Positions 1 through 64,000 of a stretch of DNA of 64,000 nucleotides are shown piece after piece. The DNA lies in the NCBI RefSeq assembly GCF_003428625.2, contig NZ_QVQT02000001.1, positions 744,001 to 808,000 on the forward strand. Direction: 5' to 3'. Source of the DNA: Paracidobacterium acidisoli (GTDB lineage Bacteria > Acidobacteriota > Terriglobia > Terriglobales > Acidobacteriaceae). Within the stretch, counting starts at the first letter, position 1. Each line of letters begins with the position of its first letter. The notes under the pieces are model-generated. The model saw only the letters and a program-made list of their open reading frames with translations. It searched no databases and was not told where the DNA came from. The translations under genes and the position numbers were made by a program.

Positions 1-52
1 GGCAGGGTAAAATAGGAGAGTCGTAAACGCCAACTTTAAGGTCAGTTACGCC

Positions 53-1018
53 ATGCGGATTGTAGTACTCGCCCTCGATGGAGTATTCGACACCGGGCTT
101 ACCGTAGCGCTCGACGCCTTCTCAACCGCCAGCGCTCTTTCCGCCAGGCTCTTCGGCGGAACGCCTCGCTTCGACCTGACGGTCGCCGGTGTCCGGCGAA
201 GGGTTCGGACCGCTCAGGGGCTCACCGTGCCCGTGAAGCCTGTTACGCCCGGTCTGCGGCCCGACTGGGTCATCGTTCCGGCGCTCAGGGCTACGACACC
301 CGCGGCGTTGCTGCCTGCTCTCAGCCGGCCCGACGTGCGTGAGGCAATCTCTCAGCTGCTGAAGTGGACCGCCAAAGGCGCTCAGATCGGCGCTTCCTGT
401 ATCGGAACCTTCCTGCTTGCCGAAGCTGGCCTTCTCGATCAGCAGGAAGCGACGACCACATGGTCGCTCGCTCCGTTCTTTCGGCAGCGTTACCCCCATG
501 TCCGGCTCGACGAGTCCCGGATGCTCGTGCCATTCGACCGGGGCGTGACAGCCGGAGCCGCGATGGGGCATCTCGATCTTGCGCTGTGGCTGATACGGCA
601 GGCCAGTCCCGAGCTGGCAGGAACCGTCTCGCGCTACCTGCTCGCCGACATACGTTCTTCGCAGGCCCCCTATATCATTCCCAATCATCTGGCGCAGGCC
701 GATCCGCTGATTCTGCGCTTCGAGCGGTGGTCCAGAGAACACCTTCGCGAAGGCTTCTCGCTGCAGCAGGCCGCAAGGGCTCTGGCCACCAGTGCTCGCA
801 CGCTGCAGCGCCGCTGCGATGCGGTGCTCGGCAAGTCGCCCCTTGCCTACTTCCAGGACCTGCGCGTGGAGCACGCTCAGTCGCTTCTGCGCCGCAGCGG
901 CCACAACATCGAAGCCATTGCAGCCGAGGTCGGCTATGCCGACGGCGCGACGTTACGGACGCTCCTGCGCCAGCGGCTTGGACGCGGAGTGCGCGAAATA
1001 CGCGCCGAGCTGCACTGA
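53..1018 (+). CDS. GlxA-family transcriptional regulator (DJ-1/PfpI + AraC HTH)
   Basis: A 321-residue protein with two parts. Residues 1-190 form a DJ-1/PfpI-like domain, with C116 in GASCIGTF at the nucleophile-elbow position of this fold. Residues about 215-320 form an AraC-type DNA-binding domain (PLAYFQDLRVEHAQSLL, then GYADGATLRTLLRQ). Family knowledge: GlxA-type regulators sense small metabolites and control catabolic or stress genes; the ligand cannot be read from sequence. The ATG at 53 begins right at the first beta strand, so the start is well placed. The gene stands alone, and no target is obvious nearby. Confidence 0.9.
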   Translation: MRIVVLALDGVFDTGLTVALDAFSTASALSARLFGGTPRFDLTVAGVRRRVRTAQGLTVPVKPVTPGLRPDWVIVPALRATTPAALLPALSRPDVREAISQLLKWTAKGAQIGASCIGTFLLAEAGLLDQQEATTTWSLAPFFRQRYPHVRLDESRMLVPFDRGVTAGAAMGHLDLALWLIRQASPELAGTVSRYLLADIRSSQAPYIIPNHLAQADPLILRFERWSREHLREGFSLQQAARALATSARTLQRRCDAVLGKSPLAYFQDLRVEHAQSLLRRSGHNIEAIAAEVGYADGATLRTLLRQRLGRGVREIRAELH

Positions 1019-1407
1019 TGCCGCACAGGCCATTTCATGCCGTGGGAACGCCGCCGGATTCATCATGGATTTACAGATTTCCCTGTGGATCGCGGGTATA
1101 TACTTGCCGCGTTCGGCCTTCCGTGCGCGTCGATGAAGCTCAGCGGCACAGGCCCCAGGCAAAGAGATCGGCCGGCCCGATTCCCTGAGATCTCTTCCAG
1201 GCAAGACCTTTTCACCCGGATCGCCCCGTAAAGAAGGCACGTTGCGGGACATCAGCGTCGAGAGCATCATCACCGGCAAAGCGCGTCAGCTCCGGTCATT
1301 CGTACCTCTCTGAGTAAAGAGGAAGCGGATGAACTTTTCAGCGGAACAATTTCAGCGAACAAGGCGTTCCGCGGAAGCTCCTTATAGGCCACAAAGGAGG
1401 AAGGAAC
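1019..1407. other. Intergenic region, no intact gene
   Basis: About 390 bases between the GlxA-type regulator and a VOC gene remnant. I see no convincing coding frame, RNA gene or repeat. The last bases carry a strong ribosome binding site (AAGGAGG at 1394-1400) for the remnant at 1408. The region may include eroded coding sequence, but I cannot identify any. Confidence 0.4.
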
Positions 1408-1581
1408 ATGGCAAATGCGACCCCTGAAGTGCAGAGCAGCAACGCTGCCGGCGAGGCAGGCGTAGCCAAAGTCGACATGAAGTTTGAAATCGTCGTGATC
1501 CCTGTCTCCGATATCGATCGCGCGAAGGAATTCTACGCGACGTACAACATAGACGGAGGCCAGCAGCTCGTGGCGGGATAA
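1408..1581 (+). pseudogene. Chimeric remnant: VOC N-terminus joined to an SDR-like C-terminus
   Basis: A 57-codon frame behind a strong Shine-Dalgarno (AAGGAGG, 7 nt before the ATG). Residues 24-43 (MKFEIVVIPV, then SDIDRAKEFYA) are the classic first strand and helix of a VOC/glyoxalase domain. After FYAT the sequence jumps to YNIDGGQQLVAG and stops. That ending resembles the C-terminal strand of short-chain dehydrogenases (NIDGGQ-type), not a VOC protein. The simplest reading is an internal deletion that fused the start of a VOC gene to the end of a downstream SDR gene. It cannot fold as either enzyme. The Schlafen-type gene starts only about 35 bases downstream. Confidence 0.65.
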
Positions 1582-1615
1582 ACGCGTAAGTGCCATCAGC
1601 GTTTAGAAGCAGGAG

Positions 1616-2953
1616 TTGTCAACGGTCCTGATTTACTATTGGCAGGTGATTTCGAAAGAGAGAATTCAGGAACTAATCGAGTTGGGGAACGAGAACCGTA
1701 ACCTAGACTATAAGTGCGCATTCTCGTGGTCTGACGCAAATAACGACGAAAAGTGCGAGATCACCAAGGATGTTCTGGCCTTTGCAAATACACGTGATGG
1801 CGGGGTGATCCTGATTGGCGTTGATGACAAGTCCGGCGCTCTCGAAGGGCTCACCGAAGAGCAGGCTCTATCATTCGATCAAACAAAGTTCAACAACTTT
1901 GTGCAGAAGTACACCGATCCCCGCCATACAGCCAACGTACATCGAATCGAGATCGGCGAAAAGCGGCTCGTGGTGATAGACATTCCGGAATTCTCTGAAA
2001 TTCCGATCCTCTGTGCGCGAGATGCCAATAGTTCGGTCGATTCGCGCAGGATGATTCTCAGGAAGGCCGCACTGTACAAGAGAACAGACCGCGCGACGTC
2101 GCAGGTAATCGAAGATGCCCAGGAAATGCGTGAACTCCTGAACCGTGGCTTGTTACGTCGCCAGGATGAATTGCTGAAAGCATTCAAACAGATCATTCAG
2201 CCGAGCGAATACAATCGGCCAACCGAACCGGGCGAGGAATTCAAGGATGAGTTCCAGGAAGCGGAGAATTACTTTTCAGAATTCCCCGGATTGACGGGCG
2301 AGGTGACCCATTGGACCCTGGAGATGCGACCGGGAACTTACATCCCAAGTAGGATGCAATCCGCTGCAGAGATTCAATCTCTCGTGCAGCAATCAGCCAT
2401 AAACCTCCGTGGGTGGACGTTTCCGTATGCCGGGAGAGTGGGCGCTGCAAGGTGGGCGAACTTCGATGGGGGATCTCAATCGGTAGATGAAGACAGAGTG
2501 CGTAGTCCTGAGGCGCTCAGAGTGTATAAGAGTGGTCTCGTTGTCTGGCGTTCAGGAGCCTGGGAAGATCACTGGAAGGCTTTTGCGAACGACAAAGTCA
2601 CCTCGTTTATTGGGCTGATCTATGCAACCACTGAGTGGCTTCTCTTTGCCAGGCGTTTCTTTGAGTCGTTTCTTACGGTCGATGAAAGCGTCCATTTGAT
2701 CGTTAAAGCATCAGGCGTTCGGGGGCGCAGGCTGATATCCACTGATCCGACAGTGCTCTTATATGGGGACTTACAAACAGTTGTGCCATGTTTCAAGATT
2801 GAAGAAACAGCAACCATCTCAGATTTGCGAGCCGATCCTGAAGCTATTGCCCGGAAGATCGTAAGACGGATTTTCGAACTGTACAACTGGAATGATCCAA
2901 ATGAGCAGATGCTTGTGTCTTTGCAGCAGAAGTTCATTCAACGCCAGTTTTAA
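1616..2953 (+). CDS. Schlafen/AlbA_2-domain protein with unrecognised C-terminal half
   Basis: Residues about 12-135 match the AlbA_2 (Schlafen-like, formerly AAA_4) fold: NLDYKCAF near the N-terminus, then the hallmark LAFANTRDGGVILIGVDD. Residues about 165-445 show no motif I recognise and lack the GHKL/HTH tail of many AlbA_2 regulators. AlbA_2 proteins bind nucleic acid or act as nucleases, and many lie in defence or mobile regions. The start is uncertain: TTG 1616 abuts an AGGAG motif too closely, while GTG 1646 gives VISKERIQELIELG, a more usual N-terminus. The gene looks clearly A/T-richer than its neighbours and follows a broken gene, which suggests horizontal acquisition. No partner gene is visible. 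Confidence 0.75.
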   Translation: MSTVLIYYWQVISKERIQELIELGNENRNLDYKCAFSWSDANNDEKCEITKDVLAFANTRDGGVILIGVDDKSGALEGLTEEQALSFDQTKFNNFVQKYTDPRHTANVHRIEIGEKRLVVIDIPEFSEIPILCARDANSSVDSRRMILRKAALYKRTDRATSQVIEDAQEMRELLNRGLLRRQDELLKAFKQIIQPSEYNRPTEPGEEFKDEFQEAENYFSEFPGLTGEVTHWTLEMRPGTYIPSRMQSAAEIQSLVQQSAINLRGWTFPYAGRVGAARWANFDGGSQSVDEDRVRSPEALRVYKSGLVVWRSGAWEDHWKAFANDKVTSFIGLIYATTEWLLFARRFFESFLTVDESVHLIVKASGVRGRRLISTDPTVLLYGDLQTVVPCFKIEETATISDLRADPEAIARKIVRRIFELYNWNDPNEQMLVSLQQKFIQRQF

Positions 2954-3230
2954 CGGGGAAATGGTATTGACAAGTCGTCTTATAGGAAGCGACGCAGGTG
3001 AGCGCCCATCACTTCCGCTAGGCGCGTTTCTCGTTACCGATCCAACCTTATCTTGTCGCAAACGACAGGTATTCGAGGGGCCGTTGACTATTCCCAGGAG
3101 TGGACAATCAAATTCGACTTAACCGATGTTCGCGGCTTCACGTTGTCGCGAGGCAACGAAACGGGGTGCCATACGACGGATTCAGGGCGTTTCATCACCG
3201 CCGGGTTCTGTATCGGAAAAGGAGTTGTCT
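2954..3230. other. Intergenic region upstream of VOC gene
   Basis: No supported gene. It ends with the ribosome binding site AAAAGGAG (3218-3225) of the VOC gene, which marks the ATG at 3231 as the start and not the upstream in-frame ATG at 3126. Confidence 0.4.
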
Positions 3231-3677
3231 ATGAACAGCGTACAAATCGAGCAGAAGAGCTATGAGATGCCCCCGAAGGAAGGGATCAGCATCGCGCACT
3301 TTCTCACCGTCACCGACATCGAGCGGTCGGCCCGCTACTACGAAACGGTCTTCGGCGCTCGCATTCTGAGCATGGGTGACGGCAACGCGCCCGCCTACCT
3401 TCTGCTCGCGAATATCTGGATGATCCTGAACGTCGGGGGAGGGCCCACACCGGACAAGCCGACCGTCACCCTCAGCGTTCCCGACCCGAATCACATCAAC
3501 AGCTTTCTGAACCTCCGCGTCGCGGATATTCAGGCGTGCTATGAACTATGGAAAGGTCGAGGGGCCGAGTTCATCACAGAGCCGATTCCCAAATACGGCG
3601 AGATACGCTGCTACATCCGCGACCCCGACGGCTATCTTATCGAGGTCGGACAGAGCACCACCCTCACCTATGGTTAA
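3231..3677 (+). CDS. VOC family (glyoxalase/bleomycin-resistance fold) protein
   Basis: A 148-residue single-domain VOC protein: opening strand and helix ISIAHFLTVTDIERSARYYE and closing strand YIRDPDGYLIEVGQ. The His of IAHF (H23) and the Glu of LIEVG are the usual metal-ligand positions. The family covers glyoxalases, dioxygenases and drug-binding proteins, and this member is too generic for a substrate. The start is fixed by AAAAGGAG six bases upstream. A truncated VOC remnant lies 1.6 kb upstream, so the locus may once have held two VOC genes. Confidence 0.85.
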   Translation: MNSVQIEQKSYEMPPKEGISIAHFLTVTDIERSARYYETVFGARILSMGDGNAPAYLLLANIWMILNVGGGPTPDKPTVTLSVPDPNHINSFLNLRVADIQACYELWKGRGAEFITEPIPKYGEIRCYIRDPDGYLIEVGQSTTLTYG

Positions 3678-3924
3678 CGCTCAACCCCGCCTGCGGGTGC
3701 GGATTTAAACAGTTACGAACCTCCGCTTCGTAACTGCCGGCGCGTCTGTGGAGCGCCTCGCCTGGAGTCCTGCCTGCAGACCTCTGCGAGTCAACGTCTC
3801 AATTGCCCGATCGGTCCTGAGGAGTCGGCACAGCGGAAGTAATTCCGGCCCACCCGTCAGCTACATAGCTTCTTCCAATGGAACAACCCGGGAGTTGCCG
3901 CCGCACGCAGCCCGTCTCCCGGGG

Positions 3925-3930
3925 TATCCT
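3925..3930 (+). promoter_or_regulatory. Candidate -10 box (leaderless type)
   Basis: TATCCT six bases before ATG 3937, with no Shine-Dalgarno. The spacing would place the transcription start at or next to the start codon. It is the weakest match in the leaderless set. Confidence 0.35.
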
Positions 3931-3936
3931 CAACAC

Positions 3937-4341
3937 ATGCCCTCAGCCTCTTCTGCCGAGCCTCGCAGGAAGTCCTCTGCCCGAAAGAAAAAGAAATCCG
4001 GTCCCGGCCTGGTCACCTGGCTGCCCGTCCTTCTCGGCATTCTGGTCACGCCCTTCGCCGTCCGCGCCGCCAGCATCGTCGCGCTCGAAGGCCCCCGCGG
4101 CTTCACACTCCTCTATCCTTACGTGCTGCTGCTCCGGGAGCCGTCGCTCGGCCTCTCCGGCGGGCTCGCCAACACTCTCGCGCAGCTCATGATGTACCTC
4201 CAGTTCCCTCTCTATGGGCTGGTCATGAAATTCGTCCTCCGTTCCAAAGGCTGGGTCACCGCCCTGCTCACCGCCGGCATCGTCCACCTCTTCGGAGTGG
4301 TCGGGGTCGCTTCGCTCGCCTGGCTGCACGCCAACCCCTAG
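3937..4341 (+). CDS. Small integral membrane protein, hypothetical
   Basis: A 134-residue protein with a basic cytoplasmic head (RRKSSARKKKKS) and about three hydrophobic segments: about 25-50 (VTWLPVLLGILVTPFAVRAA), 75-100 and 108-130. No family recognised. I chose ATG 3937 over the longer frame because a -10-like TATCCT lies 6 bases upstream and the extra N-terminal sequence is low in character. No Shine-Dalgarno is present, consistent with a leaderless message. Confidence 0.6.
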   Translation: MPSASSAEPRRKSSARKKKKSGPGLVTWLPVLLGILVTPFAVRAASIVALEGPRGFTLLYPYVLLLREPSLGLSGGLANTLAQLMMYLQFPLYGLVMKFVLRSKGWVTALLTAGIVHLFGVVGVASLAWLHANP

Positions 4342-4420
4342 GCCGCATCGACCCTGCCATCCCCAATCCCCGTTGCCATCCCAATCCCTCCCTTTGTCAT
4401 CCCGAGCGAAGTCGAGAATC

Positions 4421-4493
4421 TGCCGGGTGCCCCACCTTCGCGCAGCTAAGGTGGGAATGCCGGGCGCCCCATGTCCGGATTTTCGGACATGGG
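4421..4493 (+). repeat. Two tandem hairpin repeat units (variable stem, constant box)
   Basis: Each unit has a constant box followed by a hairpin. Unit 1: TGCCGGGTGCCCCA at 4421-4434, with stem CCCACCTT (4431-4438) / AAGGTGGG (4448-4455). Unit 2: TGCCGGGCGCCCCA at 4458-4471, with stem CCCATGTCCG (4468-4477) / CGGACATGGG (4484-4493), a perfect 10-bp stem with a 6-nt loop. The same box recurs near 18.57, 26.52 and 26.61 kb with different stems, so this is a dispersed family. Confidence 0.7.
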
Positions 4494-4822
4494 AATGAAA
4501 GATCTTTCCTGGTTGCCTTCCCAAATCCCTCCCTTGTCATCCCGAGCGAAGTCGAGGGGTCTGCAGTCGTTTCTCGTCTCGCGCCAGTGAGATCGATAGA
4601 AACCCCGGGGCCGCCGGAACACGCTTTTTCTCTCTCGATCGCATGTCAAGGCCCGAAATGAAGTAACTCTCGCAACCCACTGATTCCAGACATCTTCCGG
4701 AAACAGAAATCTGGCATGAAATTTCTCCCGATCCGCTATCCTCAGAGGATGGAGAGCGAAATGGAAAAGAACGAATCAGCCTTATCGAAGCGGCGCACCC
4801 TCTTTTCCAGTAAAATCAATAC

Positions 4823-4858
4823 TTTACGAGAGGATAACCATGGTAATCCACTCGTAAA
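4823..4858. promoter_or_regulatory. 36-bp near-perfect palindrome upstream of HMG-CoA lyase gene
   Basis: The two 18-base half-sites abut with no spacer, centred at 4840/4841 in CCATGG. They match at 16 of 18 positions; the outer arms are TTTACGAG and CTCGTAAA, the inner arms GGAT and ATCC. It ends 43 bases before the ATG of the lyase gene. The symmetry fits a dimeric repressor operator. No T-run follows, so a terminator is unlikely. The binding protein is unknown. Confidence 0.55.
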
Positions 4859-4901
4859 ATGATGAATCAAAACAGGTTACAGAAACCATAGGACGTAATA
4901 A

Positions 4902-5765
4902 ATGAAGCTTGTCGAATGTCCGCGCGATGCCTGGCAGGGACTGCCCAAAGCCATCCCCGCCGAAGTCAAGGCCGACTACCTCCGCGTCCTCATCGAGACC
5001 GGCTTCAAACACATCGACGCCGTCTCCTTCGTCTCTCCTGCCGCCATCCCGCAGATGGCCGACTCCGAGCAGGTGCTCGAATACCTCGACCCGCCCGACG
5101 ACGTCGACATCATCGGCATCGTCGTTAATGCAAAGGGAGCCGAGCGCGCCATCGCCACCGGAGCCGTCTCCACCCTGGGATTTCCCTACTCCATCTCACC
5201 CGAGTTCCTGCGCCGCAATCAGCACCAGACCCCCGAAGAATCCCTCGAAGCGCTCGAAACCATCGGAGAGGCCGCCTACAAGGCCGGACTCGAGACCGTC
5301 GTCTACATCTCCATGGCCTTCGGTAATCCCTACAACGATCCCTGGGACGCCGACGAGCTTCTCTCCGCCTGTGAGCTGCTCACCGACTCCGGAATCACAC
5401 AGATCTCGCTCGCCGACACCGTCGGCCTCGCCACGCCGCAACAGATTGAAGAGCTGGCCGGCTCCGTGCTCCGCGGTCTGGACCCGGACACGGAGCTGGG
5501 CGTGCATCTTCACGCCCGACCCGAGGACGTGGCTGCGAAGATCGCTGCCGCATACCGCGCCGGCTGCCGCCGCTTCGATATGGCCATCGGCGGCCTCGGC
5601 GGCTGTCCCTTCGCGCAGGATGCGCTCGTCGGCAACATCGCCACCGAGCTGGCCCTCGCCGAGCTTGAGCGCCTGGGAGCCGCGCTGCCTCCGCTGCGCC
5701 CGCTCGACGGTCTGCTCGCTGCCACCGCCGCCATCCGGCAGAAGTTCGGACTGCCGGTTCAGTAA
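4902..5765 (+). CDS. Hydroxymethylglutaryl-CoA lyase
   Basis: A 287-residue DRE-TIM lyase that splits 3-hydroxy-3-methylglutaryl-CoA into acetyl-CoA and acetoacetate, the last step of leucine catabolism. The N-terminal CPRDAWQGL carries the catalytic Arg-Asp pair (R8, D9). HLH at 202-204 supplies metal ligands. The signature GLGGCPFA has the active-site Cys (C235). Length is usual. It converges with the SDR gene, whose stop lies 5 bases away. A methylglutaconyl-CoA hydratase-like gene is 0.9 kb downstream on the same strand, supporting a leucine/isovalerate role. The 36-bp palindrome upstream is a likely control site. Confidence 0.9.
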   Translation: MKLVECPRDAWQGLPKAIPAEVKADYLRVLIETGFKHIDAVSFVSPAAIPQMADSEQVLEYLDPPDDVDIIGIVVNAKGAERAIATGAVSTLGFPYSISPEFLRRNQHQTPEESLEALETIGEAAYKAGLETVVYISMAFGNPYNDPWDADELLSACELLTDSGITQISLADTVGLATPQQIEELAGSVLRGLDPDTELGVHLHARPEDVAAKIAAAYRAGCRRFDMAIGGLGGCPFAQDALVGNIATELALAELERLGAALPPLRPLDGLLAATAAIRQKFGLPVQ

Positions 5766-5769
5766 GCGC

Positions 5770-6564
5770 TCAGATCCAGCCTGCGTCGATCACATGCGTC
5801 TGGTTGGTGATCGCCGAGCTGTCGTCCGCGGCCAGAAACAGCACCAGCCGCGCCACATCCTCGGGCAGAAGATCGCGATGGATGCACTGGCTGTTCAGAA
5901 TCTTCCGGTCGTACTCCGGCGTGCGCCACAGCCTCTGCTGCCGTTCGGTCAGCACGCCTCCAGGCAGCACCGCGTTCACCCGGATGTTGCTGTCGCCCAG
6001 CTCGTGCGCCATCGTCCGCGTCAGGCCCACGATAGCCGCCTTGGCCGCGACATACGCCGGCAGCCCGGTCGAGGGAATGAGCCACGAGATCGAGCTGAGG
6101 TTGATGATCGAGCCGCCGCCCAGCGCCTTCATGCCCGGCGCCACCGCCTGGATGGCGAAGAAGTGATGGCGCAGATTCACCGCCATCATCTCGTCCCAGT
6201 ACTCCGGCGTGACCTCGGCCCACGTGTGGCGGTCGTCGCGCGCTGCGTTGTTCACCAGCACGCCCACCGGCCCCAGCCGCTCCGCGGCCTCGCCGATGGC
6301 CCGCTGCAGTGCCGCAATCTCCCGAATGTCGCACGGCAGAAACAGCGGCGTATGCCTCACCTCGCCGGCCAGCCCCGCCGCCAGCGCCTCCGATGCCTCC
6401 CTGGCGATATCCAGGAACGCAACCTTCGCGCCCTGGTGCGCAAAATGCTCCACCAGCGACGCGCCGATCCCCGAACCGCCGCCGGTAACCAGCACCACCC
6501 GCTCCTGCAGGCTCGGATACCGGGCAAACCGGTCTTCTGCCGCCGCCGTCACACTCTCCGCCAT
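5770..6564 (-). CDS. SDR oxidoreductase, XylB-like sugar (D-xylose/aldose) 1-dehydrogenase
   Basis: A 264-residue classical SDR. Residues 26-32 hold the TGGGSGIG cofactor motif, NNAARDDRH follows strand 4, SSIS holds the catalytic Ser and YVAAK the Tyr/Lys pair; it ends HVIDAGWI. The pattern DDRH...YWDE...VNLRH...PGMK and the DAGW ending closely resemble, from memory, Caulobacter D-xylose 1-dehydrogenase (XylB); the real substrate could be another aldose. The start is set by GGGGGAGA about 6 bases before the ATG. It is divergent from the enoyl-CoA hydratase gene and convergent with HMG-CoA lyase, so it need not share their pathway. Confidence 0.8.
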   Translation of the reverse strand: MAESVTAAAEDRFARYPSLQERVVLVTGGGSGIGASLVEHFAHQGAKVAFLDIAREASEALAAGLAGEVRHTPLFLPCDIREIAALQRAIGEAAERLGPVGVLVNNAARDDRHTWAEVTPEYWDEMMAVNLRHHFFAIQAVAPGMKALGGGSIINLSSISWLIPSTGLPAYVAAKAAIVGLTRTMAHELGDSNIRVNAVLPGGVLTERQQRLWRTPEYDRKILNSQCIHRDLLPEDVARLVLFLAADDSSAITNQTHVIDAGWI

Positions 6565-6684
6565 CGTCCAGTCTCCCCCGGCATGGTACCAACGACTGCG
6601 CGTTCTGCGCGAAGGAGCGTCCGGTGATTGTGGGTTTCTTCTGACTGCGGTACGATGCAGAGTTTCGTCAGGAACGAACATGAT

Positions 6685-7491
6685 ATGAACCACTATCAGA
6701 CACTGCACGCACATACCGATACCGGCATTCACACCATTGTCCTCAACCGGCCCGCCAAACGGAACGCCCTGAACCCGCAGATGATGGAGGAACTGACGCA
6801 CGCGCTCGAAACCGCAGGGAAGAGTCCGGCCTGCGGCGTCATCATTCTCACCGGCGCCGGATCGGCCTTCTGCGCCGGCCTCGATCTCGATCACCTGGAA
6901 ACCCTCAATGCCCGCACCACGGCAGAACACCGGACCGACTCCGAGCGTGTGGCGAACCTGCTGATGACGCTCTATCACACGCCCAAGCCCACCATCGCCG
7001 CCGTCAACGGCGCCGCCATTGCCGGAGGCATGGGCATTGCCACCATCTGCGACTTCACGCTATCGGTCCCCGAAGCCAAGTTCGGCTATACCGAGGTCCG
7101 CATCGGCTTTGTCCCGGCCATCGTCTCCGCGTTTCTGCGCGGGCAGGTCGGCGACAAGCGCTGCCGCGACCTGCTGATGACCGGACGCCTGATGAATGCC
7201 GAAGAGGCCGAAGCGTGGGGACTGCTCACCCGGGTGATTCCCGAGCAGGACCTGATGCGCGAAGCGCGCACACTCGCCCACAGTCTGCTGCGCAACAGCC
7301 CGGCCGCGGTGCAGGCCACCAAACGCCTGCTCAGTGAGCACGCCAACCATCATCTGCTGGAAGAGATCGAATCGGCGATTCGCGCCAATACGGAAGCCCG
7401 CACCACCGAGGACTTCAAGGAAGGTATCCGGTCGTTTCTGGAGAAGCGGCCGCCGCAGTGGCCTTCACAGCGAGAGCTGGAGAAGGTGTAG
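6685..7491 (+). CDS. Enoyl-CoA hydratase/isomerase, probably methylglutaconyl-CoA hydratase
   Basis: A 268-residue crotonase-fold enzyme. The two oxyanion-hole segments are GSAFCAGLDLDHL and NGAAIAGGMG, and the catalytic Glu sits in KFGYTEVRIGFVP. The run GYTEVRIGFVPAIVSAFL followed by DLLMTGRLM is typical of LiuC/methylglutaconyl-CoA hydratases (leucine route, forming HMG-CoA). HMG-CoA lyase nearby would consume its product. ATG 6685 was chosen over the in-frame ATG at 6628 because homologues begin at this point. Function is inferred from motif style and context. Confidence 0.8.
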   Translation: MNHYQTLHAHTDTGIHTIVLNRPAKRNALNPQMMEELTHALETAGKSPACGVIILTGAGSAFCAGLDLDHLETLNARTTAEHRTDSERVANLLMTLYHTPKPTIAAVNGAAIAGGMGIATICDFTLSVPEAKFGYTEVRIGFVPAIVSAFLRGQVGDKRCRDLLMTGRLMNAEEAEAWGLLTRVIPEQDLMREARTLAHSLLRNSPAAVQATKRLLSEHANHHLLEEIESAIRANTEARTTEDFKEGIRSFLEKRPPQWPSQRELEKV

Positions 7492-7508
7492 CAGCGGCTT
7501 TCCAGGTG

Positions 7509-8144
7509 TCAGTACGCAGCGGTAAACCGCTGCCGGATGTGCTGAGGGTGCTCCAGCTCATCGACCAGTGCGATGGCATAATCCTCGGCGGAAATACGGC
7601 TGTTGCCCTGAGCGTCGGCAAGCAGTGAATCGGTGCCCAGACGGAACGTGCCGGTGCGTTCTCCGGGTTGAATGAACGCAGCCGGGCTGAGATAAGTCCA
7701 CTCCAGATCGGAGGCGGCATTGCGAAGAATGTCCAGCGCATCGGCATGTGCAATGGCGATCGCTTTGTACTCTTCCGGAAGGTGACCGGAGTCAATCAGT
7801 GAAATGCCCGGAGCCACGAACAGGCTGCCGGCTCCGCCGACGACCAGTACGCGCTTCACTCCGGCCTGTCTCGCCCCATTGATCAGCGCATGGGTCGCGG
7901 ACAGCAGCAGGGACTCCGTCCCGGCTCCCGGGCTGTATGCAGAGATGACAGCATCCGCGCCCTTCAGCTTTGCCGCCACATCGGCGGCATCGGTCATATC
8001 GCCTTTGACCACTGTTACCGCGCTGCCTGAAGGCACACGCGAAGGATCGCGCACGACTGCCGTGACTTTATGACCACGCTGCACGAGTTCGGTCAAAACA
8101 CGGCTGCCGATCATACCGCTGGCGCCATACAAAACAATGTTCAT
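7509..8144 (-). CDS. NAD(P)-binding Rossmann protein, NmrA/YwnB-like
   Basis: A 211-residue atypical SDR with an N-terminal GASGMIG dinucleotide motif in MNIVLYGASGMIGSRVL and a central VKRVLVVGGAGS strand. It lacks a clear YxxxK catalytic pair, as in the YwnB/NmrA-like group (flavin reductase or redox-sensing roles). The ATG at 8144 is preceded by GGAGAAGG at good distance. It runs towards the hydratase gene (convergent) and follows the GH130-like and DHH genes on the same strand after 115 bases. Substrate unknown. Confidence 0.75.
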   Translation of the reverse strand: MNIVLYGASGMIGSRVLTELVQRGHKVTAVVRDPSRVPSGSAVTVVKGDMTDAADVAAKLKGADAVISAYSPGAGTESLLLSATHALINGARQAGVKRVLVVGGAGSLFVAPGISLIDSGHLPEEYKAIAIAHADALDILRNAASDLEWTYLSPAAFIQPGERTGTFRLGTDSLLADAQGNSRISAEDYAIALVDELEHPQHIRQRFTAAY

Positions 8145-8259
8145 AAAACCTTCTCCGAGGCGGAGCTCGCCGCACACAGTGGATGAGACGGCGCAGCACG
8201 CGGATGCAGAAATCAGACAACTATCGGCGCGAATGCGATGGTCCGATGACCAGCACAGA

Positions 8260-9369
8260 CTACAGGGATTTGCCGTCTGCCATGACGACCGCGACGAGCG
8301 AATCGGCGCAGCCGTAGTAGAGGAACCAGTGGCCGTGGAAGAGCACCAATCCTTCGGCGAAGGTGGTTCCGGCGGCGTATTGTCCCGTCTTCTCGTACGG
8401 CAGCTCCGGTTTCAGAACCGGCTCCGAGGTCTGTGCCAGACGATGCGATGGGTCATGCGCGTCAAAGAGCGCTTCACCGGCGGCGTAAGCATTCGGGCCG
8501 AGATTCGGGTCACCACCTTCGACGGCATTCTTGCCGTTGTAGATCACCACGATTCCGGCCTTCGTCAGCACCGGCGGCGGACCGGTCTCGGGAAATGTGC
8601 TGTCGAAATGCCCCGGACGCGGCTTCAGCACTTCGACCGGCTGGCCGCTGGCGTCCTCGACAGGCATCCAGTGAATGAGATCGTCCGAGGTGGCGAGATG
8701 GATTGCGCCTTCACCCCAGTACATCCAGTACTTTCCGTTCAGGCGCGCGGCGATCATCCGGCCATCGTGCACTTCGGTCAGGATGCCTGCCGATTTGTAT
8801 TTGAGGTTCGCGTATTTGCCACCGGCAGCGGTCAGAAAAGCGGGGCCGTACTTTGTCCAGTGCTGCAGATCGCGGGAGGTGGCGATGCCGACGGATGTGG
8901 TCTGGCGATTCCATTGCGTGTAGGTGAGAACGTAGGTCCCGTCCGGAGACTCGACGATGCGCGGATCTTCGACGCCGCCGGGCCATTCACGGTCCTTCTG
9001 GCCGTCGTTCGCCGGGTAGAAGATGGGCTCGGGCAGGCGGGTGAAGTGAATGCCGTCGGAGCTTTCGGCGAGACCGAGCCGCGAGGTGTGCATCCCGATC
9101 ACCATCGCGCCTGTGTCGTCCTCGGCGCGATAGAGCACATCGATTTTGCCGTCGCGCACGATGGCTGCCGGGTTGAAGGTGTGCAGCGCCTCCCAGTGAA
9201 CGGGCGCTTTGCGGATCGGGTCGGTGAAGACGGATGCCTTATCAGGCGTGATGACCGGATTTCCGGCAGCGGGACGGGAGAACGGGCCGATCACCCATGC
9301 GTCATGAGAAAGCGGCTGCCAGCCAGCCGCCATGAATACCGCCGCCGTAAGTATCGTTGCCAGTCGCAT
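8260..9369 (-). CDS. Exported GH130-like beta-propeller glycosidase/phosphorylase
   Basis: A 369-residue protein with an N-terminal hydrophobic segment (MRLATILTAAVFMAAGW), likely a signal peptide, and a five-bladed propeller pattern: FNPAAIVRDGKIDVLYRAED, GGVEDPRI and YTQWN, then a closing GLVLFHGHWFLYYGCAD. These are GH130 hallmarks; GH43 is the alternative. GH130 members act on beta-mannosides by phosphorolysis or, in exported forms, hydrolysis. The start lies 3 bases after the stop of the DHH gene, so the two are almost certainly cotranscribed. Confidence 0.75.
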   Translation of the reverse strand: MRLATILTAAVFMAAGWQPLSHDAWVIGPFSRPAAGNPVITPDKASVFTDPIRKAPVHWEALHTFNPAAIVRDGKIDVLYRAEDDTGAMVIGMHTSRLGLAESSDGIHFTRLPEPIFYPANDGQKDREWPGGVEDPRIVESPDGTYVLTYTQWNRQTTSVGIATSRDLQHWTKYGPAFLTAAGGKYANLKYKSAGILTEVHDGRMIAARLNGKYWMYWGEGAIHLATSDDLIHWMPVEDASGQPVEVLKPRPGHFDSTFPETGPPPVLTKAGIVVIYNGKNAVEGGDPNLGPNAYAAGEALFDAHDPSHRLAQTSEPVLKPELPYEKTGQYAAGTTFAEGLVLFHGHWFLYYGCADSLVAVVMADGKSL

Positions 9370-9372
9370 GGC

Positions 9373-10365
9373 CTACTTCTGTTCGGGATTGTGCGCTCTC
9401 AGCTCTGCAACGATCTCGACGGCAGCCGCGCGTGCCTCATCGGAGCGGTCGGGCGGAAAAGAGATGGCACCGACGCGGGCATGTCCGCCGCCTCCCCAGC
9501 GTTCGCAGATCGCGGCGAGGTTCACCATAGTCGCCGGATCGGCTTTTGTCCAGGGATTCGAGCCGACGGCCACCTTGGTGCGGAAGCTCGATTTGGACAG
9601 ACCGATGGAGTAGGTCGCCTCGGGATGGAGGTAGTAGGGGATGAACTTGTTGTAGCCCTCGAGCTGATGGTCGGAGATATCGAAGTAGATGGTTCCATCC
9701 TTCGACTCGGAGCGCTCGCGGATGAGCGACAGCGCCTGCTGATGGCGCTCGAGCAGAGGGGGCAGCAGCTCGGCCACGAAGGGCTGCTGCAGGACCTCGG
9801 CGAGAGGCATCTCGGTGAGCAGCGGGATGAGGCGCGGCACGAAGGCCGGGTCCTGGGTCGATTCAATCACCAGAGTAAGTTTCATCGCCGGGGCGGCCAT
9901 TTCGACGGCGGCTTCGGGGCTCTCGTAGAGCGCGCCGTCGACGATGTCGGCCCAGCGGATCAGATCCTTCACCGGCTCGGCGTTGAAGCCGAAGTGCGTC
10001 GAGGCGATCTTTGCGAGGAAGCTGGTACAGGAGATGAATTTGGGATCGTAGAAGCGGCGCTCGGCGTAGCGGCCGTCGGCGATGCCGCGGAGATAGTCCT
10101 GATGGTCTTCCGGGGTGAGGAAGGCGCTGAGATGGTGATCGAACCACCAGGTGATCTTCGGCGAGGCGGAGTACTTGAAATCGACGATGGCGTTTTCGTC
10201 GCCGATGAAGTCGGCCTCGTTAAAGAGGGCTCCGGCGCGATGGACCAGGCCCCAGAACTCGTAGCTCGCGTCCTGGCGGATGCACTCGCGATGGAAGCGG
10301 CTGAAAAGAGAAGCCGAGCAGGCTCCGTCGAAACACTTATCGTGATAAAAGACCCGGACCTTCAA
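9373..10365 (-). CDS. DHH-family phosphoesterase
   Basis: A 330-residue protein of the DHH superfamily. The FDHH motif lies near residue 77, with upstream aspartates in YHDKCFDGACSA and ADFIGDENAIVDF. The DHHA1-type GGGGHARVGA motif lies near residue 300. Such proteins hydrolyse short oligonucleotides, cyclic dinucleotides or pAp. The frame stays open upstream to a TTG at 10389, but TTG 10365 is preferred: it has GGGAG 9 bases upstream and gives MKVRVFYHDKCFDG, the usual N-terminus. First gene of a two-gene unit with the GH130-like gene. Confidence 0.8.
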   Translation of the reverse strand: MKVRVFYHDKCFDGACSASLFSRFHRECIRQDASYEFWGLVHRAGALFNEADFIGDENAIVDFKYSASPKITWWFDHHLSAFLTPEDHQDYLRGIADGRYAERRFYDPKFISCTSFLAKIASTHFGFNAEPVKDLIRWADIVDGALYESPEAAVEMAAPAMKLTLVIESTQDPAFVPRLIPLLTEMPLAEVLQQPFVAELLPPLLERHQQALSLIRERSESKDGTIYFDISDHQLEGYNKFIPYYLHPEATYSIGLSKSSFRTKVAVGSNPWTKADPATMVNLAAICERWGGGGHARVGAISFPPDRSDEARAAAVEIVAELRAHNPEQK

Positions 10366-10987
10366 ACGTAGAGACTCCCACCGCCGCAATATTGTTGATT
10401 CAGGAATTCTTTAGCATTGCCGGGAGCGAGCTTTGTGTCAAGCCGAGAGCTGCGGAGGCGGACGGGAAAAGCTCAGGTTTTGAATTTATTGGGGGGTGGT
10501 TCCCGCAAAGCCTTTCCTTTCAACATATTATCGAAGGATTACTTCGGTTATCCCCAGCTATCTCCTTGATTTATATGAGTTTGAATCTTTAGGGCCAGGA
10601 AGGTTTTGAGTGTGCCTGCCGGATTCACTTTGTATCGATCCTCCTTTGCGGAAGGAAGCCCGGCCCGATGATCTGAGCGCTGATTCCTCCACTTCCATTG
10701 TAGAAAAACAGCAGAAATTCCATGCCAAATTGCCGCTTCATTAAGTCATTTTATTTGAGACACTTGACGAAAGAACCATCTATTGGAGCTTGACAGGTAA
10801 AACGATCCCCTCCGGCGCCGATTCCGGGAGCGCGGAAGAGGCGTGGAAGCCGATTGTGAAATTCCACGGCAGGGTCTTCGCGCTTCGAGCGGGCAACGAT
10901 AGAATGCGAGCCAGGGAAGGTCGTTTTAAGACGCGCGCGAGCCGGAATAAAACAAGAACCGGACGGAAAAATGAAGGGCGGGCAGCC
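10366..10987. other. Long A/T-richer intergenic region
   Basis: About 620 bases between two divergently oriented genes. Several stretches are clearly A/T-rich for this genome (about 10470-10600 and 10700-10790). I find no supported gene, tRNA or named repeat. TTGACA at 10790-10795 has no matching -10 box. It should contain the promoters of both flanking genes and could hide a small RNA, for which I have no positive evidence. Confidence 0.4.
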
Positions 10988-11998
10988 ATGCCGTTGCAGA
11001 GACTTTGGGCCCCTTTACTGGCAGTACTCTTTCTGACCTGCGCTGCGGCGCAGTCCGCCTCTGCCGGCGGGTATGGACCGGGACAGACCGGGCAGAATAA
11101 CCCTCAGACACAGGCTCCGCCGCCGCCGGATGGGCAGGCAGACTCCGGCCAGGAAGCTCCGCCGTTTGATCCCTCGATCTTTGAGAACCCGCTTCCGGCC
11201 GACCAGCTTTCTTTTCTCACTTCCCTCGCCGGGATGCCGTCGGGCAAAGCGATCAAAGATAAGCAGCTCAAAAAAGTGATGCACAGCGTCGTTCCCGGCT
11301 GCGAGTTTCACTACGGGCGGGATATACCGCTTTGGGATGCTCTGGAGATGGTGCTGGAGCACTCGCCGGCGCCGGTTGTGATTCGCGACGGACGCTACGT
11401 GACGCTCTCAGGCACGAGCGGCCCGTACCTGGCGGGGCGCGGGTTCCTGTGGATCGATATGAAAACGGGGATCGGCCTGGGAGGGTTTTACTTTCACCCG
11501 ACGAACGGGGAGCCGACGCCGACGGTCGCGGTGTTTTCAAAGCAGGTGCGGACGAAGGACAAGGTGATCGAGATGAGCCAGCTTCCGCCGGAGTTTGCAC
11601 TGGACCTGTACCAGTGGCAGTGGGCATACCGGATTCCTCCGGTGACGACGCGGTATTTTCTGACCGGATCGGACCGGAGGATTCTGCTGGAGCATAACGA
11701 GGAGTACTGCTCGCTGACGGAGGCGAGGCCGGGGATGGCTGCGCCGCCCCCTCCGGGCATCTGCGAACAGATGGATGCGAATGCCGCCGATGTGGATCTG
11801 GACGCGGCGGGGTATCTGGAGCAGGTGCACTACATGACCAACGCGACGGCGTGGATGCTGACGGGGCCGGATGAGGTGGCGTGGCTGCAGGTGCGCAATA
11901 CGGCATGCATCGCGGGACCGAATCCTGTGCGGTGCCGTATCCGGATGACACGGGCGCGGACGCGGGTGATTCTGAGCGGGCATCCGGCGCGGGGTTAG
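10988..11998 (+). CDS. Exported protein of unknown function with LprI-like C-terminus
   Basis: A 336-residue protein with a clear signal peptide (WAPLLAVLFLTCAAAQSASA, residues 7-26) and a Gly/Gln/Pro-rich linker. The centre (about 65-220) has no family I recognise. The C-terminal 45 residues (MLTGPDEVAWLQVRN...CRIRMTRARTRVIL) follow the pattern of LprI/DUF1311 lysozyme-inhibitor domains: an aromatic and Arg/Asn residue, paired cysteines and a terminal RT. ATG 10988 was chosen because it puts the signal peptide at the N-terminus. Possibly an envelope-stress protein; low certainty. Confidence 0.6.
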   Translation: MPLQRLWAPLLAVLFLTCAAAQSASAGGYGPGQTGQNNPQTQAPPPPDGQADSGQEAPPFDPSIFENPLPADQLSFLTSLAGMPSGKAIKDKQLKKVMHSVVPGCEFHYGRDIPLWDALEMVLEHSPAPVVIRDGRYVTLSGTSGPYLAGRGFLWIDMKTGIGLGGFYFHPTNGEPTPTVAVFSKQVRTKDKVIEMSQLPPEFALDLYQWQWAYRIPPVTTRYFLTGSDRRILLEHNEEYCSLTEARPGMAAPPPPGICEQMDANAADVDLDAAGYLEQVHYMTNATAWMLTGPDEVAWLQVRNTACIAGPNPVRCRIRMTRARTRVILSGHPARG

Positions 11999-12234
11999 GG
12001 CTGACGGCGGACACTGGTTCTGTCCAGCCTGCCTTTTCAGTCTGCCCGTCCTGAGACAGACTGGTCAGCGTCTGCGGAGATTCGAGCAGTTATCAGAACC
12101 GGAGCGTTACCGTTCTTTCTTTTCGTCGTGGGTCAGTTTGAAACACAGAGAAAACAAACCATCCCCCAGTGGCTGAAGCCTCGGCATGCTGGAGCATTCG
12201 ATGGCACGGCTGAGGCCGTGCCCTTCCCAAATAT
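11999..12234. other. Convergent intergenic region with dispersed repeat
   Basis: No gene. It contains one copy of the GGCACGGCTGARGCCGTGCC repeat family at about 12148-12227, between convergent genes. Confidence 0.5.
12148..12227 (+). repeat. Dispersed repeat, GGCACGGCTGA type (copy 1)
   Basis: Begins GAGAAAACAAACCATCCC and ends with a near-palindrome GGCACGGCTGAGGCCGTGCC (12203-12222) and CCTTCC. A second copy at 39554-39633 shares the head and the palindrome, and a diverged third lies near 49721-49760. All are intergenic. Confidence 0.65.
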
Positions 12235-12891
12235 TCAACCTGACCCACTACCTTTTTTTCTCTTCCTGTTCCCTGGTTGCATCCCGGGTCGCTTCTCAGA
12301 ACTCTTCCTGCCGGGCCTGAGGCTTTCGGCTGTAGCACAGAGGGCTTCCGTCAGGTCTTTGGCGGACAGAGAGCCTGCGGGATCAATGAGCCACTGAAGA
12401 ACGAGTCCGGAGAGCAGCACGTGGTGGAGGGTGCCGATCGTTCGCACGGTTTGCTCGCTGATCGTGCTTTCGTCCTGATTCAGAAACATCGCCGCCAGAC
12501 CAGCGCGCGCGAGGTGCACTTTGCTCGCAATGACCTCGCGGGTCTCCGGCCGGCCCACCATCTGCGCGAAGATTTCGAAGTTGGCGACCCACAGCGCGCG
12601 ATGGGTTTCAAAGGTGGCGATGATCTTTGCCCAGGTGGCTTCAAATCGCTGCGCGGGCGCAACGCCGGGCGGAATGGCGGTCTGCAGCGCTTGCTGAAGA
12701 TCCTGGTCCCATTCGCCGAACGCGAGCAGCAAAGCTTCCGTCAGCAGAGCTTCCTTGGAGGAAAAGTGATAGCCGATGGCGGCCAGACTGACCCCGGCTG
12801 CCGAGGCGATATCCCGGGCGGTGGTGCGGTTATATCCCTTCTCCAGCAGACATTGCTTCGCTGCCAGCAGTAAAGCATCCCGATTGTTCAT
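12235..12891 (-). CDS. TetR-family transcriptional regulator
   Basis: A 218-residue protein. The N-terminal helix-turn-helix (about residues 5-50: TTARDIASAAGVSLAAIGYHFSSKEAL) is typical TetR, followed by a ligand-binding helical domain and a basic tail (GNRKRKKGSG). It is divergent from an FAD monooxygenase gene with about 98 bases between starts. TetR proteins in this layout usually repress the divergent enzyme and themselves. Tandem 13-bp repeats in the gap (12918-12967) are the likely operator. Confidence 0.88.
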   Translation of the reverse strand: MNNRDALLLAAKQCLLEKGYNRTTARDIASAAGVSLAAIGYHFSSKEALLTEALLLAFGEWDQDLQQALQTAIPPGVAPAQRFEATWAKIIATFETHRALWVANFEIFAQMVGRPETREVIASKVHLARAGLAAMFLNQDESTISEQTVRTIGTLHHVLLSGLVLQWLIDPAGSLSAKDLTEALCATAESLRPGRKSSEKRPGMQPGNRKRKKGSGSG

Positions 12892-12917
12892 AAAAATCTG
12901 AGCCGGCTCCCTGGAAC

Positions 12918-12967
12918 ATTTGTATCAGACGTTCGTATAGTACATTTGTATAAGACATTTGTTCTAC
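12918..12967. promoter_or_regulatory. Tandem 13-bp repeats in TetR / monooxygenase divergon
   Basis: Four head-to-tail units: ATTTGTATCAGAC (12918-12930), GTTCGTATAGTAC (12931-12943), ATTTGTATAAGAC (12944-12956) and a shortened ATTTGTTCTAC (12957-12967). Units 1 and 3 differ at one base. The array sits between divergent starts and contains a TATAGT that could be a -10 box. Probably where the TetR protein binds, although direct repeats rather than a palindrome are unusual for TetR. Confidence 0.6.
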
Positions 12968-12989
12968 TCCGCTCAATACGGGAGGCGCA

Positions 12990-14186
12990 GTGAAAAACGG
13001 AAACATTCTCATCTCAGGCGCGAGCGTGGCCGGTCCGGCGCTGGCCTTCTGGCTCCATCGCTACGGATTTCAGCCCACCATCGTGGAACGCGCGCCGGCG
13101 GTGCGTCCGGGCGGATACGCAATCGACTTTCGCGGCGCGTCGCTTCGCGTGCTGGAACGGATGGGACTGCTGCCGGAGGTGCAGCGGAAACAGACCCGCA
13201 TCGGCGCCATTACGATCGTCGACCGGAACAACAGCAAGGTCGCCAGCATGCCCGATGGGTTTACCAGCGGCGAGCTCGAGATTTTGCGCGGCGACCTAGC
13301 GGACATTTTTCACGAAGCCACGCGGGAGACGACCGAATATATCTTCGATGACAGTATTGCCGCGATGGAAGAGAGCGAAGACGGCGTGGATGTATTGTTT
13401 CAGAGCGGCAGGCGGCGCAGGTTCGATCTGGTAGCCGGCGCGGACGGACTGCATTCAAAAGTGCGCTCCGTCGCGTTTGGAGAGGAAGCGGACTTCGTCC
13501 GTTACCTGGGATATTACGTTTCCATCTTTACCATTCCGAACTACCTGCATCTCGATCACGCCGGACTGTACTACGGGACACCGGGCAGGAAGGTCGGCAT
13601 CTTCAGTGGAGGCGATCCGGCGGAGGCGAAGGCATCGTTCTTCTTCGCTACAGAACCGCTCTGCTGCGCCCGATACGACAGCGCGCAGCAGAAGGAGATT
13701 CTGCGCAGCCATTTCGGACGGGAGGGATGGGAGGTACCGCGTCTGCTGGAATGGATGGAGAGCGCGCCGGATTTCTATTTCGATTCCGTCAGCCAGGTGA
13801 AGATGAAGCGGTGGTCGGCGGGCCGCTGCGTTTTACTTGGCGATGCGGCGTACTGCGCCTCGCCGCTCTCGGGGATGGGGACGGGGATGGCCGTCGTCGG
13901 AGCCTACGTTCTGGCCGGCGAACTGGCGGAGTCCGGCGGGAACCATCGGGTGGCCTTTGAGAGCTATGAGCGCCTGATGCGGAGATTCGTGGAGAAGTGT
14001 CAGGGAATTGCCGATGGAGGCGTCGACTGGTTTGTGCCGCGAACCCGCTTCCGGCTGTGGCTGAGCCATCAGATGTGGAAGATTCTTCCTTACACTCCAT
14101 GGAAAAACATGATGATCGAAGTGCCTCTGAAGATCGGGAACTCGATCGATCTCAGGGACTATGAAGGCAGAACAGGGGTGTGTTGA
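12990..14186 (+). CDS. FAD-dependent monooxygenase (PHBH/Tet(X)-like)
   Basis: A 398-residue class A flavoprotein monooxygenase. The FAD-binding GASVAGPALAFWL lies near the N-terminus, ADGLHSKVRS in the middle, and GDAAYCASPLSGMGTGMA (GD motif) near residue 287. Such enzymes hydroxylate aromatic or antibiotic-like substrates with NAD(P)H and O2; some inactivate tetracyclines or rifamycins. The substrate cannot be read from sequence. Start is GTG 12990 with GGAGG 4 bases upstream. Divergent from the TetR gene, so expression is probably induced by its substrate. Confidence 0.85.
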   Translation: MKNGNILISGASVAGPALAFWLHRYGFQPTIVERAPAVRPGGYAIDFRGASLRVLERMGLLPEVQRKQTRIGAITIVDRNNSKVASMPDGFTSGELEILRGDLADIFHEATRETTEYIFDDSIAAMEESEDGVDVLFQSGRRRRFDLVAGADGLHSKVRSVAFGEEADFVRYLGYYVSIFTIPNYLHLDHAGLYYGTPGRKVGIFSGGDPAEAKASFFFATEPLCCARYDSAQQKEILRSHFGREGWEVPRLLEWMESAPDFYFDSVSQVKMKRWSAGRCVLLGDAAYCASPLSGMGTGMAVVGAYVLAGELAESGGNHRVAFESYERLMRRFVEKCQGIADGGVDWFVPRTRFRLWLSHQMWKILPYTPWKNMMIEVPLKIGNSIDLRDYEGRTGVC

Positions 14187-14407
14187 TTTTGCATCGGTCT
14201 GAAGCTCATGCTCGCGCATCGGCCGGGATATGCAGGTGATGCCGGGGCTCCGGAACCGGGACAAACTCCGGAAGGAGTGCGGATTCGTTCACGGTTTCGG
14301 TCATTTGTCCACAAAATGCACCTGTAAGATGGCTAACGGCATGATTGCCGGCGCCGGGGACGGCCGTTGTTCTTCCGGCATGCGGACAGAGACAAGGGAG
14401 GCGGAAG

Positions 14408-15460
14408 ATGCCAAAACGAACCGTGGTGGCGGGTACCTGGCAGATTGAAACCAATAATCAGGCGACACGCGCCGGCGAGTCTCTGGATGTGACCGGCGTC
14501 TTCTCGCTCGACACGAAGATCAGCACGATGACGCGGATCGTGACGGATTTTTACAACGACGCAAAGGCGTCCCTTGCCTATACCAACATTCCTCCGCTCT
14601 TTATCTTTGTCGCGCCGGAGTACTACTTCAAGCGCACGCTGACGCAGCGATGCCTGACGAAGGACGAGAGAGACCGGACGCGCGACGCGATGTCGATTCT
14701 CGCCCAGTCATTGCCGAATCTGCTCCTGATTCCGGGTACGGTGGCGTGGAGGAAGCCGCTCGATAAAAAGGCGCATGCCAAAGCGTCGGAACGACTGGAA
14801 CGAAGACTCGCATTGGATGGCGCCTATACCGGCGCAAGAACCCTGCCGAAGCCTTCCTCGGGAGGCATGTTCGGGAAGAGCAAGGTGAAAGCGGATGCCG
14901 CCTACAACACCGCCTATCTCTACATGGGAACCCGCATCATGAAGTATCACAAGATGGAGGATGCGGGAGAGCTTGCAGAAGAGGACGAAGGCGCCATCTT
15001 CGTTCCCGGAGACGGGAACAACGTGTTTACGGTCGCCAGTCTGAGAGTGGGGATCGAGATCTGCGCCGATCATCAGGCGCATCACCTGAGAGAGAAGGTC
15101 GATATCCATATCGTCAGCTCGGCATCGGTGGCGCGGAGGGATGAGCATGTGATGGCCAAAGACGGAGGGCTTTATATACGCGCCAACACCGGCGACGCGG
15201 AGATTACAAAGGTCGATCGGACCACCACGACGCCTCTCGCTGCGGCTCCCAATACAGTGAAGACGCCGCAGATCGCCGACGTGGGCGCGATGGATGAGGC
15301 CTTCCGGAGACGGTGGGATACGGCGAAGGATCTGAGCAAGGCGCTGTTCACGAATCATCCCGAGCAGAAGAAGCCGAAGAAGCAGTCGATCCGGGAGCTG
15401 GTTCGACTGGCATACGGAGGCAAGCTGACGACGGCCGTGACCGAAGTCGACACCATATAG
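14408..15460 (+). CDS. Nitrilase-superfamily (carbon-nitrogen hydrolase) protein
   Basis: A 350-residue protein with the catalytic triad of the nitrilase fold in order: E71 in FVAPEYYF, a Lys at K179 or K182 in MKYHKMED, and C219 in GIEICADH. Members hydrolyse amides or nitriles. It is longer than simple omega-amidases, with a Lys/Arg-rich insert (about 112-162) and a charged tail after about 290. Substrate unknown. The start is fixed by GGGAGG about 6 bases before ATG 14408. No signal peptide, so cytoplasmic. Confidence 0.75.
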   Translation: MPKRTVVAGTWQIETNNQATRAGESLDVTGVFSLDTKISTMTRIVTDFYNDAKASLAYTNIPPLFIFVAPEYYFKRTLTQRCLTKDERDRTRDAMSILAQSLPNLLLIPGTVAWRKPLDKKAHAKASERLERRLALDGAYTGARTLPKPSSGGMFGKSKVKADAAYNTAYLYMGTRIMKYHKMEDAGELAEEDEGAIFVPGDGNNVFTVASLRVGIEICADHQAHHLREKVDIHIVSSASVARRDEHVMAKDGGLYIRANTGDAEITKVDRTTTTPLAAAPNTVKTPQIADVGAMDEAFRRRWDTAKDLSKALFTNHPEQKKPKKQSIRELVRLAYGGKLTTAVTEVDTI

Positions 15461-15598
15461 CTGCTGCCATGCAGCCTGCACGCTTTCCGGTGAGCGATCC
15501 TGGCCAGGAATGCATGAAGAGCTCTGCCCTGTCGAAGGCCTGCGATTCACAATCGCGTCAGAGTTGCCGCCTACAATCGGGCCCGGAGGAGAGTGGCA

Positions 15599-16108
15599 AT
15601 GTCGGTTGTGATGCTTTCAGGGCCCATTGGTTCGGGCAAGACCACGGTAGCGCGGGAGCTGGTGGCGATCTCTCCGGCGCCGCTCTGTTATCTGGAGGGC
15701 GATACGCTCTGGCCGATGTTTGCAAAGCCGCATGCGGGGCCGCGCCACGAGCGGTTCCGGCTGCTGATGCGCTCGATGACGGCGGCGTCGGTGCCGCTGA
15801 CGCGCGGCGGGTACGAGGTGCTGCTGGACTTCTCTTTTCCCCTGGACTTTCTGGAGACGGCCCGCAAAATTCTGAAGGAGATTCCGCTGGATTTTGTGGT
15901 GCTGCGGCCGAGTCTCGAAGTATGCGAACAGAGGGCGGCCGCGCGGGCGGAGGGAGCGATCTCCGATTACAGGGCGTATCGGGACTTTTATGCGATGTTC
16001 GAAGGATCGGCGCGCCACGAGATCTGCGACGACGAGGCCGATGCCGCGGCTCTGGCGCGGCGCATCCGCGAGGGGATCGATCGGGGCGACTTCCGGGTCA
16101 AGGGATGA
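15599..16108 (+). CDS. P-loop kinase-like NTPase (AAA_33 type)
   Basis: A 169-residue P-loop protein with Walker A GPIGSGKTT at residues 8-16 and an Arg-rich lid region (CEQRAAARAEGAISDYRAY). It resembles small-molecule or antibiotic kinases such as gluconate kinase or chloramphenicol phosphotransferase, but nothing identifies the acceptor. ATG 15599 is preferred to GTG 15593 because GGAGGA at 15585-15590 is 8 bases away. TACAAT at 15572-15577 is a plausible -10 box. Confidence 0.75.
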   Translation: MSVVMLSGPIGSGKTTVARELVAISPAPLCYLEGDTLWPMFAKPHAGPRHERFRLLMRSMTAASVPLTRGGYEVLLDFSFPLDFLETARKILKEIPLDFVVLRPSLEVCEQRAAARAEGAISDYRAYRDFYAMFEGSARHEICDDEADAAALARRIREGIDRGDFRVKG

Positions 16109-16160
16109 GCCGGCCGGGGACGTTGCGGGATGGCGACGTGTAAAGTTCTTCCATTCTTTC

Positions 16161-16189
16161 TTGACAATCTAAACTAAACCGTTCAGTAT
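16161..16189 (+). promoter_or_regulatory. Promoter of ABC exporter operon
   Basis: TTGACA (16161-16166), a 17-base spacer, then CAGTAT (16184-16189) as a weak -10 box. It lies 38 bases before GTG 16227. The spacer overlaps a TetR-type palindrome, so repressor binding would block RNA polymerase. Confidence 0.6.
16173..16187. promoter_or_regulatory. TetR-type operator overlapping the promoter
   Basis: ACTAAAC-C-GTTCAGT: a 15-bp inverted repeat centred on 16180 with 6 of 7 arm positions matching, inside the -35/-10 spacer. The ACTRAAC/GTTYAGT form is common for TetR repressors of drug exporters. The probable binder is the TetR protein at 17790, the last gene of this operon, giving autoregulation. 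Confidence 0.6.
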
Positions 16190-16226
16190 TCGAGATACGC
16201 ATTGTTCCGTATACAGGGAGGTATGC

Positions 16227-17015
16227 GTGATCCGGGTAGAGAATCTGACGAAGACCTTCGACCAGTTCACCGCGGTGAAGGGGATATCGTTCGACGTGGA
16301 GCAGGGCGAGATCTTCGCCTTTCTGGGGCCGAACGGCGCGGGAAAGACCACCACCATCAAGATGCTGACGACGCTGCTGCGGCCGACGAGCGGCGCGATT
16401 CACCTGAACGGGCTGGACCCGTGGGTGAAGCAGAAAGAGGCGCGGCAGAGCTTCGGGATCGTCTTTCAGGACCCGAGCCTCGACAACGAGCAGACGGCAT
16501 ACGAAAACATGGAGCTGCACGGGGTGCTGTATCACGTGCCGCGAAAGGTGCGCGCAGAGCGCATCGAGCGGCTGCTGACCACCTTCGAGCTGTGGGAGCG
16601 GCGCAACGATTACGCGAAGACCTTCTCCGGCGGCATGAAGCGGCGGCTGGAGATTGCGCGCGGGCTGCTGCACACGCCGAAGATCCTGTTTCTGGACGAG
16701 CCGACGCTGGGGCTCGATCCGCAGAGCCGCAACCAGCTCTGGACGCATGTGAAGCACCTGAACGAGACGGAGCAGACGACGGTCTTTCTGACCACGCACT
16801 ACATGGACGAGGCGGACCGGGTGGCGCACCGGATCGCGATTATGGACCACGGCGCGATTGTGGCGCAGGGCACGTCGGCGGAGCTGAAGGAACGGACGGG
16901 AAGCGACTCGCTGGAAGGGGCGTTTCTGGCGCTGACCGGTGAATCGCTGCGCGACGAGGGCGCGGACTCGAAGGACCAGATGCGGCAGTTCGCAAAAATG
17001 TGGAGAGGACGGTAG
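16227..17015 (+). CDS. ABC transporter ATP-binding protein (DrrA-like)
   Basis: A 262-residue ATPase with Walker A GPNGAGKTT, Q-loop FQDPSLDNE, signature FSGGMKRRLE, Walker B ILFLDEP and H-loop TTHYMDEADR. It pairs with the ABC-2 permease 2 bases downstream to form a drug or lipid exporter of the DrrAB type. Start is GTG 16227 with GGGAGG 5 bases upstream; homologues begin (M)IRVENLTK. Controlled by the promoter and operator at 16161-16189 and the downstream TetR gene. Confidence 0.92.
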   Translation: MIRVENLTKTFDQFTAVKGISFDVEQGEIFAFLGPNGAGKTTTIKMLTTLLRPTSGAIHLNGLDPWVKQKEARQSFGIVFQDPSLDNEQTAYENMELHGVLYHVPRKVRAERIERLLTTFELWERRNDYAKTFSGGMKRRLEIARGLLHTPKILFLDEPTLGLDPQSRNQLWTHVKHLNETEQTTVFLTTHYMDEADRVAHRIAIMDHGAIVAQGTSAELKERTGSDSLEGAFLALTGESLRDEGADSKDQMRQFAKMWRGR

Positions 17016-17017
17016 GC

Positions 17018-17764
17018 ATGGGCGCAATTTACATTCTGTGGCTGCGCGAGATGAAGCGCTATATCCGCTCCCGCGTGCAGATTGTGGTGTCGCTGGGGCA
17101 GCCGGCGCTGTATCTGCTGGCGCTGGGCTTCGGCTTCGGGCCGGTCTTTCAGAAGGCAGGCGAGGGGAGCTATCTGCAGTTCATGGCTCCGGGCGTGATC
17201 GGGATGACGGTGCTGTTCAGCTCGATCTTTTCCGGCATTGCGATGTTGTGGGACCGGCAGTTCGGCTTTCTGAAGGAGACGCTGGTGGCTCCGGTGCCGC
17301 GGATACAGATCATGATCGGGCGGACGCTGGGCGGAGCGACGGTGGCGATGATTCAGGGCGTGCTGATCCTGGTGATCTGCCTGGTGGCGGGCTTCCGGCC
17401 GCAGCACTGGATCGCGGTGCCGGCGGCGTTCGTCTTCGTGATGATGATCGCGGTGGTCTTTGCGGCGCTGGGCACGGGCATCGGATCGATCATCAAGGAC
17501 ATGCAGGGCTTTCAGCTGATCATGAACTTTCTGGTGATGCCCATCTTCTTTCTGTCGGGCGCGCTGTATCCGCTGAAGAACCTGCCGCGGGTGCTGACGT
17601 GGATCACGAACGCCGATCCGCTGTCGTACGGAGTGGACGGGCTGCGCGGCGTGCTGACGGGTCTGTGGGCGTTTCCCTATGCGCTGGATGTGGCCGTGCT
17701 GTGCGGGCTGGCGGCGGTGTTTCTGACCATGGGGGCGTGGCTGTTCTCGCGGATTCAGCTGTAA
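17018..17764 (+). CDS. ABC-2 type permease (DrrB-like)
   Basis: A 248-residue inner-membrane protein with six predicted hydrophobic segments and the ABC-2 pattern: LWLREMKRYIRSR at the N-terminus, FGFLKETLVAPVPR after the second helix, and FFLSGALYPLKNLP before the last pair. It is the membrane partner of the preceding ATPase. ATG 17018 lies 2 bases after the ATPase stop, with GGAGAGGA upstream. The drug or lipid exported is unknown. Confidence 0.9.
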   Translation: MGAIYILWLREMKRYIRSRVQIVVSLGQPALYLLALGFGFGPVFQKAGEGSYLQFMAPGVIGMTVLFSSIFSGIAMLWDRQFGFLKETLVAPVPRIQIMIGRTLGGATVAMIQGVLILVICLVAGFRPQHWIAVPAAFVFVMMIAVVFAALGTGIGSIIKDMQGFQLIMNFLVMPIFFLSGALYPLKNLPRVLTWITNADPLSYGVDGLRGVLTGLWAFPYALDVAVLCGLAAVFLTMGAWLFSRIQL

Positions 17765-17789
17765 TGGTTTCAGAGATGCAAAACCGACT

Positions 17790-18395
17790 ATGGTAAGGCC
17801 GCGCAGCGCGGAGGCTCACCGCAAGGTACTGGAGGCGTCGCTCGAGCTGTTCTCGGAGCGGGGCATCGACGCGACGAGCATGGACGCGATTGCCGGAGCC
17901 TCGGGCGTAAGCAAGGCGACGATCTACAAGCACTGGCCGGACAAGGACCGGCTGGCGCTCGAGGTGCTGTCGTGGATGCTCGGACTGGACGAGGAGCGGC
18001 CGGAGTTCAACTCGGGCGATCTGCGCGAAGACCTGATCGACGCGCTGACGTGGCAGCCGGCGGAGCATCGCAGAGAGATGAAGAACCGCATCATGCCGCA
18101 TGTGATTGCGTACTCGGCGCGCAATCAGGAGTTCGGCAAGGCATGGCGCGAGCGCGTGGTGGAGCGGCAGCGGGAGGGGTTGTCGCGTCTGCTGGAGTGC
18201 GGCGTGGCGCGGAGAAGGCTGCGCGGGGATCTCAGCGTCGATCTTTCGATCGCCCTGCTGGTGGGCCCGATGGTGTACCGGAACATCTTCGTGACGAACC
18301 GGTCGATGGACCGCGCTCCGCGGGAGTTTGTGGAGCAGGTGGTGGACGCGTTTCTGGCGGCCTTTGGCACGGCTGCGAAGAAGATACGCGGCTGA
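17790..18395 (+). CDS. TetR-family repressor of the ABC exporter
   Basis: A 201-residue TetR protein. Its HTH spans about residues 10-55 (FSERGIDATSMDAIAGASGV, then SKATIYKHWPDK), with a TetR_C-type ligand domain after it (VVERQREGLSRLL...VVDAFLAAFG). It is the third gene of the exporter operon, 25 bases after the permease. Presence of a matching palindrome in the operon promoter supports local autoregulation, with the exported compound as inducer. Confidence 0.88.
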   Translation: MVRPRSAEAHRKVLEASLELFSERGIDATSMDAIAGASGVSKATIYKHWPDKDRLALEVLSWMLGLDEERPEFNSGDLREDLIDALTWQPAEHRREMKNRIMPHVIAYSARNQEFGKAWRERVVERQREGLSRLLECGVARRRLRGDLSVDLSIALLVGPMVYRNIFVTNRSMDRAPREFVEQVVDAFLAAFGTAAKKIRG

Positions 18396-18703
18396 GATCC
18401 AACCTGTGCCCGGAAAGACGGATAGGAGCAGCCTGAACTTTTCAGATGGAAAGAAAAAGCAGATCCCTCCACTGCGCCGCTGCCTGACGGCTGCGGCTTC
18501 GGCCGGGATGACAAAGGGTTGAGATTTTTCATTCCCATCCTTCGCACCAAAATCGGCGCGAAGGATGGGGCACCCGGCATCTTACTGCGGGCACCCTCTC
18601 ACTGCGAAAACGAAGACCGGCCGGACGACTATCCTGAAGGCAGGCTGAACAGCCGGTATCCGAAATCAGCCGGAAATCATTTCCCTTCCAAACGGAGGCG
18701 GCT
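18396..18703. other. Intergenic region with dispersed repeats
   Basis: About 310 bases with no gene. It contains GATCCCTCC and CGGGATGACAAAG boxes (about 18464-18517) and one unit of the variable-stem hairpin family (18534-18579). The end carries GGAGG (18694-18698), which points to a non-ATG start at 18704. Confidence 0.5.
18534..18579 (-). repeat. Variable-stem hairpin repeat unit
   Basis: Perfect 12-bp stem CCCATCCTTCGC (18534-18545) / GCGAAGGATGGG (18558-18569), followed by TGGGGCACCCGGCA (18566-18579), the exact reverse complement of the box at 4421-4434. Preceded by CGGGATGACAAAG, the companion box seen at other copies. Confidence 0.7.
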
Positions 18704-19717
18704 CTGGACGAATCTGCCGAACACTCTTCCCTTTCTGCGAAACCTCCACTTTCTCCGCTGCCTGAGCCGCCGGATCGCGGCACGCAGTGGATCTTCTTCG
18801 GGCCGAACGGGCTGCGCGCCGGATGGGGCGCGATGCTGTTCGCGGCGGTTCTGCTGGCGGTGGAATTTCTGCTGAACCTGGCGGTGCGGCTGGTGGTACA
18901 TCCGCAGGCTCCGCCGAAGGGCGCGATGCCGCCGGAGTTCGCATTGTTCCAGGAGGGCCTGTCGGTGGTGCTGGTAGCGCTGCCGACCTCGGTGATGGCG
19001 CTGATTGAAGGACGCGCGCCGGGGTACTACGGCTACCAGGGAAAAGCGCGCGCGGTACGGTTTTTCTCCGGGGTGGTGTGGGGATTCGCCGCGATCTCGG
19101 CGCTGGTGGGCACGCTGTGGAAGCTGGGCTGGCTGCGCTTCGACGGGCAGCTGCTGCATGGAGCGGCGGCGTGGCGGTACGGGGCCGAGTGGGGCGTGCT
19201 GTTTCTGATGGTCGGCATCTTCGAGGAGTCGGTGCTGCGCGGCTATCTGCAATTCACGATCGGACGGGGCCTGGGCTTCTGGTGGAGCGCGCTGGGGCTC
19301 TCGTTCCTGTTCGGGTTTCTTCACGGACACAATCCGGGCGAGTCGCCGGTGGGGCTTTTTGCGGCGGGAGCGGTGGGGCTGATGTTCTGCCTGAGCCTCT
19401 GGTATACGGGCTCGCTGTGGTGGGCGGTGGGCTTTCACGCGGCGTGGGACTGGGGCGAGTCGTTTTTCTACGGCACGTCGGACAGCGGCGTGGCGGTGCA
19501 GGGGCATCTGCTGAGCGAGCATCCGATGGGCGGGCTGCTGTGGAGCGGCGGGGCGACGGGTCCGGAGGGCAGCGTGCTGGTGTTTGTGCTGCTCGCTGCG
19601 GCCATGCTTGCCATGTATGCGTGGTGGGGACGCAGGACGGTTTCTCCCTTTGCCGGATATGGATGGAGGCCGAAGGGGCGTGCTGCGCTGTCCGGCGGCA
19701 GCGATGGAGAGGCATGA
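18704..19717 (+). CDS. CPBP-family intramembrane protease (Abi/Rce1-like)
   Basis: A multi-helix membrane protein with the CPBP motifs: FEESVLRGYLQF (EExxxR, glutamate dyad), FGFLHG (FxxxH) and GFHAAWDWGE (HxxxD/E). These make a glutamic intramembrane peptidase for prenylated or other membrane proteins. The first ATG (18833) cuts into a conserved N-terminal segment (IFFGPNGLRAGWGAM). The frame is open back to 18638 with no ATG, GTG or TTG. CTG 18704 has GGAGG 5 bases upstream and gives a 337-residue protein with the Pro-rich head common in this group, so I chose it; the start remains uncertain. Confidence 0.75.
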   Translation: MDESAEHSSLSAKPPLSPLPEPPDRGTQWIFFGPNGLRAGWGAMLFAAVLLAVEFLLNLAVRLVVHPQAPPKGAMPPEFALFQEGLSVVLVALPTSVMALIEGRAPGYYGYQGKARAVRFFSGVVWGFAAISALVGTLWKLGWLRFDGQLLHGAAAWRYGAEWGVLFLMVGIFEESVLRGYLQFTIGRGLGFWWSALGLSFLFGFLHGHNPGESPVGLFAAGAVGLMFCLSLWYTGSLWWAVGFHAAWDWGESFFYGTSDSGVAVQGHLLSEHPMGGLLWSGGATGPEGSVLVFVLLAAAMLAMYAWWGRRTVSPFAGYGWRPKGRAALSGGSDGEA

Positions 19718-19752
19718 GAGGGCAGGGGCTGCGATGAGACAATGGTCCGAAG

Positions 19753-22242
19753 ATGGCTCTCGGCAGATCGGTTGACGTGGAAGAGGAACGCAGGCGGCCC
19801 TGGCTGCGATACATGGCCGGCCTGCTTGTGGTGGTGGTGCTGGCGGTGGCCGCGGGCGTACTGGCAGGCGCGTTCTGGCTGAAGCGCTCGATGCGCGATG
19901 CGCTGCCGCAGGTGGATGGACAGCTTCGCCTGAAAGGGCTGACGGGCCCGGTGACGGTTCGCCGCGACGCGCACGGGGTTCCGCATATCGAAGCGTCTTC
20001 CGTGGACGATCTGCTGGAGGCGCAGGGCTACGTTACGGCGCAGGACCGGCTGTGGCAGATGGATATGGCGCGGCGGATGGCAGCGGGCGAAGCGGCCGAA
20101 CTGCTGGGATCGAAGCTGGTGGCACACGACCGCATGCAGCGCGTTCTGGCCTTTCGCCAGACGGCGGAGCGGCTGACGGCGGGGCTGGACCAGCGCGACC
20201 GGCGCTGGCTGGAGGATTACGCGCGGGGCGTGAATCAGTTTATCGAGAACAACGGCGATCATCTGCCGGCAGAGTTCCGGCTGCTGATGTATAAGCCGAA
20301 GCCGTGGCAGCCGTCGGACTCGATGCTGGTGGCGCTGAGCATGGTGCAGATGCTGGACGAGCACTGGCCGGAGAAGCTGGAGCGCGAACAGGTGACTGCG
20401 AGGCTGGGACCGACGCTGGCCGCCGATCTGTATCCGACGGGATCGTGGCGCGATCATCCGCCGACCCAGACGGAGCCCGATCTGACGGCGCCGCAGCAGA
20501 ATGTTCCGGACATTCCGCTGGACCCGTCGCAGACGATGCTGCGCGAGGGGCTTCCGTCTGCAGCGCCGGATACCGGAGGGCTTCAGCCCGGAGCGCCGGA
20601 TACCGATCTGCAGCAGCTGCGGGCGCTGACGGGCGTGCATGATGCGTGCCGCTCGTGTACTCCGGGATCGAATGAGTGGGCCGTCTCGGGCGCGCATACG
20701 GCGAGCGGGAAGGCGATGCTGTCGAACGATATGCACCTGGCGCACCAGATGCCGGATATCTGGTACGAGAGCGACCTGGAGGCTCCGGGGTTGCATGCGG
20801 CGGGCGTAACGGTGCCGGGGCTGCCGTTTATCGTGGCAGGACACAACGAGCACATCGCGTGGGGATTTACGTCGCTCTACGGCGACACGCAGGATATTTA
20901 CGTCGAGAAGGTGAATCAGCAGGACCAGTATCTCGGGCAGGACGGAAGCTGGCATCCGATCGAGCATGAGAGCTCGACGATCCATGTACGCTTTGGCCGC
21001 GATGTGACGGTCGACGTGGCGCGGACGGCGCACGGACCGATTATTTCGGCGCTGGTGCCGCATGAAAAGCGCGCGCTGGCGCTGCGCTGGAATGCGTATG
21101 ATCCGGCGAGCAGCGGGCTGCCGCTCTACGGCCTCAACACGGCGGGCAACTGGAATGAGTTTCATGCGGCGCTGAGCACGTGGTGGGCTCCCACGCTGAA
21201 TGTGATTTACGCCGACGATCAGGGGCATATCGGCTATCAGGCGGTGGGATTTATTCCGAACCGGCCGACGGGGATCTCGGGCGTGCCGATCGCGGATACG
21301 CAGCATGAGTGGCAGGGCTTTGTGCCGTATGACAAGCTGCCGTCGGCGCTGGACCCGGCGAACGGACTGCTGGCGACGGCCAATGCGCGGGTGACGCCGG
21401 ACGATTATCCGTATCCGCTGACGCTCGAGTGGGCGAACCCGTACCGGAATGAGCGCATCTGGAAGTGGCTTTCGGATAAGGACAAGCTGACGCCGCAGCA
21501 GATGCTGACGCTGCAGACCGATGTGTATTCGGAGGTAGACCAGGAGTTTGCGCAGCGGTTTGCGTATGCGATCGACCATGCGGGCAAGGCGAACAGCCGG
21601 CTGCGCCAGGCGGCGGATCTGATGCGGACGTGGAATGGAGTGGTGGGCATCGATTCGGCTCCGGCGGCGATTGTGGCGGCGACGAAGCATGCGCTGTGGC
21701 CGATGCTGCTGCAGCCGAAGCTGGGCGGCGACTGGGCGCTGTATGAGTGGGCAGAGAGCCAGTTTGCGCAGGAGCAGATCGTGATGCATGAGCCCGCGGC
21801 GTGGCTCCCGAAACAGTACGCGTCGTGGGATGAGTTTCTTGCCGCGGCCGTGAGCCAGGGGCTGAACGAAGAGCATGCGCCGGCGGATCTGAGCCGGTGG
21901 CGCTACGGCTATGCGCATCCGGTGGAGCTGGAGCAGCCGCTCTTCGGGCTGCTGCCGTGGTTCCGCGGATGGACCGGCATCGGTGTGCATCCGCAGTCGG
22001 GCGATGCGACGACGGTGAAGCAGGCGGGGCGCACCTTCGGGCCGTCGCAGCGCTTCACGATCGACTGGAACGATGTGGACGGGGCGACGGAGAACATGGT
22101 GGTGGGCCAGTCGGAAGACCCGCTGAGCCCGTGGTACCGCGACCAGTGGCCATACTGGTACAACGGCACGACCTTTGCCCTGCCCTTCAGCGATGCCGCG
22201 GTCGCGAAGACCGCAACACACACGCTGCGCCTGACGCCGTGA
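19753..22242 (+). CDS. Penicillin acylase family N-terminal nucleophile hydrolase
   Basis: An 829-residue protein with one N-terminal membrane segment (about 21-43), an alpha-chain region, a Pro/Asp-rich spacer (about 233-300) and the autoprocessing site in PGSNEWAVSG, where S306 would become the nucleophile of the beta chain. The family deacylates beta-lactams or acyl-homoserine lactones; length and motif suit either. It heads a three-gene chain, its stop overlapping the GTG of the next gene by 4 bases. Probably periplasmic, anchored or secreted. Confidence 0.88.
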   Translation: MALGRSVDVEEERRRPWLRYMAGLLVVVVLAVAAGVLAGAFWLKRSMRDALPQVDGQLRLKGLTGPVTVRRDAHGVPHIEASSVDDLLEAQGYVTAQDRLWQMDMARRMAAGEAAELLGSKLVAHDRMQRVLAFRQTAERLTAGLDQRDRRWLEDYARGVNQFIENNGDHLPAEFRLLMYKPKPWQPSDSMLVALSMVQMLDEHWPEKLEREQVTARLGPTLAADLYPTGSWRDHPPTQTEPDLTAPQQNVPDIPLDPSQTMLREGLPSAAPDTGGLQPGAPDTDLQQLRALTGVHDACRSCTPGSNEWAVSGAHTASGKAMLSNDMHLAHQMPDIWYESDLEAPGLHAAGVTVPGLPFIVAGHNEHIAWGFTSLYGDTQDIYVEKVNQQDQYLGQDGSWHPIEHESSTIHVRFGRDVTVDVARTAHGPIISALVPHEKRALALRWNAYDPASSGLPLYGLNTAGNWNEFHAALSTWWAPTLNVIYADDQGHIGYQAVGFIPNRPTGISGVPIADTQHEWQGFVPYDKLPSALDPANGLLATANARVTPDDYPYPLTLEWANPYRNERIWKWLSDKDKLTPQQMLTLQTDVYSEVDQEFAQRFAYAIDHAGKANSRLRQAADLMRTWNGVVGIDSAPAAIVAATKHALWPMLLQPKLGGDWALYEWAESQFAQEQIVMHEPAAWLPKQYASWDEFLAAAVSQGLNEEHAPADLSRWRYGYAHPVELEQPLFGLLPWFRGWTGIGVHPQSGDATTVKQAGRTFGPSQRFTIDWNDVDGATENMVVGQSEDPLSPWYRDQWPYWYNGTTFALPFSDAAVAKTATHTLRLTP

Positions 22243-23969
22243 AGATCTCGTTCCGCTTTCCGGCGTCGGCGGCGAGCCTGGCGACCCGGGCGCGCAGGCG
22301 GCGCTCGCTGCTGCTGGCGTGCGTGGGCATTGCGGTGCTGCCGCTGGCGTGGCGGGGCGTGTCGTGCGGGCAGGACTTCGATTTTCATCTGCAGTCGTGG
22401 CTTGAGGTGCTGCGGCACTGGCATGAGGGCGTGGCGTATCCGCACTGGGACGCCTCGGCTAATTACGGAGCGGGCGAGCCGCGCTTCGTTTTCTATCCGC
22501 CGCTGTCGTGGCTGCTGGGCACGTTGATGGGAGCGGTGCTGCCGTGGTCGTGGGCGCCGCTGCTGTTTACGGGGATCGCGCTGCTGGCGCTGGGCGGAAG
22601 TTTTTTTGCGATGGCACGCGAGTGGATGAGCGAAGACCAGGCGGCTCTGGCGGCGTGTCTGTGCGTGCTGCAGCCTTATCTGCTTTTCGTGGCGTATGAG
22701 CGGGCCGCTTATGGCGAGCTGCTGGCGGCGGCGTGGATTCCGCTGCTGATTCTGTTTGGCCTGCGCCGGAAGCCAGCGCTGCTGCCGCTGGCGGTGTCGA
22801 TTGCGGGCGTGTGGCTGACCGATGCTCCGGCGGCGGTGATGGGCTGCTATGCGCTGGCAGTGCTGGTGATTGCGGCGGCGGCGGAAGAGCGCAGCCTGCG
22901 GCTGATACGGCGCAGCGCGGGCGCGGTGCCGCTGGGGCTGGGGCTGGCAGGGTTTTATCTTGTGCCGGCGATGTGGGAGCAGCGCTGGGTCGAGATCACG
23001 CGAGCGATCGGCGACGGCATGCGCGTGGAGGACAGCTTTCTGTTCGGCCACACGACGGATGCGTATCACGATCAGGTGCTGCGGACGGTGTCGTGGATTG
23101 CGGTGGCGCTGCTTCTCGCGACGACGGCGGCGGCGTGGGGATCGGCGAGGAAGCGCAAAGCGCTGTGGCTGCCGCTTTGCGTCGTATCGGCGCTGATTGC
23201 GTTTCTTCAGCTCCCTTTCAGCGATTTTCTGTGGAGGCTTGCGCCGGAGCTGAAGTTTCTGCAGTTTCCGTGGCGATGGCTGCTGGTGCTGGGCGTTGTG
23301 CTTGCGGCGCTGGCCGGGATAACGCTGCGCGGCGAGGCGCGGACGCGGCGGGCGATCTCGCTGCGCGCGATCTCGATGCTGCTTTTTGCGTGCCTGATGG
23401 CGGGGGCGGCCTCGGCCTTTTTCTGGTCGCCGTGCGACGACCAGGACAGCGTGCAGGCGCAGCGGACGGCGCTGCGCGGCGATGGCGTTGAGGGGACGGA
23501 TGAGTACACGCCGCGCGGGGTGGACAACGAGGCGATTCAGCAGGGGCTGCCGCCGGTGCGCGTGCTGACGGCGCCGGATGCGGAAGAGGCGGACAGCTCG
23601 GTGGCGGTGAATCCGGACTATCAGGCGAGCGCGCGCGAGGAGGTTCCGGCGACGATTCACATCGCGCGCTGGCAGAGCGAGCGGATCTCGCTGGCGATCG
23701 GGACGCGGCAGGCGGCGTGGGCGGTACTGCGGCGGATGAACTATCCGGCGTGGCGAATCCTTCTGAACGGGAAGCCCGTCTTATCTTCAGCCACGCGCCA
23801 GGATGGTTTGATTGCGCTGCCGCTGACCGCGGGAGAGAACCGGATCGAGATTCGTTACCGGGCGACGGCGGATATGTGGGCGGGGCGCATCGCGTCTCTG
23901 ACGGCGGCGCTGGTGCTGCTGCTGGCCGCGGCGTACCGGAAGAAAGAGCGAAAGGTTCAGGTATCATGA
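22239..23969 (+). CDS. Polytopic membrane protein, YfhO / PTPS-related membrane family
   Basis: A 576-residue protein with about ten or eleven hydrophobic helices up to about residue 410, then a soluble C-terminal beta domain (about 415-545) and a last helix. The early motif GQDFDFHLQSWLEVLRHW and NYGAGEPRFVFYPP matches the '6-pyruvoyl-tetrahydropterin synthase-related' GT-C-like membrane family, whose role is unsettled (possibly glycosyl transfer on lipid carriers). GTG 22239 overlaps the acylase stop, and the next gene's ATG overlaps this stop (ATGA). Coupling to a polyprenyl synthetase suits a polyprenyl-linked substrate, which is inference. Confidence 0.7.
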   Translation: MKISFRFPASAASLATRARRRRSLLLACVGIAVLPLAWRGVSCGQDFDFHLQSWLEVLRHWHEGVAYPHWDASANYGAGEPRFVFYPPLSWLLGTLMGAVLPWSWAPLLFTGIALLALGGSFFAMAREWMSEDQAALAACLCVLQPYLLFVAYERAAYGELLAAAWIPLLILFGLRRKPALLPLAVSIAGVWLTDAPAAVMGCYALAVLVIAAAAEERSLRLIRRSAGAVPLGLGLAGFYLVPAMWEQRWVEITRAIGDGMRVEDSFLFGHTTDAYHDQVLRTVSWIAVALLLATTAAAWGSARKRKALWLPLCVVSALIAFLQLPFSDFLWRLAPELKFLQFPWRWLLVLGVVLAALAGITLRGEARTRRAISLRAISMLLFACLMAGAASAFFWSPCDDQDSVQAQRTALRGDGVEGTDEYTPRGVDNEAIQQGLPPVRVLTAPDAEEADSSVAVNPDYQASAREEVPATIHIARWQSERISLAIGTRQAAWAVLRRMNYPAWRILLNGKPVLSSATRQDGLIALPLTAGENRIEIRYRATADMWAGRIASLTAALVLLLAAAYRKKERKVQVS

Positions 23970-24877
23970 TCGAAGTGCAGACCCGGCTGGATGTGAAAGA
24001 AATTCTGCAGGAGGGCGTGGAGCGAACGGACAACGCGCTCGCACGGCTTCTGCCGCCCGATACGCAGACTCCCTCGTCGATTCACAAGGCGATGCGGCAC
24101 AGCACCTTTGCCGGCGGGAAGCGGCTGCGTCCGGTGCTGGCGATGGAGGCGGCGCGCACGATTCGCGGCGAGCGCACCCTGCCGGAGGGCATGGAAGACC
24201 TGGGCGCGGCGATCGAGATGCTGCACACCTACTCGCTGATTCACGACGATCTGCCGGCGCTGGACAACGACGATCTGCGTAGAGGCAAGCCGACGTGCCA
24301 TGTGGTGTATGGCGAGGCCATCGCGATTCTGGCGGGCGATGCGCTGCAGACGCTGGCGTATCAGACGCTGGCGCGGCTGCGCTGCGCGGCTCCGGCGGCG
24401 GTGGAGATTATTCGCCTGATCGCGGATGCCACGGGGACGGTGGAAGGGATGATCGGCGGCCAGGTGCTGGATCTCGAAGGCGAGCACAGCAGGCCCACGG
24501 CGGAGTCGGTCGATGCCATTCACCGTGCAAAGACAGGCGCGCTGATTCGCGTGAGCATTGTCTCGGGCGGCGTATACGCAGGCGCGACGGCGGAAGATGC
24601 CGAGCGGCTGACGGAGTTCGGACGCAAGGCGGGACTGGCCTTTCAGATTGTCGACGACATTCTGGATGTGACGCAGGATTCGGCGCACCTGGGCAAGACG
24701 GCCGGCAAGGACCTGACCAGCGACAAGGCGACGTGGCCTGCGGTCTTCGGGATCGAGGAGTCGCGGCGGCATGCGGACAGGCTGATCGCAGAGGCCTTCG
24801 CGCTGCTTGCGCCCTACGGCGCGGCGGCGGACGGGCTGAAGGCGGTTGCGCAGTATCTGGTGGACCGCACGAATTAA
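23966..24877 (+). CDS. ispA: Polyprenyl synthetase (farnesyl/geranylgeranyl diphosphate synthase)
   Basis: A 303-residue trans-isoprenyl diphosphate synthase. It has GGKRLRP, the first aspartate-rich motif DDLPALDNDD and the second FQIVDDILD, with KTAGKDLTSDKATWP after it. It condenses IPP with DMAPP/GPP to FPP or GGPP. The four-residue insert in the first motif (DDxxxxD) is the bacterial FPP synthase style. ATG 23966 overlaps the preceding gene's stop by 4 bases, so expression is translationally coupled. IspD and IspF, upstream in the same MEP route, lie at 46-47 kb. Confidence 0.9.
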   Translation: MIEVQTRLDVKEILQEGVERTDNALARLLPPDTQTPSSIHKAMRHSTFAGGKRLRPVLAMEAARTIRGERTLPEGMEDLGAAIEMLHTYSLIHDDLPALDNDDLRRGKPTCHVVYGEAIAILAGDALQTLAYQTLARLRCAAPAAVEIIRLIADATGTVEGMIGGQVLDLEGEHSRPTAESVDAIHRAKTGALIRVSIVSGGVYAGATAEDAERLTEFGRKAGLAFQIVDDILDVTQDSAHLGKTAGKDLTSDKATWPAVFGIEESRRHADRLIAEAFALLAPYGAAADGLKAVAQYLVDRTN

Positions 24878-24913
24878 GCCGGAAGAACGCTGGCTGCAGT
24901 ACTTCGTGAACTT

Positions 24914-25513
24914 GTGACGATTATGCGCAGGCATCGGCCGGGAGAAGGACAGACAGCACGATCAAACGTAACGCTGCACGCGGTTTCAAGCCTTGACGGC
25001 TTTATCGCGAGGAAGGACAACAGCGTCTCCTGGCTGGATGACCGTGGAAGCGTCTACGAAGCCGGAGCTTCCGTTTCGGAGGAAGAGGCGGCAGCATTCG
25101 TCCAGACCATCGACTGCTATGTACTCGGCTCCCGCACGTATGAACTCGCTCTTGAGCTGGGCTGGCCATACGGCGACACTCCAACGGTCGTGGTAACCAG
25201 CAGAGAATGGCCTGCGGCGAGGAAGAGCGTCGAGTTCTATGCGGGCGATCTCGAAACGCTCGTCGACGTGAAGCTCGCGCCGCGATTTCAAAACATCTGG
25301 CTGGTGGGCGGAGCCATGCTGTGCCGGCGCTTTCTCGAGCTCGGTCTGGTGGATGAGATCAGGCTGACCATAGCCCCAGTGCTGTTAGGTGACGGACTCC
25401 GGCTCTTCGGCGATTCCCTGCCGGAGGAGAGATGGGATCTGAAGAATGTCGCCACTTACAGGAATGATTTTGTGGAGCTGTCGTACACTGCATCCACCGG
25501 TGAGAGCATCTGA
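24914..25513 (+). CDS. Dihydrofolate reductase family (RibD C-terminal-like) protein
   Basis: A 199-residue protein with the DHFR/RibD_C fold pattern: SLDGFIARKD after strand 1, GSRTYE (NADPH site), WLVGGAML (glycine pair) and PVLLGDGLRLF. Stand-alone members of this type (YyaP/YwjB-like) are probable NADPH reductases of unknown substrate. Start is GTG 24914 or ATG 24923; neither has a clear Shine-Dalgarno. A hairpin straddles its stop codon. Confidence 0.75.
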   Translation: MTIMRRHRPGEGQTARSNVTLHAVSSLDGFIARKDNSVSWLDDRGSVYEAGASVSEEEAAAFVQTIDCYVLGSRTYELALELGWPYGDTPTVVVTSREWPAARKSVEFYAGDLETLVDVKLAPRFQNIWLVGGAMLCRRFLELGLVDEIRLTIAPVLLGDGLRLFGDSLPEERWDLKNVATYRNDFVELSYTASTGESI

Positions 25514-25521
25514 AGATGCTC
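25504..25521. terminator. Hairpin over the stop codon of the DHFR-like gene
   Basis: GAGCATC (25504-25510), loop TGAA containing the stop codon, GATGCTC (25515-25521): a 7-bp perfect stem. No T-run follows, so it may act as a mRNA 3'-end stabiliser or a weak terminator. Confidence 0.35.
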
Positions 25522-25548
25522 CCTCGCTTATGGCGTGACGAGATCGAC

Positions 25549-25589
25549 GAGGGAGTGAAGGAGAACTTCACACGGCTGCGCACTCCCTC
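25549..25589. terminator. Inverted repeat between convergent genes
   Basis: GAGGGAGTG (25549-25557) pairs with CACTCCCTC (25581-25589). The loop holds an alternative stem GTGAAG / CTTCAC. It sits between convergent genes at 25513 and 25613, as a bidirectional transcription barrier would, but lacks U-tracts. Confidence 0.35.
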
Positions 25590-25612
25590 ATAAATCGACA
25601 TTCTGCACGAGG

Positions 25613-25951
25613 CTATCGGCGGCCGATGACTTCGCGGAGCTTGTTGCCCTGCTTGCTGAGATCCTCGACAAAATCCTCGACCTTGAGCAGCATGTCCTGT
25701 CCGGAGCGGACGTAGCCGGGGAGCTTGTCCCACAGCTCGCGGGCGGCGTCGGCGTTATCAATAAGCGCGACGACGGTTCCGGCGGCGGCGACGGCGAGAG
25801 CGGGCTTTTTCTTTCCGCGCAGCAGCAGAATGGCGCTGGCGACGAGTGTGCCGGCGGCAAAGGCGCTGGTCCAGGGAACCCGGGCGGAGAGCTCGGCGAG
25901 GTTATCGGGAAGGTTTGCCTCGATCTGTCGCTGAATGGGGGTCAGACTCAT
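25613..25951 (-). CDS. Small hypothetical membrane-associated protein
   Basis: A 112-residue protein with an amphipathic head (LTPIQRQIEANLPDNLAELS), two short hydrophobic segments (about 28-44 and 51-64) separated by the basic turn RGKKKP, and a charged helical tail. It is shaped like small stress-related membrane proteins. I do not recognise a named family. A Zn-ribbon-like protein gene lies 72 bases upstream on the same strand. Confidence 0.6.
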   Translation of the reverse strand: MSLTPIQRQIEANLPDNLAELSARVPWTSAFAAGTLVASAILLLRGKKKPALAVAAAGTVVALIDNADAARELWDKLPGYVRSGQDMLLKVEDFVEDLSKQGNKLREVIGRR

Positions 25952-26023
25952 CGCAGTATTTTCCTCTTCTTCTGTTGAGATGCAGATGGATGCCGCAGCG
26001 CCTTTTCCACCGGTGTGCAGTTC

Positions 26024-26335
26024 CTAATCGAGATCGAAGTCGCGCAGCGGCTTGCCTTCGTCCGGAGTTTCCTTCGCTTTGCGGAGCGCTTCGGCAAATT
26101 TTTTTTCGAGCAGGTCGTTGCGGTTCTTCTCGGCGTCGACGGACTGGCGGAAGATGCTCTCCTTGCGGTCTTCCTGCTCGCGCATGGCGCGGGCGGCGGT
26201 TTCGAAATCCTCAAAGGTGCGCTTGCGCGGAGCGGGGGTGTGCGCGATGACGGACCGGGTGTCGAGATCGATTTTCAGCGACGCTCCGCAGTCGGGACAT
26301 GCGACTTCGATGGTCTGATGCTCTTTGTTTGCCAT
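26024..26335 (-). CDS. Small zinc-ribbon-like protein with charged helical tail
   Basis: A 103-residue protein starting MANKEHQTIEVACPDCG. One CPDC knuckle is visible (residues 13-16) but no second Cys pair, so any zinc site would need a dimer or other ligands. The rest (about 38-90) is a highly charged predicted helix (FETAARAMREQEDRKESIF). ATG 26335 begins at the natural N-terminus; the upstream in-frame ATG at 26467 adds implausible sequence. Function unknown. Confidence 0.65.
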   Translation of the reverse strand: MANKEHQTIEVACPDCGASLKIDLDTRSVIAHTPAPRKRTFEDFETAARAMREQEDRKESIFRQSVDAEKNRNDLLEKKFAEALRKAKETPDEGKPLRDFDLD

Positions 26336-26481
26336 ATTGGTTGCTGCCTGCGGCGCGGTCGCGCGCACAGGGCTCCAGGGCGTGAATGTAACACCACGGC
26401 GGGCGGCGTTGCAATGCGGAGCAGCATGCCTGATTCTCTTCCAGAGCTGAAGCCGCGCATGATACAAAGCAAAACTCTTAT

Positions 26482-26528
26482 CCCATCTTAGCCGCCAAAG
26501 ACGGGCGGCGAAGATGGGGCACCCGGCG
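26482..26528 (-). repeat. Variable-stem hairpin repeat unit
   Basis: Stem CCCATCTT-A-GCCGCC (26482-26496) with GGCGGC-G-AAGATGGG (26504-26518), one A/G mismatch, then the box TGGGGCACCCGGCG (26515-26528), 13 of 14 bases like the other copies. Confidence 0.65.
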
Positions 26529-26580
26529 CTTCACTCCGTTCCGCTTCGGTCGGGATGACAAAGTTTAAGGGGAGTACGAT

Positions 26581-26621
26581 CCCGCATCTGCCGAAAGAAG
26601 GCAGATGCGGGGCACCCGGCA
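26581..26621 (-). repeat. Variable-stem hairpin repeat unit
   Basis: Perfect 12-bp stem CCCGCATCTGCC (26581-26592) / GGCAGATGCGGG (26600-26611) with a 7-nt loop, then GGGGCACCCGGCA (26609-26621). Same box as other copies, different stem. Confidence 0.65.
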
Positions 26622-26655
26622 TCCCACGTTTGAAAGCACGGATGCCAGGCGGAGA

Positions 26656-28263
26656 TCAGAGATAAATGACTTTGTGGCCGGGACACTCCTGCGCGGCCTG
26701 CTCGACGAGGGTCGAGAGCAAGGCGTCTCCGTAGCGGGCGAGGTATGCGACGCCGCCGATGACCCGCTCCTGCGGATGATGATTCGGAAAGAGGTTCAGA
26801 TACAGCGCGTCGACGTGGCGGCGGATGCTGCTCTCTTTCTGGAGCTGGTAGTTCGCGGCGAGGCGGCGCAGACGGTTCATCTGATAGCGCATTTTGCGCG
26901 CGGCGATCTCAGCCGAGCGGCCCAGGCCATGATCGAGCGACTGCATCCAGGCGGTGACCGAGGTCAGCTCTTCGTCGAGCGCGTTTCCGGCTGAGGCGAG
27001 CTTCTTTTTGCCTTCGATGGGGATGGCGCGCGCGCCGAGGCGCTGGGCCAGCTCGTCGGGATGCGTCGCGATGATCTGCTGCAGGTCGAGCTCGTGCTGC
27101 GCAAGCACGGTGGCCACGGCGGGCTCTATGAGCGTGGCGCTGAGCCGGGGCACGATCGGCGTGAAGCGGCCGAGGATGGCCTGATAGAGCACCTGCGACT
27201 GCGCGAAGTAGGCGATCTCGGACGGGCCGCCGATGTAGGCGCGGGTGGGCAGCAGGTAATCCTGAAAGACGGGGCGCAGAAGGGCGTTGGGGCTGAAGCG
27301 GTGCGGAGCGCGGTCGAGCAGGGCGAGCAGCTCGGCGGTCTCGTACTGGCGCTTTCCCGCGGTCCATATCTGCGCGTCCTTCCGCTTCAGCGCGAGGCGC
27401 GCGCCGGCTTCTTCACCGTTGTTTGCTTCCTCGATGAGGAAGAGGAGGCTGCTGCCGGGCGCGACCAGAACCTGGGAATGATAGCCGCGGTCTTTGAGCT
27501 CCTGATCGCGAATGTGCAGCGCGGACTCGAGTGCGGCGGCCTGCTCGATGGCCTGACGGAAGACGGGAGCGCCGAGGGCGTGGAAGCGGGGGTCGGCGGC
27601 GTCGATAACCACCAGTCCATAAGCGGCGAAGGTGGCGGCGGCCCATTGCGCGAAGGCGCGGGCGAAGGTCGCATCGGAGCGGTAACACTGCGCGAGCAGA
27701 TCGAACTCGGGCGTGCCGCCGATGAGCTCGGCCGCTTTGTCGAGGACGGCCTCGATGCCGGCACCGAGGCGGATGCCGCCGACGGGCTGTCCGGCGTGGC
27801 TGTGCCCGGACTCGAGGCGCAGTGTGTGCAGCTGATGGCGCGAGGGCAGCGTGAGGTGATCGGCTTCGGCGAGGTCGTGATCCTCACTGGCGAGCCAGAA
27901 GACCGGGACCGAATCCGTATCCTGCGCCTTGCGGATGGCGGTGGCGATCTTGTGCAGCGTGAAGAGCGGACCGCCGAAGAGCGTGACCTGCTGGCCGGTG
28001 ACGATGGCGCCGGTTCCGGTACGGAGACGCTCGATATTCTCAAAGGTCTTTGCGCCGGCTCCGAAGCTCTGATTCTGCTCTCTGAGCAGATCGGCGACGG
28101 CGGCGCGAAGCGCGGGCTGCTGCGCGGGGGTGGGTGCAGACTGGTGCGGGCCACAGGGGCTGGCCGGAAAAAAGGGCGTCATCGGCTCGCGACTGGCGGT
28201 GTAGTCGAGGAAGAGCCGGTTCAGTCCCGGCAGGGTCGAAATAGGGTAACAATCTGTCTGCAC
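26656..28263 (-). CDS. bshC: Bacillithiol biosynthesis cysteine-adding enzyme BshC
   Basis: A 535-residue protein recognisable as BshC, the putative ligase adding Cys to GlcN-malate in bacillithiol synthesis. Family blocks: TGQQVTLFGGPLFTLHK, FWLASEDHDLAE, IGGPSEIAYFAQ, a C-terminal coiled-coil region, then NLFPNHHPQERV near the end. The frame continues to an ATG at 28344, but GTG 28263 gives (M)QTDCYPISTLPGLNRLFLDY, where homologues begin. No bshA or bshB gene lies nearby. Cytoplasmic. Confidence 0.9.
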   Translation of the reverse strand: MQTDCYPISTLPGLNRLFLDYTASREPMTPFFPASPCGPHQSAPTPAQQPALRAAVADLLREQNQSFGAGAKTFENIERLRTGTGAIVTGQQVTLFGGPLFTLHKIATAIRKAQDTDSVPVFWLASEDHDLAEADHLTLPSRHQLHTLRLESGHSHAGQPVGGIRLGAGIEAVLDKAAELIGGTPEFDLLAQCYRSDATFARAFAQWAAATFAAYGLVVIDAADPRFHALGAPVFRQAIEQAAALESALHIRDQELKDRGYHSQVLVAPGSSLLFLIEEANNGEEAGARLALKRKDAQIWTAGKRQYETAELLALLDRAPHRFSPNALLRPVFQDYLLPTRAYIGGPSEIAYFAQSQVLYQAILGRFTPIVPRLSATLIEPAVATVLAQHELDLQQIIATHPDELAQRLGARAIPIEGKKKLASAGNALDEELTSVTAWMQSLDHGLGRSAEIAARKMRYQMNRLRRLAANYQLQKESSIRRHVDALYLNLFPNHHPQERVIGGVAYLARYGDALLSTLVEQAAQECPGHKVIYL

Positions 28264-28567
28264 AGCGTTCCGTTCCGGCGTTTCGTTTCGGGGAGCTCCC
28301 GATGTGCTGCAGGATGATGGACCGGGATCAAGCAAGTATCTCACGTGCCCGGGTCCGATTTTCGCCCTTTGCCGCGGGTGGTCACCATGATTGTCTTCGG
28401 TCCTGTACGGATCTTTTCATTGTGATGCAGGGCGGAGGACTCCCACGTGCCCATCGGATGCTGAGAGCAGGCGCGAAGATGCAGAGAGATGCGGACGGGG
28501 GCAAAGATTCAGGCTGTATCCGGAACAGGAGAGCGGGCGAATGTTAGCGTAGACGTGAGGACGTTCC
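28264..28567. other. Divergent promoter region, bshC / Nudix
   Basis: About 300 bases between divergent starts. I see no gene, repeat or clear promoter box. GAGGAC at about 28558 may serve as the Nudix ribosome binding site. Confidence 0.35.
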
Positions 28568-29197
28568 ATGGCGAAGAAAAAGAAGCAGGCGGAGCAGGCA
28601 GAGACGGCCGCGGTTGCGGTGAGAAAAACGCTGAAGGTCAGACCGGGCAAAGAGGCCAAAGTGCTGACGTCGAAGGTCTCCTATGACGGGCCGCTCTTTC
28701 GCGTGCTCTCGGAGGAGATTCGCGAGCCGAACGGCAACCAGGTAAAGCGCGACGTGATCCGCCACAACGGGTCGGTGGTGATTCTGGCAGTGGACAGCTC
28801 GAAGAGCAGGAAAGATCCGCTGATTCTGATCGAGCGGCAGTTCCGGCACGCGGCGGGGCAGTATCTGTATGAGGTTCCGGCCGGAAAGATGGACAAGGGC
28901 GAGAAGCGGCTCTCCGCGGCGAAGCGCGAGCTGATGGAGGAGACCGGCTACCGCGCGAAGAAGTGGTCGAAGCTGGTGCGGTACTTCGCGAGCCCGGGAT
29001 TTCTGGGCGAATGGATGCAGGTGTTTCTGGCCGAAGAGCTGACGCCGGGCAAGGCGCAGCCGGAAGAGGATGAATCGCTGGAGCTGCAGTTTGTGCCGCT
29101 CTCGGAGCTGCTGCGGCTGATCGATACGGGAGAGATTCGCGACGGCAAAACGCTTGTCTCCGTGATGCTTTACGACCGGCTGCTGCGGCGCGGCTGA
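28568..29197 (+). CDS. Nudix hydrolase, ADP-ribose pyrophosphatase-like
   Basis: A 209-residue Nudix protein. The Nudix box (Gx5Ex7REUxEExGU) is complete: GKMDKGEKR, then [23 protein letters not shown] before it and the proline in YFASPGF after it are typical of ADP-sugar pyrophosphatases. It hydrolyses nucleoside diphosphate derivatives; ADP-ribose is the best guess. The N-terminal 35 residues are Lys/Ala-rich and probably disordered. Confidence 0.85.
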
Positions 29198-29340
29198 AGA
29201 GGCGCAAAGCAGAAATCAGGATAAAGACGGACCCGGAGCCACGATTCGGGGGAAACCAAAGCCAGGGAAGGTGCGTCTTTAAAAGAGGCAGGTTGGTTTT
29301 CTCCCAACTGCACTCTGCTGAACAGGAAGGTCGAGAGCTC

Positions 29341-29559
29341 GTGGCTCAGTACAAAGGCAAGGTGAAGTGGTTCAACAACGCGAAGGGATATGGTTTTATC
29401 GGTCGCGATGATGGGCCGGATGTTTTCGTTCACTACAGCGCCATTCAGATCGACGGATACAAGAGTCTGAAAGAAGGGGACGACGTCGAGTTCGACATCA
29501 TTCAGGGACAAAAGGGCCCTCAGGCAGATCAGGTCATGCGACTTCGCGAAAGCGCCTGA
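29341..29559 (+). CDS. Cold-shock domain protein
   Basis: A 72-residue single cold-shock domain: [15 protein letters not shown] (RNP1 KGYGFI) and DVFVHYSAI (RNP2). It binds single-stranded RNA/DNA as an RNA chaperone. Start GTG 29341 is preferred to the upstream in-frame ATG at 29293 because AGGAAGG lies 10 bases upstream and homologues begin (M)[10 protein letters not shown]. The upstream 140 bases probably form an mRNA leader, common for csp genes. Confidence 0.92.
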
Positions 29560-29788
29560 CAACTGCCCGGCACGAACCGGATCAGATGCTCTTTTTATAA
29601 CTATGGCCGCAGCCTGCCGCTGCAAGGTCTCCCCCTGTTGTTGTGTGTCTGTGGCCAGCAGCCCGGTTCCCTTCTGCGGATCTCCTTCTGAGGGATCTCC
29701 TTCTCCGGATCTGTGTATCTCCGCAAACCTGTGTGTCTTCCCGCTGAAAACACCCTGGCGCGCTGCGCCGCCCGTCTGCTGAAAATGC

Positions 29789-29794
29789 CATAAT
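29789..29794 (+). promoter_or_regulatory. Candidate -10 box (leaderless type) for polX
   Basis: CATAAT eight bases before ATG 29803, no Shine-Dalgarno in between. Predicts transcription from the start codon. Confidence 0.45.
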
Positions 29795-29802
29795 CAGCAG
29801 CG

Positions 29803-31545
29803 ATGGACAATCGCTCGATTACCAATCTGCTGGCGGAGGCCGCCGATCTGCTGGAGATCGACGGCGCAGACTCTTTCCGCATCCGCTCATACCGGCGCGC
29901 CGCTGAGGCGGTGGAATCGACCACGCTGCAGCTGAGCGAGATCGCCTCCGACATGAAGAAGCTGCTGGAGATTCCCGGCATCGGCAAGAGCATGGCGGCC
30001 AATATTCAGGAGATCGAGCGCACGGGAAGCTTCGGCATTCGCGATGAGCTGCTGAAGAAGTACCGTCCGACGATGCTGGACCTGCTGAAGCTGCCGGGGA
30101 TGGGGCCGAAGAGCGTGGCGCTGTTCTGGGAGGCGCTGCAGGTGGCCTCGATCGACGAGCTGGAGGCGGCGATTACCGCAGGCCGGCTGAAGAGCCTGCC
30201 GCGCATGGGCGAAAAGCAGATCGAAAAGCTGAAAAAAGGGATCGAGGAATACAGGAAAAACTCCGGACGCTTTCTGATCGACGATGGAGAGATGGCCGCG
30301 GAGAAGCTGATCGCCTATCTGCGCGAGTTTCCAGGGCTCGACATCCTTACGCCCGCGGGCTCGCTGCGGCGCGGACGCGAGACGGTGGGCGATCTGGACA
30401 TTCTGGTCACGGGGCCGGCGTGCGCGGAGAACAATGTCGCAGCCGCAGTAGAGTATGTGGCGCAGTATCCGCCGATCAGCAGCCTGCTGGCCAGGGGGCA
30501 GAACAAGGTCAGCTTTCTGCTGCGCAACGGCCTGCAGGTGGATGTGCGGCTGCTGCCGGAGTCGTCGTACGGCGCGGCGCTGCAGTACTTCACGGGATCG
30601 AAGATGCACAACGTCTCGATTCGGCAGCGGGCGCTGAAGTATGGCTACACGCTGAACGAGTATGCGCTGGCCCGCGTCGACGACGGCACGCCGGTCGCGG
30701 CGGCGACGGAGACGGAGATTTACGCGGCGCTCGATCTGGACTGGATTCCGCCGGAGCTGCGCGAGAACAACGGCGAGATCGAAGCGGCGGAGGCGCACCG
30801 GCTGCCGGCGCTGATCGAGCAGGAAGATATTCGCGGCGATGTGCACATGCACACGAATGCCACGGACGGGCGCAACACCATTCGCGAGATGGCGGAAGCG
30901 GGCCTGGCGCGCGGATATGCATACATCGCGATTACAGATCACTCGAAGAATCTGGCGATGACCAACGGGCTCGACGACGAGCGGGCGCTCGAGCATATTC
31001 GCCGCATTCGCGAGGTCGATGAGGAGATGGAAGGGCGCATTCGCGTTTTTCCGGGCATCGAGGTCGATATCCTGGCGGACGGCGAGCTGGATTTATCGGA
31101 TGAAGTGCTGGCGCAGATGGATGTGGTGATCGCCAGCGTACACTCGCTGTTCAATCAGCCGGAAGAGCAGATGACGGAGCGCGTGCTCCGCGCAATCGAA
31201 AACCCGTATGTGCGGATTCTGGGCCATCCGACGGGGCGGCTGCTGCTGCGCCGCGAGGCCTTCAAAATTAACGTGGCCGCGGTGCTGCGCAAAGCGTCGG
31301 AGCTGGGCGTGGCCGTCGAGCACAATGCGTATCCGGACCGGCTGGATCTGTGCGACCGCGATCTGCGCCTGGCGAAGGAGCTGGGCTGCAAAATCGCGGT
31401 GAATACCGATTCGCACCATACCAGCCACATGGAGAAGATGCGCTACGGCATTCGCCAGCTGCGGCGCGCGTGGCTGCGGAAGGAAGACGTGCTGAACACG
31501 CTGCCGGCGGATGCGTTTCTGGCTGCGCTGCGCCCGCGCCCCTGA
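29803..31545 (+). CDS. polX: DNA polymerase/3'-5' exonuclease PolX
   Basis: A 580-residue bacterial family X polymerase fused to a PHP domain. Residues about 1-140 hold helix-hairpin-helix elements (IPGIGKSMAANI, LPGMGPKSVALF). The palm has GSLRRGRETVGDLDILV with two metal aspartates and VDVRLL with the third. The PHP domain (about 342-570) shows DVHMHTNATDG, ITDHSKNL, GHPTGRLL and NTDSHH metal ligands. Role: gap filling in base excision repair with Mn-dependent exonuclease. No Shine-Dalgarno; a -10 box 8 bases upstream suggests a leaderless mRNA. Confidence 0.93.
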   Translation: MDNRSITNLLAEAADLLEIDGADSFRIRSYRRAAEAVESTTLQLSEIASDMKKLLEIPGIGKSMAANIQEIERTGSFGIRDELLKKYRPTMLDLLKLPGMGPKSVALFWEALQVASIDELEAAITAGRLKSLPRMGEKQIEKLKKGIEEYRKNSGRFLIDDGEMAAEKLIAYLREFPGLDILTPAGSLRRGRETVGDLDILVTGPACAENNVAAAVEYVAQYPPISSLLARGQNKVSFLLRNGLQVDVRLLPESSYGAALQYFTGSKMHNVSIRQRALKYGYTLNEYALARVDDGTPVAAATETEIYAALDLDWIPPELRENNGEIEAAEAHRLPALIEQEDIRGDVHMHTNATDGRNTIREMAEAGLARGYAYIAITDHSKNLAMTNGLDDERALEHIRRIREVDEEMEGRIRVFPGIEVDILADGELDLSDEVLAQMDVVIASVHSLFNQPEEQMTERVLRAIENPYVRILGHPTGRLLLRREAFKINVAAVLRKASELGVAVEHNAYPDRLDLCDRDLRLAKELGCKIAVNTDSHHTSHMEKMRYGIRQLRRAWLRKEDVLNTLPADAFLAALRPRP

Positions 31546-31560
31546 GGACGGGGCGCGGTA

Positions 31561-32688
31561 TCAGTGCGTCTTCTGCTTGTCCGCTTTGGCGGGCTGGGCT
31601 CCGTTCAAACGCAGATTGATGACTTTGTTCAGCATGTCGAACCAGAAGGGCGCTCCGAGCGAGACGGCAATTGCGGTAAGAAACCAGCCGAAGAGTTTGT
31701 AGGACCAGTCTCCGGCCAGCCAGCTCAGGTGGGCACCGACATCCATCTTCTGATCTTTGGGATTGCCGTGCAGAACGAAGTCCCAGTACGGCTTTGCATT
31801 GGAGAGCTGATAGCCGATCGGCAGCGACTTCAGATCGTTTTCAACGCTTTGCCGGGCGGCGGTGTAACTGGCGATGTCGTCAGGGGTACAGGCTTTTTCG
31901 GGAGGGCAGGCGTACATCTGCGCCACCGAGGCCACCTCGTCGCGCGCGGCCTGCGAGCGCCACAGCGTGGAGGTGACGCTGAAGAGGTTGGCGTTGCAGA
32001 CGATGGCGAGAACGAGGCCGAGGCCGAGCAGAATCCACTGCGTATCGCGTTTATAGAGGCCGTTCACGCGGTCCATGGTGCCGTCGTACCACTCTTCGAC
32101 GGCGAGGTTGCAGGCCGCTGCGTCATGCTCGATGCCGAGGACGAGGGTGCGCAGGCGCTGCTTGAGTGGATTGCCGTCGGGCAGAGCGGCGATGAGCTGC
32201 GCGAAGGTCGGAGCGGGCGGCAAATGTTCCTTTGCCACGGCAGCGGCCTTTCCGGCATCGGTGTCGGGGACCTTCGCAACGACGACGGCCGCCACCTCGG
32301 CGGCAACGGCCACGGCGATCTCGGGCTGCGGAGCGGGTGGAGCGGGCTGGGTGGCTGCAACGGTCACATCGCGGGCCTCCTGAATGATGGTCGCGAGGAC
32401 GCGGCTGAAGAGCTTCGAGGAGATGTAGGTGGGTCTCGGCGTCTTCTGCGCTTTGCGGCCAAAGACGGGAAGCTTCAGCGGAGAAAAGGAGATGTTCTGG
32501 ATCAGCGGATGGCCGTAGAACTTCGCCAGAAGGTCGGGGTCCTGCAGCATGCCGTGAATGGCCACTTCGAGAGATGCCGCGCGCCGGGCGGTGAAGGCGG
32601 CGCCTACTTCCTGCACATGCGATGCGATGATGCTGAGCAGAAGACAGACCAGAGCGATGCCGATGGCAACGCCGAGAACCTGCTGCAT
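31561..32688 (-). CDS. Hypothetical membrane protein with Ala/Val-rich central region
   Basis: A 375-residue protein with an N-terminal membrane helix (LGVAIGIALVCLLLSIIASH), a Pro/Ala/Val-rich middle (about 110-160), a second hydrophobic helix at about 218-236 (WILLGLGLVLAIVCNANLFS) and a C-terminal pair ending SLGAPFWFDMLNKVINLR. No named domain is recognised. The last block is a conserved ending I associate with large acidobacterial and proteobacterial inner-membrane hypotheticals. It converges with polX, whose stop lies 15 bases away. Confidence 0.65.
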   Translation of the reverse strand: MQQVLGVAIGIALVCLLLSIIASHVQEVGAAFTARRAASLEVAIHGMLQDPDLLAKFYGHPLIQNISFSPLKLPVFGRKAQKTPRPTYISSKLFSRVLATIIQEARDVTVAATQPAPPAPQPEIAVAVAAEVAAVVVAKVPDTDAGKAAAVAKEHLPPAPTFAQLIAALPDGNPLKQRLRTLVLGIEHDAAACNLAVEEWYDGTMDRVNGLYKRDTQWILLGLGLVLAIVCNANLFSVTSTLWRSQAARDEVASVAQMYACPPEKACTPDDIASYTAARQSVENDLKSLPIGYQLSNAKPYWDFVLHGNPKDQKMDVGAHLSWLAGDWSYKLFGWFLTAIAVSLGAPFWFDMLNKVINLRLNGAQPAKADKQKTH

Positions 32689-32831
32689 GGAACCCTCCCA
32701 CGGGATTGTGTCCTGAAACGGATGCCAGTATGCCGGGGAGGCAGAGCACTGTCGAGAAAATTCCGAATGGACGGGAGGGGCGAATTGGCGCGGCGGGCAG
32801 GCAGGGGCTGCGGTAGAATGCAGTCTCTGCT

Positions 32832-33410
32832 ATGTCTGACGACTCCTCCCCCGCAAACCACCCGATCGTGGTTGTCCTTGCCGCGATGGTGATCGCTGTG
32901 CTCGCCATCGGGGCGTATGTGTGGATCAACAACAAGCCGCCGGTGCACGCGGGGCAGGTGCTGTCGATCACCGCGTATCCGATTCATCGCGATCTGTCGA
33001 CGGGATCGGGGATAGGCGGACTGAACGGCGAGAAAGATACGTTCGACGAGGTCATCGTTCTGGCCGATGTGCGCATCCGGAACCAGGCGGACATTCCGAT
33101 CTTTCTGCACGATATGTCAGGCGATGTGACGATGGCGGACGATTCGGTGCAGCACGGCACGGCGGCGGGACGGTCGGACTTTCAGAAAGTATTTATCGCC
33201 TACAGCGATCTGGCGCCGCAGAAGAAGGAACCGATTCTGCGCGATATGACGCTGACGCCCGGACAGCAGGTGGAAGGGCAGATGATCTTTCACTATCCGA
33301 TCACGAAGGATCAGTGGAACCAGCGTAAGAACTTTGCGATCTCCGTTGAATTTCAGCACCAGAAGAACCTGGTGATGCAGGCTCCGGCGGGAACGGTTTT
33401 CGGAAGCTGA
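32832..33410 (+). CDS. Membrane-anchored hypothetical protein
   Basis: A 192-residue protein with one N-terminal membrane anchor (IVVVLAAMVIAVLAIGAYVW, residues 12-31) and an extracytoplasmic beta-rich domain (VIVLADVRIRNQADIPIFLH, then FHYPITKDQWNQRK). The pattern resembles FxLYD/DUF2393-type immunoglobulin-like domains, at low certainty. TAGAAT at 32814-32819 is a good -10 box 12 bases before the ATG. A large repeat tract follows. Confidence 0.65.
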   Translation: MSDDSSPANHPIVVVLAAMVIAVLAIGAYVWINNKPPVHAGQVLSITAYPIHRDLSTGSGIGGLNGEKDTFDEVIVLADVRIRNQADIPIFLHDMSGDVTMADDSVQHGTAAGRSDFQKVFIAYSDLAPQKKEPILRDMTLTPGQQVEGQMIFHYPITKDQWNQRKNFAISVEFQHQKNLVMQAPAGTVFGS

Positions 33411-33834
33411 CGGGCAGCAGCTGGTGAGGCGGTCAGCTGAGAAGCGGTCAGCGATAAGACGGCCAGCTAAAGTCCGGTTAGCTGAAAACCGGTCAGCTAA
33501 GAGCCGGTCAGTGGAACAACGACTGCAGATCCCTCCGCTGCGCTTCACTGCGTTCCGCTCCGGTCGGGATGACAATTCATTCTTAGATTGTGGCTGCTCT
33601 GCATTTGCCATGAAGAATGCGGCTGGTAAAGCAGCTAAAAAGCGGGCAGCTAAAGTCCGGTCAGCAGAACAACGACTGCAGATCCCTCCGCTCCGCTATG
33701 CTCCGGTCGGGATGACAATTCATTCTTAGATTGCGCTGCTCTGCATTTGCCATGAGGAATGCGGCTGGTGAAGCGGTCGGCTAACCGATTTTTAGCTAAC
33801 CGGACTTTAGCTGACCGCTTCTTCGCTACTCGCC
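33411..33834. repeat. Compound repeat tract between convergent genes
   Basis: Three layers are visible. First, about six imperfect 15-17 base units of the GGTCAGCT-A/G-A type at 33430-33513. Second, a direct duplication of about 130 bases (33496-33632 and 33648-33774), each copy containing GATCCCTCCGCT, CGGTCGGGATGACAATTC and CATTTGCCATGA. Third, inverted 34-base arms at 33465-33498 and 33779-33812 with 30 of 34 matches bracketing the duplication. No gene is present. The GTCATCCCGACC box links it to the dispersed repeat family. Confidence 0.7.
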
Positions 33835-34671
33835 TTACTGTCCCGAGGTCGAGACGGGCACTGGCGCATTCTTTGGCGTGGCGATGTATCCCTGCACCTG
33901 ATTCTTGTTGATGCTGTTCACGACCAGCTCATAGAGCATGTTGCCCTTGCCGGTGTAGAACTGCACGGGCTCGTTCAGGCCGCGGTCCTTCTTCTCGATC
34001 TTCTTGTCGTCGGCGTAGACCTCAAGCGTGTAGCGGTTGTGCTTCGTATCGGCCTTCTTCAGCTCGAGGCCCACGGTCGAGATCGCCTTGCGGTGGTTTT
34101 TGTCGAGGGTGAACTCGTAGTAGTTCCGGTCGCCCTTGTGCTTGAGAATCTCGAGCTCATCGTGATTGGTCGCGATCAGGCCGCTCTGCACGCCCATATC
34201 GCCCTTCATGGACTGGAGCTGCGCTTCGGCTGTCTGCAGCTCGGTTTTGGTCTGACCGAGATCGGTCTTCACGCCGCCGACATCGGTCTTTACGCCGGTT
34301 ACATCGCTCGATACGGAGCTGATCTGCTTCTGCGTGGAGGCCTGCGCGGCGGCCTGCTCGTTTTCGAGGCGGTGGGCATCGGCCTGCTGACGGCGCAGCA
34401 GATCGGAGGCGCGCTCATCGAGCTGACGCTGGGTGAGGCCGAGAGACTGCGAGGTGACGCGAAGGCGCGCGTTCGTCTCATCGACGGCAGAGGCGAGCTT
34501 CTGATTCTGCTGCTGCTCGAGGGCCAGCTGCGCTTCGGCGTGAGTGAGACGGCCGGTGAGCAGATAGCTCCATGCAAGGCCCGCGATGGCTGCAAGCACC
34601 GCGAGCGCGAGAAGGCCCAGAAATAATCCTGAAAAACTCCGCTGCTCTCCACTTCCAGGCGTGTCACTCAT
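33835..34671 (-). CDS. Membrane-anchored coiled-coil protein, hypothetical
   Basis: A 278-residue protein with one membrane helix near the N-terminus (FLGLLALAVLAAIAGLAWSY, about 17-36), a long predicted coiled coil (about 38-160, rich in Gln/Ala/Leu, with a repeated VKTD-G-type segment: GVKTDVGGVKTDLGQTKTEL) and a C-terminal beta domain (about 172-265). The tail after the coiled coil (NYYEFTLDKNHRKAISTVGL) is distinctive, but I know no function. A role as an envelope-spanning scaffold is a guess. Confidence 0.65.
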   Translation of the reverse strand: MSDTPGSGEQRSFSGLFLGLLALAVLAAIAGLAWSYLLTGRLTHAEAQLALEQQQNQKLASAVDETNARLRVTSQSLGLTQRQLDERASDLLRRQQADAHRLENEQAAAQASTQKQISSVSSDVTGVKTDVGGVKTDLGQTKTELQTAEAQLQSMKGDMGVQSGLIATNHDELEILKHKGDRNYYEFTLDKNHRKAISTVGLELKKADTKHNRYTLEVYADDKKIEKKDRGLNEPVQFYTGKGNMLYELVVNSINKNQVQGYIATPKNAPVPVSTSGQ

Positions 34672-34784
34672 ACCGTGTCTTCCCTTCTTTCCCGGTCATT
34701 TGATGGATAGACGTCTTTGCCGGCCTTTACGCTGCAGCCGGTGAGCCAGAGCGTAGCGCGACGGCGGCTCATGTGGCAAACCCT

Positions 34785-34790
34785 TAGAAT
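34785..34790 (+). promoter_or_regulatory. Candidate -10 box (leaderless type) for thiO-like gene
   Basis: TAGAAT seven bases before GTG 34798, with no Shine-Dalgarno between. Supports GTG 34798 over the in-frame ATG 34771, which lies upstream of the box. Confidence 0.5.
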
Positions 34791-34797
34791 AGAAATT

Positions 34798-35898
34798 GTG
34801 ATCCAGAGAAACGAAACTGCGACGCGTGCCGATGTTGTCATTGCCGGAGCGGGCATTATCGGCCTTGCCACGGCGCTGGCGCTGGCCGATGCGGGACTCC
34901 ACGTGGTGGTCTTCGAGCGCGGCACCGCGATGTCGGAATCATCGTGGGCGGCGGCGGGCATGCTGGCCGGATGCGATCCGGAGAATCCGGCGGCGCTGCG
35001 GGAGCTTTCGCTGCTGAGCCTGGCGCTGTATCCGGAGTTTCTGGCGAGGATCGAAGAGCTTTCGGGAGAGACGATTCCGCTGCGCACGCGGCAGACGCTG
35101 CAGGGCACGGATCATCTGCCCTTCGATCTGCGCGCGCTGAAGGCTGCCGAGGCTGAGGCGCTTGCACCGGGACTCAGGACCGGCGGACAGAGCTTTACCC
35201 TGCTCGATGAGCACAGCCTCGATCCGCGCGATCTTGGTCAGGCGTTGCCGGCGGCGGCGCGGGCCGCGGGTGTGGAGCTGCACGAGGGCGTTGCCGTAAA
35301 CGCGGTTCACAGCGGAGGCGATGGCGTCGTAGTGGAGACCACGGCCGGACCGCTGACGGCGCGGCATTTTGTGAACGCCGCAGGAGCGTGGGCGGGATCG
35401 CCCGGGACCTCGGCCGGCGCTTCGCTGCCGGTGGCCCCGCGCAAGGGACAGATGCTCGCGGTGGAGCTGCCGGGAGAGGTGCAGCTGCGATGCGTGCTGC
35501 GCACGCCGGAGCTCTATATTGTTCCGCGCGGCGGAGGGCGTTACGTGATCGGAGCGACGGTCGAGGACCTCGGCTTCGACAAGCAGGTCTTTCCGGCGCA
35601 GATCGATGCGCTGCTGGCGAGCGCTGCCACGCTGTGGACGCCGCTGCGCGGGGCGCGGATCGTCGAGACATGGGCGGGGCTGCGGCCGGGCACGGCGGAC
35701 GGGCTGCCGGTGATCGACCGGGTGGCTCCGGGGATTCTGGTTGCCGCGGGGCATTTCCGGAACGGCATTCTGCTGGCTCCGGCGACGGCGAGAGCGGTGC
35801 GCGAGCTGATCGGCGGGCGGCGGCCGGCGGTCGAGCTCTCTGCCTTCCGGGCGAACCGTTTTGATGGAATGAAAGACGCGGAGACAGGCCAGGCCTGA
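34798..35898 (+). CDS. thiO: FAD-dependent amino acid oxidase, glycine oxidase ThiO-like
   Basis: A 366-residue DAO-family flavoprotein: ADVVIAGAGIIGLATALALA (FAD-binding GxGxxG), SSWAAAGMLA, and RPGTADGLPVIDR...GHFRNGILLAP near the end. This set matches glycine oxidase ThiO, which makes iminoglycine for the thiazole ring of thiamine. No other thi gene is near, so another D-amino acid or glycine-type oxidase is possible. GTG 34798 is chosen from the -10 box and the short N-terminus before the Rossmann strand. Confidence 0.8.
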   Translation: MIQRNETATRADVVIAGAGIIGLATALALADAGLHVVVFERGTAMSESSWAAAGMLAGCDPENPAALRELSLLSLALYPEFLARIEELSGETIPLRTRQTLQGTDHLPFDLRALKAAEAEALAPGLRTGGQSFTLLDEHSLDPRDLGQALPAAARAAGVELHEGVAVNAVHSGGDGVVVETTAGPLTARHFVNAAGAWAGSPGTSAGASLPVAPRKGQMLAVELPGEVQLRCVLRTPELYIVPRGGGRYVIGATVEDLGFDKQVFPAQIDALLASAATLWTPLRGARIVETWAGLRPGTADGLPVIDRVAPGILVAAGHFRNGILLAPATARAVRELIGGRRPAVELSAFRANRFDGMKDAETGQA

Positions 35899-35953
35899 GG
35901 GCAGCGGAAAGCGCTTACAGCGCGGAGACGCATGCAGGCGCAGAGCGGCGCGG

Positions 35954-35983
35954 ATGACAAGCCTGCTTCGCGTACGCTATAAA
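35954..35983 (+). promoter_or_regulatory. Promoter upstream of citrate synthase gene
   Basis: ATGACA (35954-35959), 18-base spacer, TATAAA (35978-35983). This is the best sigma-70-like pair in the window and would leave a leader of about 185 bases before ATG 36175. Confidence 0.55.
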
Positions 35984-36174
35984 CAAAGTTCACCCTTCTG
36001 CGCCGGAACAGCGGTTATGAACGATTCAGAGCCGGCGCAAACCACGGCTATACCGCCCGTTGGCCGCGGGCTCAACACCTGGGCCGCAGCGCCGGCTTCG
36101 GCATCCCCGAAATATTCAGAGCATCTCAGAAACAGTGCGTGCAAGAGAACAAAACTGGAGGAAAATAGGTATAT

Positions 36175-37311
36175 ATGTCGACTGCCGTAGCGGCCAAAGG
36201 ACTTGAAGGAATTGTTGCAGCCAACTCCGGCATCTGCTGGATCGACGGTGATGCGGGTGTGCTTGCCTACCGCGGCATCGATATTCACGACCTGGCGGAG
36301 AAATCGACTTTCGAGGAGACGACTTATCTGCTGTGGCACGGCACGCTGCCCACGAAGTCTGAACTCGACGCCTTTTCACAAAGGCTTGCCCAGTCCCGCC
36401 GCATCCCTCCGCAAATTCTCGATCTGCTCCGCTCCTGCCCGAAGACCTGCTCGCCGATGGAGGCGCTGCGTACCGCAGTCTCTGCGCTGAGTTCGTACGA
36501 TCCGGCGGAGTCGGCCGTCGATCACGATTCGAATGTGCGCAAGTCCTTCGACCTGACGGCGCAGATTCCGATCGTCGTTGCCGCGTATGACCGCATCCGC
36601 AAGGGCCTGCCGGTCATCGAGCCGGATGCGTCGCTTTCGCACGCGGGCAACTTTCTGTGGATGCTCACCGGCGCGAAGCCGAGCGAGACGGCGGCGCGCA
36701 CCTTCGATGTGGCGCTTATTCTGCACGCCGACCATGAGCTGAATGCCTCGACCTTTGCGGCGCGCGTGATCGCAGCGACGCTCTCCGATGTGCATTCGGC
36801 GATCACCGGAGCAATCGGAGCGCTGAAGGGTCCGCTGCACGGCGGCGCGAACGAAGCTGTGATGAAGCTGCTCTTCGCCATCGATAAGGCGGGGGCCGAT
36901 CCGGTGGAGTACGTGCGCGAGATGCTGGCGCAGAAGAAGAAGATTTCGGGCTTCGGGCACCGTGTGTATCACACGGAAGATCCGCGCGCGACGCACCTGC
37001 GCAAGATGTCTGAGGATCTGAGCCGCGCCTCGGGCAACACGAAGTGGTTCGACATGTCGCAGAAGATCGAGCAGTACGTGAAGACGGAAAAGAAGCTCAA
37101 CGCGAACGTGGATTTCTACTCCGCTTCGACCTACACCACCCTCGGCATCGATCTCGATCTCTTCACTCCTATCTTCGCCATCAGCCGCATCGCCGGATGG
37201 GCGGCGCATGTGATCGAGCAGCTCGACGACAACCGCCTGATCCGTCCGCGCGCCGAGTACATCGGACCGGAGTATCCGGCGAAGTACGTGCCGATCGCGC
37301 AGAGAGGCTGA
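36175..37311 (+). CDS. gltA: Citrate synthase (short type, citrate/2-methylcitrate synthase family)
   Basis: A 378-residue enzyme condensing acetyl-CoA (or propionyl-CoA) with oxaloacetate. The active-site set is complete: LHADHELNAST, GPLHGGANEAV, GFGHRVYHTEDPRA and the catalytic Asp in VDFYSASTY. The short N-terminus (SGICWIDGDAGVLAYRGIDI) marks the dimeric citrate/2-methylcitrate type. ATG 36175 has TGGAGGAAAA about 10 bases upstream. A strong promoter lies upstream and a clear terminator downstream, so it is a single-gene unit. Confidence 0.93.
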   Translation: MSTAVAAKGLEGIVAANSGICWIDGDAGVLAYRGIDIHDLAEKSTFEETTYLLWHGTLPTKSELDAFSQRLAQSRRIPPQILDLLRSCPKTCSPMEALRTAVSALSSYDPAESAVDHDSNVRKSFDLTAQIPIVVAAYDRIRKGLPVIEPDASLSHAGNFLWMLTGAKPSETAARTFDVALILHADHELNASTFAARVIAATLSDVHSAITGAIGALKGPLHGGANEAVMKLLFAIDKAGADPVEYVREMLAQKKKISGFGHRVYHTEDPRATHLRKMSEDLSRASGNTKWFDMSQKIEQYVKTEKKLNANVDFYSASTYTTLGIDLDLFTPIFAISRIAGWAAHVIEQLDDNRLIRPRAEYIGPEYPAKYVPIAQRG

Positions 37312-37347
37312 CGACAGAAGCAGGCGCGGATTCCGCGCAGAGACACG

Positions 37348-37378
37348 AAGGGCGTCCTGACGGACGCCCTTGTTTTTT
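37348..37378 (+). terminator. Rho-independent terminator after citrate synthase gene
   Basis: Perfect 10-bp stem AAGGGCGTCC (37348-37357) / GGACGCCCTT (37362-37371), tetraloop TGAC, then TGTTTTTT. Textbook intrinsic terminator on the + strand. Confidence 0.9.
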
Positions 37379-37430
37379 GCCGCGCAGCACAGCTCTGAAC
37401 GGAATCGCTTTGCAGCTATAGCCCGTTGCC

Positions 37431-38018
37431 TCAGCGGCTGGCGGGAGGGATGATGCTGTTCATGCGCAGATACTCCACGAGCTGGCCGTAGTGATCCATG
37501 GAGTGGGCGAGGCAGAAGGTGGCCAGCGACACACGGGTCGCCTTTCCCTTCGGAGGCCCCGGCATCGCCTGAAAGGCGTTCTCCGGGGTGATGGAGCTGA
37601 CGGCCGCGTGGGCATAGGCATAAGAATCGCGCAGCGCCCTCATGATGTCTTCCTTACTCTTCAGCGCTTCGATGGTTTTGGGATCGGCGGCACCGGGAAT
37701 GCCCCATCCCTGGAAGAACTCATAGTTCGACTCGGCGAGATGTTTGACCTGGCTGCCGAAGGAGCGCACGCCTTTGAAGTCGCCGGGCGTGGCGGGCGGA
37801 ACGAAGTCATATTTGTCGGCGGGCATGGCGTCGGCTGCGCCGACCACCTCGTGTTCGAGCATGCCCAAAAGAGCGTTGAGCGAATCGCCCGGGGCAATGG
37901 TTTTGCTCTCGCCGGCGGACGACGCCTGAGCAGACAGAGCGGCCGGCACGGCCAGCAGAAGAGCTAACGCAAGACATGGCACGGCGGGAAGCAGCCGGCG
38001 CAGATTCATACATCGCAT
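37431..38018 (-). CDS. Exported DinB-family protein
   Basis: A 195-residue DinB four-helix protein with a signal peptide (LPAVPCLALALLLAVPAALSA, cut near SAQA). The metal-ligand histidines typical of DinB are visible in MLEHEV, VKHLAES and MDHYGQLVEYLRMN. DinB folds act as thiol-dependent metalloenzymes or are uncharacterised; an exported form suggests a periplasmic role. AGGAGG precedes the ATG at 38018 by 4 bases; ATG 38009 is an alternative. Confidence 0.8.
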   Translation of the reverse strand: MRCMNLRRLLPAVPCLALALLLAVPAALSAQASSAGESKTIAPGDSLNALLGMLEHEVVGAADAMPADKYDFVPPATPGDFKGVRSFGSQVKHLAESNYEFFQGWGIPGAADPKTIEALKSKEDIMRALRDSYAYAHAAVSSITPENAFQAMPGPPKGKATRVSLATFCLAHSMDHYGQLVEYLRMNSIIPPASR

Positions 38019-38108
38019 ACGACCTCCTCAGCAGCGGCAGGGCCGCCGCAGCAGGAAGCGTATCAGATGGGGACGAAGCGGATGTTTCAGGTGACGAGCG
38101 TGGAGCGG

Positions 38109-39473
38109 TCAGCCGGTGGATGCGACGCGGGCGACACCCTGGGCCTCGCGCAGATGATCGAGCATGGCTTTGAGCTTTCCGGTGACCTCGACGCGGTAGC
38201 TGTGGTCGGGCTCGAGGCGGAGCAGGTGATCCGGCAGCTCGGCGCGCATGGCGGAGCAGCGGGCGCGAAGGTCTTCGAGCGCCGGAGGCGGCTCGATAAG
38301 ATGTCCGCCGGAGACGACGTGGCGGAGCAGCGGCTCGCCGCCGGGGATCTCCTCGCTGACGGAGGCGAGCACGTCGTGGTCGAGGCGGCCCTGCGCATCG
38401 CGAAAGCGGTAGACCTGCTTGCAGGAGGGCCAGGTGTGCTTCTCCGCGCTGAGCTTGGCACGGAAGCGCGGACCGGCGCCGAGGTCGATGTGCACGAGCT
38501 TGTAGACGCAGCTGAGGGCCGGATCGTCCTTCGCGGTCGCGATCTCGGTGCCGACTCCGAAGCTGTCGATGGGAGCGCCGGCGCGGAGCAGCTCGTCGAC
38601 GCGCCACTCGTTGAGCTCGCCGGTGACGACGATCTTTACGTCGTGCAGGCCGGCCTGATCGAGGCGGGCACGGACCTGCTTCGACAGGGTGAGGCGGTCG
38701 CCGCTGTCGAGGCGGACGGCGGAGGGATGGAGACCGGCGACGAGAATGCTTTCGAGAGCGCGCATGGTGTCGTAGGTGTCGAGCAGCAGCGTGGTGCGCT
38801 CCCCGATGACACGCGAGAAGTCGATGAAGCTCTCGAGCTCATCGCTGTAGGTCATGATGTAGGAGTGGGCCATGGTGCCGGTGACCGGGATGCCGAAGGC
38901 GAGGCCCGCTTCAGAGTTCGAGGTGCCGTTGCAGCCGGCGAGATACGCGGCTCGCGCCGCGTAGAGGGCGGCTTCGGTTCCATGCGCATGGCGGCTGCCG
39001 AATTCGGAGACCGGATGGCCCTGCGCCGCCTCGACGACCCGCGCGGCCTTGCTGGCGACCGCCGTTTCAAAGCCGACCATACTGAGCAGCGCGGTCTCAA
39101 AGAGCTGCGCCTGGATGACGGGCGCGGTGACGCGCAGGATGGGCTCGTCGGCAAAGAAGGGCGTGCCCTCGGCCATGGCCCGGACATCGCCGGTGAAGCG
39201 GAGCGCGGCGAGGTAGTCGAAGAATCCGCTGTCCACCTGGCGAAAGGCGGGATGCTGCCGGAGGAACTCGATCTCTTCGGGCTCGAAGTGAAACTCCTCA
39301 AGATAGCGGAGGGCACGCTCGATGCCGGCGGCGATGAGGTAGTTCCGGTTTTCTCCGATGTTGCGGACGAAGAGCTCAAAGCTCGCGCCGGCATGGATGC
39401 CGTTCATCCAGTACGCAGCCGCCATGGTCAGCTCGTACAGGTCCGCAGAAAGTGCAGGGACAGGCCGCCACAT
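38109..39473 (-). CDS. pncB: Nicotinate phosphoribosyltransferase
   Basis: A 454-residue NAPRTase converting nicotinate and PRPP to nicotinate mononucleotide (NAD salvage). Family blocks: LSADLYELTMAAAYW at the N-terminus, EFGSRHAHGTEAALYAARAA with the phosphorylated-His-type motif, GTMAHSYIMTY, LDSGD, and GELNEWRVDELLRAGAPID. ATG 39473 is chosen over the in-frame ATG at 39503 because homologues start just before PALSADLYELTM and a -10 box lies 8 bases upstream. Confidence 0.93.
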   Translation of the reverse strand: MWRPVPALSADLYELTMAAAYWMNGIHAGASFELFVRNIGENRNYLIAAGIERALRYLEEFHFEPEEIEFLRQHPAFRQVDSGFFDYLAALRFTGDVRAMAEGTPFFADEPILRVTAPVIQAQLFETALLSMVGFETAVASKAARVVEAAQGHPVSEFGSRHAHGTEAALYAARAAYLAGCNGTSNSEAGLAFGIPVTGTMAHSYIMTYSDELESFIDFSRVIGERTTLLLDTYDTMRALESILVAGLHPSAVRLDSGDRLTLSKQVRARLDQAGLHDVKIVVTGELNEWRVDELLRAGAPIDSFGVGTEIATAKDDPALSCVYKLVHIDLGAGPRFRAKLSAEKHTWPSCKQVYRFRDAQGRLDHDVLASVSEEIPGGEPLLRHVVSGGHLIEPPPALEDLRARCSAMRAELPDHLLRLEPDHSYRVEVTGKLKAMLDHLREAQGVARVASTG

Positions 39474-39481
39474 ATGCTTCG

Positions 39482-39487
39482 ATGATA
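39482..39487 (-). promoter_or_regulatory. Candidate -10 box (leaderless type) for pncB
   Basis: On the minus strand TATCAT ends eight bases before ATG 39473, with no Shine-Dalgarno. Confidence 0.45.
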
Positions 39488-39553
39488 GCGGAGGCGGGCG
39501 CAAATGCCGGCTCCCTGTTTTTCGGCCGGTTTTTGCGGCGATTTACGGATGCG

Positions 39554-39633
39554 GAGAAAACAAACTATCCCTCAGCGGCTGAGGCCGCGCTCATTTTGTC
39601 TCTCTTATGGCACGGCTGAAGCCGTGCCCTGAT
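39554..39633 (+). repeat. Dispersed repeat, GGCACGGCTGA type (copy 2)
   Basis: Head GAGAAAACAAACTATCCC, inner GCGGCTGAGGCCGC, tail palindrome GGCACGGCTGAAGCCGTGCC (39609-39628). Same order as copy 1 at 12148-12227, between the pncB and DUF3224 genes. Confidence 0.7.
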
Positions 39634-39742
39634 ACAAAGCGAATTCGAACTGAGATAAGACCGATTTCCGGGCCGGGCGGCACAAAGGCTCAGGAAGGCT
39701 GTATTCTGGCCGGGACTGCCGCTGCAGGAAAGGCCTTCCGCC

Positions 39743-40147
39743 ATGACGACTCGCGCGACCGGAACGTTTGAAGTGAAAGTAACTCCTCAGCCCGCGGAGA
39801 GCGGCGGCCAGTATGGCGTGCCGGGGCGCATGCTTCTGGACAAGCAGCTCTACGGCGATCTGGAGGGCGTGAGCCAGGGCCAGATGCTGGCTGCCGGAAC
39901 GGCCGTAAAGGGCTCGGCCGGATACGTGGCGATGGAGCTGGTGACGGGAACGCTGCAGGGACGGAGAGGCTCCTTCATTCTGCAGCACAGCGGAACGATG
40001 AACCGCGGCGTGCCGGAGATGGCGATCTCGGTGGTTCCCGACTCGGGCACCGAGGAGCTGACGGGGATTCGCGGGAGGTTCACGATCCTGATCGCCGACG
40101 GAAAACACTCGTACGAGTTCGAGTATGAGATCGGGGAAGGCGCATAA
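39743..40147 (+). CDS. DUF3224 domain protein
   Basis: A 134-residue single-domain protein of the allene-oxide-cyclase-like DUF3224 family: [15 protein letters not shown] at the start, [20 protein letters not shown], then [12 protein letters not shown] and [10 protein letters not shown] at the end. Eight-stranded barrel predicted; function unknown. It lies 35 bases before the cysteine desulfurase gene on the same strand, but that gene appears to have its own promoter. Confidence 0.85.
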
Positions 40148-40170
40148 AAGCGCGGCCGGGCGGCCTCCCT

Positions 40171-40176
40171 TAAAAT
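40171..40176 (+). promoter_or_regulatory. Candidate -10 box (leaderless type) for cysteine desulfurase gene
   Basis: TAAAAT six bases before ATG 40183, no Shine-Dalgarno. Predicts an mRNA beginning at the start codon. Confidence 0.5.
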
Positions 40177-40182
40177 AGAGAT

Positions 40183-41343
40183 ATGCGCCGCATCTACATG
40201 GACGCGAATGCCACCACGCCTCTGCTGCCGGAGGTGCTGGATGCGATGCGTCCCTATTTCATCGACAGCTTCGGTAACGCCTCTTCGATTCACCAGCACG
40301 GACAGCACGCGCGCGCCGCGGTGGAGCACGCCCGCGAGCAGGTGGCGGCGCTGCTGAACTGCCGTCCGGCGGAGATCGTGTTTACGTCGTGCGCGACGGA
40401 GAGCGACAACATGGCGATCTTCGGCGTGCTGAAGCCGGGCGATCACCTGATTACCTCGTCGATCGAGCACCACGCGATTCTGCATGCGGCGGAGAAGGCG
40501 GAAGAGCGCGGCGTGGAGGTGACCTTTCTGCCGGTCTCCCCGGATGGCGTCGTCGATCCGTACGATGTGTACCGCGCGCTGAAGCCGCGGACGAAGCTGA
40601 TCAGCATCATGATGGCCAACAATGAGACGGGCGTGATCCAGCCGGTGGAGCATATCGGCAAAATCGCCGCCGAGGCCGAGGTGTACTTTCACACCGACGC
40701 GGTGCAGGCCGCGGGCAAGATTCCGGTCGATGTAAAAGCGATGGGCTGCCATCTGCTGAGCATCTCCGGCCACAAGATGCACGCGCCGCAGGGCACAGGG
40801 ATTCTTTATATCCGCCGGGGCACACGGCTGGAGCCGCTGCTCTTCGGCGGATCGCATGAGCGGCAGCGCCGCGCCGGAACGGAGAACGTTGCGGGCATTG
40901 TGGGGCTGGGCAAGGCGGCGGAGATCGCGCTGGAAGGGCTCGGGAATGGCAGCATGGAGCGCGTGGCCACGCTGCGCGACCGGCTGGAGGCGGGCGTGCT
41001 GGCCCGCGTGGCGGAGTCGGGCGTGAACGGCGGCGCACAGCCGCGGGTTCCCAACACGACCAATCTCTACTTCGACCGGCTGGAGGGCGAGGCGCTGGTG
41101 ATTGCGCTGGACCTGAAGGGTCTGGCGACTTCAGGCGGCTCGGCATGCGCCTCGGGAGCGACGGAGCCGTCGCACGTGCTGAGCGCCATGGGTCTGCCGG
41201 CGGCGCGGGCGCGGGCCAGCCTGCGCTTCAGCCTGATGAAGCAGACCACCGAGGCCGATATCGACTACGCGCTGGAGGTGATTCCGGGCGTGGTAAACCA
41301 TCTTCGGGAGCTGTCGCCGGTCAATGCGGGGACGCTGGGATAA
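40183..41343 (+). CDS. Cysteine desulfurase (NifS/IscS-like)
   Basis: A 386-residue PLP enzyme that removes sulfur from Cys for Fe-S cluster and tRNA/cofactor thiolation. The N-terminus is YMDANATTPLLPEV, the PLP site is SGHKMHAPQG with the Schiff-base Lys, HTDAVQAAGKIPVDV binds the cofactor, and the persulfide Cys lies in GGSACASGATEPSHVL. Length and motifs fit the NifS/IscS class I group. No scaffold gene (iscU/nifU) is near. Confidence 0.92.
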   Translation: MRRIYMDANATTPLLPEVLDAMRPYFIDSFGNASSIHQHGQHARAAVEHAREQVAALLNCRPAEIVFTSCATESDNMAIFGVLKPGDHLITSSIEHHAILHAAEKAEERGVEVTFLPVSPDGVVDPYDVYRALKPRTKLISIMMANNETGVIQPVEHIGKIAAEAEVYFHTDAVQAAGKIPVDVKAMGCHLLSISGHKMHAPQGTGILYIRRGTRLEPLLFGGSHERQRRAGTENVAGIVGLGKAAEIALEGLGNGSMERVATLRDRLEAGVLARVAESGVNGGAQPRVPNTTNLYFDRLEGEALVIALDLKGLATSGGSACASGATEPSHVLSAMGLPAARARASLRFSLMKQTTEADIDYALEVIPGVVNHLRELSPVNAGTLG

Positions 41344-41355
41344 GACGGCGGCCGG

Positions 41356-42474
41356 TCAGGCGATGCCGATGACGGAGAGCATCCGGCCGGTGAAGCCCCT
41401 TTCGGCGCGATACGAAAAATAGCGGTCGTTGCGGCAGCTGGTGCATTCGCCGGTCACGGAGATGGCTGCCGCGGAGAGGCCCGCGTCGAGAAGCTGGCGG
41501 CGGTTCGCCTCGATCAGATCGAGATGCAGCGAGGGGCCAAGGTGGCTGTGCCCCGGCGCGCGCGCGGTAAGAAAGAGAAGCGGATACTTTTCGCGGATGG
41601 GGTCGGAGTCGGAGACTTCGCTGAAGAGCTCGGCGGCATAGACGAACTGCGACTCGAAGGCATCCCGCACCTCTTCCCCGACGGCATAGCAGCAGGGGCC
41701 GATGCCGGGACCGATGCCGGCGACGAGGTCTTCGGGGCGGCTGCCGAACTCCATGCGCATGCGGCCTACGCCGGCTTCGACGATGCGCTTCCAGGTGCCG
41801 CGCCATCCGGCATGAAAGGCGGCGACGGCGCGCTGTTTTATGTCGGCAACGAGCACCGGGATGCAGTCGGCGGTCTGAATGGCCAGCAGGACGCCGGGCT
41901 GATTCGTCATTATGCCGTCGGCCTTCCAGCGCGCGGTCCCGGCACAGTCCTCCCGGCCGACGACGCGCACCAGGCGGGAGTGGATCTGGCGGAGCGTCAC
42001 CATAGATGAAACGGGGGACGCAGCGGACGACGAGAGAGCCGGGCCGCCAGTCACTGCCTCGACAAAGCAGCGGCGATTCTCACGGACATTTTCCGGTGGA
42101 TCGGAGGCGGTGTAGCCAAGATTGAGCTCGCCGCGCTCCTGGCCCGGGGTATAGGCGGTGCTCACGCCGCCGGTTCGGGTGCTGAAGCCGTGACGGAGCC
42201 AGCCGATCTCCCTCCAGGCAGGGACCTGCAGAACGTCGAGTGCGGCGGGGATGGCGTGCAGCTCCTGCGATGGCGCATCCTCGTCCGGGCGAGTCGGGCT
42301 GGCCTGCGCCGCGGAGACGGACGGAGCCCTGTCCGGCTGCAGAGAGGCATGTTTGCGGGGGCTGCGGCGGAGTCCGGCCTGGGTAAGAAGATTGTCGATC
42401 CGGGAAAGGTCGGCAAGGGAAAGGTCGGGAAGGCCGGATGAAGGATCGGTTTCAGAAGCAGCAGGGGTGGGCAT
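41356..42474 (-). CDS. pgeF: PgeF / YfiH-type multicopper-fold purine nucleoside hydrolase
   Basis: A 372-residue protein whose C-terminal 290 residues form the YfiH (DUF152, 'laccase domain') fold. The three metal-site residues are in RQIHSRLV, QTADCIPV and AFHAGWRGTW. Such enzymes act as purine nucleoside phosphorylases or peptidoglycan editing factors. Homologues average about 250 residues; here an N-terminal extension of about 80 residues, Ser/Pro/Arg-rich, precedes QVPAWREIGWLRHGFSTRTG. It ends 13 bases from the convergent cysteine desulfurase gene. No Shine-Dalgarno; a -10 box lies 8 bases upstream. Confidence 0.85.
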   Translation of the reverse strand: MPTPAASETDPSSGLPDLSLADLSRIDNLLTQAGLRRSPRKHASLQPDRAPSVSAAQASPTRPDEDAPSQELHAIPAALDVLQVPAWREIGWLRHGFSTRTGGVSTAYTPGQERGELNLGYTASDPPENVRENRRCFVEAVTGGPALSSSAASPVSSMVTLRQIHSRLVRVVGREDCAGTARWKADGIMTNQPGVLLAIQTADCIPVLVADIKQRAVAAFHAGWRGTWKRIVEAGVGRMRMEFGSRPEDLVAGIGPGIGPCCYAVGEEVRDAFESQFVYAAELFSEVSDSDPIREKYPLLFLTARAPGHSHLGPSLHLDLIEANRRQLLDAGLSAAAISVTGECTSCRNDRYFSYRAERGFTGRMLSVIGIA

Positions 42475-42482
42475 GCAGAAGT

Positions 42483-42488
42483 ATTGTA
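42483..42488 (-). promoter_or_regulatory. Candidate -10 box (leaderless type) for pgeF
   Basis: Minus-strand TACAAT ends eight bases before ATG 42474; no Shine-Dalgarno. It supports ATG 42474 over the in-frame ATG at 42585. Confidence 0.5.
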
Positions 42489-42551
42489 TCGGGCGGTGAG
42501 GATGCGGATGAAGCTGCGGAGGGAACGATAAGGGGTGGGCAGAAAGCATAA

Positions 42552-42571
42552 GGCCCGCCTTCCGGCGGGCC
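42552..42571 (-). terminator. Hairpin, candidate terminator of the sigma-54 activator gene
   Basis: GGCCCGCC / GGCGGGCC with loop TTCC: an 8-bp perfect G/C stem. Read on the minus strand it is followed by TTATGCTTT, moderately T-rich. It lies 300 bases past the activator's stop and before the pgeF promoter. Confidence 0.55.
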
Positions 42572-42876
42572 AGCTTTAGAGGCATTGGGTGAGGGGAAGC
42601 CGTTGGATATTCGAGAAGAGAATCCGCCTTTTGCGGACTCCGGCAATTGAGAGAAGACTCACAACATGGTGGAGTGAAACGTCTGAAGTTGCCTCTAGTA
42701 TTGCTAATATAAGAAGCAACTCAGTGGCCAAATGTTGTCCTGAATGCCCTCATTTTTCTTATGCTTCGTATCCCACTGATTTTTCTCGAAAACGGGAGAG
42801 CGGTTCAGAGTGAACGGGGAGTTTGACCCGCAGCGGCGTAAACAGAAGTCCCCAATGTGGCATGTAAATACCACCA
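42572..42876. other. A/T-richer intergenic stretch
   Basis: About 300 bases downstream of the sigma-54 activator gene on its strand. Composition is clearly A/T-richer than nearby coding DNA. No gene or repeat supported; probably the 3' untranslated part of the activator mRNA, ending at the hairpin 42552-42571. Confidence 0.35.
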
Positions 42877-44415
42877 TTAGGCTTCCAAATGCTCACTGCG
42901 GGCGGGACTTTCTTTCTCGATCTGCTGAATTTTATTCAGAAGCGCCTTATAGCTCACCCGGAGGCGCCGTGCCGCTTCGCGGCGATTCCATCGGGTCTCA
43001 ACCAGCATCTCCTCAATCGCCTGGCGCTCCGCCTGCCACGCGGCCCGGCGGCCGATTTCGAGCAGAGAGGGTTCGGCGAGAGCGGGCAGGAGGGCCGGCT
43101 CGCCATTCGGAAGGGATTCGACGGCGGGGATGGGGAGGTCCACCGGCGGGGACGCCGGAGACTCGACGGCACCCCGGCGCAGATGATGCTGGGCCAGCTC
43201 GCGGACGATCTGTGTGGCGTCGCCGACGATGACGTAGCGCTTGCAGAGGTTCTCCAGCTCGCGGATATTGCCGGGCCAGGAGTAGGCGGCGAGCTGCTGC
43301 ATGACCTCGTCGCCGGGAATGACGACGCAGCGCCGGTAGACGGCGGCGTATTTCTCGATGAAGTGGCGCAGCAGAACGGGAATCTCATCGCGCCGCTCCC
43401 GCAGAGGCGGGATGTGAATGGTGACGACGTTGATGCGATAGAAGAGGTCTTCGCGGAAGAGACCTTCGCCGATGCGCTGCTCGAGGAGCTTGTTGGTGGC
43501 GCAGAGGACGCGGACGTCGACGGCGGTGTCGCGGCGGGCTCCGAGGCGGGCGAATTCGCCGTCCTGCAGTACGTGGAGGAGCTTGGCCTGGAGGGCCGGG
43601 TGCATCTCGGCGATCTCGTCGAGGAAGAGGGTGCCTCCGTTGGCCAGCTCGAATTTGCCGGGCCGGGAGCGGTTTGCGCCGGTGAAGGCTCCGGCGTCGT
43701 AGCCGAAGAGCTCGCTTTCGAGCAGGTCATGGGGAATGGCGGCGCAGTTGACCTTGACGAAGGGCCGGCGGCTGCGATCGGAGCGGGCGAAGATGGTGCG
43801 CGCCACGACTTCTTTGCCGACTCCGCTTTCGCCGCGGATGAGCACGGTGGCGCTGGTGGAGGCGACGCGGTCGATGGTGAAGCGCACTGCCGCCATGCGG
43901 GGCGAGGTGCTGAAGAGACCGGGCAGGGTGGGGACGGGCTCGGCATCGGTCCGCTCGATATCGGCTGGCCGGGCGCCTTCGGTCTGCTCTGCCTGCCCTG
44001 AGTGGCTTCCGGATTCCGGGTACCGGCCGTTGCCTCCATGAGGGGGCATGCCCTCGTTCAGACCGTCGAGAACGGGGCGGAGACGGCGCGCAGCCTCTGC
44101 GGAATTGAGCGGCAGGGTGAGCATCTCAGCAGCGCCGCATTTGGCGGCATAAAAGGCGATGGCCGGCTGAGGAGGAACGAGGACGACGACGGGAAGGTCG
44201 GGAAATTCACGCTGCAGAACGGCGAGCGGACCGCCGGGAACGTGGAGCTGCAGCAGGACGAGATGGGGGACGGAGGCACGCACCTCGGCGGCAAGATCCT
44301 CCGGATGGACGATCTCGGCCCTGTCTCCGCGCGCGCGAAAAAGGGCGCGGAGAGCACTGCCGGCCTGCAGGTCGCAAACAGCCAGCAGTGCCCGAATCTG
44401 CTTGTGCTCGGGCAT
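42877..44415 (-). CDS. Sigma-54-dependent activator with degenerate receiver domain
   Basis: A 512-residue NtrC-type regulator. Residues 1-115 are receiver-like, but the phosphoacceptor Asp is Gln (Q56 in LVLLQLHVP). Residues about 165-390 are the AAA+ domain, with Walker A GESGVGKE, the sigma-54 contact loop GAFTGA and Walker B GTLFLDEIAEM. The Fis-type HTH is at the C-terminus (NRREAARRLRVSYKALLNKI). Without the acceptor, activity is probably ruled by ligand or protein binding. No histidine kinase is adjacent. A -10 box lies 9 bases before the ATG. Confidence 0.88.
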   Translation of the reverse strand: MPEHKQIRALLAVCDLQAGSALRALFRARGDRAEIVHPEDLAAEVRASVPHLVLLQLHVPGGPLAVLQREFPDLPVVVLVPPQPAIAFYAAKCGAAEMLTLPLNSAEAARRLRPVLDGLNEGMPPHGGNGRYPESGSHSGQAEQTEGARPADIERTDAEPVPTLPGLFSTSPRMAAVRFTIDRVASTSATVLIRGESGVGKEVVARTIFARSDRSRRPFVKVNCAAIPHDLLESELFGYDAGAFTGANRSRPGKFELANGGTLFLDEIAEMHPALQAKLLHVLQDGEFARLGARRDTAVDVRVLCATNKLLEQRIGEGLFREDLFYRINVVTIHIPPLRERRDEIPVLLRHFIEKYAAVYRRCVVIPGDEVMQQLAAYSWPGNIRELENLCKRYVIVGDATQIVRELAQHHLRRGAVESPASPPVDLPIPAVESLPNGEPALLPALAEPSLLEIGRRAAWQAERQAIEEMLVETRWNRREAARRLRVSYKALLNKIQQIEKESPARSEHLEA

Positions 44416-44424
44416 GTGTGAGCC

Positions 44425-44430
44425 ATTTTA
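44425..44430 (-). promoter_or_regulatory. Candidate -10 box (leaderless type) for sigma-54 activator
   Basis: Minus-strand TAAAAT ends nine bases before ATG 44415, with no Shine-Dalgarno between. Confidence 0.45.
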
Positions 44431-44505
44431 GACTGTCGGCGCCCGAATTCCACGCAGAAACCTGCATGGGGAAAATGCGCGAGTTCCCTGCCGGAATATC
44501 CGGCG

Positions 44506-45864
44506 TCAGCGCAGGGAGACGGAAAAGAGAGCCGAGGCGTGTGGCGCGAGCGTTACGTGCAGCTCTTCTGAGGCTCCGAGGTCGCTTTTCTGCCACAGAT
44601 CGCGGACGGGATGGCTGCCGGAGGGCAGATTCAGCTCGCTCCACTTCCAGGCCAGGGTCTTTTCGCTGTTGCTGAGATTGAAGACGGCCACATAGCGGCT
44701 GCCCTCGACGGAATCGGCCGTCCAGACAACGGTGTCCGGCGTCTGCAGGACGGGATGGTTGGCGAGGGAGTGCTGGTCGACGGCGATGACCTCGGGATTG
44801 GTGAGCAGGGATTCGGTGAAGGGATCGATGCGAGTGAGATTGGCGCCGAGGACCAGCGGCGAGCGGGCAATGGACCAGAGGGTGATGAGGGTACGCTGCT
44901 CGTCATGCGTGAGGCGCGACTGGCGGGCGGTGCCCCATCCGGGGCGCGGGCCGAGGTAGCCGATGGGCAGCATGTCGGCATCGGGCCAGTGGCCATCACC
45001 GATGTGAGGGGCCCAGGAGGCGAGCACGGCGAACTGGCGGGAGAGCGCCTGAGGGAAGCCGGAGTGATCGCCCGGGTTTTTCGCCCATACATCCCACATG
45101 TCGTCGGAGATGCGCCACATCTGGGCATAGCGGCGCGCGTCGGTTGCGCTGTCGAGCGGGGTGGGGCCGGGCGAGAGGCTGAGCACGATGGGGCGGCCGG
45201 TTCTGCGGAGGGCCTCGCTGACCATGTGGATCTCGGCGGCGCGGTAAGGCTGGGAGATGCAGTCGACCTTCAGGAAGTCGACGCCCCAACCGGCGTAGAG
45301 CTTTGCCAGCGAATCGTAATATGCCTGGCCGGCTTCATTGTCTTTGACGCCGTAGTTGTCCTTGTTCCAGGCACATGTATCGGACGTATCGGCGGCATCG
45401 GCGGCGTGAAAGCCGGAGTCGGCGATGGGAAGGTTTTTCTCGACGGCTTCGCGGGGGATGCCGCGGATGATGTGGATACCGAATTTGAGGCCGAGGGAGT
45501 GCACGTAATCGGCCAGCGCCTGGAAGCTGTCTCCACCGGCGGCGGCAGATGGAAAACGATTCACGGCGGGAAGGTAGCGGCCGTCGGGCGAGAGCACGTA
45601 GCCGGTGGTTGCGGAGGTCTGCGGATGGGTGAGGTACCAGCCTTCATCGACGACGACGTATTGCCAGCCGAACGGCTGGAGGTGCTGATGCAGCCACTGC
45701 ACGTTGTCTTTGAACTCGGCCTCGGTGACGGTGAGACCGTAAGAGTCCCAGCTGTTCCAGCCCATGGGCGGCAGGAGCGCGGACGAAGGACGGCGCTGCG
45801 CGGCTGCGGGAAGAGCAGCAAGGCAGAGAGAGACAGCGAACAGGGTCAGCGAAAAGCGGCGCAT
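44506..45864 (-). CDS. Secreted GH27 alpha-galactosidase
   Basis: A 452-residue glycoside hydrolase of family 27. A signal peptide (MRRFSLTLFAVSLCLAALPA, cut after AAAQ) leads into LPPMGWNSWDSYG, the family N-terminal signature. The nucleophile is D201 in DFLKVDCIS and the acid/base is D254 or D255 in RISDDMWD. A C-terminal beta domain (about 370-452) completes it. It removes terminal alpha-galactose (or alpha-N-acetylgalactosamine) from plant oligosaccharides. Start has GGAGGTAGG directly upstream. It stands alone. Confidence 0.88.
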   Translation of the reverse strand: MRRFSLTLFAVSLCLAALPAAAQRRPSSALLPPMGWNSWDSYGLTVTEAEFKDNVQWLHQHLQPFGWQYVVVDEGWYLTHPQTSATTGYVLSPDGRYLPAVNRFPSAAAGGDSFQALADYVHSLGLKFGIHIIRGIPREAVEKNLPIADSGFHAADAADTSDTCAWNKDNYGVKDNEAGQAYYDSLAKLYAGWGVDFLKVDCISQPYRAAEIHMVSEALRRTGRPIVLSLSPGPTPLDSATDARRYAQMWRISDDMWDVWAKNPGDHSGFPQALSRQFAVLASWAPHIGDGHWPDADMLPIGYLGPRPGWGTARQSRLTHDEQRTLITLWSIARSPLVLGANLTRIDPFTESLLTNPEVIAVDQHSLANHPVLQTPDTVVWTADSVEGSRYVAVFNLSNSEKTLAWKWSELNLPSGSHPVRDLWQKSDLGASEELHVTLAPHASALFSVSLR

Positions 45865-46003
45865 CCTACCTCCGGGGAAACAGACGCCGCCCAGTGTACC
45901 GGAAGCGGCAGCGGTTGATATATGCAGGCGTGATTTTCGAGCCGCATGCGCGAATTAAAAACGCGGAGAGGCGGGGCGAGTCGATGCGCTGCTTCCTCTG
46001 CTG

Positions 46004-46009
46004 TATACT
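46004..46009 (+). promoter_or_regulatory. Candidate -10 box (leaderless type) for ispD
   Basis: TATACT nine bases before ATG 46019, no Shine-Dalgarno in CCTTTGTTT between them. Confidence 0.5.
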
Positions 46010-46018
46010 CCTTTGTTT

Positions 46019-46738
46019 ATGCGGGTTTTTGTCATTCTTCCAGCGGCTGGCCTGGGCACGCGCATGGCGGCCGGGCATTCCACTGCGGCACCCAAGCAGT
46101 TTCTCGAACTGGCGGGGGTTCCGATTCTGATTCACGCGCTGCGCGCCTTCGAACAGATCTCCGAAGTAAAAGAGCTGTACGTGGCCGTGCGGGCGACGGA
46201 AAAAGAACGGCTGGCGGCACAGATTGCCGAATACGGCCTGGCAAAGAAAGTGCGCGTGGTGGAGGGCGGCGATACGCGGCAGGAGAGCGTGTCGAATGCG
46301 CTGCATTCTCTCGACTGCGAAGAGGACGATATTGTGCTGGTGCATGATGCTGTGCGTCCGCTGATCGAGCCGGGGATTATTTACCGGGTGATCGAAGCGG
46401 TGGAACGGCATGGAGCGGCGATTGTGGGCCTGCCCGCTGTGGACACGATCAAGCAGGTGGAGCGCACGGCCGATGGGGCGATTATCACGGCGACGATTCC
46501 GCGGGAGTATATCGTGCAGGCGCAGACGCCGCAGGGCTTTCGCTGCGGACTGCTGAAGCGCGCCTTCGCGGAGGCGGCTCAGGACGAGTTTGCCGGCACG
46601 GACGAAGCCAGTCTGGTGGAGCGGGCCGGCGCGCAGGTGGCGGTAATCGCCGGATCGGCGTCGAATATCAAGATTACGCAGCCGGGCGACCTGGAGCTGG
46701 CCGAGTTTTATCTGTCGCGGCGCGCCGTGAAGGTGTGA
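46019..46738 (+). CDS. ispD: 2-C-methyl-D-erythritol 4-phosphate cytidylyltransferase
   Basis: A 239-residue nucleotidyltransferase of the MEP pathway. The CTP-binding N-terminus is VILPAAGLGTRM with KQFLELAG, then VHDAVRPLIEP, and the C-terminal QTPQGFR and FAGTDEASLVE. It is followed 53 bases later by ispF, the usual pairing. ATG 46019 is preferred to TTG 46013 as the family begins at this strand and a -10 box lies 9 bases upstream. Confidence 0.93.
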   Translation: MRVFVILPAAGLGTRMAAGHSTAAPKQFLELAGVPILIHALRAFEQISEVKELYVAVRATEKERLAAQIAEYGLAKKVRVVEGGDTRQESVSNALHSLDCEEDDIVLVHDAVRPLIEPGIIYRVIEAVERHGAAIVGLPAVDTIKQVERTADGAIITATIPREYIVQAQTPQGFRCGLLKRAFAEAAQDEFAGTDEASLVERAGAQVAVIAGSASNIKITQPGDLELAEFYLSRRAVKV

Positions 46739-46791
46739 GAGGCGCACGAAGGCCCGGCACACGATAAGCTGAAACAGGCAAACACAAACTT

Positions 46792-47397
46792 ATGAGCATG
46801 CGGATCGGATACGGCTGGGACTCACACGCATTCAGGCCAGGAGTGCCGCTGAAGATCGGCGGCCTGAGCATCGATCACCCGGAGGGACTGGCCGGCCACT
46901 CGGACGGAGACGTGCTGCTGCACGCGATTACCGATGCGCTGCTTGGAGCGGTCTCGGCGGGCGATATCGGAAGCTTCTTTCCGCCGGGCGATCCGCGCTG
47001 GAAGGATGCGGATTCGGCCATCTTTCTGAACGTGGCGCTGGAAGAAGTACAGACGGCGGGGTATCAGATTGTGAATGTCGATACGACGCTGGTGCTGGCG
47101 GCTCCCAAGATCAGCCCGATTGCCGGAGAGCTGCGCGAGCGCGTGGCCGAGCTGCTGAACCTGAAGCCCGCGGATGTGGGCATCAAGGCGAAGACCCCGG
47201 AGGGTCTGAACGCCGACCATGTGGCCCAGGCGCATGCCATTGTGCTGCTGGAGCGCATCGAAGAACCGGCAGATCTGCGCGCGATCACGGCGGCGATCGA
47301 CGAGCAGCGGCAGGAAGAAGACGTGGTGAAAGACCTGGTGAGCCAGGCACACGGCATTGCGGTGCGACCGCCCTTCGACACCGAGGACATTACCTAG
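46792..47397 (+). CDS. ispF: 2-C-methyl-D-erythritol 2,4-cyclodiphosphate synthase with C-terminal extension
   Basis: A 201-residue IspF. The metal site is in RIGYGWDSHAF (Asp, His) with GHSDGDVLLHAITDALLGA, and the closing block is IKAKTPEGLN. IspF normally ends near residue 160; here about 40 more residues follow (EEPADLRAITAAIDEQRQEE and on), forming a charged helix of unknown use. ATG 46798 (MRIGYGWDSH) is an equally good start. It follows ispD and feeds the same isoprenoid route as the prenyl synthetase at 24 kb. Confidence 0.9.
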   Translation: MSMRIGYGWDSHAFRPGVPLKIGGLSIDHPEGLAGHSDGDVLLHAITDALLGAVSAGDIGSFFPPGDPRWKDADSAIFLNVALEEVQTAGYQIVNVDTTLVLAAPKISPIAGELRERVAELLNLKPADVGIKAKTPEGLNADHVAQAHAIVLLERIEEPADLRAITAAIDEQRQEEDVVKDLVSQAHGIAVRPPFDTEDIT

Positions 47398-47435
47398 AAT
47401 TCGCTTTGTTTCGCGGCGGGCATTCGCTAAGCTGA

Positions 47436-47453
47436 GGCGGAACTGATTCCGCC
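47436..47453 (+). promoter_or_regulatory. Hairpin abutting the ribosome binding site
   Basis: GGCGGAA / TTCCGCC, loop CTGA, a perfect 7-bp stem ending right before GAGGTGA, the Shine-Dalgarno of ATG 47464. Could affect translation or be the end of the ispF message. Confidence 0.35.
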
Positions 47454-47463
47454 GAGGTGAACC

Positions 47464-47739
47464 ATGGACCCGAATGCCGCCAACGCCATGCACGCCGCAG
47501 CCGCGATGCTGGCGATTATGCCGATCTTTGTACTGATCGTCGCCGTGATCGTGATTCTTCCCTTCTGGATGATCTGGAAAAAGGCCGGCTTTACGCCGTG
47601 GCTGAGCCTGCTGATGTTTGTTCCGCTGGTGGGCATCATCATGCTCTACGTGCTGGCCTTTGCCGAGTGGAAGGTGGTTCCGGCGCAGCGGGTGTATCCG
47701 GCGGGCTATCCTCCGTCGACTCTGCCGCCACAGCTTTGA
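47464..47739 (+). CDS. Small membrane protein, hypothetical
   Basis: A 91-residue protein with two hydrophobic helices (about 14-37 and 47-66) joined by MIWKKAGFTPW. Its shape fits small membrane proteins with an aromatic/Lys turn. Start fixed by GAGGTGA 3 bases before the ATG. It lies 66 bases after ispF, possibly in the same unit. Function unknown. Confidence 0.65.
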   Translation: MDPNAANAMHAAAAMLAIMPIFVLIVAVIVILPFWMIWKKAGFTPWLSLLMFVPLVGIIMLYVLAFAEWKVVPAQRVYPAGYPPSTLPPQL

Positions 47740-47775
47740 GCGATGCCGCGCGGACGCGGGCGGCAGATCTTCGCG

Positions 47776-47937
47776 TCAGTGCATGCGCGGCGCGCCGCCC
47801 GCACCGTGGAAGGTGAGCCAGAGCGCATAGCCGCTGACGGCGATGGCGATCGCCATCTCAGCAAACAGGATGGCCACGCCGTATTTGTACCAGGGCTGAT
47901 GAGCGACGGGTTCGGTGGATGAGCCGGCCGTATGCAT
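47776..47937 (-). CDS. 53-residue single-helix membrane protein linked to nitrate transporter
   Basis: Starts MHTAGSSTEPVAHQPWYKYG and has one hydrophobic helix (about 20-43: VAILFAEMAIAIAVSGYALW) with a short His-ended tail. The reading frame is clean, has GAGAGGA 6 bases before the ATG and follows the NarK-type gene on the same strand after 51 bases, so it looks like a real cotranscribed gene. It may be a small partner of the transporter or of the membrane nitrate reductase subunit. No family recognised. Confidence 0.6.
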   Translation of the reverse strand: MHTAGSSTEPVAHQPWYKYGVAILFAEMAIAIAVSGYALWLTFHGAGGAPRMH

Positions 47938-47988
47938 GATGGTCCTCTCTTTCCGGTTCGGGTGTGCGGCAGTGCTGCGGCCCGCGGG

Positions 47989-49296
47989 TCAGGCTTCGTC
48001 AGCGGCAAAGACACGCGTCAGAAGGCCGTGCTCTTCGGGATGACGCTCGCAGCGAGCGGCCCAGAAATAAAAGATCACGAAGGGCACGAAGAGAAACATG
48101 GCGACGTGCAGGTAGCCGATGTGGATGTTCGAGCCTCCGGCGAAGACGAGCGGGTAGACGATGCCGGCTGCTGTCGACAGGCCTCCGATGAATCCGGCAG
48201 CGGTGCCGGGGCGATCGGGAAACAGCAGCGGCACGAGCGCGAAGGTGCCGCCGGTTCCGCACGAGATGGTGATGCCGATGATGATGAGAACGGCCACGGA
48301 GAGATGCAGCGAGCCGGAGAGACCGGCGATGGCCAGAGCGCTGGTGGCAAGCGTGATGAGGATCAGTGAAGTGCCCAGCCAGTGCAGGCGCGGCGCGTAG
48401 GGCAGGTTGCGCGCGATAAAGGGCAGAGGCGTCCAGCCTTTGCGCTGGAAGAGATCGGACATGAAGCCGGAGAAGGGACGAAAGAGCGACGCGGTGAAGG
48501 ATTCGACCGCGGCGAAGGTTCCGGCAGCGATCTGCAGGCCGACAACACCGGTGAAGCCGAGGGACTGGATGGCGTCGTGGAAGCCGCGCGTGAAGTAGCC
48601 GGGCAGCCAGGCGTTGAGTGAGATCTCAAGACCAAAGGACATGGCGTAGGCGAGCATGAGCGCGATGGCGATGTAACGGCTCCATACGAATGCCGTGTCG
48701 CGCATGCCGCTGCGACCACGCACCAGATCGCGCTGCCCGGTGGTTTTGGCGGCGCGGCCGCGCACCAGATAAAGCGCCGCGATGAAGAGAGCGACGACGC
48801 CCATCCACAGAAACGCGCTTTGATAATGCGTGCCGAAGAGGCGCGGCAGCACCAGGGCGCCCATGCCGGCGCCGGCATTGCCTGTGCCCGCGTAGAGTCC
48901 TTCGGCGGTGCCGATTTCATGAGGATCAAACCACTGCGCGACGTGCTGGATGCCGACGACGAAGGAAACGCCGGCGATGGCCACGAAGATGCGCTCGGCA
49001 AAGAGCAGACGATAGTCCACGGTGAATGCCGAAGCGATCGACATGAGGCCGCAGCCTGCGAGAAGCAGCGCGAAGGTGCGCGGCGCGCCGAAGCGGTCGG
49101 AGGCCCAGCCGGCGGCGATGCGGCCGATGGGAGCCATCCAGATGGCGGAGCTGGCGAGCAGACCGAGCGATTTGATGCTGAGGTGGTAATGCGCCGCGAT
49201 GCCGGGGCTGAATGCGGCGGTAGAGAACCACATGAGGAAGCACCAGAAAAAACCCAGCGTTGCAATAACGAGCTGCTCGACCTTATGCGTAGTCAT
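47989..49296 (-). CDS. NarK/NasA-type nitrate/nitrite MFS transporter
   Basis: A 435-residue, 12-helix major facilitator. The N-terminal half has FSPGIAAHYHLS and GRIAAGWASDRFGAPRT; the C-terminal half has the glycine-rich signature GTGGTFALVPLLFPDRPGTA followed by GFIGGLSTAAGIVYPLVF, typical of nitrate/nitrite porters. ATG 49296 has GGAGAAGAGAAG upstream; the longer frame to 49425 adds no transporter sequence. Divergent from the nitrate reductase genes, which supports nitrate uptake. Confidence 0.88.
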   Translation of the reverse strand: MTTHKVEQLVIATLGFFWCFLMWFSTAAFSPGIAAHYHLSIKSLGLLASSAIWMAPIGRIAAGWASDRFGAPRTFALLLAGCGLMSIASAFTVDYRLLFAERIFVAIAGVSFVVGIQHVAQWFDPHEIGTAEGLYAGTGNAGAGMGALVLPRLFGTHYQSAFLWMGVVALFIAALYLVRGRAAKTTGQRDLVRGRSGMRDTAFVWSRYIAIALMLAYAMSFGLEISLNAWLPGYFTRGFHDAIQSLGFTGVVGLQIAAGTFAAVESFTASLFRPFSGFMSDLFQRKGWTPLPFIARNLPYAPRLHWLGTSLILITLATSALAIAGLSGSLHLSVAVLIIIGITISCGTGGTFALVPLLFPDRPGTAAGFIGGLSTAAGIVYPLVFAGGSNIHIGYLHVAMFLFVPFVIFYFWAARCERHPEEHGLLTRVFAADEA

Positions 49297-49720
49297 CGCT
49301 TCTCTTCTCCAGTGAGGGAGTTGAAACGGCCTGCCGATGGAGCGGGTTGTTGCGCGAGCGCAGTGTGTGCATCGCTGCGGCTGCGACGGAGGCTCATGCA
49401 TCGGCACGGCGAACGTTTGTTCCATGCAGCGGTGTCTTCATGCAGCGTGGGCGTGCGCATGTCTTCATGAGACGGCACACTCAGCCGCAGCGGATCGACC
49501 GATGCTCGTTCGAGGCTTGCGCGTTCAGGGCGCGAATCTTTTTCCGACGTAAACTCTCGCGCGGATCACGGCGAGAAGAACCGGCACAGGCATGGTGCCG
49601 AAAAACAGGAAGCTGTTCAGGCGAGAGTATCGCAGTGCCGCCTGCGTGGCAAGGAAAGATTGCGGCGTGCGCGCAGAGGATGCATTTGTGGCAGGCGGTG
49701 GATCAGCTTGCGGAAATATC

Positions 49721-49760
49721 GTCCCTCCGGGGCTGGAGCCCGTACCCTTCCAGCTGACCC
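49721..49760 (+). repeat. Diverged dispersed repeat (copy 3)
   Basis: GTCCCTCCGGGGCTGGAGCC, then CGTACCCTTCC and CTGACCC. It matches the layout of the tail of copy 1 at 12148-12227 (box, stem, CCCTTCC, CTGACCC) with changed stem bases. Confidence 0.4.
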
Positions 49761-49826
49761 ATTGCCCTGCGCAGAGTTCTCTTGTGTGGGTGGCCGTGCT
49801 GCAGTATGATCGCAATACCTTCCTTC

Positions 49827-49849
49827 GCCGGCACCAGGTCTGTGCCGGC
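49827..49849 (+). promoter_or_regulatory. Leader hairpin upstream of nas genes
   Basis: Perfect 8-bp stem GCCGGCAC / GTGCCGGC with loop CAGGTCT, 123 bases before ATG 49973. The core GGCACC-N5-TGTGCC is also present at 57682-57698 in the nirA leader. A candidate RNA element for the ANTAR regulator, although the loop is 7 nt rather than the hexanucleotide expected. Confidence 0.4.
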
Positions 49850-49877
49850 TGGATCTCTCCACGATGAGCCTGTGCCC

Positions 49878-49896
49878 CGAAAGCTGATTGCTTTCG
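49878..49896 (+). promoter_or_regulatory. Second leader hairpin upstream of nas genes
   Basis: 7-bp stem CGAAAGC (49878-49884) / GCTTTCG (49890-49896), loop TGATT, 28 bases after the first hairpin. A paired-hairpin layout is what ANTAR proteins bind in known leaders; the loop here has 5 nt. Confidence 0.35.
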
Positions 49897-49972
49897 ACGG
49901 ACCGACTTTTCGTTCATTCACGCGCATCTGTTACGCGAGTGCCGCCGCCTGCCTTCGAGGCGTGGAGGGGAT

Positions 49973-51514
49973 ATGGAATTGCCTCTGCTGATCCGGGCAA
50001 AAGAAGATGATGCCGGAGAACAGTTTCTGCTGACGCAGATCACCGATGCGCAGAACGCGTGGCCTTCCGTGCAGCTTACGCCGGGCAGGATGCCTCTTCC
50101 CGGCGAACAGTTCCGCTTTCACCTGGATATGACGCAGTGCATCGGCTGCAAGTGCTGCGTGGTGGCGTGCAACGAGCAGAACGGCAATCCGGCGGAGATC
50201 CAGTGGCGGCGCGTGGGCGAGATCGAAGGCGGCGTTTATCCGGATACGATGCGTCACTATCTCTCGATGGGCTGCAACCACTGTCTTGAGCCGACATGCA
50301 TGATCGGCTGCCCGGTGAATGCGTACACGAAAGATCCGCTGACGGGCATTGTGCTGCACAATGCGGAGCGCTGCATCGGCTGCCAGTACTGCACGTGGAA
50401 CTGCTCCTATGGCGTGCCGCAGTTCAATCCGGAGCGCGGCGTGGTGGGCAAGTGCGACATGTGCTACGGGCGGCTGACCGACGGGCGCGAGCCGGCGTGC
50501 GTGGCGTCGTGTCCGGAAGCGGCGATTCGCATTGAGATCGTGAACCAGGAGGAGTGGCGGCGCGAATATGCCGGGCAGGCCAACGCGCCGGGGCTGCCGA
50601 ATGCCGATGACAGCATCTCGACGACGAAGGTGACGATACGGCACCAGCTGCCGCGCGATATCGGCCGCGTGGATACTTCGCGCGTGGAGCCGGAGCATGC
50701 GCACTGGACGCTGATCTTCATGACCGTCTTTACGCAGATGGCGGTGGGCGCGATTGCGTCGATGTCGGCTGCGCAGTCGATTGCGCGGACGACGATCGCG
50801 CGCGTTCCCGCAGCGGGCGTGGTGCTGATCGCGCTCTTCGCGCTGGGCGCGTCGACGCTGCACCTGGGAAGGCCGATCTATGCCTTTCGCGCGCTCAGTA
50901 TGTGGCGTCGCTCGTGGCTGAGCCGCGAGGTGCTCTTCTTCTCGCTTTTTGCGAATGCGGCCATCGCTTACGCCGGGCTGCTGTGGATTGGATCGCGGGC
51001 GAGCCTGATGACAGGCGTGGCGGCGGCGGCGTTGGGAGCGATTGCGGTGTATGCGAGCGCGCGGTTGTATGTGGTGGCGGCGCGGCCGGCGTGGAACAGC
51101 ATCCACACGGTCTTCGAGTTTTATTTATGCGCCGCTTTTACCGGGCCGCTGCTGGCGTCGCTGTTTACAACGAAGCCGAGGCACACGCTGATTCATGCCG
51201 CCACGTGCGGCGTGCTGGCTTTGCTGATACAGCAGGTGGTGAAGTTCCTGTGGCTGCGGCATTCGGCGGTCTTCGAGCTGCGGGCCTCCGGTGATCTGCT
51301 TCGTCACCGGCTGCTTTCCCTGTTCTCGCTTCGCCTCGGCAGCCTGGCGGCGATTGCGCTCGCGCTGATCTTTGCCTCCGGCAGTGTGTGGATTCGCGCG
51401 GCGTGCCTGGCAGCGGCGATTGGAGCCGAGTTGCTGGGGCGGTATCTGTTTTTCGTGAGCGTGGTACCGAAGAATATGGCCGCACCCTATCTGCGGGGGA
51501 GGCACGCCGCATGA
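49973..51514 (+). CDS. Fused Fe-S (DmsB/NrfC-like) and DmsC-like membrane anchor subunit of nitrate reductase
   Basis: A 513-residue fusion. Residues 50-200 carry four [4Fe-4S] Cys groups: C56/C59/C62/C66 in CIGCKCCVVAC, then CNHCLEPTCMIGC, CIGCQYCTWNC, and CDMCYGR with CVASC. Residues about 240-510 form about eight membrane helices resembling the DmsC quinol-binding anchor. No Tat or Sec signal, so the Fe-S part is cytoplasmic. It would pass electrons from the quinol pool to the NasA-type subunit, whose ATG overlaps this stop (ATGA). Classic assimilatory reductases use ferredoxin or NADH partners, so this arrangement is uncommon. Confidence 0.85.
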   Translation: MELPLLIRAKEDDAGEQFLLTQITDAQNAWPSVQLTPGRMPLPGEQFRFHLDMTQCIGCKCCVVACNEQNGNPAEIQWRRVGEIEGGVYPDTMRHYLSMGCNHCLEPTCMIGCPVNAYTKDPLTGIVLHNAERCIGCQYCTWNCSYGVPQFNPERGVVGKCDMCYGRLTDGREPACVASCPEAAIRIEIVNQEEWRREYAGQANAPGLPNADDSISTTKVTIRHQLPRDIGRVDTSRVEPEHAHWTLIFMTVFTQMAVGAIASMSAAQSIARTTIARVPAAGVVLIALFALGASTLHLGRPIYAFRALSMWRRSWLSREVLFFSLFANAAIAYAGLLWIGSRASLMTGVAAAALGAIAVYASARLYVVAARPAWNSIHTVFEFYLCAAFTGPLLASLFTTKPRHTLIHAATCGVLALLIQQVVKFLWLRHSAVFELRASGDLLRHRLLSLFSLRLGSLAAIALALIFASGSVWIRAACLAAAIGAELLGRYLFFVSVVPKNMAAPYLRGRHAA

Positions 51515-53697
51515 AGATCCGCCGCCTGCTGGGACTGGATATTGCGCGGGAGAAGTATGCGTTCGCCAAAGATGCGGCGGTGGGGCACATCTCCGCGCAG
51601 AGGGTAGCGGACACGTGGGTGAAGACGACGTGCGGCTACTGCTCGGTGGGCTGCGGGATGCAGATCGGCGTGCGCGAGGGCAAGGTCGTGACTTCGCGGG
51701 GCGATCAGAACCATTCGGTCAATCGCGGCAAGCTGTGCCCGAAGGGGCTGGCGGAGCACTACGTTCTGAACGCGGAGAATCGCGCGCGCTATCCTCACCT
51801 TCGCGGAAAGAACGGCCTCGAGCGGATTTCGTGGGAGGAGGCGCTGGGCACGATGGCGGGCGAATTCCGCCGCGTTGCGGAGAAGTACGGGCCGCAGGCG
51901 ATCGGCGTCATCAGCACGGGACAGCTGGTTACGGAAGAGTTTTACACGCTGGGCAAGCTGGTGCAGCTTGGGCTGGGCACATCGAATTTCGACGGCAATA
52001 CAACGCTCTGCATGTCGACGGCGGTTTCCGGGTACAAGCGCTCGTTCGGCAGCGACGGGCCTCCGGGCGCTTATGAAGACTTCACCAAAGCCGAGGTGAT
52101 TCTGCTGATCGGCGCCAACATTGCGGAGAATCATCCGATCCTCTGCCAGCATCTGGATGCGAATACGAAGAAGACGCTGATTGTGGCCGATCCGCGTGTC
52201 TCGAAGACGGCGATGATGGCCGATATTTTTCTGCCGGTAAAGCCGAGGTCGGATCTGGCGCTGGTCAACGGCATCGCGCACATTCTCATCCGGGACGGGC
52301 TGATCGACCGGGAATATATCGACCGGCACACGAACGGCTTCGACGAGCTGTGCCGCTTTCTGGATAAGTACGATCCGGAGTACGTGAGCGGCATTACGGG
52401 ACTGAGCACGGAGCTGCTGGAGAGGGTGGCGCACCTTTACGGCAAAGCGAATGGCGCTTTCATCGGCTGGACGATGGGCGTGAATCACAGCTCCAAGGGC
52501 ACGGAGACGGTGAATGCGATCAATAACCTCGCGCTGCTGACGGGCAACGTGGGACGCGTGGGCGGATCGCCGTTTTCGATCACCGGGCAATGCAATGCGA
52601 TGGGCACGCGCGAGACCGGCTTCACCTCAAGCCTGCCGGGGTACCGCAAGTTCGAGAACGAAACAGACCGCGAAGAGCTGGCGAGCCTGTGGGGCGTGGC
52701 CGTCGAGCGCATTCCGACACAGCGGGGGCTGGCGTATCCGGACATCATCAGCGCGGTGCTGCGGAAGAAGATTCGCGCACTGTGGATCATCGCGACGAAC
52801 CCGCTGGTCTCGTTTCCGAATATCGATGTGCTGAAGCAGGCGCTGGGCGAGCTGGAGTTTCTTGTGGTGCAGGATTGCTTTCATCCCACGCCGACGACGG
52901 TGCTGGCGCATATGGTGCTGCCGGCGGCTGCGTGGGGCGAAAAGGAAGGCACGTACACCAACTCCGAGCGCCGCGTGAGCAAGGTGAATGCGGCGGTGCC
53001 GCCTCCGGGTGAGGCGCTGAGCGACTTCGATATCTTTCTTCGCCTGGCCGGGGAGCTGGGCTGCAGAGAAGAGCTGTTTCCTGGATGGAAGGAGCCACGC
53101 GACGCATTTGAAGAGTGGAAGCGTGTATCGGAGGGAAGGCTCTGCGACTACTCCGGCATGACGTATGAGGTGATGGAGGCATACGGCGGCATTCAGTGGC
53201 CGTACCCGAAGAACGCAGACACGGCGCCGACGGCTGCGCGGCGGCTTTATACCGATGGCGTCTTTGAGACGGCGGATGGAAGAGCAAAGCTGATCTGCGC
53301 GGAATGGGAGCCGTTTCCGGAGCAGCCCTCTCAGGATTATCCATTTGTGCTGAATACCGGCAGAACGGTCGAACACTGGCATACGCGCACGAAGACGGGA
53401 GCGATTGCGATTCTGGAGCAGATCGCACCGCGCGCCTGGCTGGAAATGAATCCGGTGGACGCGAAGCGGCTGATGCTGCGGCCGCACGATCTGGTCGATA
53501 TCGTGTCGACACGCGGGCGGGTGCGCAGGGTGGAGCTGCGCGTGACCGAGGTGATTGCACCGGGTCAGGTCTTTGTGCCGTTCCACTTTGCCGAATGGAA
53601 CATCAACGAAGTGACGCAGGATATCTTCGATCCCATTTCGCGGGAGCCGAATTACAAACAGTGCGCGGTGCGCGTGGAGAAGGCAGCGTCAGCGTAA
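51511..53697 (+). CDS. nasA: Assimilatory nitrate reductase catalytic subunit (NasA/NapA-type molybdoenzyme)
   Basis: A 728-residue molybdopterin guanine dinucleotide enzyme. The [4Fe-4S] cluster ligands are C41, C44, C48 (CGYCSVGC) and C76 (GKLCPKG). The Mo ligand is C167 in NTTLCMSTAVSGYKRSFGSD, as in Nas/Nap nitrate reductases; formate dehydrogenases have Cys/SeCys in a different context. No Tat signal, so cytoplasmic and assimilatory. It lacks the C-terminal [2Fe-2S] domain of some NasA proteins; electrons should come from the overlapping fused membrane subunit. Confidence 0.9.
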   Translation: MKIRRLLGLDIAREKYAFAKDAAVGHISAQRVADTWVKTTCGYCSVGCGMQIGVREGKVVTSRGDQNHSVNRGKLCPKGLAEHYVLNAENRARYPHLRGKNGLERISWEEALGTMAGEFRRVAEKYGPQAIGVISTGQLVTEEFYTLGKLVQLGLGTSNFDGNTTLCMSTAVSGYKRSFGSDGPPGAYEDFTKAEVILLIGANIAENHPILCQHLDANTKKTLIVADPRVSKTAMMADIFLPVKPRSDLALVNGIAHILIRDGLIDREYIDRHTNGFDELCRFLDKYDPEYVSGITGLSTELLERVAHLYGKANGAFIGWTMGVNHSSKGTETVNAINNLALLTGNVGRVGGSPFSITGQCNAMGTRETGFTSSLPGYRKFENETDREELASLWGVAVERIPTQRGLAYPDIISAVLRKKIRALWIIATNPLVSFPNIDVLKQALGELEFLVVQDCFHPTPTTVLAHMVLPAAAWGEKEGTYTNSERRVSKVNAAVPPPGEALSDFDIFLRLAGELGCREELFPGWKEPRDAFEEWKRVSEGRLCDYSGMTYEVMEAYGGIQWPYPKNADTAPTAARRLYTDGVFETADGRAKLICAEWEPFPEQPSQDYPFVLNTGRTVEHWHTRTKTGAIAILEQIAPRAWLEMNPVDAKRLMLRPHDLVDIVSTRGRVRRVELRVTEVIAPGQVFVPFHFAEWNINEVTQDIFDPISREPNYKQCAVRVEKAASA

Positions 53698-53730
53698 GCG
53701 CGAGCACACGGCAGCGCAGACACCGCAGCG

Positions 53731-55425
53731 TCAGGAGGGCTTAACAGCTGCGGCGCGGCGAAGCTCGTCGCTGAGAATGACGGCCTCGGCGATTTCACGC
53801 ATGCTCTTGCGCCGCTGACGGCTCTCCTTCTGCATCATGCGATAGGCGTCTTCTTCCTTGATATTGTGATCGCGCTGCAGAAGGCCCTTGGCGCGCTCGA
53901 CCAGTTTGCGGGATTCAAGCTGACCGGAGAGCGCGTTCTTTTCGCTCTCAAGACGAGCCATTTCAATTTCGGCGCCGACCAGGAAGCCGACGGTGGAGAC
54001 AGTCTGCACCTCCCACGGCGTGTAGTGATGCGGCTGGCGATGCTGCACGTTGATGACGCCGACGAGGCCGCCGCGGGCGAGGATGGGCACGGACAGAAAG
54101 GCTTCGAAGGAATCTTCAGGAAGATCCTGGAAGGACTGAAAGCGCGGATCGCGCAGCGCGCCGGAGTCGATGGAGACCGGCTCCCGGTGCTCGGCGACCC
54201 AGCCGGTGATTCCCTGCCCGATCTTCAGGCCGAGGTGATCGATGACGTCGGGGTGGGGATTTTTCGAGCCGCGCAGCACGAGCTGATTCTCTTCGAGCAC
54301 GTAGATGAAGCAGGAGTCGCAGCTCAGAAGCGTTTCAATAAAGCCGACGATCTGGCTGAGCACGGCGTGCAGCGGATCGGAGGAGGCCATCCGGCGGCCG
54401 ATATCGTGTACGAGCTGAATGGCGCTCAGATGGCGTGTGTCGGGCGGCTGCGCCGCTTCCGTGTCGCGCGGGGCGGCGGGCGCGGGAGCCGGTGAGGCTG
54501 CACGCGGCGAAGGCACAAGAGCCGGACGGCTTCCCTGCGCGGCGGTGTCGAGACGCGCCAGCACGGCGCTGTGAGGGGCGGGCCCGCGCTTTTCCTCAAG
54601 CAGCTTTGCCGCTAACTCCGATGCCTCATTCATGAGGAAGCCCATCTTGGGGTGCGACGGCTCGAAGTCGGGCTCGACGCCGTGGCGCGCAAGCTCTTCC
54701 GATGTGCTGGGGCCGATGGAGAGCACGACGGTGCGGCGCATGCCTTCGCGCAGCGCATCGGCGGCGTTCATCTGCTCGGCGACGCGGAAGAGATGGGAGA
54801 CCTGAATCGCCGTGAGAAAGATGATGACATCGAGCTGGCCGGCGATGATGGAGCGAATGGAATTCCGCAGCGGCTCGAGGTCGTCGGGGAGGGCCCACTG
54901 ATAGACCGGGACACGCGTGTACTGCACGTGATGGCGGGTGAGGGCTTCGAGCAGCTCGGGGTTCGGAGTGCCGTACTCCTGCACGGCCGCGCGAAGACCT
55001 TCGAGCGAGGGGCCGAAGGCGCCGTCGAGAGCGTCGATCATCTCGCGCCAGGTGCAGGGCTCGGGCGCGGTGACGGCGACGGGAAGACCCATTTCACGCA
55101 CGGCGGCGCTGGACTTGGGGCCGCGCGTCGCCAGCTTTACGTGGCGCAGCGATTCGATGATGCGGGCGCGGTCGTAGCGGGAGGAGACGATCTCCATGAG
55201 CCGCCTGACGCCGACGCCGGTCATAAAGATGATCAGATCGAATTCGCCGTGGAGGAGACGCCCGGCAAACTCCAGCGCTTCGTGGTTCGATTCGAGTGGA
55301 ATCTCGCGCAGAGCGGATGCGACGACCGGCTCGCCGCCATAAGTGCGGATCAGCTTTTCGATCTCCGCAGCGCGACGATTCTCGAGCGCCAGAACCCGTA
55401 ACCCATTGAAGCTGCCAAACGCCAT
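53731..55425 (-). CDS. HemD-GAF-ANTAR fusion regulator of nitrate assimilation
   Basis: A 564-residue fusion. Residues about 1-275 are uroporphyrinogen-III synthase-like (HemD: two lobes with IIFMTGVGVRRL, IIFLTAIQVSHLF and SIGPSTSEELARHGV). A Pro/Ala linker follows (about 280-330). Residues 335-490 are a GAF domain (IGQGITGWVAEHREPV, FLSVPILARGGLVGVINV). Residues 502-556 are ANTAR (SRKLVERAKGLLQRDHNI, EDAYRMMQKESRQR, SMREIAEAVI), an RNA-binding antiterminator output. HemD-like parts occur in known nitrate regulators (NnaR) with a DNA-binding tail; here the output is RNA-binding. It lies between nas and nir genes and probably senses nitrate, nitrite or tetrapyrrole. Confidence 0.85.
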   Translation of the reverse strand: MAFGSFNGLRVLALENRRAAEIEKLIRTYGGEPVVASALREIPLESNHEALEFAGRLLHGEFDLIIFMTGVGVRRLMEIVSSRYDRARIIESLRHVKLATRGPKSSAAVREMGLPVAVTAPEPCTWREMIDALDGAFGPSLEGLRAAVQEYGTPNPELLEALTRHHVQYTRVPVYQWALPDDLEPLRNSIRSIIAGQLDVIIFLTAIQVSHLFRVAEQMNAADALREGMRRTVVLSIGPSTSEELARHGVEPDFEPSHPKMGFLMNEASELAAKLLEEKRGPAPHSAVLARLDTAAQGSRPALVPSPRAASPAPAPAAPRDTEAAQPPDTRHLSAIQLVHDIGRRMASSDPLHAVLSQIVGFIETLLSCDSCFIYVLEENQLVLRGSKNPHPDVIDHLGLKIGQGITGWVAEHREPVSIDSGALRDPRFQSFQDLPEDSFEAFLSVPILARGGLVGVINVQHRQPHHYTPWEVQTVSTVGFLVGAEIEMARLESEKNALSGQLESRKLVERAKGLLQRDHNIKEEDAYRMMQKESRQRRKSMREIAEAVILSDELRRAAAVKPS

Positions 55426-55626
55426 TCTCTATTCTTTACCGAAATTGCGCCGCGTGCCACGGGAAATGCGCAGCATGCTGCGCGGCCTATCGCGCACATA
55501 ACTATTTCTGATAGCGCGCACAGAGCGGAGACGTTGCCTCGCGGACTTGTGGATCTCCTGAACCGGCCGGAAAGGCAGGTCTGTCCGGCAGATACAGAAG
55601 ATTCGCTTGATGGGAGCGGGACCGGA

Positions 55627-57126
55627 TCAGTTGGCGGAGACTTTTTGCGCTCTGCCCCACTGATAGACCAGCTCCACGTAGCCGTACTGCGCATCGCGAT
55701 CGGAGGGGTAGATTTTGCCGATCACGCTTTTGCCCGAGACGTGCGCGTAATAGAAGTTGACGGCGACATCTTTGGCGGCCTGCCAGTCGGCGCTGACATC
55801 GGCGACGGAGGCGAAGGAGGTGTGTCCGTTGCCGGGGCGGCCGGTGTAGCCGAAGACTTTATTGTCGTACGCGCCGCCGCCCTGATACCAGAGGTCGTTG
55901 CCGGAGGTGAGCTGCAGCCAGTGCAGATCGCTGCGCAGAGCGAGCCGTTTGGAGGGGCTGTCGATGATCTGAACGAACTCGTCGGTGCTGTTCATCAGGT
56001 TGTAGAAGGGGATGCGGGCGTAGATGCGCGGCGTGGGAAGAATCTGGAAGAAGGTGTGGTGCTCGTTGTCGGCCGCGTTGTTGTCGCCGCTGCTGCGGAA
56101 CCATCCGCCGCGGAGCCAAGGCGCGCTGGCGACGCTGCTGAGCTGATAGCCGCCTTCGACTGCTGCCGCATTTGCGCTGTGACTGAGGGCTCCCCAGCTT
56201 CCGTTCTGCAGCGCTCCCCAGAAGAGGAAATCGAAACGGCCGGGGCCAGCGGGCGCGGATGCGAGAAGATTGCCGCCCCAGGTGCCGATGCGGATGTTGC
56301 CGTGATCGGCGGCGCGGACGGCGAGCGCGCGATTGTCGGTCTTCGTGAGGCCGGTGCGGCCATCGTGATAACCGACGGCGAAGGCACGCCACAGAAGATG
56401 CTGATGGGCCGTGGTCTGAGTGAAGGCGAGGTACTGAAGATCGACGTTCAGCTCGGGATTGCCGTTCATGTTGAAGACGCCCTGATCGGCGCGGGCGGCA
56501 ATGGCGGTGATGTCCCAGCGGCCTGCGCCATAGTGGCCATCGGCACCGTCGAAGCTGCGCTGCGCGTTGGAGAATCCGAAGTTGCCGATGAGGCGGTGCG
56601 CGATGCGGTTGGTCTGCAGCCATGCGAGGGTGGCGTCTTTCGGATGGGTCTCCTGCCCGTCGATGAATTCGAAGCGGCCGATGCGAAGGTTTTTATCGCC
56701 GCCGTGGAAGTGATAACGAAGAAATCCCTGTTTGAGAAAGGCCGCGGCAGGATCGGTATCGCTGGCATTGGAGGCGTAATACGTGGCTCCCAGACCAAGC
56801 TGGCCCTGCGCGGTGACGGGCGAGACGGCATCATCGGGCAGGCCGAGAACAGCGGGCTGCGAGAGCTCAAGCTGCCAGTCCCAGTGATGGATGCGCCGGG
56901 CGACGCCGAGACGAACGAGAGATTCGGCGTAACCGTAGGTCTCCGTCTCGGGCGGCGCGGCGAACCACTGCCAGGCGTTGACACGGGTGCGGTCGTACAC
57001 GGAGATGCTGACGGGAAGAGTGCCCGATGACGGCTGCTGCGTCTGCGCGCGCGCAGAGGTCCGCACAGAAATCAGGGAGAGCAGCGAAACAGCTACAGAT
57101 ACAGCAAAGCGATACTTTCTGAACAT
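55627..57126 (-). CDS. Alginate-export-family (AlgE-like) outer-membrane porin
   Basis: A 499-residue protein with a signal peptide (VSVAVSLLSLISVRTSARAQ) and a long run of alternating hydrophobic strands typical of an 18-strand beta barrel, including the alginate-export family pattern LRIGRFEFIDGQE and ending YGYVELVYQWGRAQK. Its site inside the nitrate island suggests nitrate or anion passage through the outer membrane; this is inference. Three repeats (57150-57218) lie just upstream of its start. Confidence 0.75.
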   Translation of the reverse strand: MFRKYRFAVSVAVSLLSLISVRTSARAQTQQPSSGTLPVSISVYDRTRVNAWQWFAAPPETETYGYAESLVRLGVARRIHHWDWQLELSQPAVLGLPDDAVSPVTAQGQLGLGATYYASNASDTDPAAAFLKQGFLRYHFHGGDKNLRIGRFEFIDGQETHPKDATLAWLQTNRIAHRLIGNFGFSNAQRSFDGADGHYGAGRWDITAIAARADQGVFNMNGNPELNVDLQYLAFTQTTAHQHLLWRAFAVGYHDGRTGLTKTDNRALAVRAADHGNIRIGTWGGNLLASAPAGPGRFDFLFWGALQNGSWGALSHSANAAAVEGGYQLSSVASAPWLRGGWFRSSGDNNAADNEHHTFFQILPTPRIYARIPFYNLMNSTDEFVQIIDSPSKRLALRSDLHWLQLTSGNDLWYQGGGAYDNKVFGYTGRPGNGHTSFASVADVSADWQAAKDVAVNFYYAHVSGKSVIGKIYPSDRDAQYGYVELVYQWGRAQKVSAN

Positions 57127-57149
57127 TCCTTCTCCTCATCGTTGAATGT

Positions 57150-57218
57150 CGTGTTTCGAATACACATTGAATGCATGCTTCGAATGCACACCGCATGGCA
57201 TCGTGCTTCGGGTACACG
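57150..57218. promoter_or_regulatory. Three direct repeats upstream of the porin gene
   Basis: CGTGTTTCGAATACACA (57150-57166), CATGCTTCGAATGCACA (57174-57190) and CGTGCTTCGGGTACACG (57202-57218), spaced 24 and 28 bases. Each has internal symmetry around TTCGAA or TTCGGG. They look like a tandem operator or hairpin array for porin control. Confidence 0.5.
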
Positions 57219-57559
57219 TCCACCTGACGCCCGGCTGCGAAACAGCGCGGGGACGAGTTAAAACTCAGGTAAGAGCTGCGGCCTGCGATCAGGCCTCGGC
57301 TGCGTCGGGTGCTGAAAGACACACAGGCGCAGAGGCGTCGGAGGCGAGCCCGGATCAGGCTGCGATGTCGAAGCTGCTCAGCGGAGAGCGGAAGAGATCA
57401 CTGCGGGTCAAACAGCGGACACAGCATGGTGTCCTTTGGAGCTGTTGCTTTCGAACAGCAATAGCACAGGCATTTCGACATTTCAAGCAATATTCATAAA
57501 GACCGCGCATGGAAAGGCTGAGACAACGGAGGCCGTGAAATATGCGGCGGTGCAAAGAT

Positions 57560-57583
57560 CGAAGACAAAGACCCTTGTTTTCG
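57560..57583 (+). promoter_or_regulatory. Leader hairpin with 6-nt loop upstream of nirA
   Basis: Stem CGAAGACAA (57560-57568) / TTGTTTTCG (57575-57583), 9 pairs with one G-U, hexanucleotide loop AGACCC. ANTAR target hairpins have 6-nt loops with A at position 1 and G at 4; here position 1 is A but position 4 is C. Confidence 0.4.
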
Positions 57584-57593
57584 CAATGCGAGG

Positions 57594-57607
57594 CACAGTA
57601 TTCTGTG
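57594..57607 (+). promoter_or_regulatory. Second hairpin of the nirA leader pair
   Basis: CACAG / CTGTG, loop TATT, 10 bases after the hairpin at 57560-57583. Together they form a two-hairpin unit as in ANTAR leaders. Confidence 0.35.
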
Positions 57608-57679
57608 AAGGGACGAAACTCCTCGGAATCCCGGTTCTGGATGGTCTGCCAAAAGCACCGACCCCTCCGGTTTCGTACC

Positions 57680-57700
57680 ATGGCACCCCGCCTGTGCCAT
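57680..57700 (+). promoter_or_regulatory. Leader hairpin shared with nas leader
   Basis: ATGGCAC / GTGCCAT, 7-bp stem, loop CCCGCCT. It contains GGCACC-N5-TGTGCC exactly like the nas leader hairpin at 49827-49849. Confidence 0.4.
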
Positions 57701-57858
57701 TTCTCTGAAGCGATTGCGCCATGCGGCGCGGTTGCTCTTTCACTGCTCCAGGACGAGCCATACGGACGTCAGGCCCACGCCGGGCCGGCACCCTTTCCTT
57801 TGCACATCTGTGCCTGTGGAATGGCCAAACGCAGTCTTCGCCTGGAGGAGTACACAAC

Positions 57859-59649
57859 ATGGCATCGCCCGCGGACTCGATTCCCAGAGAGCTACAGGAC
57901 ACTTTCACGCTCGAACAGAAGGAGTATCTGGATGGATTTCTTCTCGCTGCTGCAAAGCGGGGACAGACCTTCTTTGCCGGGCACACGGCGAATGGACTGA
58001 TTACGGCCGATGCGGCTTCGGGCGCCGATAACCAGGCGGCGGCGAAGGAAGAGACTTACTTCGGCACGCCGGTCGAGGACCTTTGCAGGGAAGAGCGCTG
58101 GAAGCGCGAAGAGAATCCGCTCGATGTGTGGGACAAGCTTCTGGCGCATGCGGAAGAGAACCGCTTTCCGGAAGCGGCCGATCTTTTTCGCTTTAAATTT
58201 CACGGGCTGTTCTATGTCGCTCCGGCGCAGGACTCGTTTATGCTGCGGCTGCGGACGCCGGGCTGCATTCTGACGGCGCACCAGATGCGCGGACTGGCCG
58301 ATATGGCCGAGGCATGGGGCGCGGGCGAGGCGCACGTCACCACACGCGGCAACCTGCAGATCCGCGAGTTTCAGCCGAAGGACATAATCCGCGTGCTGAC
58401 AACGGTGCAGAGCCTGGGCATGAGCTCGCGCGGCACGGGCGCGGACAATATCCGCAACGTTACGGCTACGCCGACGAGCGGCCTCGATCCGCATGAGCTT
58501 TTCGATGTGGCTCCGCTGGCGCAGGCGCTGAACTTCTACATTCTTAACTCACGCGATCTTTACGGGCTGCCGCGCAAGTTCAACGTGGCCTTCGACAGCG
58601 GCGGCGCGGTGAGCATTGTGGCGGACACCAACGACATCGCCTTTATCGCGACGCGTGTTCCGCCGGGACGCAGTGTTCCGGAGGGCGTTTATTTTCGCGT
58701 GCAGCTTTGCGGCATCACCGGGCATCGCCAGTTCGCGGAAGACTGCGGTCTTCTGCTGACGCCGGGCCAGACGGTAGCCGTTGCGGCGGCGATGATTCGG
58801 GTGTTCACAAATCACGGCGACCGCACGGACCGCAAAAAAGCGCGGCTGAAATATCTGATCGACCGCTGGGGCGTGGAGAAATTTCTGGAGGAGACGGAGA
58901 AGCGGCTCGATTTTCCGCTGCTGCGCTTCCCTCTCGCAGAGTGCGAGCCGCGTGCCGCTGTCGATCAGCAGGGGCATCTGGGCGTGCATCCGCAGCGGCA
59001 GCCGGGAATGTTTTATATCGGCGTTGCGGTGCCGGTGGGAAGGCTGAGCGCGGAGCAGATGCGCGCGATAGCGAAGATCGCGGAGACCTTCGGCTCAGGC
59101 GAGATTCGTCTTACCGTCTGGCAGAATCTGATTCTGCCGCATATCGCAGCAGACAGGCTGAAGGCGGCGCGGCAGGCGATTGCGGATGCGGGGCTGAGCG
59201 ATGCCGCCGGCGCGTTTACGGCAGGAGCGGTGGCCTGCACCGGCAACAAAGGCTGCCGCTTTGCAGCAACGGATACGAAGACGCATGCGATCGCTCTGGC
59301 AGGCTTTCTGGATGAGCTCTTCCCGATCATGCAGCCTGTCAATCTGCATGTGACCGGTTGCCCGCACTCATGCGCGCAGCATTACATCGGCGATATCGGA
59401 CTGATGGGCGCGAAGGTCGGCGGCGATGAGGGTTATCAGGTGCTGATCGGCGGCGGCTCCGATGACCGGCAGGGGCTTGGCCGCGAGCTGATCTCCGCAG
59501 TTCGTTTTGCAGATCTGCCACCGCTGATGGAAAGACTCTTCCGGGGCTTTTTTGAAAAGCGCGCGGGAGATGAATCGTTTCTCGCGTTTACGCGCAGACA
59601 CCCTATCGAGCAACTGAAAGACCTGATGGCTGTTGAGGAGCAGGCGTAA
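57859..59649 (+). CDS. nirA: Siroheme [4Fe-4S] nitrite reductase (NirA type)
   Basis: A 596-residue nitrite/sulfite reductase family enzyme that reduces nitrite to ammonium with six electrons. Both ferredoxin-like halves are present. The siroheme/cluster Cys residues lie in VACTGNKGCRFA and VTGCPHSCAQHYIGDIG (C-x5-C and C-x3-C). ATG 57859 is fixed by GGAGGAG 8 bases upstream; the longer frame adds unrelated sequence. The stop is 2 bases before the diflavin reductase start, so the electron donor is probably that protein and not ferredoxin. Confidence 0.92.
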   Translation: MASPADSIPRELQDTFTLEQKEYLDGFLLAAAKRGQTFFAGHTANGLITADAASGADNQAAAKEETYFGTPVEDLCREERWKREENPLDVWDKLLAHAEENRFPEAADLFRFKFHGLFYVAPAQDSFMLRLRTPGCILTAHQMRGLADMAEAWGAGEAHVTTRGNLQIREFQPKDIIRVLTTVQSLGMSSRGTGADNIRNVTATPTSGLDPHELFDVAPLAQALNFYILNSRDLYGLPRKFNVAFDSGGAVSIVADTNDIAFIATRVPPGRSVPEGVYFRVQLCGITGHRQFAEDCGLLLTPGQTVAVAAAMIRVFTNHGDRTDRKKARLKYLIDRWGVEKFLEETEKRLDFPLLRFPLAECEPRAAVDQQGHLGVHPQRQPGMFYIGVAVPVGRLSAEQMRAIAKIAETFGSGEIRLTVWQNLILPHIAADRLKAARQAIADAGLSDAAGAFTAGAVACTGNKGCRFAATDTKTHAIALAGFLDELFPIMQPVNLHVTGCPHSCAQHYIGDIGLMGAKVGGDEGYQVLIGGGSDDRQGLGRELISAVRFADLPPLMERLFRGFFEKRAGDESFLAFTRRHPIEQLKDLMAVEEQA

Positions 59650-59651
59650 TT

Positions 59652-61445
59652 ATGTCGCAGACACTTGTGCCTTTTATTCCCGAGGATGCACCGTTCACGC
59701 CGGCACAGCGCGCCTGGCTGAACGGGTTTGTTGCCGGTCTTTACTCCTATGCTCCGGCACCGGCGGCGGAAGCGCCGCAGGCACTGCGGCTGGCGGTGCT
59801 CTACGGCTCGCAGACAGGAACGGCTGAGGGCCTTGCGCGCAGACTGGCGAAGGAACTGAAGGCCGCGGGCCACACGGTTTCGATGAGCTCTCTCGAAGGA
59901 TATGTTCCGGCCACGCTGGCGGCTGAGACGTACGCACTCTTTATCGTCTCGACGTATGGCGAAGGCGAAGCTCCGGATGCAGCACAGCCGTTTTACCAGC
60001 AGCTTTGCGTCGAACACTTTCCGCTGCTCGGCGGCCTCTCGTATGCCGTGCTCGCGCTGGGCGATTCGCACTATGAGCATTTCTGCCAGTTTGGAAAAGA
60101 GCTGGACGCGAAGCTGGAAACACTGGGCGGCACGCGCATTCTGCCCCGCGTGGACAGCGATGTGGATGTGGATGCTCCCTTCACGGGATGGAAGGATGCC
60201 GCAGTGAAGAAGCTTCGCGAGCTGGCGTCTCCGCCGGGCATGCCTGCGAGTGGCGAGGCTGTAGCCGCCACAGGCGAAACGCCTGCTCCAGGCGCGACGG
60301 CCGGACATGCCGCAGGACCGGCGCATACGCGGGATAATCCGTATCTGTCGCCGCTTGCGGAGAAGCGCGCGCTGACGCATCCTTCTTCAAGCAAGCTGAC
60401 GATTCACCTGGACTTTGCCATCGAGGACTCGGCGATTCAGTACGAGGCGGGCGACGCATGCGGCGTGGTTCCGCAGAACCATCCCAGGCTTGTGGATGCC
60501 GTTCTTGCGTCGCTGCCGTTCAGCGGCAGCGAGATGGTGGAGATTCCGAGGGCCGGCAGCATGACGCTGCACGAGGCTTTGCTTCGGCGTTTCGCTATCT
60601 CCCGGCTGAGCCGCAAAATAATTTCGCAGTATGCCGCGGCGGCGCAGTGCACGAAGCTGACGGCGCTGCTGGCTCCGGAGAATCAGACGGATCTCGAGCA
60701 GTATCTGCACGGGCGTGATCTGGTCGATCTGCTGAGAGAGTGCCCCGACGCGCTGCAGACGCCGGGGGATCTGGTGAAGATGCTGTCGCTGCTGACGCCG
60801 CGGCTGTATTCGATCTCATCGAGTCCGGTGGCGCACCCAGGGCGAGTGCATACGACGGTGTCGGTCGTACGCTGGCGCGCGCATGACCGCGACCGCGGCG
60901 GCGTCTGCTCCACGCTGCTGGCCGACCGCATCGAGATCGGAGACCGGCTGCCGATTTACATCCAGGCGAACAAGAAATTTCGCCTGCCGCAGGACCCGAA
61001 GGTTCCAGTGATTATGATCGGACCGGGCACGGGGATTGCTCCCTTCCGCGCCTTTCTTCATGAGAGGCGCGCGATCGGAGCAACGGGAAAGAACTGGCTG
61101 TTCTTCGGAGAGCGCAGCGCCTCCACCGACTTTCTGTATCGTGAGGAGCTGGAAGGCATGCAGGCGGATGGGCACCTCAGCCGGCTGGATACGGCCTTCT
61201 CGCGCGATCAGGAGCAGAAGATCTACGTGCAGGACCTGATGATGCAGAACGGGCAGCAGTTGTGGGGATGGCTGGAGGAAGGCGCTTTTCTCTACGTGTG
61301 CGGCGATGCCTCCAAAATGGCGAAGGACGTGGACCGGACGCTGCGCCGCATTATCGAGACGCAGGGAAAGATGCCGGAAGAGGCCGCTGAGAGCTACGTT
61401 CAGGCGCTCAAAGATAACAAGCGCTATCAGCGCGACATTTACTGA
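59652..61445 (+). CDS. CysJ-type diflavin reductase, probable electron donor to NirA
   Basis: A 597-residue FMN/FAD reductase. Flavodoxin part about 45-185 (LYGSQTGTAEGLARRLAKEL, IVSTYGEGEAPD), Ala/Gly/Thr-rich linker about 190-225, FAD part with RLYSISSSP, NADPH part with IGPGTGIAPFRAFLHER and YVCGDA, and the closing RYQRDIY typical of CysJ. CysJ normally serves sulfite reductase CysI; here it sits directly behind nirA, so NADPH-driven nitrite reduction is the better reading. It lacks any cysI or cysH neighbour. Confidence 0.88.
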   Translation: MSQTLVPFIPEDAPFTPAQRAWLNGFVAGLYSYAPAPAAEAPQALRLAVLYGSQTGTAEGLARRLAKELKAAGHTVSMSSLEGYVPATLAAETYALFIVSTYGEGEAPDAAQPFYQQLCVEHFPLLGGLSYAVLALGDSHYEHFCQFGKELDAKLETLGGTRILPRVDSDVDVDAPFTGWKDAAVKKLRELASPPGMPASGEAVAATGETPAPGATAGHAAGPAHTRDNPYLSPLAEKRALTHPSSSKLTIHLDFAIEDSAIQYEAGDACGVVPQNHPRLVDAVLASLPFSGSEMVEIPRAGSMTLHEALLRRFAISRLSRKIISQYAAAAQCTKLTALLAPENQTDLEQYLHGRDLVDLLRECPDALQTPGDLVKMLSLLTPRLYSISSSPVAHPGRVHTTVSVVRWRAHDRDRGGVCSTLLADRIEIGDRLPIYIQANKKFRLPQDPKVPVIMIGPGTGIAPFRAFLHERRAIGATGKNWLFFGERSASTDFLYREELEGMQADGHLSRLDTAFSRDQEQKIYVQDLMMQNGQQLWGWLEEGAFLYVCGDASKMAKDVDRTLRRIIETQGKMPEEAAESYVQALKDNKRYQRDIY

Positions 61446-61451
61446 CGCCTC

Positions 61452-63776
61452 TCAGTGCATGCACTGCTGTGCTGCGGAGCGAATGGACGGGTCGGAGCTG
61501 GCGGACGCAAGCCGGCAGTACTTTTGCGCGTCCGCATCGTCTCCGGTCTGGTGAAGGAGCGTTCCCAGACCGAGGTTCGCCTGAGCGAGATTCGGATCAC
61601 GCTGCAGCGCCGCTCTGTATGCCTGCTCTGATGCCGCATACTGACGGCCGGCAGCGAGCGCATCGCCGAGGTCGCTGAAGGTCAGGGCGTCGCCAGGGTT
61701 GAGCGCGATGGCCTGGCGCATCTGATCGGCGGCAGGGCCGTAAGCATTCTTCAGCATCAGCAGCAGACCGTAGCTGTGATGCGAGTCGGCATCTTTCGGA
61801 TCGGATGCGATGGCTCGCTTCAGATCATATTCGGCGCCGGTGAAGTCCTGATTCCCCATCTGCAGCTTTCCAAGATTGTCATCGGCTTCGGCGAGGCCGG
61901 GCTGATAGAGGAGCGCTTCGCGGAAGTAGCCGCCGGCCTTTGCGTCGTCTCCGCGCTGGATGGAGATGAGACCGAGCAGATTGTAGGCCTGCGCGGTTTC
62001 AGGATTGATGGCGATGGAGCGCTCAAGCGCGGCCTGTGCCTGATCGAGCATGCCCTGGCGGGCGTATGCATTGCCGAGATCGGCGAGGAGCGCGCTGTCG
62101 AAGGGCGGCGTGGACGACACCTGCTGCAGGACTTCCGCGGCGCGCTGATACTTTCCTTCGGTGAAGAGCACCTCGGCAAGCTCTTTCACGATGGGCCGTG
62201 AGGCGGGCTTGCGGGATCGAGCCTGCTCCAGCCACTGCTCCGCCTCCGAAGCATTTCCGTCAGCGGCATAAGCGTTGCCGAGCGCGGCGAGAATTTCGGC
62301 GGGAGCCGTTTTGTCCTGCCCGATGGCAGTCCGCAGCGCATGGATGTTGTCCGCGTTGCCGGGATTGCTTTCGACCTGAGCGGCGGCCAGGTACAGTGCA
62401 TTCTTCGGCGTCTTCGGCAGCGAGGAGGGGTAGAAGAGGGCGAGCTTTTCGGCAGGCTGCGCTCCTTCTTCGGGCTCCTGCAGATGCGCCGTGAGATCGC
62501 CCTGCGGGCGCTCACGCTGGATGTAGTGGTCGGTCAGCACGATGTTCACCGCGTATTGTCCGCGCCGTTGCGGCATGTGGCAGGAGATGCAGTTCTGCCC
62601 GGCAGGCAACGCCACGGTGTGTTTGACCGACTGATGGCAGCTTTCGCAGATTTTTGTATAGCCGGGAATGGCCGCCGGGCCCTGCTTCTCGACATGAGGG
62701 TTGTGGCAGGTAAGGCAGGTCATGCCGCTTTTGCGATAGCAGGCGGAAAAGACAAGACGATAGGCGGCGTCGGCGACCTTGAAGTCATTTTTGTGCTGCT
62801 CGTTATCGGCGCGGTCGAAGTAGAGCTTGTAGTCGGAGAGCGGCCGGCCGGGAATATAGGAGAAGATGCCGCGATCGTAGCGGCGGCTGACGTTCTCTCC
62901 CTGGCTGCCGCTGGTCGAGAGGTGGCACTCCATGCAGACTTCCATCTGCCGCTGGCGGCTGAGACGCGCGGGATTGACGATGGCGCTGCGCACCTGAAGG
63001 ATCGTCGATTTGTCGGAGCGCGCTGCGTCGACGTGTGCTTTGCCGGGGCCGTGGCAGCGCTGGCAGTCGATGCCTTCGGGGAGAGGCTTTTCAAAGATGG
63101 GCTCGCCGCTCTCCAGAATGTCGCGGCTTACGGCGGGGCGGGGATAGGCATCGTGGCAAAAGATGCAGTCGTAGGAGATGGCGCCGTGGAAGTCCTCCTG
63201 ATCGCGCTGATCGTAGCCGGGGGTCATGGCCCAGTGGCCGCCTTCTTCGGAGTACCAGCTTACGGGCAGCTGAATGATGCGTCCGTCGGCATCGCGATGC
63301 AGATAGCTGCGCGCCTGATCTCCGGAGCCGATGACGTAATCGACGCGCTCTTCGAGGACGTTCGCTTCTTTGCCGTCGGGACCGACCTGGTGGCGGCGCT
63401 GATAGAACGATCCGTCCCGCTCGACCATGGTGTACCAGGTATCGGAGCGCTGGTTGTACAGCGTGTTTTTGTGCTGGTAATCCTCGATGACTCCGGCAGC
63501 GGAGGGACTCTGAATGGATCGCCCCATGCCGGTATGGCTGAAGGTCTGCTCGACATCCTGGTGACAGGAGATGCAGACTGCGGGATCGACATAACTGTTT
63601 TCTGCCTCGACGGAAGCGGCGCGACGGTGATGATTCAAGCCCCACAGCACCGCAAGCAGAAGAAGCGCTATGACGGCGGCGACGGGCCACAGCTTTCGCA
63701 AATGCGAAGGCGTATTTTCGCCTCTTCCGCCGGCGGGACGGGTGGGTGGACGAGGTTTGTCGCGCTTTTTAGCCAT
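61452..63776 (-). CDS. Seven-heme cytochrome c with C-terminal TPR domain
   Basis: A 774-residue protein anchored by one N-terminal helix (about 29-47, VAAVIALLLLAVLWGL). The first half has seven CxxCH heme sites: CISCH (C68), CIFCH, CQRCH, CMECH, CLTCH, CESCH and CISCH. The second half (about 455-770) is a stack of TPR repeats (for example ALLADLGNAYARQGMLDQA). Such cytochrome-TPR proteins are frequent in Acidobacteriota and Planctomycetota; substrate unknown. It converges with the diflavin gene, 6 bases apart, so a link to nitrogen metabolism is only positional. Confidence 0.88.
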   Translation of the reverse strand: MAKKRDKPRPPTRPAGGRGENTPSHLRKLWPVAAVIALLLLAVLWGLNHHRRAASVEAENSYVDPAVCISCHQDVEQTFSHTGMGRSIQSPSAAGVIEDYQHKNTLYNQRSDTWYTMVERDGSFYQRRHQVGPDGKEANVLEERVDYVIGSGDQARSYLHRDADGRIIQLPVSWYSEEGGHWAMTPGYDQRDQEDFHGAISYDCIFCHDAYPRPAVSRDILESGEPIFEKPLPEGIDCQRCHGPGKAHVDAARSDKSTILQVRSAIVNPARLSRQRQMEVCMECHLSTSGSQGENVSRRYDRGIFSYIPGRPLSDYKLYFDRADNEQHKNDFKVADAAYRLVFSACYRKSGMTCLTCHNPHVEKQGPAAIPGYTKICESCHQSVKHTVALPAGQNCISCHMPQRRGQYAVNIVLTDHYIQRERPQGDLTAHLQEPEEGAQPAEKLALFYPSSLPKTPKNALYLAAAQVESNPGNADNIHALRTAIGQDKTAPAEILAALGNAYAADGNASEAEQWLEQARSRKPASRPIVKELAEVLFTEGKYQRAAEVLQQVSSTPPFDSALLADLGNAYARQGMLDQAQAALERSIAINPETAQAYNLLGLISIQRGDDAKAGGYFREALLYQPGLAEADDNLGKLQMGNQDFTGAEYDLKRAIASDPKDADSHHSYGLLLMLKNAYGPAADQMRQAIALNPGDALTFSDLGDALAAGRQYAASEQAYRAALQRDPNLAQANLGLGTLLHQTGDDADAQKYCRLASASSDPSIRSAAQQCMH

Positions 63777-63790
63777 CCCCGATTGAAGTA

Positions 63791-64000
63791 TCAGCCTTTG
63801 ACGGGGTGCTGCGGGTTCCAGAACGGTTCAGGCGTGGGGATATAGGCGACGGGCACTTCGGGGATGAACGATCTCAGCCAGTCGGCGCAGAGAATCATTC
63901 CCCCTTGTTCGGAGAGAACATGCCCCACGACGATGAGCGCCTTCTTCTGCCCCTCGGTGACGCAGTCGCGGGCGAACTCGACGAGCTCCCATTCGCGGGT
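63791..64000 (-). CDS. Nif3-like dinuclear metal centre protein, C-terminal part
   Basis: The last 69 codons of a gene that runs off the window edge (its 5' part lies beyond 64000). The fragment reads REWELVEFARDCVTEGQKKA, then LIVVGHVLSEQGGM, and ends VPVAYIPTPEPFWNPQHPVK. The SEQGG and EPFW pattern is that of the NIF3-like dinuclear-metal hydrolase family found in this phylum. Partial, so function is only suggested. It is upstream of the cytochrome gene on the same strand with a 14-base gap. Confidence 0.6.
   Translation of the reverse strand, partial: TREWELVEFARDCVTEGQKKALIVVGHVLSEQGGMILCADWLRSFIPEVPVAYIPTPEPFWNPQHPVKG

Follow-up and report, generated by a model that had tools for sequence, protein, structure and literature searches.

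A HemD-GAF-ANTAR fusion protein and paired leader hairpins in an acidobacterial nitrate island point to a probable RNA switch for nitrate assimilation

Why would a protein combine a siroheme-pathway fold with a GAF domain and an RNA-binding-type ANTAR domain in the midst of nitrate assimilation genes? The question arises from a 64,000-nucleotide stretch of the Paracidobacterium acidisoli genome (the window, whose coordinates are used throughout), in which an open reading frame on the minus strand (53731–55425) starts with ATG, has no internal stop and encodes 564 amino acids. The protein consists of an N-terminal HEM4 domain of the uroporphyrinogen-III synthase (UroS) fold (PF02602, residues 21–262, 54640–55365 on the minus strand, E 1.1e-34, about 120 bits against a cut-off of 27.5), a GAF domain (PF01590, residues 352–487, 53965–54372, minus strand, E 2.6e-17) and a C-terminal ANTAR domain (PF03861, residues 499–550, 53776–53931, minus strand, E 3.1e-17, 62.5 bits against a cut-off of 27.3). 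With all three domains below E 1e-16, the union of HemD, GAF and ANTAR in one protein, as proposed in an earlier sequence-only reading of this DNA, is confirmed. The Pfam search found no NIT nitrate-sensing domain at E 0.1 and no C-terminal DNA-binding domain, whose place is taken by ANTAR. In an alignment of 22 rows, the window protein matches 21 homologous fusions over their full length, and is therefore not a product of chance or frameshift.

An AlphaFold model calculated with the 22-row alignment as input has a mean pLDDT of 78.7 and a pTM of 0.47, so that it is uncertain how the domains are arranged towards one another. The predicted order is a UroS-like domain, a low-confidence linker (residues 282–349), the GAF domain and the ANTAR helices, with a single long helix (residues 470–520) predicted between GAF and ANTAR. 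When the model was searched with Foldseek, Thermus UroS structures came out on top (1wd7, E 3.4e-16, and 1wcx), followed by GAF domains.

The gene had been read as part of a nitrate assimilation island, and its neighbours bear this out. A NarK-family-like nitrate/nitrite transporter lies at 47989–49425 on the minus strand (MFS_1, E 5.9e-24; 140.6 bits with TIGR00886, under the cut-off of 311.7). On the plus strand, profile searches identified an FeS (DmsB-like) plus DmsC-like membrane anchor protein as the head of the nas operon (49973–51514), followed by a NasC-like enzyme with molybdopterin domains, whose longest open reading frame spans 51388–53697 and whose true start is probably further in. 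This molybdoenzyme scores 508.7 bits with the NasC model (cut-off 1100) and stays under every NCBIfam cut-off listed, the top model being formate dehydrogenase alpha, so the label of nitrate reductase rests on similarity and context. Directly upstream of the fusion gene on the same strand is an outer membrane porin of the Pfam Alginate_exp family (55627–57126), with which it probably forms one operon. Beyond it, on the plus strand, are the siroheme nitrite reductase NirA (57859–59649), which passes its own NCBIfam cut-off (820 against 523 bits), and a CysJ-like NADPH flavoprotein found by profile searches (59652–61445), a probable operon partner of NirA. For nirA, the ATG at 57859 suits the leader and the relatives better than the longest-frame start at 57721, which would put the second leader hairpin described below inside the coding sequence.

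Is the fusion linked to nitrate genes elsewhere? Within the family it is carried by 23 of 150 genomes, the present one included; 21 copies are intact and two (G017 and G100) are split over two frames. Many other genomes among the 150 have a standalone GAF-ANTAR protein, a HemD-like protein or both. Outside the family, genome G240 (family f7) has HemD-like and GAF-ANTAR proteins encoded by adjoining separate genes and a fused copy elsewhere, and BLAST and reading revealed fusions in family f5 (L214 and three alike). Among named genomes, a scan that covered the best 80 of 269 relatives found full-length fusions at 79 loci, almost all of which carry the label Acidobacteriota; two metagenome-assembled genomes (L152 and L158) are named Rhodanobacteraceae, labels that may be wrong, and some of the loci L102–L180 duplicate places in L034–L056. 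Upstream of the fusion, the first gene that was recognised is nirA in divergent orientation at 23 of the 79 loci, a porin on the same strand at 18, an FeS gene in divergent orientation at 11, nirB or nirD on the same strand at four and a divergent porin at one; at 22 loci there is none.

The expectation that nitrate genes accompany the fusion thus stood in part: among the 61 loci longer than 9 kb they lie nearby in 43, and none is nearby in the other 18, for which reason an obligatory tie was rejected. At the level of whole genomes, the best that the fusion carriers G129 and G063 offer for NirA are matches of 34–35%, which probably represent sulfite reductase, and neither has a match to NirB at E 1e-60. 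Linkage follows the fusion tree, which holds 75 rows (the window and 74 loci, five having been unread by pattern): 55 nitrate-linked and 20 other fusions require 10 changes of state, against 17.7 with shuffled labels, and eight non-nitrate fusions cluster as one starred group of their own; the non-nitrate fusion group comprises Edaphobacter and relatives. No common neighbour or target was found in 17 non-nitrate loci, where a few gene families recur in 3–7 loci.

What, then, is the role of the HemD part? We propose that it probably senses a tetrapyrrole of the siroheme branch. The UroS fold and the conserved VQEYG and IGPSTSEEL stretches are retained, and a cobA-like methylase gene lies 3′ of the fusion in 4 of the 79 loci, as would suit an active uroporphyrinogen-III synthase that supplies siroheme for NirA and is only incidentally fused. 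We consider such an enzyme unlikely, given that the same genome encodes a second, stronger HEM4 protein (C8:17746, 203 against 122 bits) and that the fusion falls far under the NCBIfam UroS equivalog cut-offs (at best 134 of 233 bits). PRK07239, which we take to be the NnaR-type model, gives 128.4 bits over residues 7–270, under its cut-off of 273. The analogous HemD domain of Streptomyces NnaR is reportedly devoid of HemD activity, according to a paper on mycobacterial NnaR (PMC6277429), which also speaks against an active enzyme.

If the fusion acts on RNA, its targets should be sought in the leaders of the neighbouring genes. A conserved pair of hairpins was first seen on reading 16 nirA leaders, and an alignment of 16 sequences is the basis of a model (R1) comprising P1, GGCAC[loop]GUGCC, and P2, GCUC[loop]GAGC. 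In this alignment, P1 shows four pairs with two-sided changes, a covariation score matched by none of 500 shuffles, and pairing in 94.4% of cells, whereas slid structures reach no more than 46.9%. The P2 stems of the alignment had been picked by pattern, so their covariation is uninformative. P2 was assessed independently of R1 with the motif CUC[N6]GAG, its loop sequence left free, at 40–200 nt upstream of genes. The motif occurs in 42 of 49 nirA leaders and 17 of 30 FeS leaders, and all 59 loops have C at position 1 (C1) and G at position 4 (G4), 52 have A5, and positions 2, 3 and 6 vary. Removal of near-copies (more than 80% alike) leaves 38 of 45 nirA and 17 of 29 FeS leaders with a match, all with C1 and G4. 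Six is the loop length in 42 nirA leaders, and the remaining lengths between 3 and 10 are each found in three at most. Porin leaders match in 7 of 17 cases with mixed loops (G4 in four of the seven, C1 in none), and the motif stands before the fusion gene itself in 2 of 79 loci.

Tandem hairpins were examined in a second test independent of R1. When all 16 combinations of bases at positions 1 and 4 were compared for such tandems in the 49 nirA leaders, C/G was found in 16, the next best combination in one and A/G in none; random segments of the same loci gave C/G tandems in 9 of 600. In this test, which demands perfect hexaloop stems, C/G tandems appear in 2 of 30 FeS leaders and 0 of 17 porin leaders. 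A more permissive scan, some of whose picks are doubtful, finds two hairpins with a linker in 34 of 49 nirA leaders; P1 loops are 6–8 nt long, which is the range that the scan permits, and the linker measures 15–35 nt in 21 of the 34, exceeding the 5–12 nt given for eut targets in PMC3369931. The ANTAR targets described in that paper have A1/G4 loops and mostly precede nitrogen genes. Canonical A1/G4 tandems were also searched for and rejected as the target, candidates being present in just 2 of 16 nirA leaders and neither of them conserved: the one in the window (score 23.0; 95% shuffle bound 18) lies 476 nt upstream of nirA and contains the porin P2 in reverse complement, and the one in L054 is weak (10.0).

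In the window, the pair can be located before three transcription units. On the minus strand, the porin leader contains P1 GGACAC[CAUGCU]GUGUCC (57417–57434; R1 44.2 bits, a training sequence) and P2 GCUC[UCCGCU]GAGC (57376–57389), with U at loop position 1. On the plus strand, the nirA leader contains P1 GGCAC[CCCGCCU]GUGCC with a 7-nt loop (57682–57698; R1 24.1 bits, E 0.0076, non-training), an alternative or additional P1 read from the sequence, GCGAUUGCGC[CAUGCG]GCGCGGUUGC (57710–57735), and P2 GCUC[CAGGAC]GAGC (57745–57758), likewise read from the sequence. In the FeS/nasC leader on the same strand, P1 GCCGGCAC[CAGGUCU]GUGCCGGC, also with a 7-nt loop (49827–49849; R1 20.6 bits, non-training), precedes a P2 read as CUC[CACGAU]GAG (49857–49868). 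Upstream of narK, a P1-like hairpin, CGGCAC[CAUGCCU]GUGCCG (49582–49600, minus strand; R1 13.5 bits, E 4 genome-wide), is found and a clear P2 is absent. No relevant Rfam family was detected in 42000–64000 at E 5.

Searched against the 5 Mb genome of the window, R1 ranks three places of this island first, namely the porin (E 5e-8, training), nirA (0.008) and FeS/nasC (0.06) leaders, the latter two being non-training and modest; the next match, outside the island, has E 0.12. Across the window and the 79 loci there are 46 matches at E 0.05, of which 43 lie on the sense strand 39–254 nt before nirA (31), FeS (6), porin (5) or nirB (1), in zones that make up 7.2% of the sequence space. Seven of the 46 are training places, and 37 of the 39 non-training matches, as told apart by contig, are well placed. 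The training sequences came from 13 of the 150 family genomes. At E 0.003, R1 matches 18 of these 150, comprising 14 of 23 genomes with the fusion and 4 of 127 others; with the training genomes excluded, 3 of 12 fusion carriers still have a match, as do 2 of the 125 others (Fisher p 0.005). The non-training matches stand before nirB in G066 and G137 and before FeS-nasC-nirB in G077; that in G039 is poorly placed, about 1 kb before a porin, and that in G123 (E 0.0024), beside open reading frames read as aldehyde dehydrogenase- and class II aldolase-like, is likely due to chance. No good hairpin was found in 17 of the 18 non-nitrate loci longer than 9 kb (all except L153) or in L043, L047 and L048, the best E being 0.06. 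The suggestion of RNA-level control of the nitrate genes has thereby gained sequence support in the tandem hairpins that precede the nirA and FeS/nasC operons and that of the porin (with the fusion), and on this footing such control of nitrate assimilation appears well supported.

The same sites could in principle be read as DNA. An inverted repeat GCTC-N6-GAGC with a 6-nt spacer, 39–254 nt before genes, resembles a common operator and might be bound by a dimeric DNA-binding regulator, the fusion being unrelated. It is highly improbable that this is the case: the spacer is asymmetric and oriented, with C1 and G4 on the sense strand in every nirA and FeS leader that matches, and G at position 6, which a symmetric operator would favour, occurs in 0 of 59 spacers. 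Moreover, another hairpin, which has compensatory pairs and a G4 loop of its own, stands immediately upstream, and nearly all R1 matches are on the sense strand before genes.

Does the ANTAR domain of the fusion have the means to recognise such loops? According to a report on EutV with RNA (PMC8934654), G4 is the sole base read specifically, via Tyr164 with Arg142, Lys149 and Glu160, A1 is left uncontacted, and the loop is plugged by Met172, an essential residue. By our mapping in an alignment of the fusion with EutV, NasR, Rv1626 and AmiR, residues Arg506, Lys513, Glu524 and Tyr528 of the fusion correspond to EutV Arg142, Lys149, Glu160 and Tyr164; the first three are invariant among the 22 aligned fusions and Tyr528 is nearly so. 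The position of Met172 is occupied by Arg536 in the fusion, whereas NasR, EutV, Rv1626 and AmiR all have Met there. Arg is found in 22 of 22 aligned fusions and, in a reading anchored on the SR motif, in 74 of the 74 that were read among the 79 loci. Among the features that count against the fusion model are that the loop begins with C1 rather than A1 and that the essential Met172 is replaced by Arg.

Standalone GAF-ANTAR proteins offer a further comparison. Five of those read (11 + 23) have Gln at the plug position (L066, L069, L201, L207 and L216); in the hairpins after four of them the P1 loop begins with G1 and the first bases of P2 are mixed. Five cases are too few for claiming a loop code, which they nevertheless make testable. 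Tentatively, it can be proposed that the ANTAR loop code has been switched, an Arg plug going with C1-G4-A5 loops while HemD reads a siroheme-branch tetrapyrrole, which would constitute a new class of ANTAR-RNA recognition. If so, Met proteins would read A1-G4 and Gln proteins would face P1 loops starting with G, and the cell would produce nitrate and nitrite reductases solely at times when it can provide their cofactor. Apart from this wider proposal, the C1/G4 loops apparently represent a new ANTAR loop specificity.

Could the leaders be bound by a standalone paralogue, alone or together with the fusion? The genome's own paralogue C9 is 60% identical to the fusion over query residues 331–559 and shares its SRQRR motif and plug Arg. 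Locus L062 has nirB, then open reading frames read as NirD-like and transporter-like, and a standalone GAF-ANTAR without a fused HemD, behind a weak leader hairpin (18.1 bits); two of the Gln-plug proteins, L066 and L069, precede ammonium transporter (Amt) genes with similar hairpins. We nonetheless regard a part for such paralogues as unlikely: of the 18 genomes in the family that R1 matches, 14 carry the fusion, and C9 adjoins an esterase gene. A third ANTAR match in the genome, C12, is a partial one (31.2 bits, cut-off 27.3) in a SIS/GKRP-type protein and was taken as false.

How would binding be converted into expression? In L105 and L106, two of the window's nearest relatives, P2 of the FeS leader contributes its 3′ arm to a stem leading into a U-tract (U5 and U4, respectively), the pattern expected of classical antitermination. 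Hairpins resembling terminators follow P2 in the nirA leader of the window and in the FeS leaders of L104 and L106; that of the window, GGCCC[ACGCC]GGGCC, lies between P2 and nirA (57772–57786, plus strand), is followed after 4 nt by CCCUUUCCUUU, and has a terminator score of 23.4 against a shuffled mean of 9.0. From the U-tract stems of L105 and L106 and this hairpin of the window, we consider antitermination a likely readout, overlap of P2 with an intrinsic terminator being weak across the leaders as a whole. In the window FeS/nasC leader, a hairpin 3′ of P2, CGAAAGC[UGAUU]GCUUUCG (49878–49896, plus strand), stands 9 nt before CUUUUCG and is a weak candidate, its score of 16.9 falling under the shuffled mean of 18.6. 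A long stem predicted to sequester the 3′ arm of P2 was tried as a universal terminator and rejected: it exceeds shuffles in nirA leaders (mean 0.63 against 0.47, top tenth in 12 of 35) and some of these show it strongly (L158, L162, L168, L174 and L179 among them), but it is not above shuffles in FeS leaders (0.40 against 0.48) and absent from the window FeS leader (0.01). RNAalifold on sets of 15 and 7 leaders recovered P2 alone. A scan for intrinsic terminators, in which 43 of 62 leaders exceed their own mean with mononucleotide shuffles, was too weak to claim.

A good U-tract after the alternative stem is found in few leaders, and actinobacterial ANTAR RNAs are reported to act at translation or transcription (PMC8164766). 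Rho-dependent termination, RNA stability or translation might take the place of intrinsic antitermination, a less likely alternative that carries some weight. Against it are the terminator-like hairpins and the U-tract stems just described, as well as the distance of more than 100 nt between P2 and the start of nirA in most leaders.

Taken together, we consider it quite probable that the fusion is a one-component ANTAR regulator of nitrate and nitrite assimilation that senses an effector and binds leader hairpins to permit expression. The HemD-like and GAF domains would sense the effector, probably a siroheme-branch tetrapyrrole by HemD and a small molecule by GAF. The signal may pass through the long helix between GAF and ANTAR and alter dimerisation or exposure of the ANTAR domain, whose dimer would bind the two hairpins in nascent nas, nir and porin-regulator leaders, the second loop being approximately C1-N-N-G4-A5-N. 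With ANTAR bound, the leader would tend to form the second hairpin instead of a competing fold that stops transcription, so that expression proceeds.

The fusion and the paired leader hairpins thus point to an RNA switch, hitherto undescribed, that would control nitrate assimilation in this group of soil bacteria in a concrete and testable way and tie a siroheme-pathway fold to RNA-level control. ANTAR targets are perhaps not limited to the A1/G4 loops underlying known searches, in which case other ANTAR regulons may be overlooked. The change from Met to Arg at the plug, alongside that from A1 to C1 in the loop, offers a direct test of protein-RNA specificity.

How does the fusion compare with known systems? 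The sensor architecture HEM4-GAF-ANTAR appears to be new; in agreement with the sequence-only reading, no description of it was found in the open-access papers searched. Deinococcus plasmids carry nirB-nirD-HemD-like operons whose HemD-like protein is 35–39% identical to the N-terminus of the fusion. It is encoded beside nirD in at least seven Deinococcus records, and in D. taeanensis, with the order nirB-nirD-HemD-like, it is a standalone protein of 277 amino acids without GAF-ANTAR. Rv1626 and AmiR share the ANTAR domain and differ in the Met at the plug position, where the fusion has Arg; their sensor arrangements are other than that of the fusion. NnaR of mycobacteria and Streptomyces is a nitrate/nitrite assimilation regulator with a HemD-like N-terminus and a separate HemD in the genome, but it binds promoter DNA, whereas the fusion has a GAF domain in addition and ends in an RNA-binding-type ANTAR. 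EutV (6WW6) resembles the fusion in the ANTAR fold, the G4-contacting residues, the long pre-ANTAR helix and the dual hairpin target, and differs in its receiver domain, its need for Met172 and its A1 loops, the fusion having HemD-GAF instead. As of 2012, according to PMC3369931, no GAF-ANTAR protein had been characterised. Klebsiella NasR, a NIT-ANTAR protein, is described in PMC7496416 and PMC3369931 as a one-component regulator that controls nitrate assimilation through a leader RNA with two hairpins, as is predicted for the fusion; NasR, however, works with a NIT sensor, A1/G4 loops and a Met plug, and the fusion with HemD and GAF, C1/G4 loops and Arg.

The porin gene that repeatedly adjoins the HemD-GAF-ANTAR fusion lies at 55627-57126 in the window and encodes a member of the Alginate_exp family, which may serve as a porin for nitrate or nitrite. 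This porin gene can have a hairpin leader of its own. A regulator of the sigma-54-activator type (NifA/NtrC-like) is encoded at 42877-44415, a few kilobases away from the nitrate island.

Among the loci from other genomes, a group of fusions (L116, L118, L120, L129, L139, L146, L157 and L177), several of them from Edaphobacter, has no nitrate genes nearby. On a Deinococcus plasmid (L230:2088-5825), nirB-nirD precedes the gene for a HemD-like protein that stands alone and is related to the N-terminus of the fusion. Standalone GAF-ANTAR genes, whose products carry Gln at the plug position (aligned with EutV Met172), are directly followed on the 3′ side by Amt ammonium transporter genes in L066:5435-8391 and L069:6148-8875; the Amt leaders have similar dual hairpins, with different loop bases.

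In the window, the partner of the nitrate reductase (49973-51514) is a single protein in which a DmsB-like FeS part is fused to a membrane anchor resembling DmsC, hinting that assimilatory nitrate reduction is linked to quinol. NirA is partnered by a CysJ-like NADPH flavoprotein (57859-61445), as in many fusion loci, and this pairing suggests an NADPH-driven nitrite reductase with a sulfite-reductase-like build, rather than one of the ferredoxin-dependent type.
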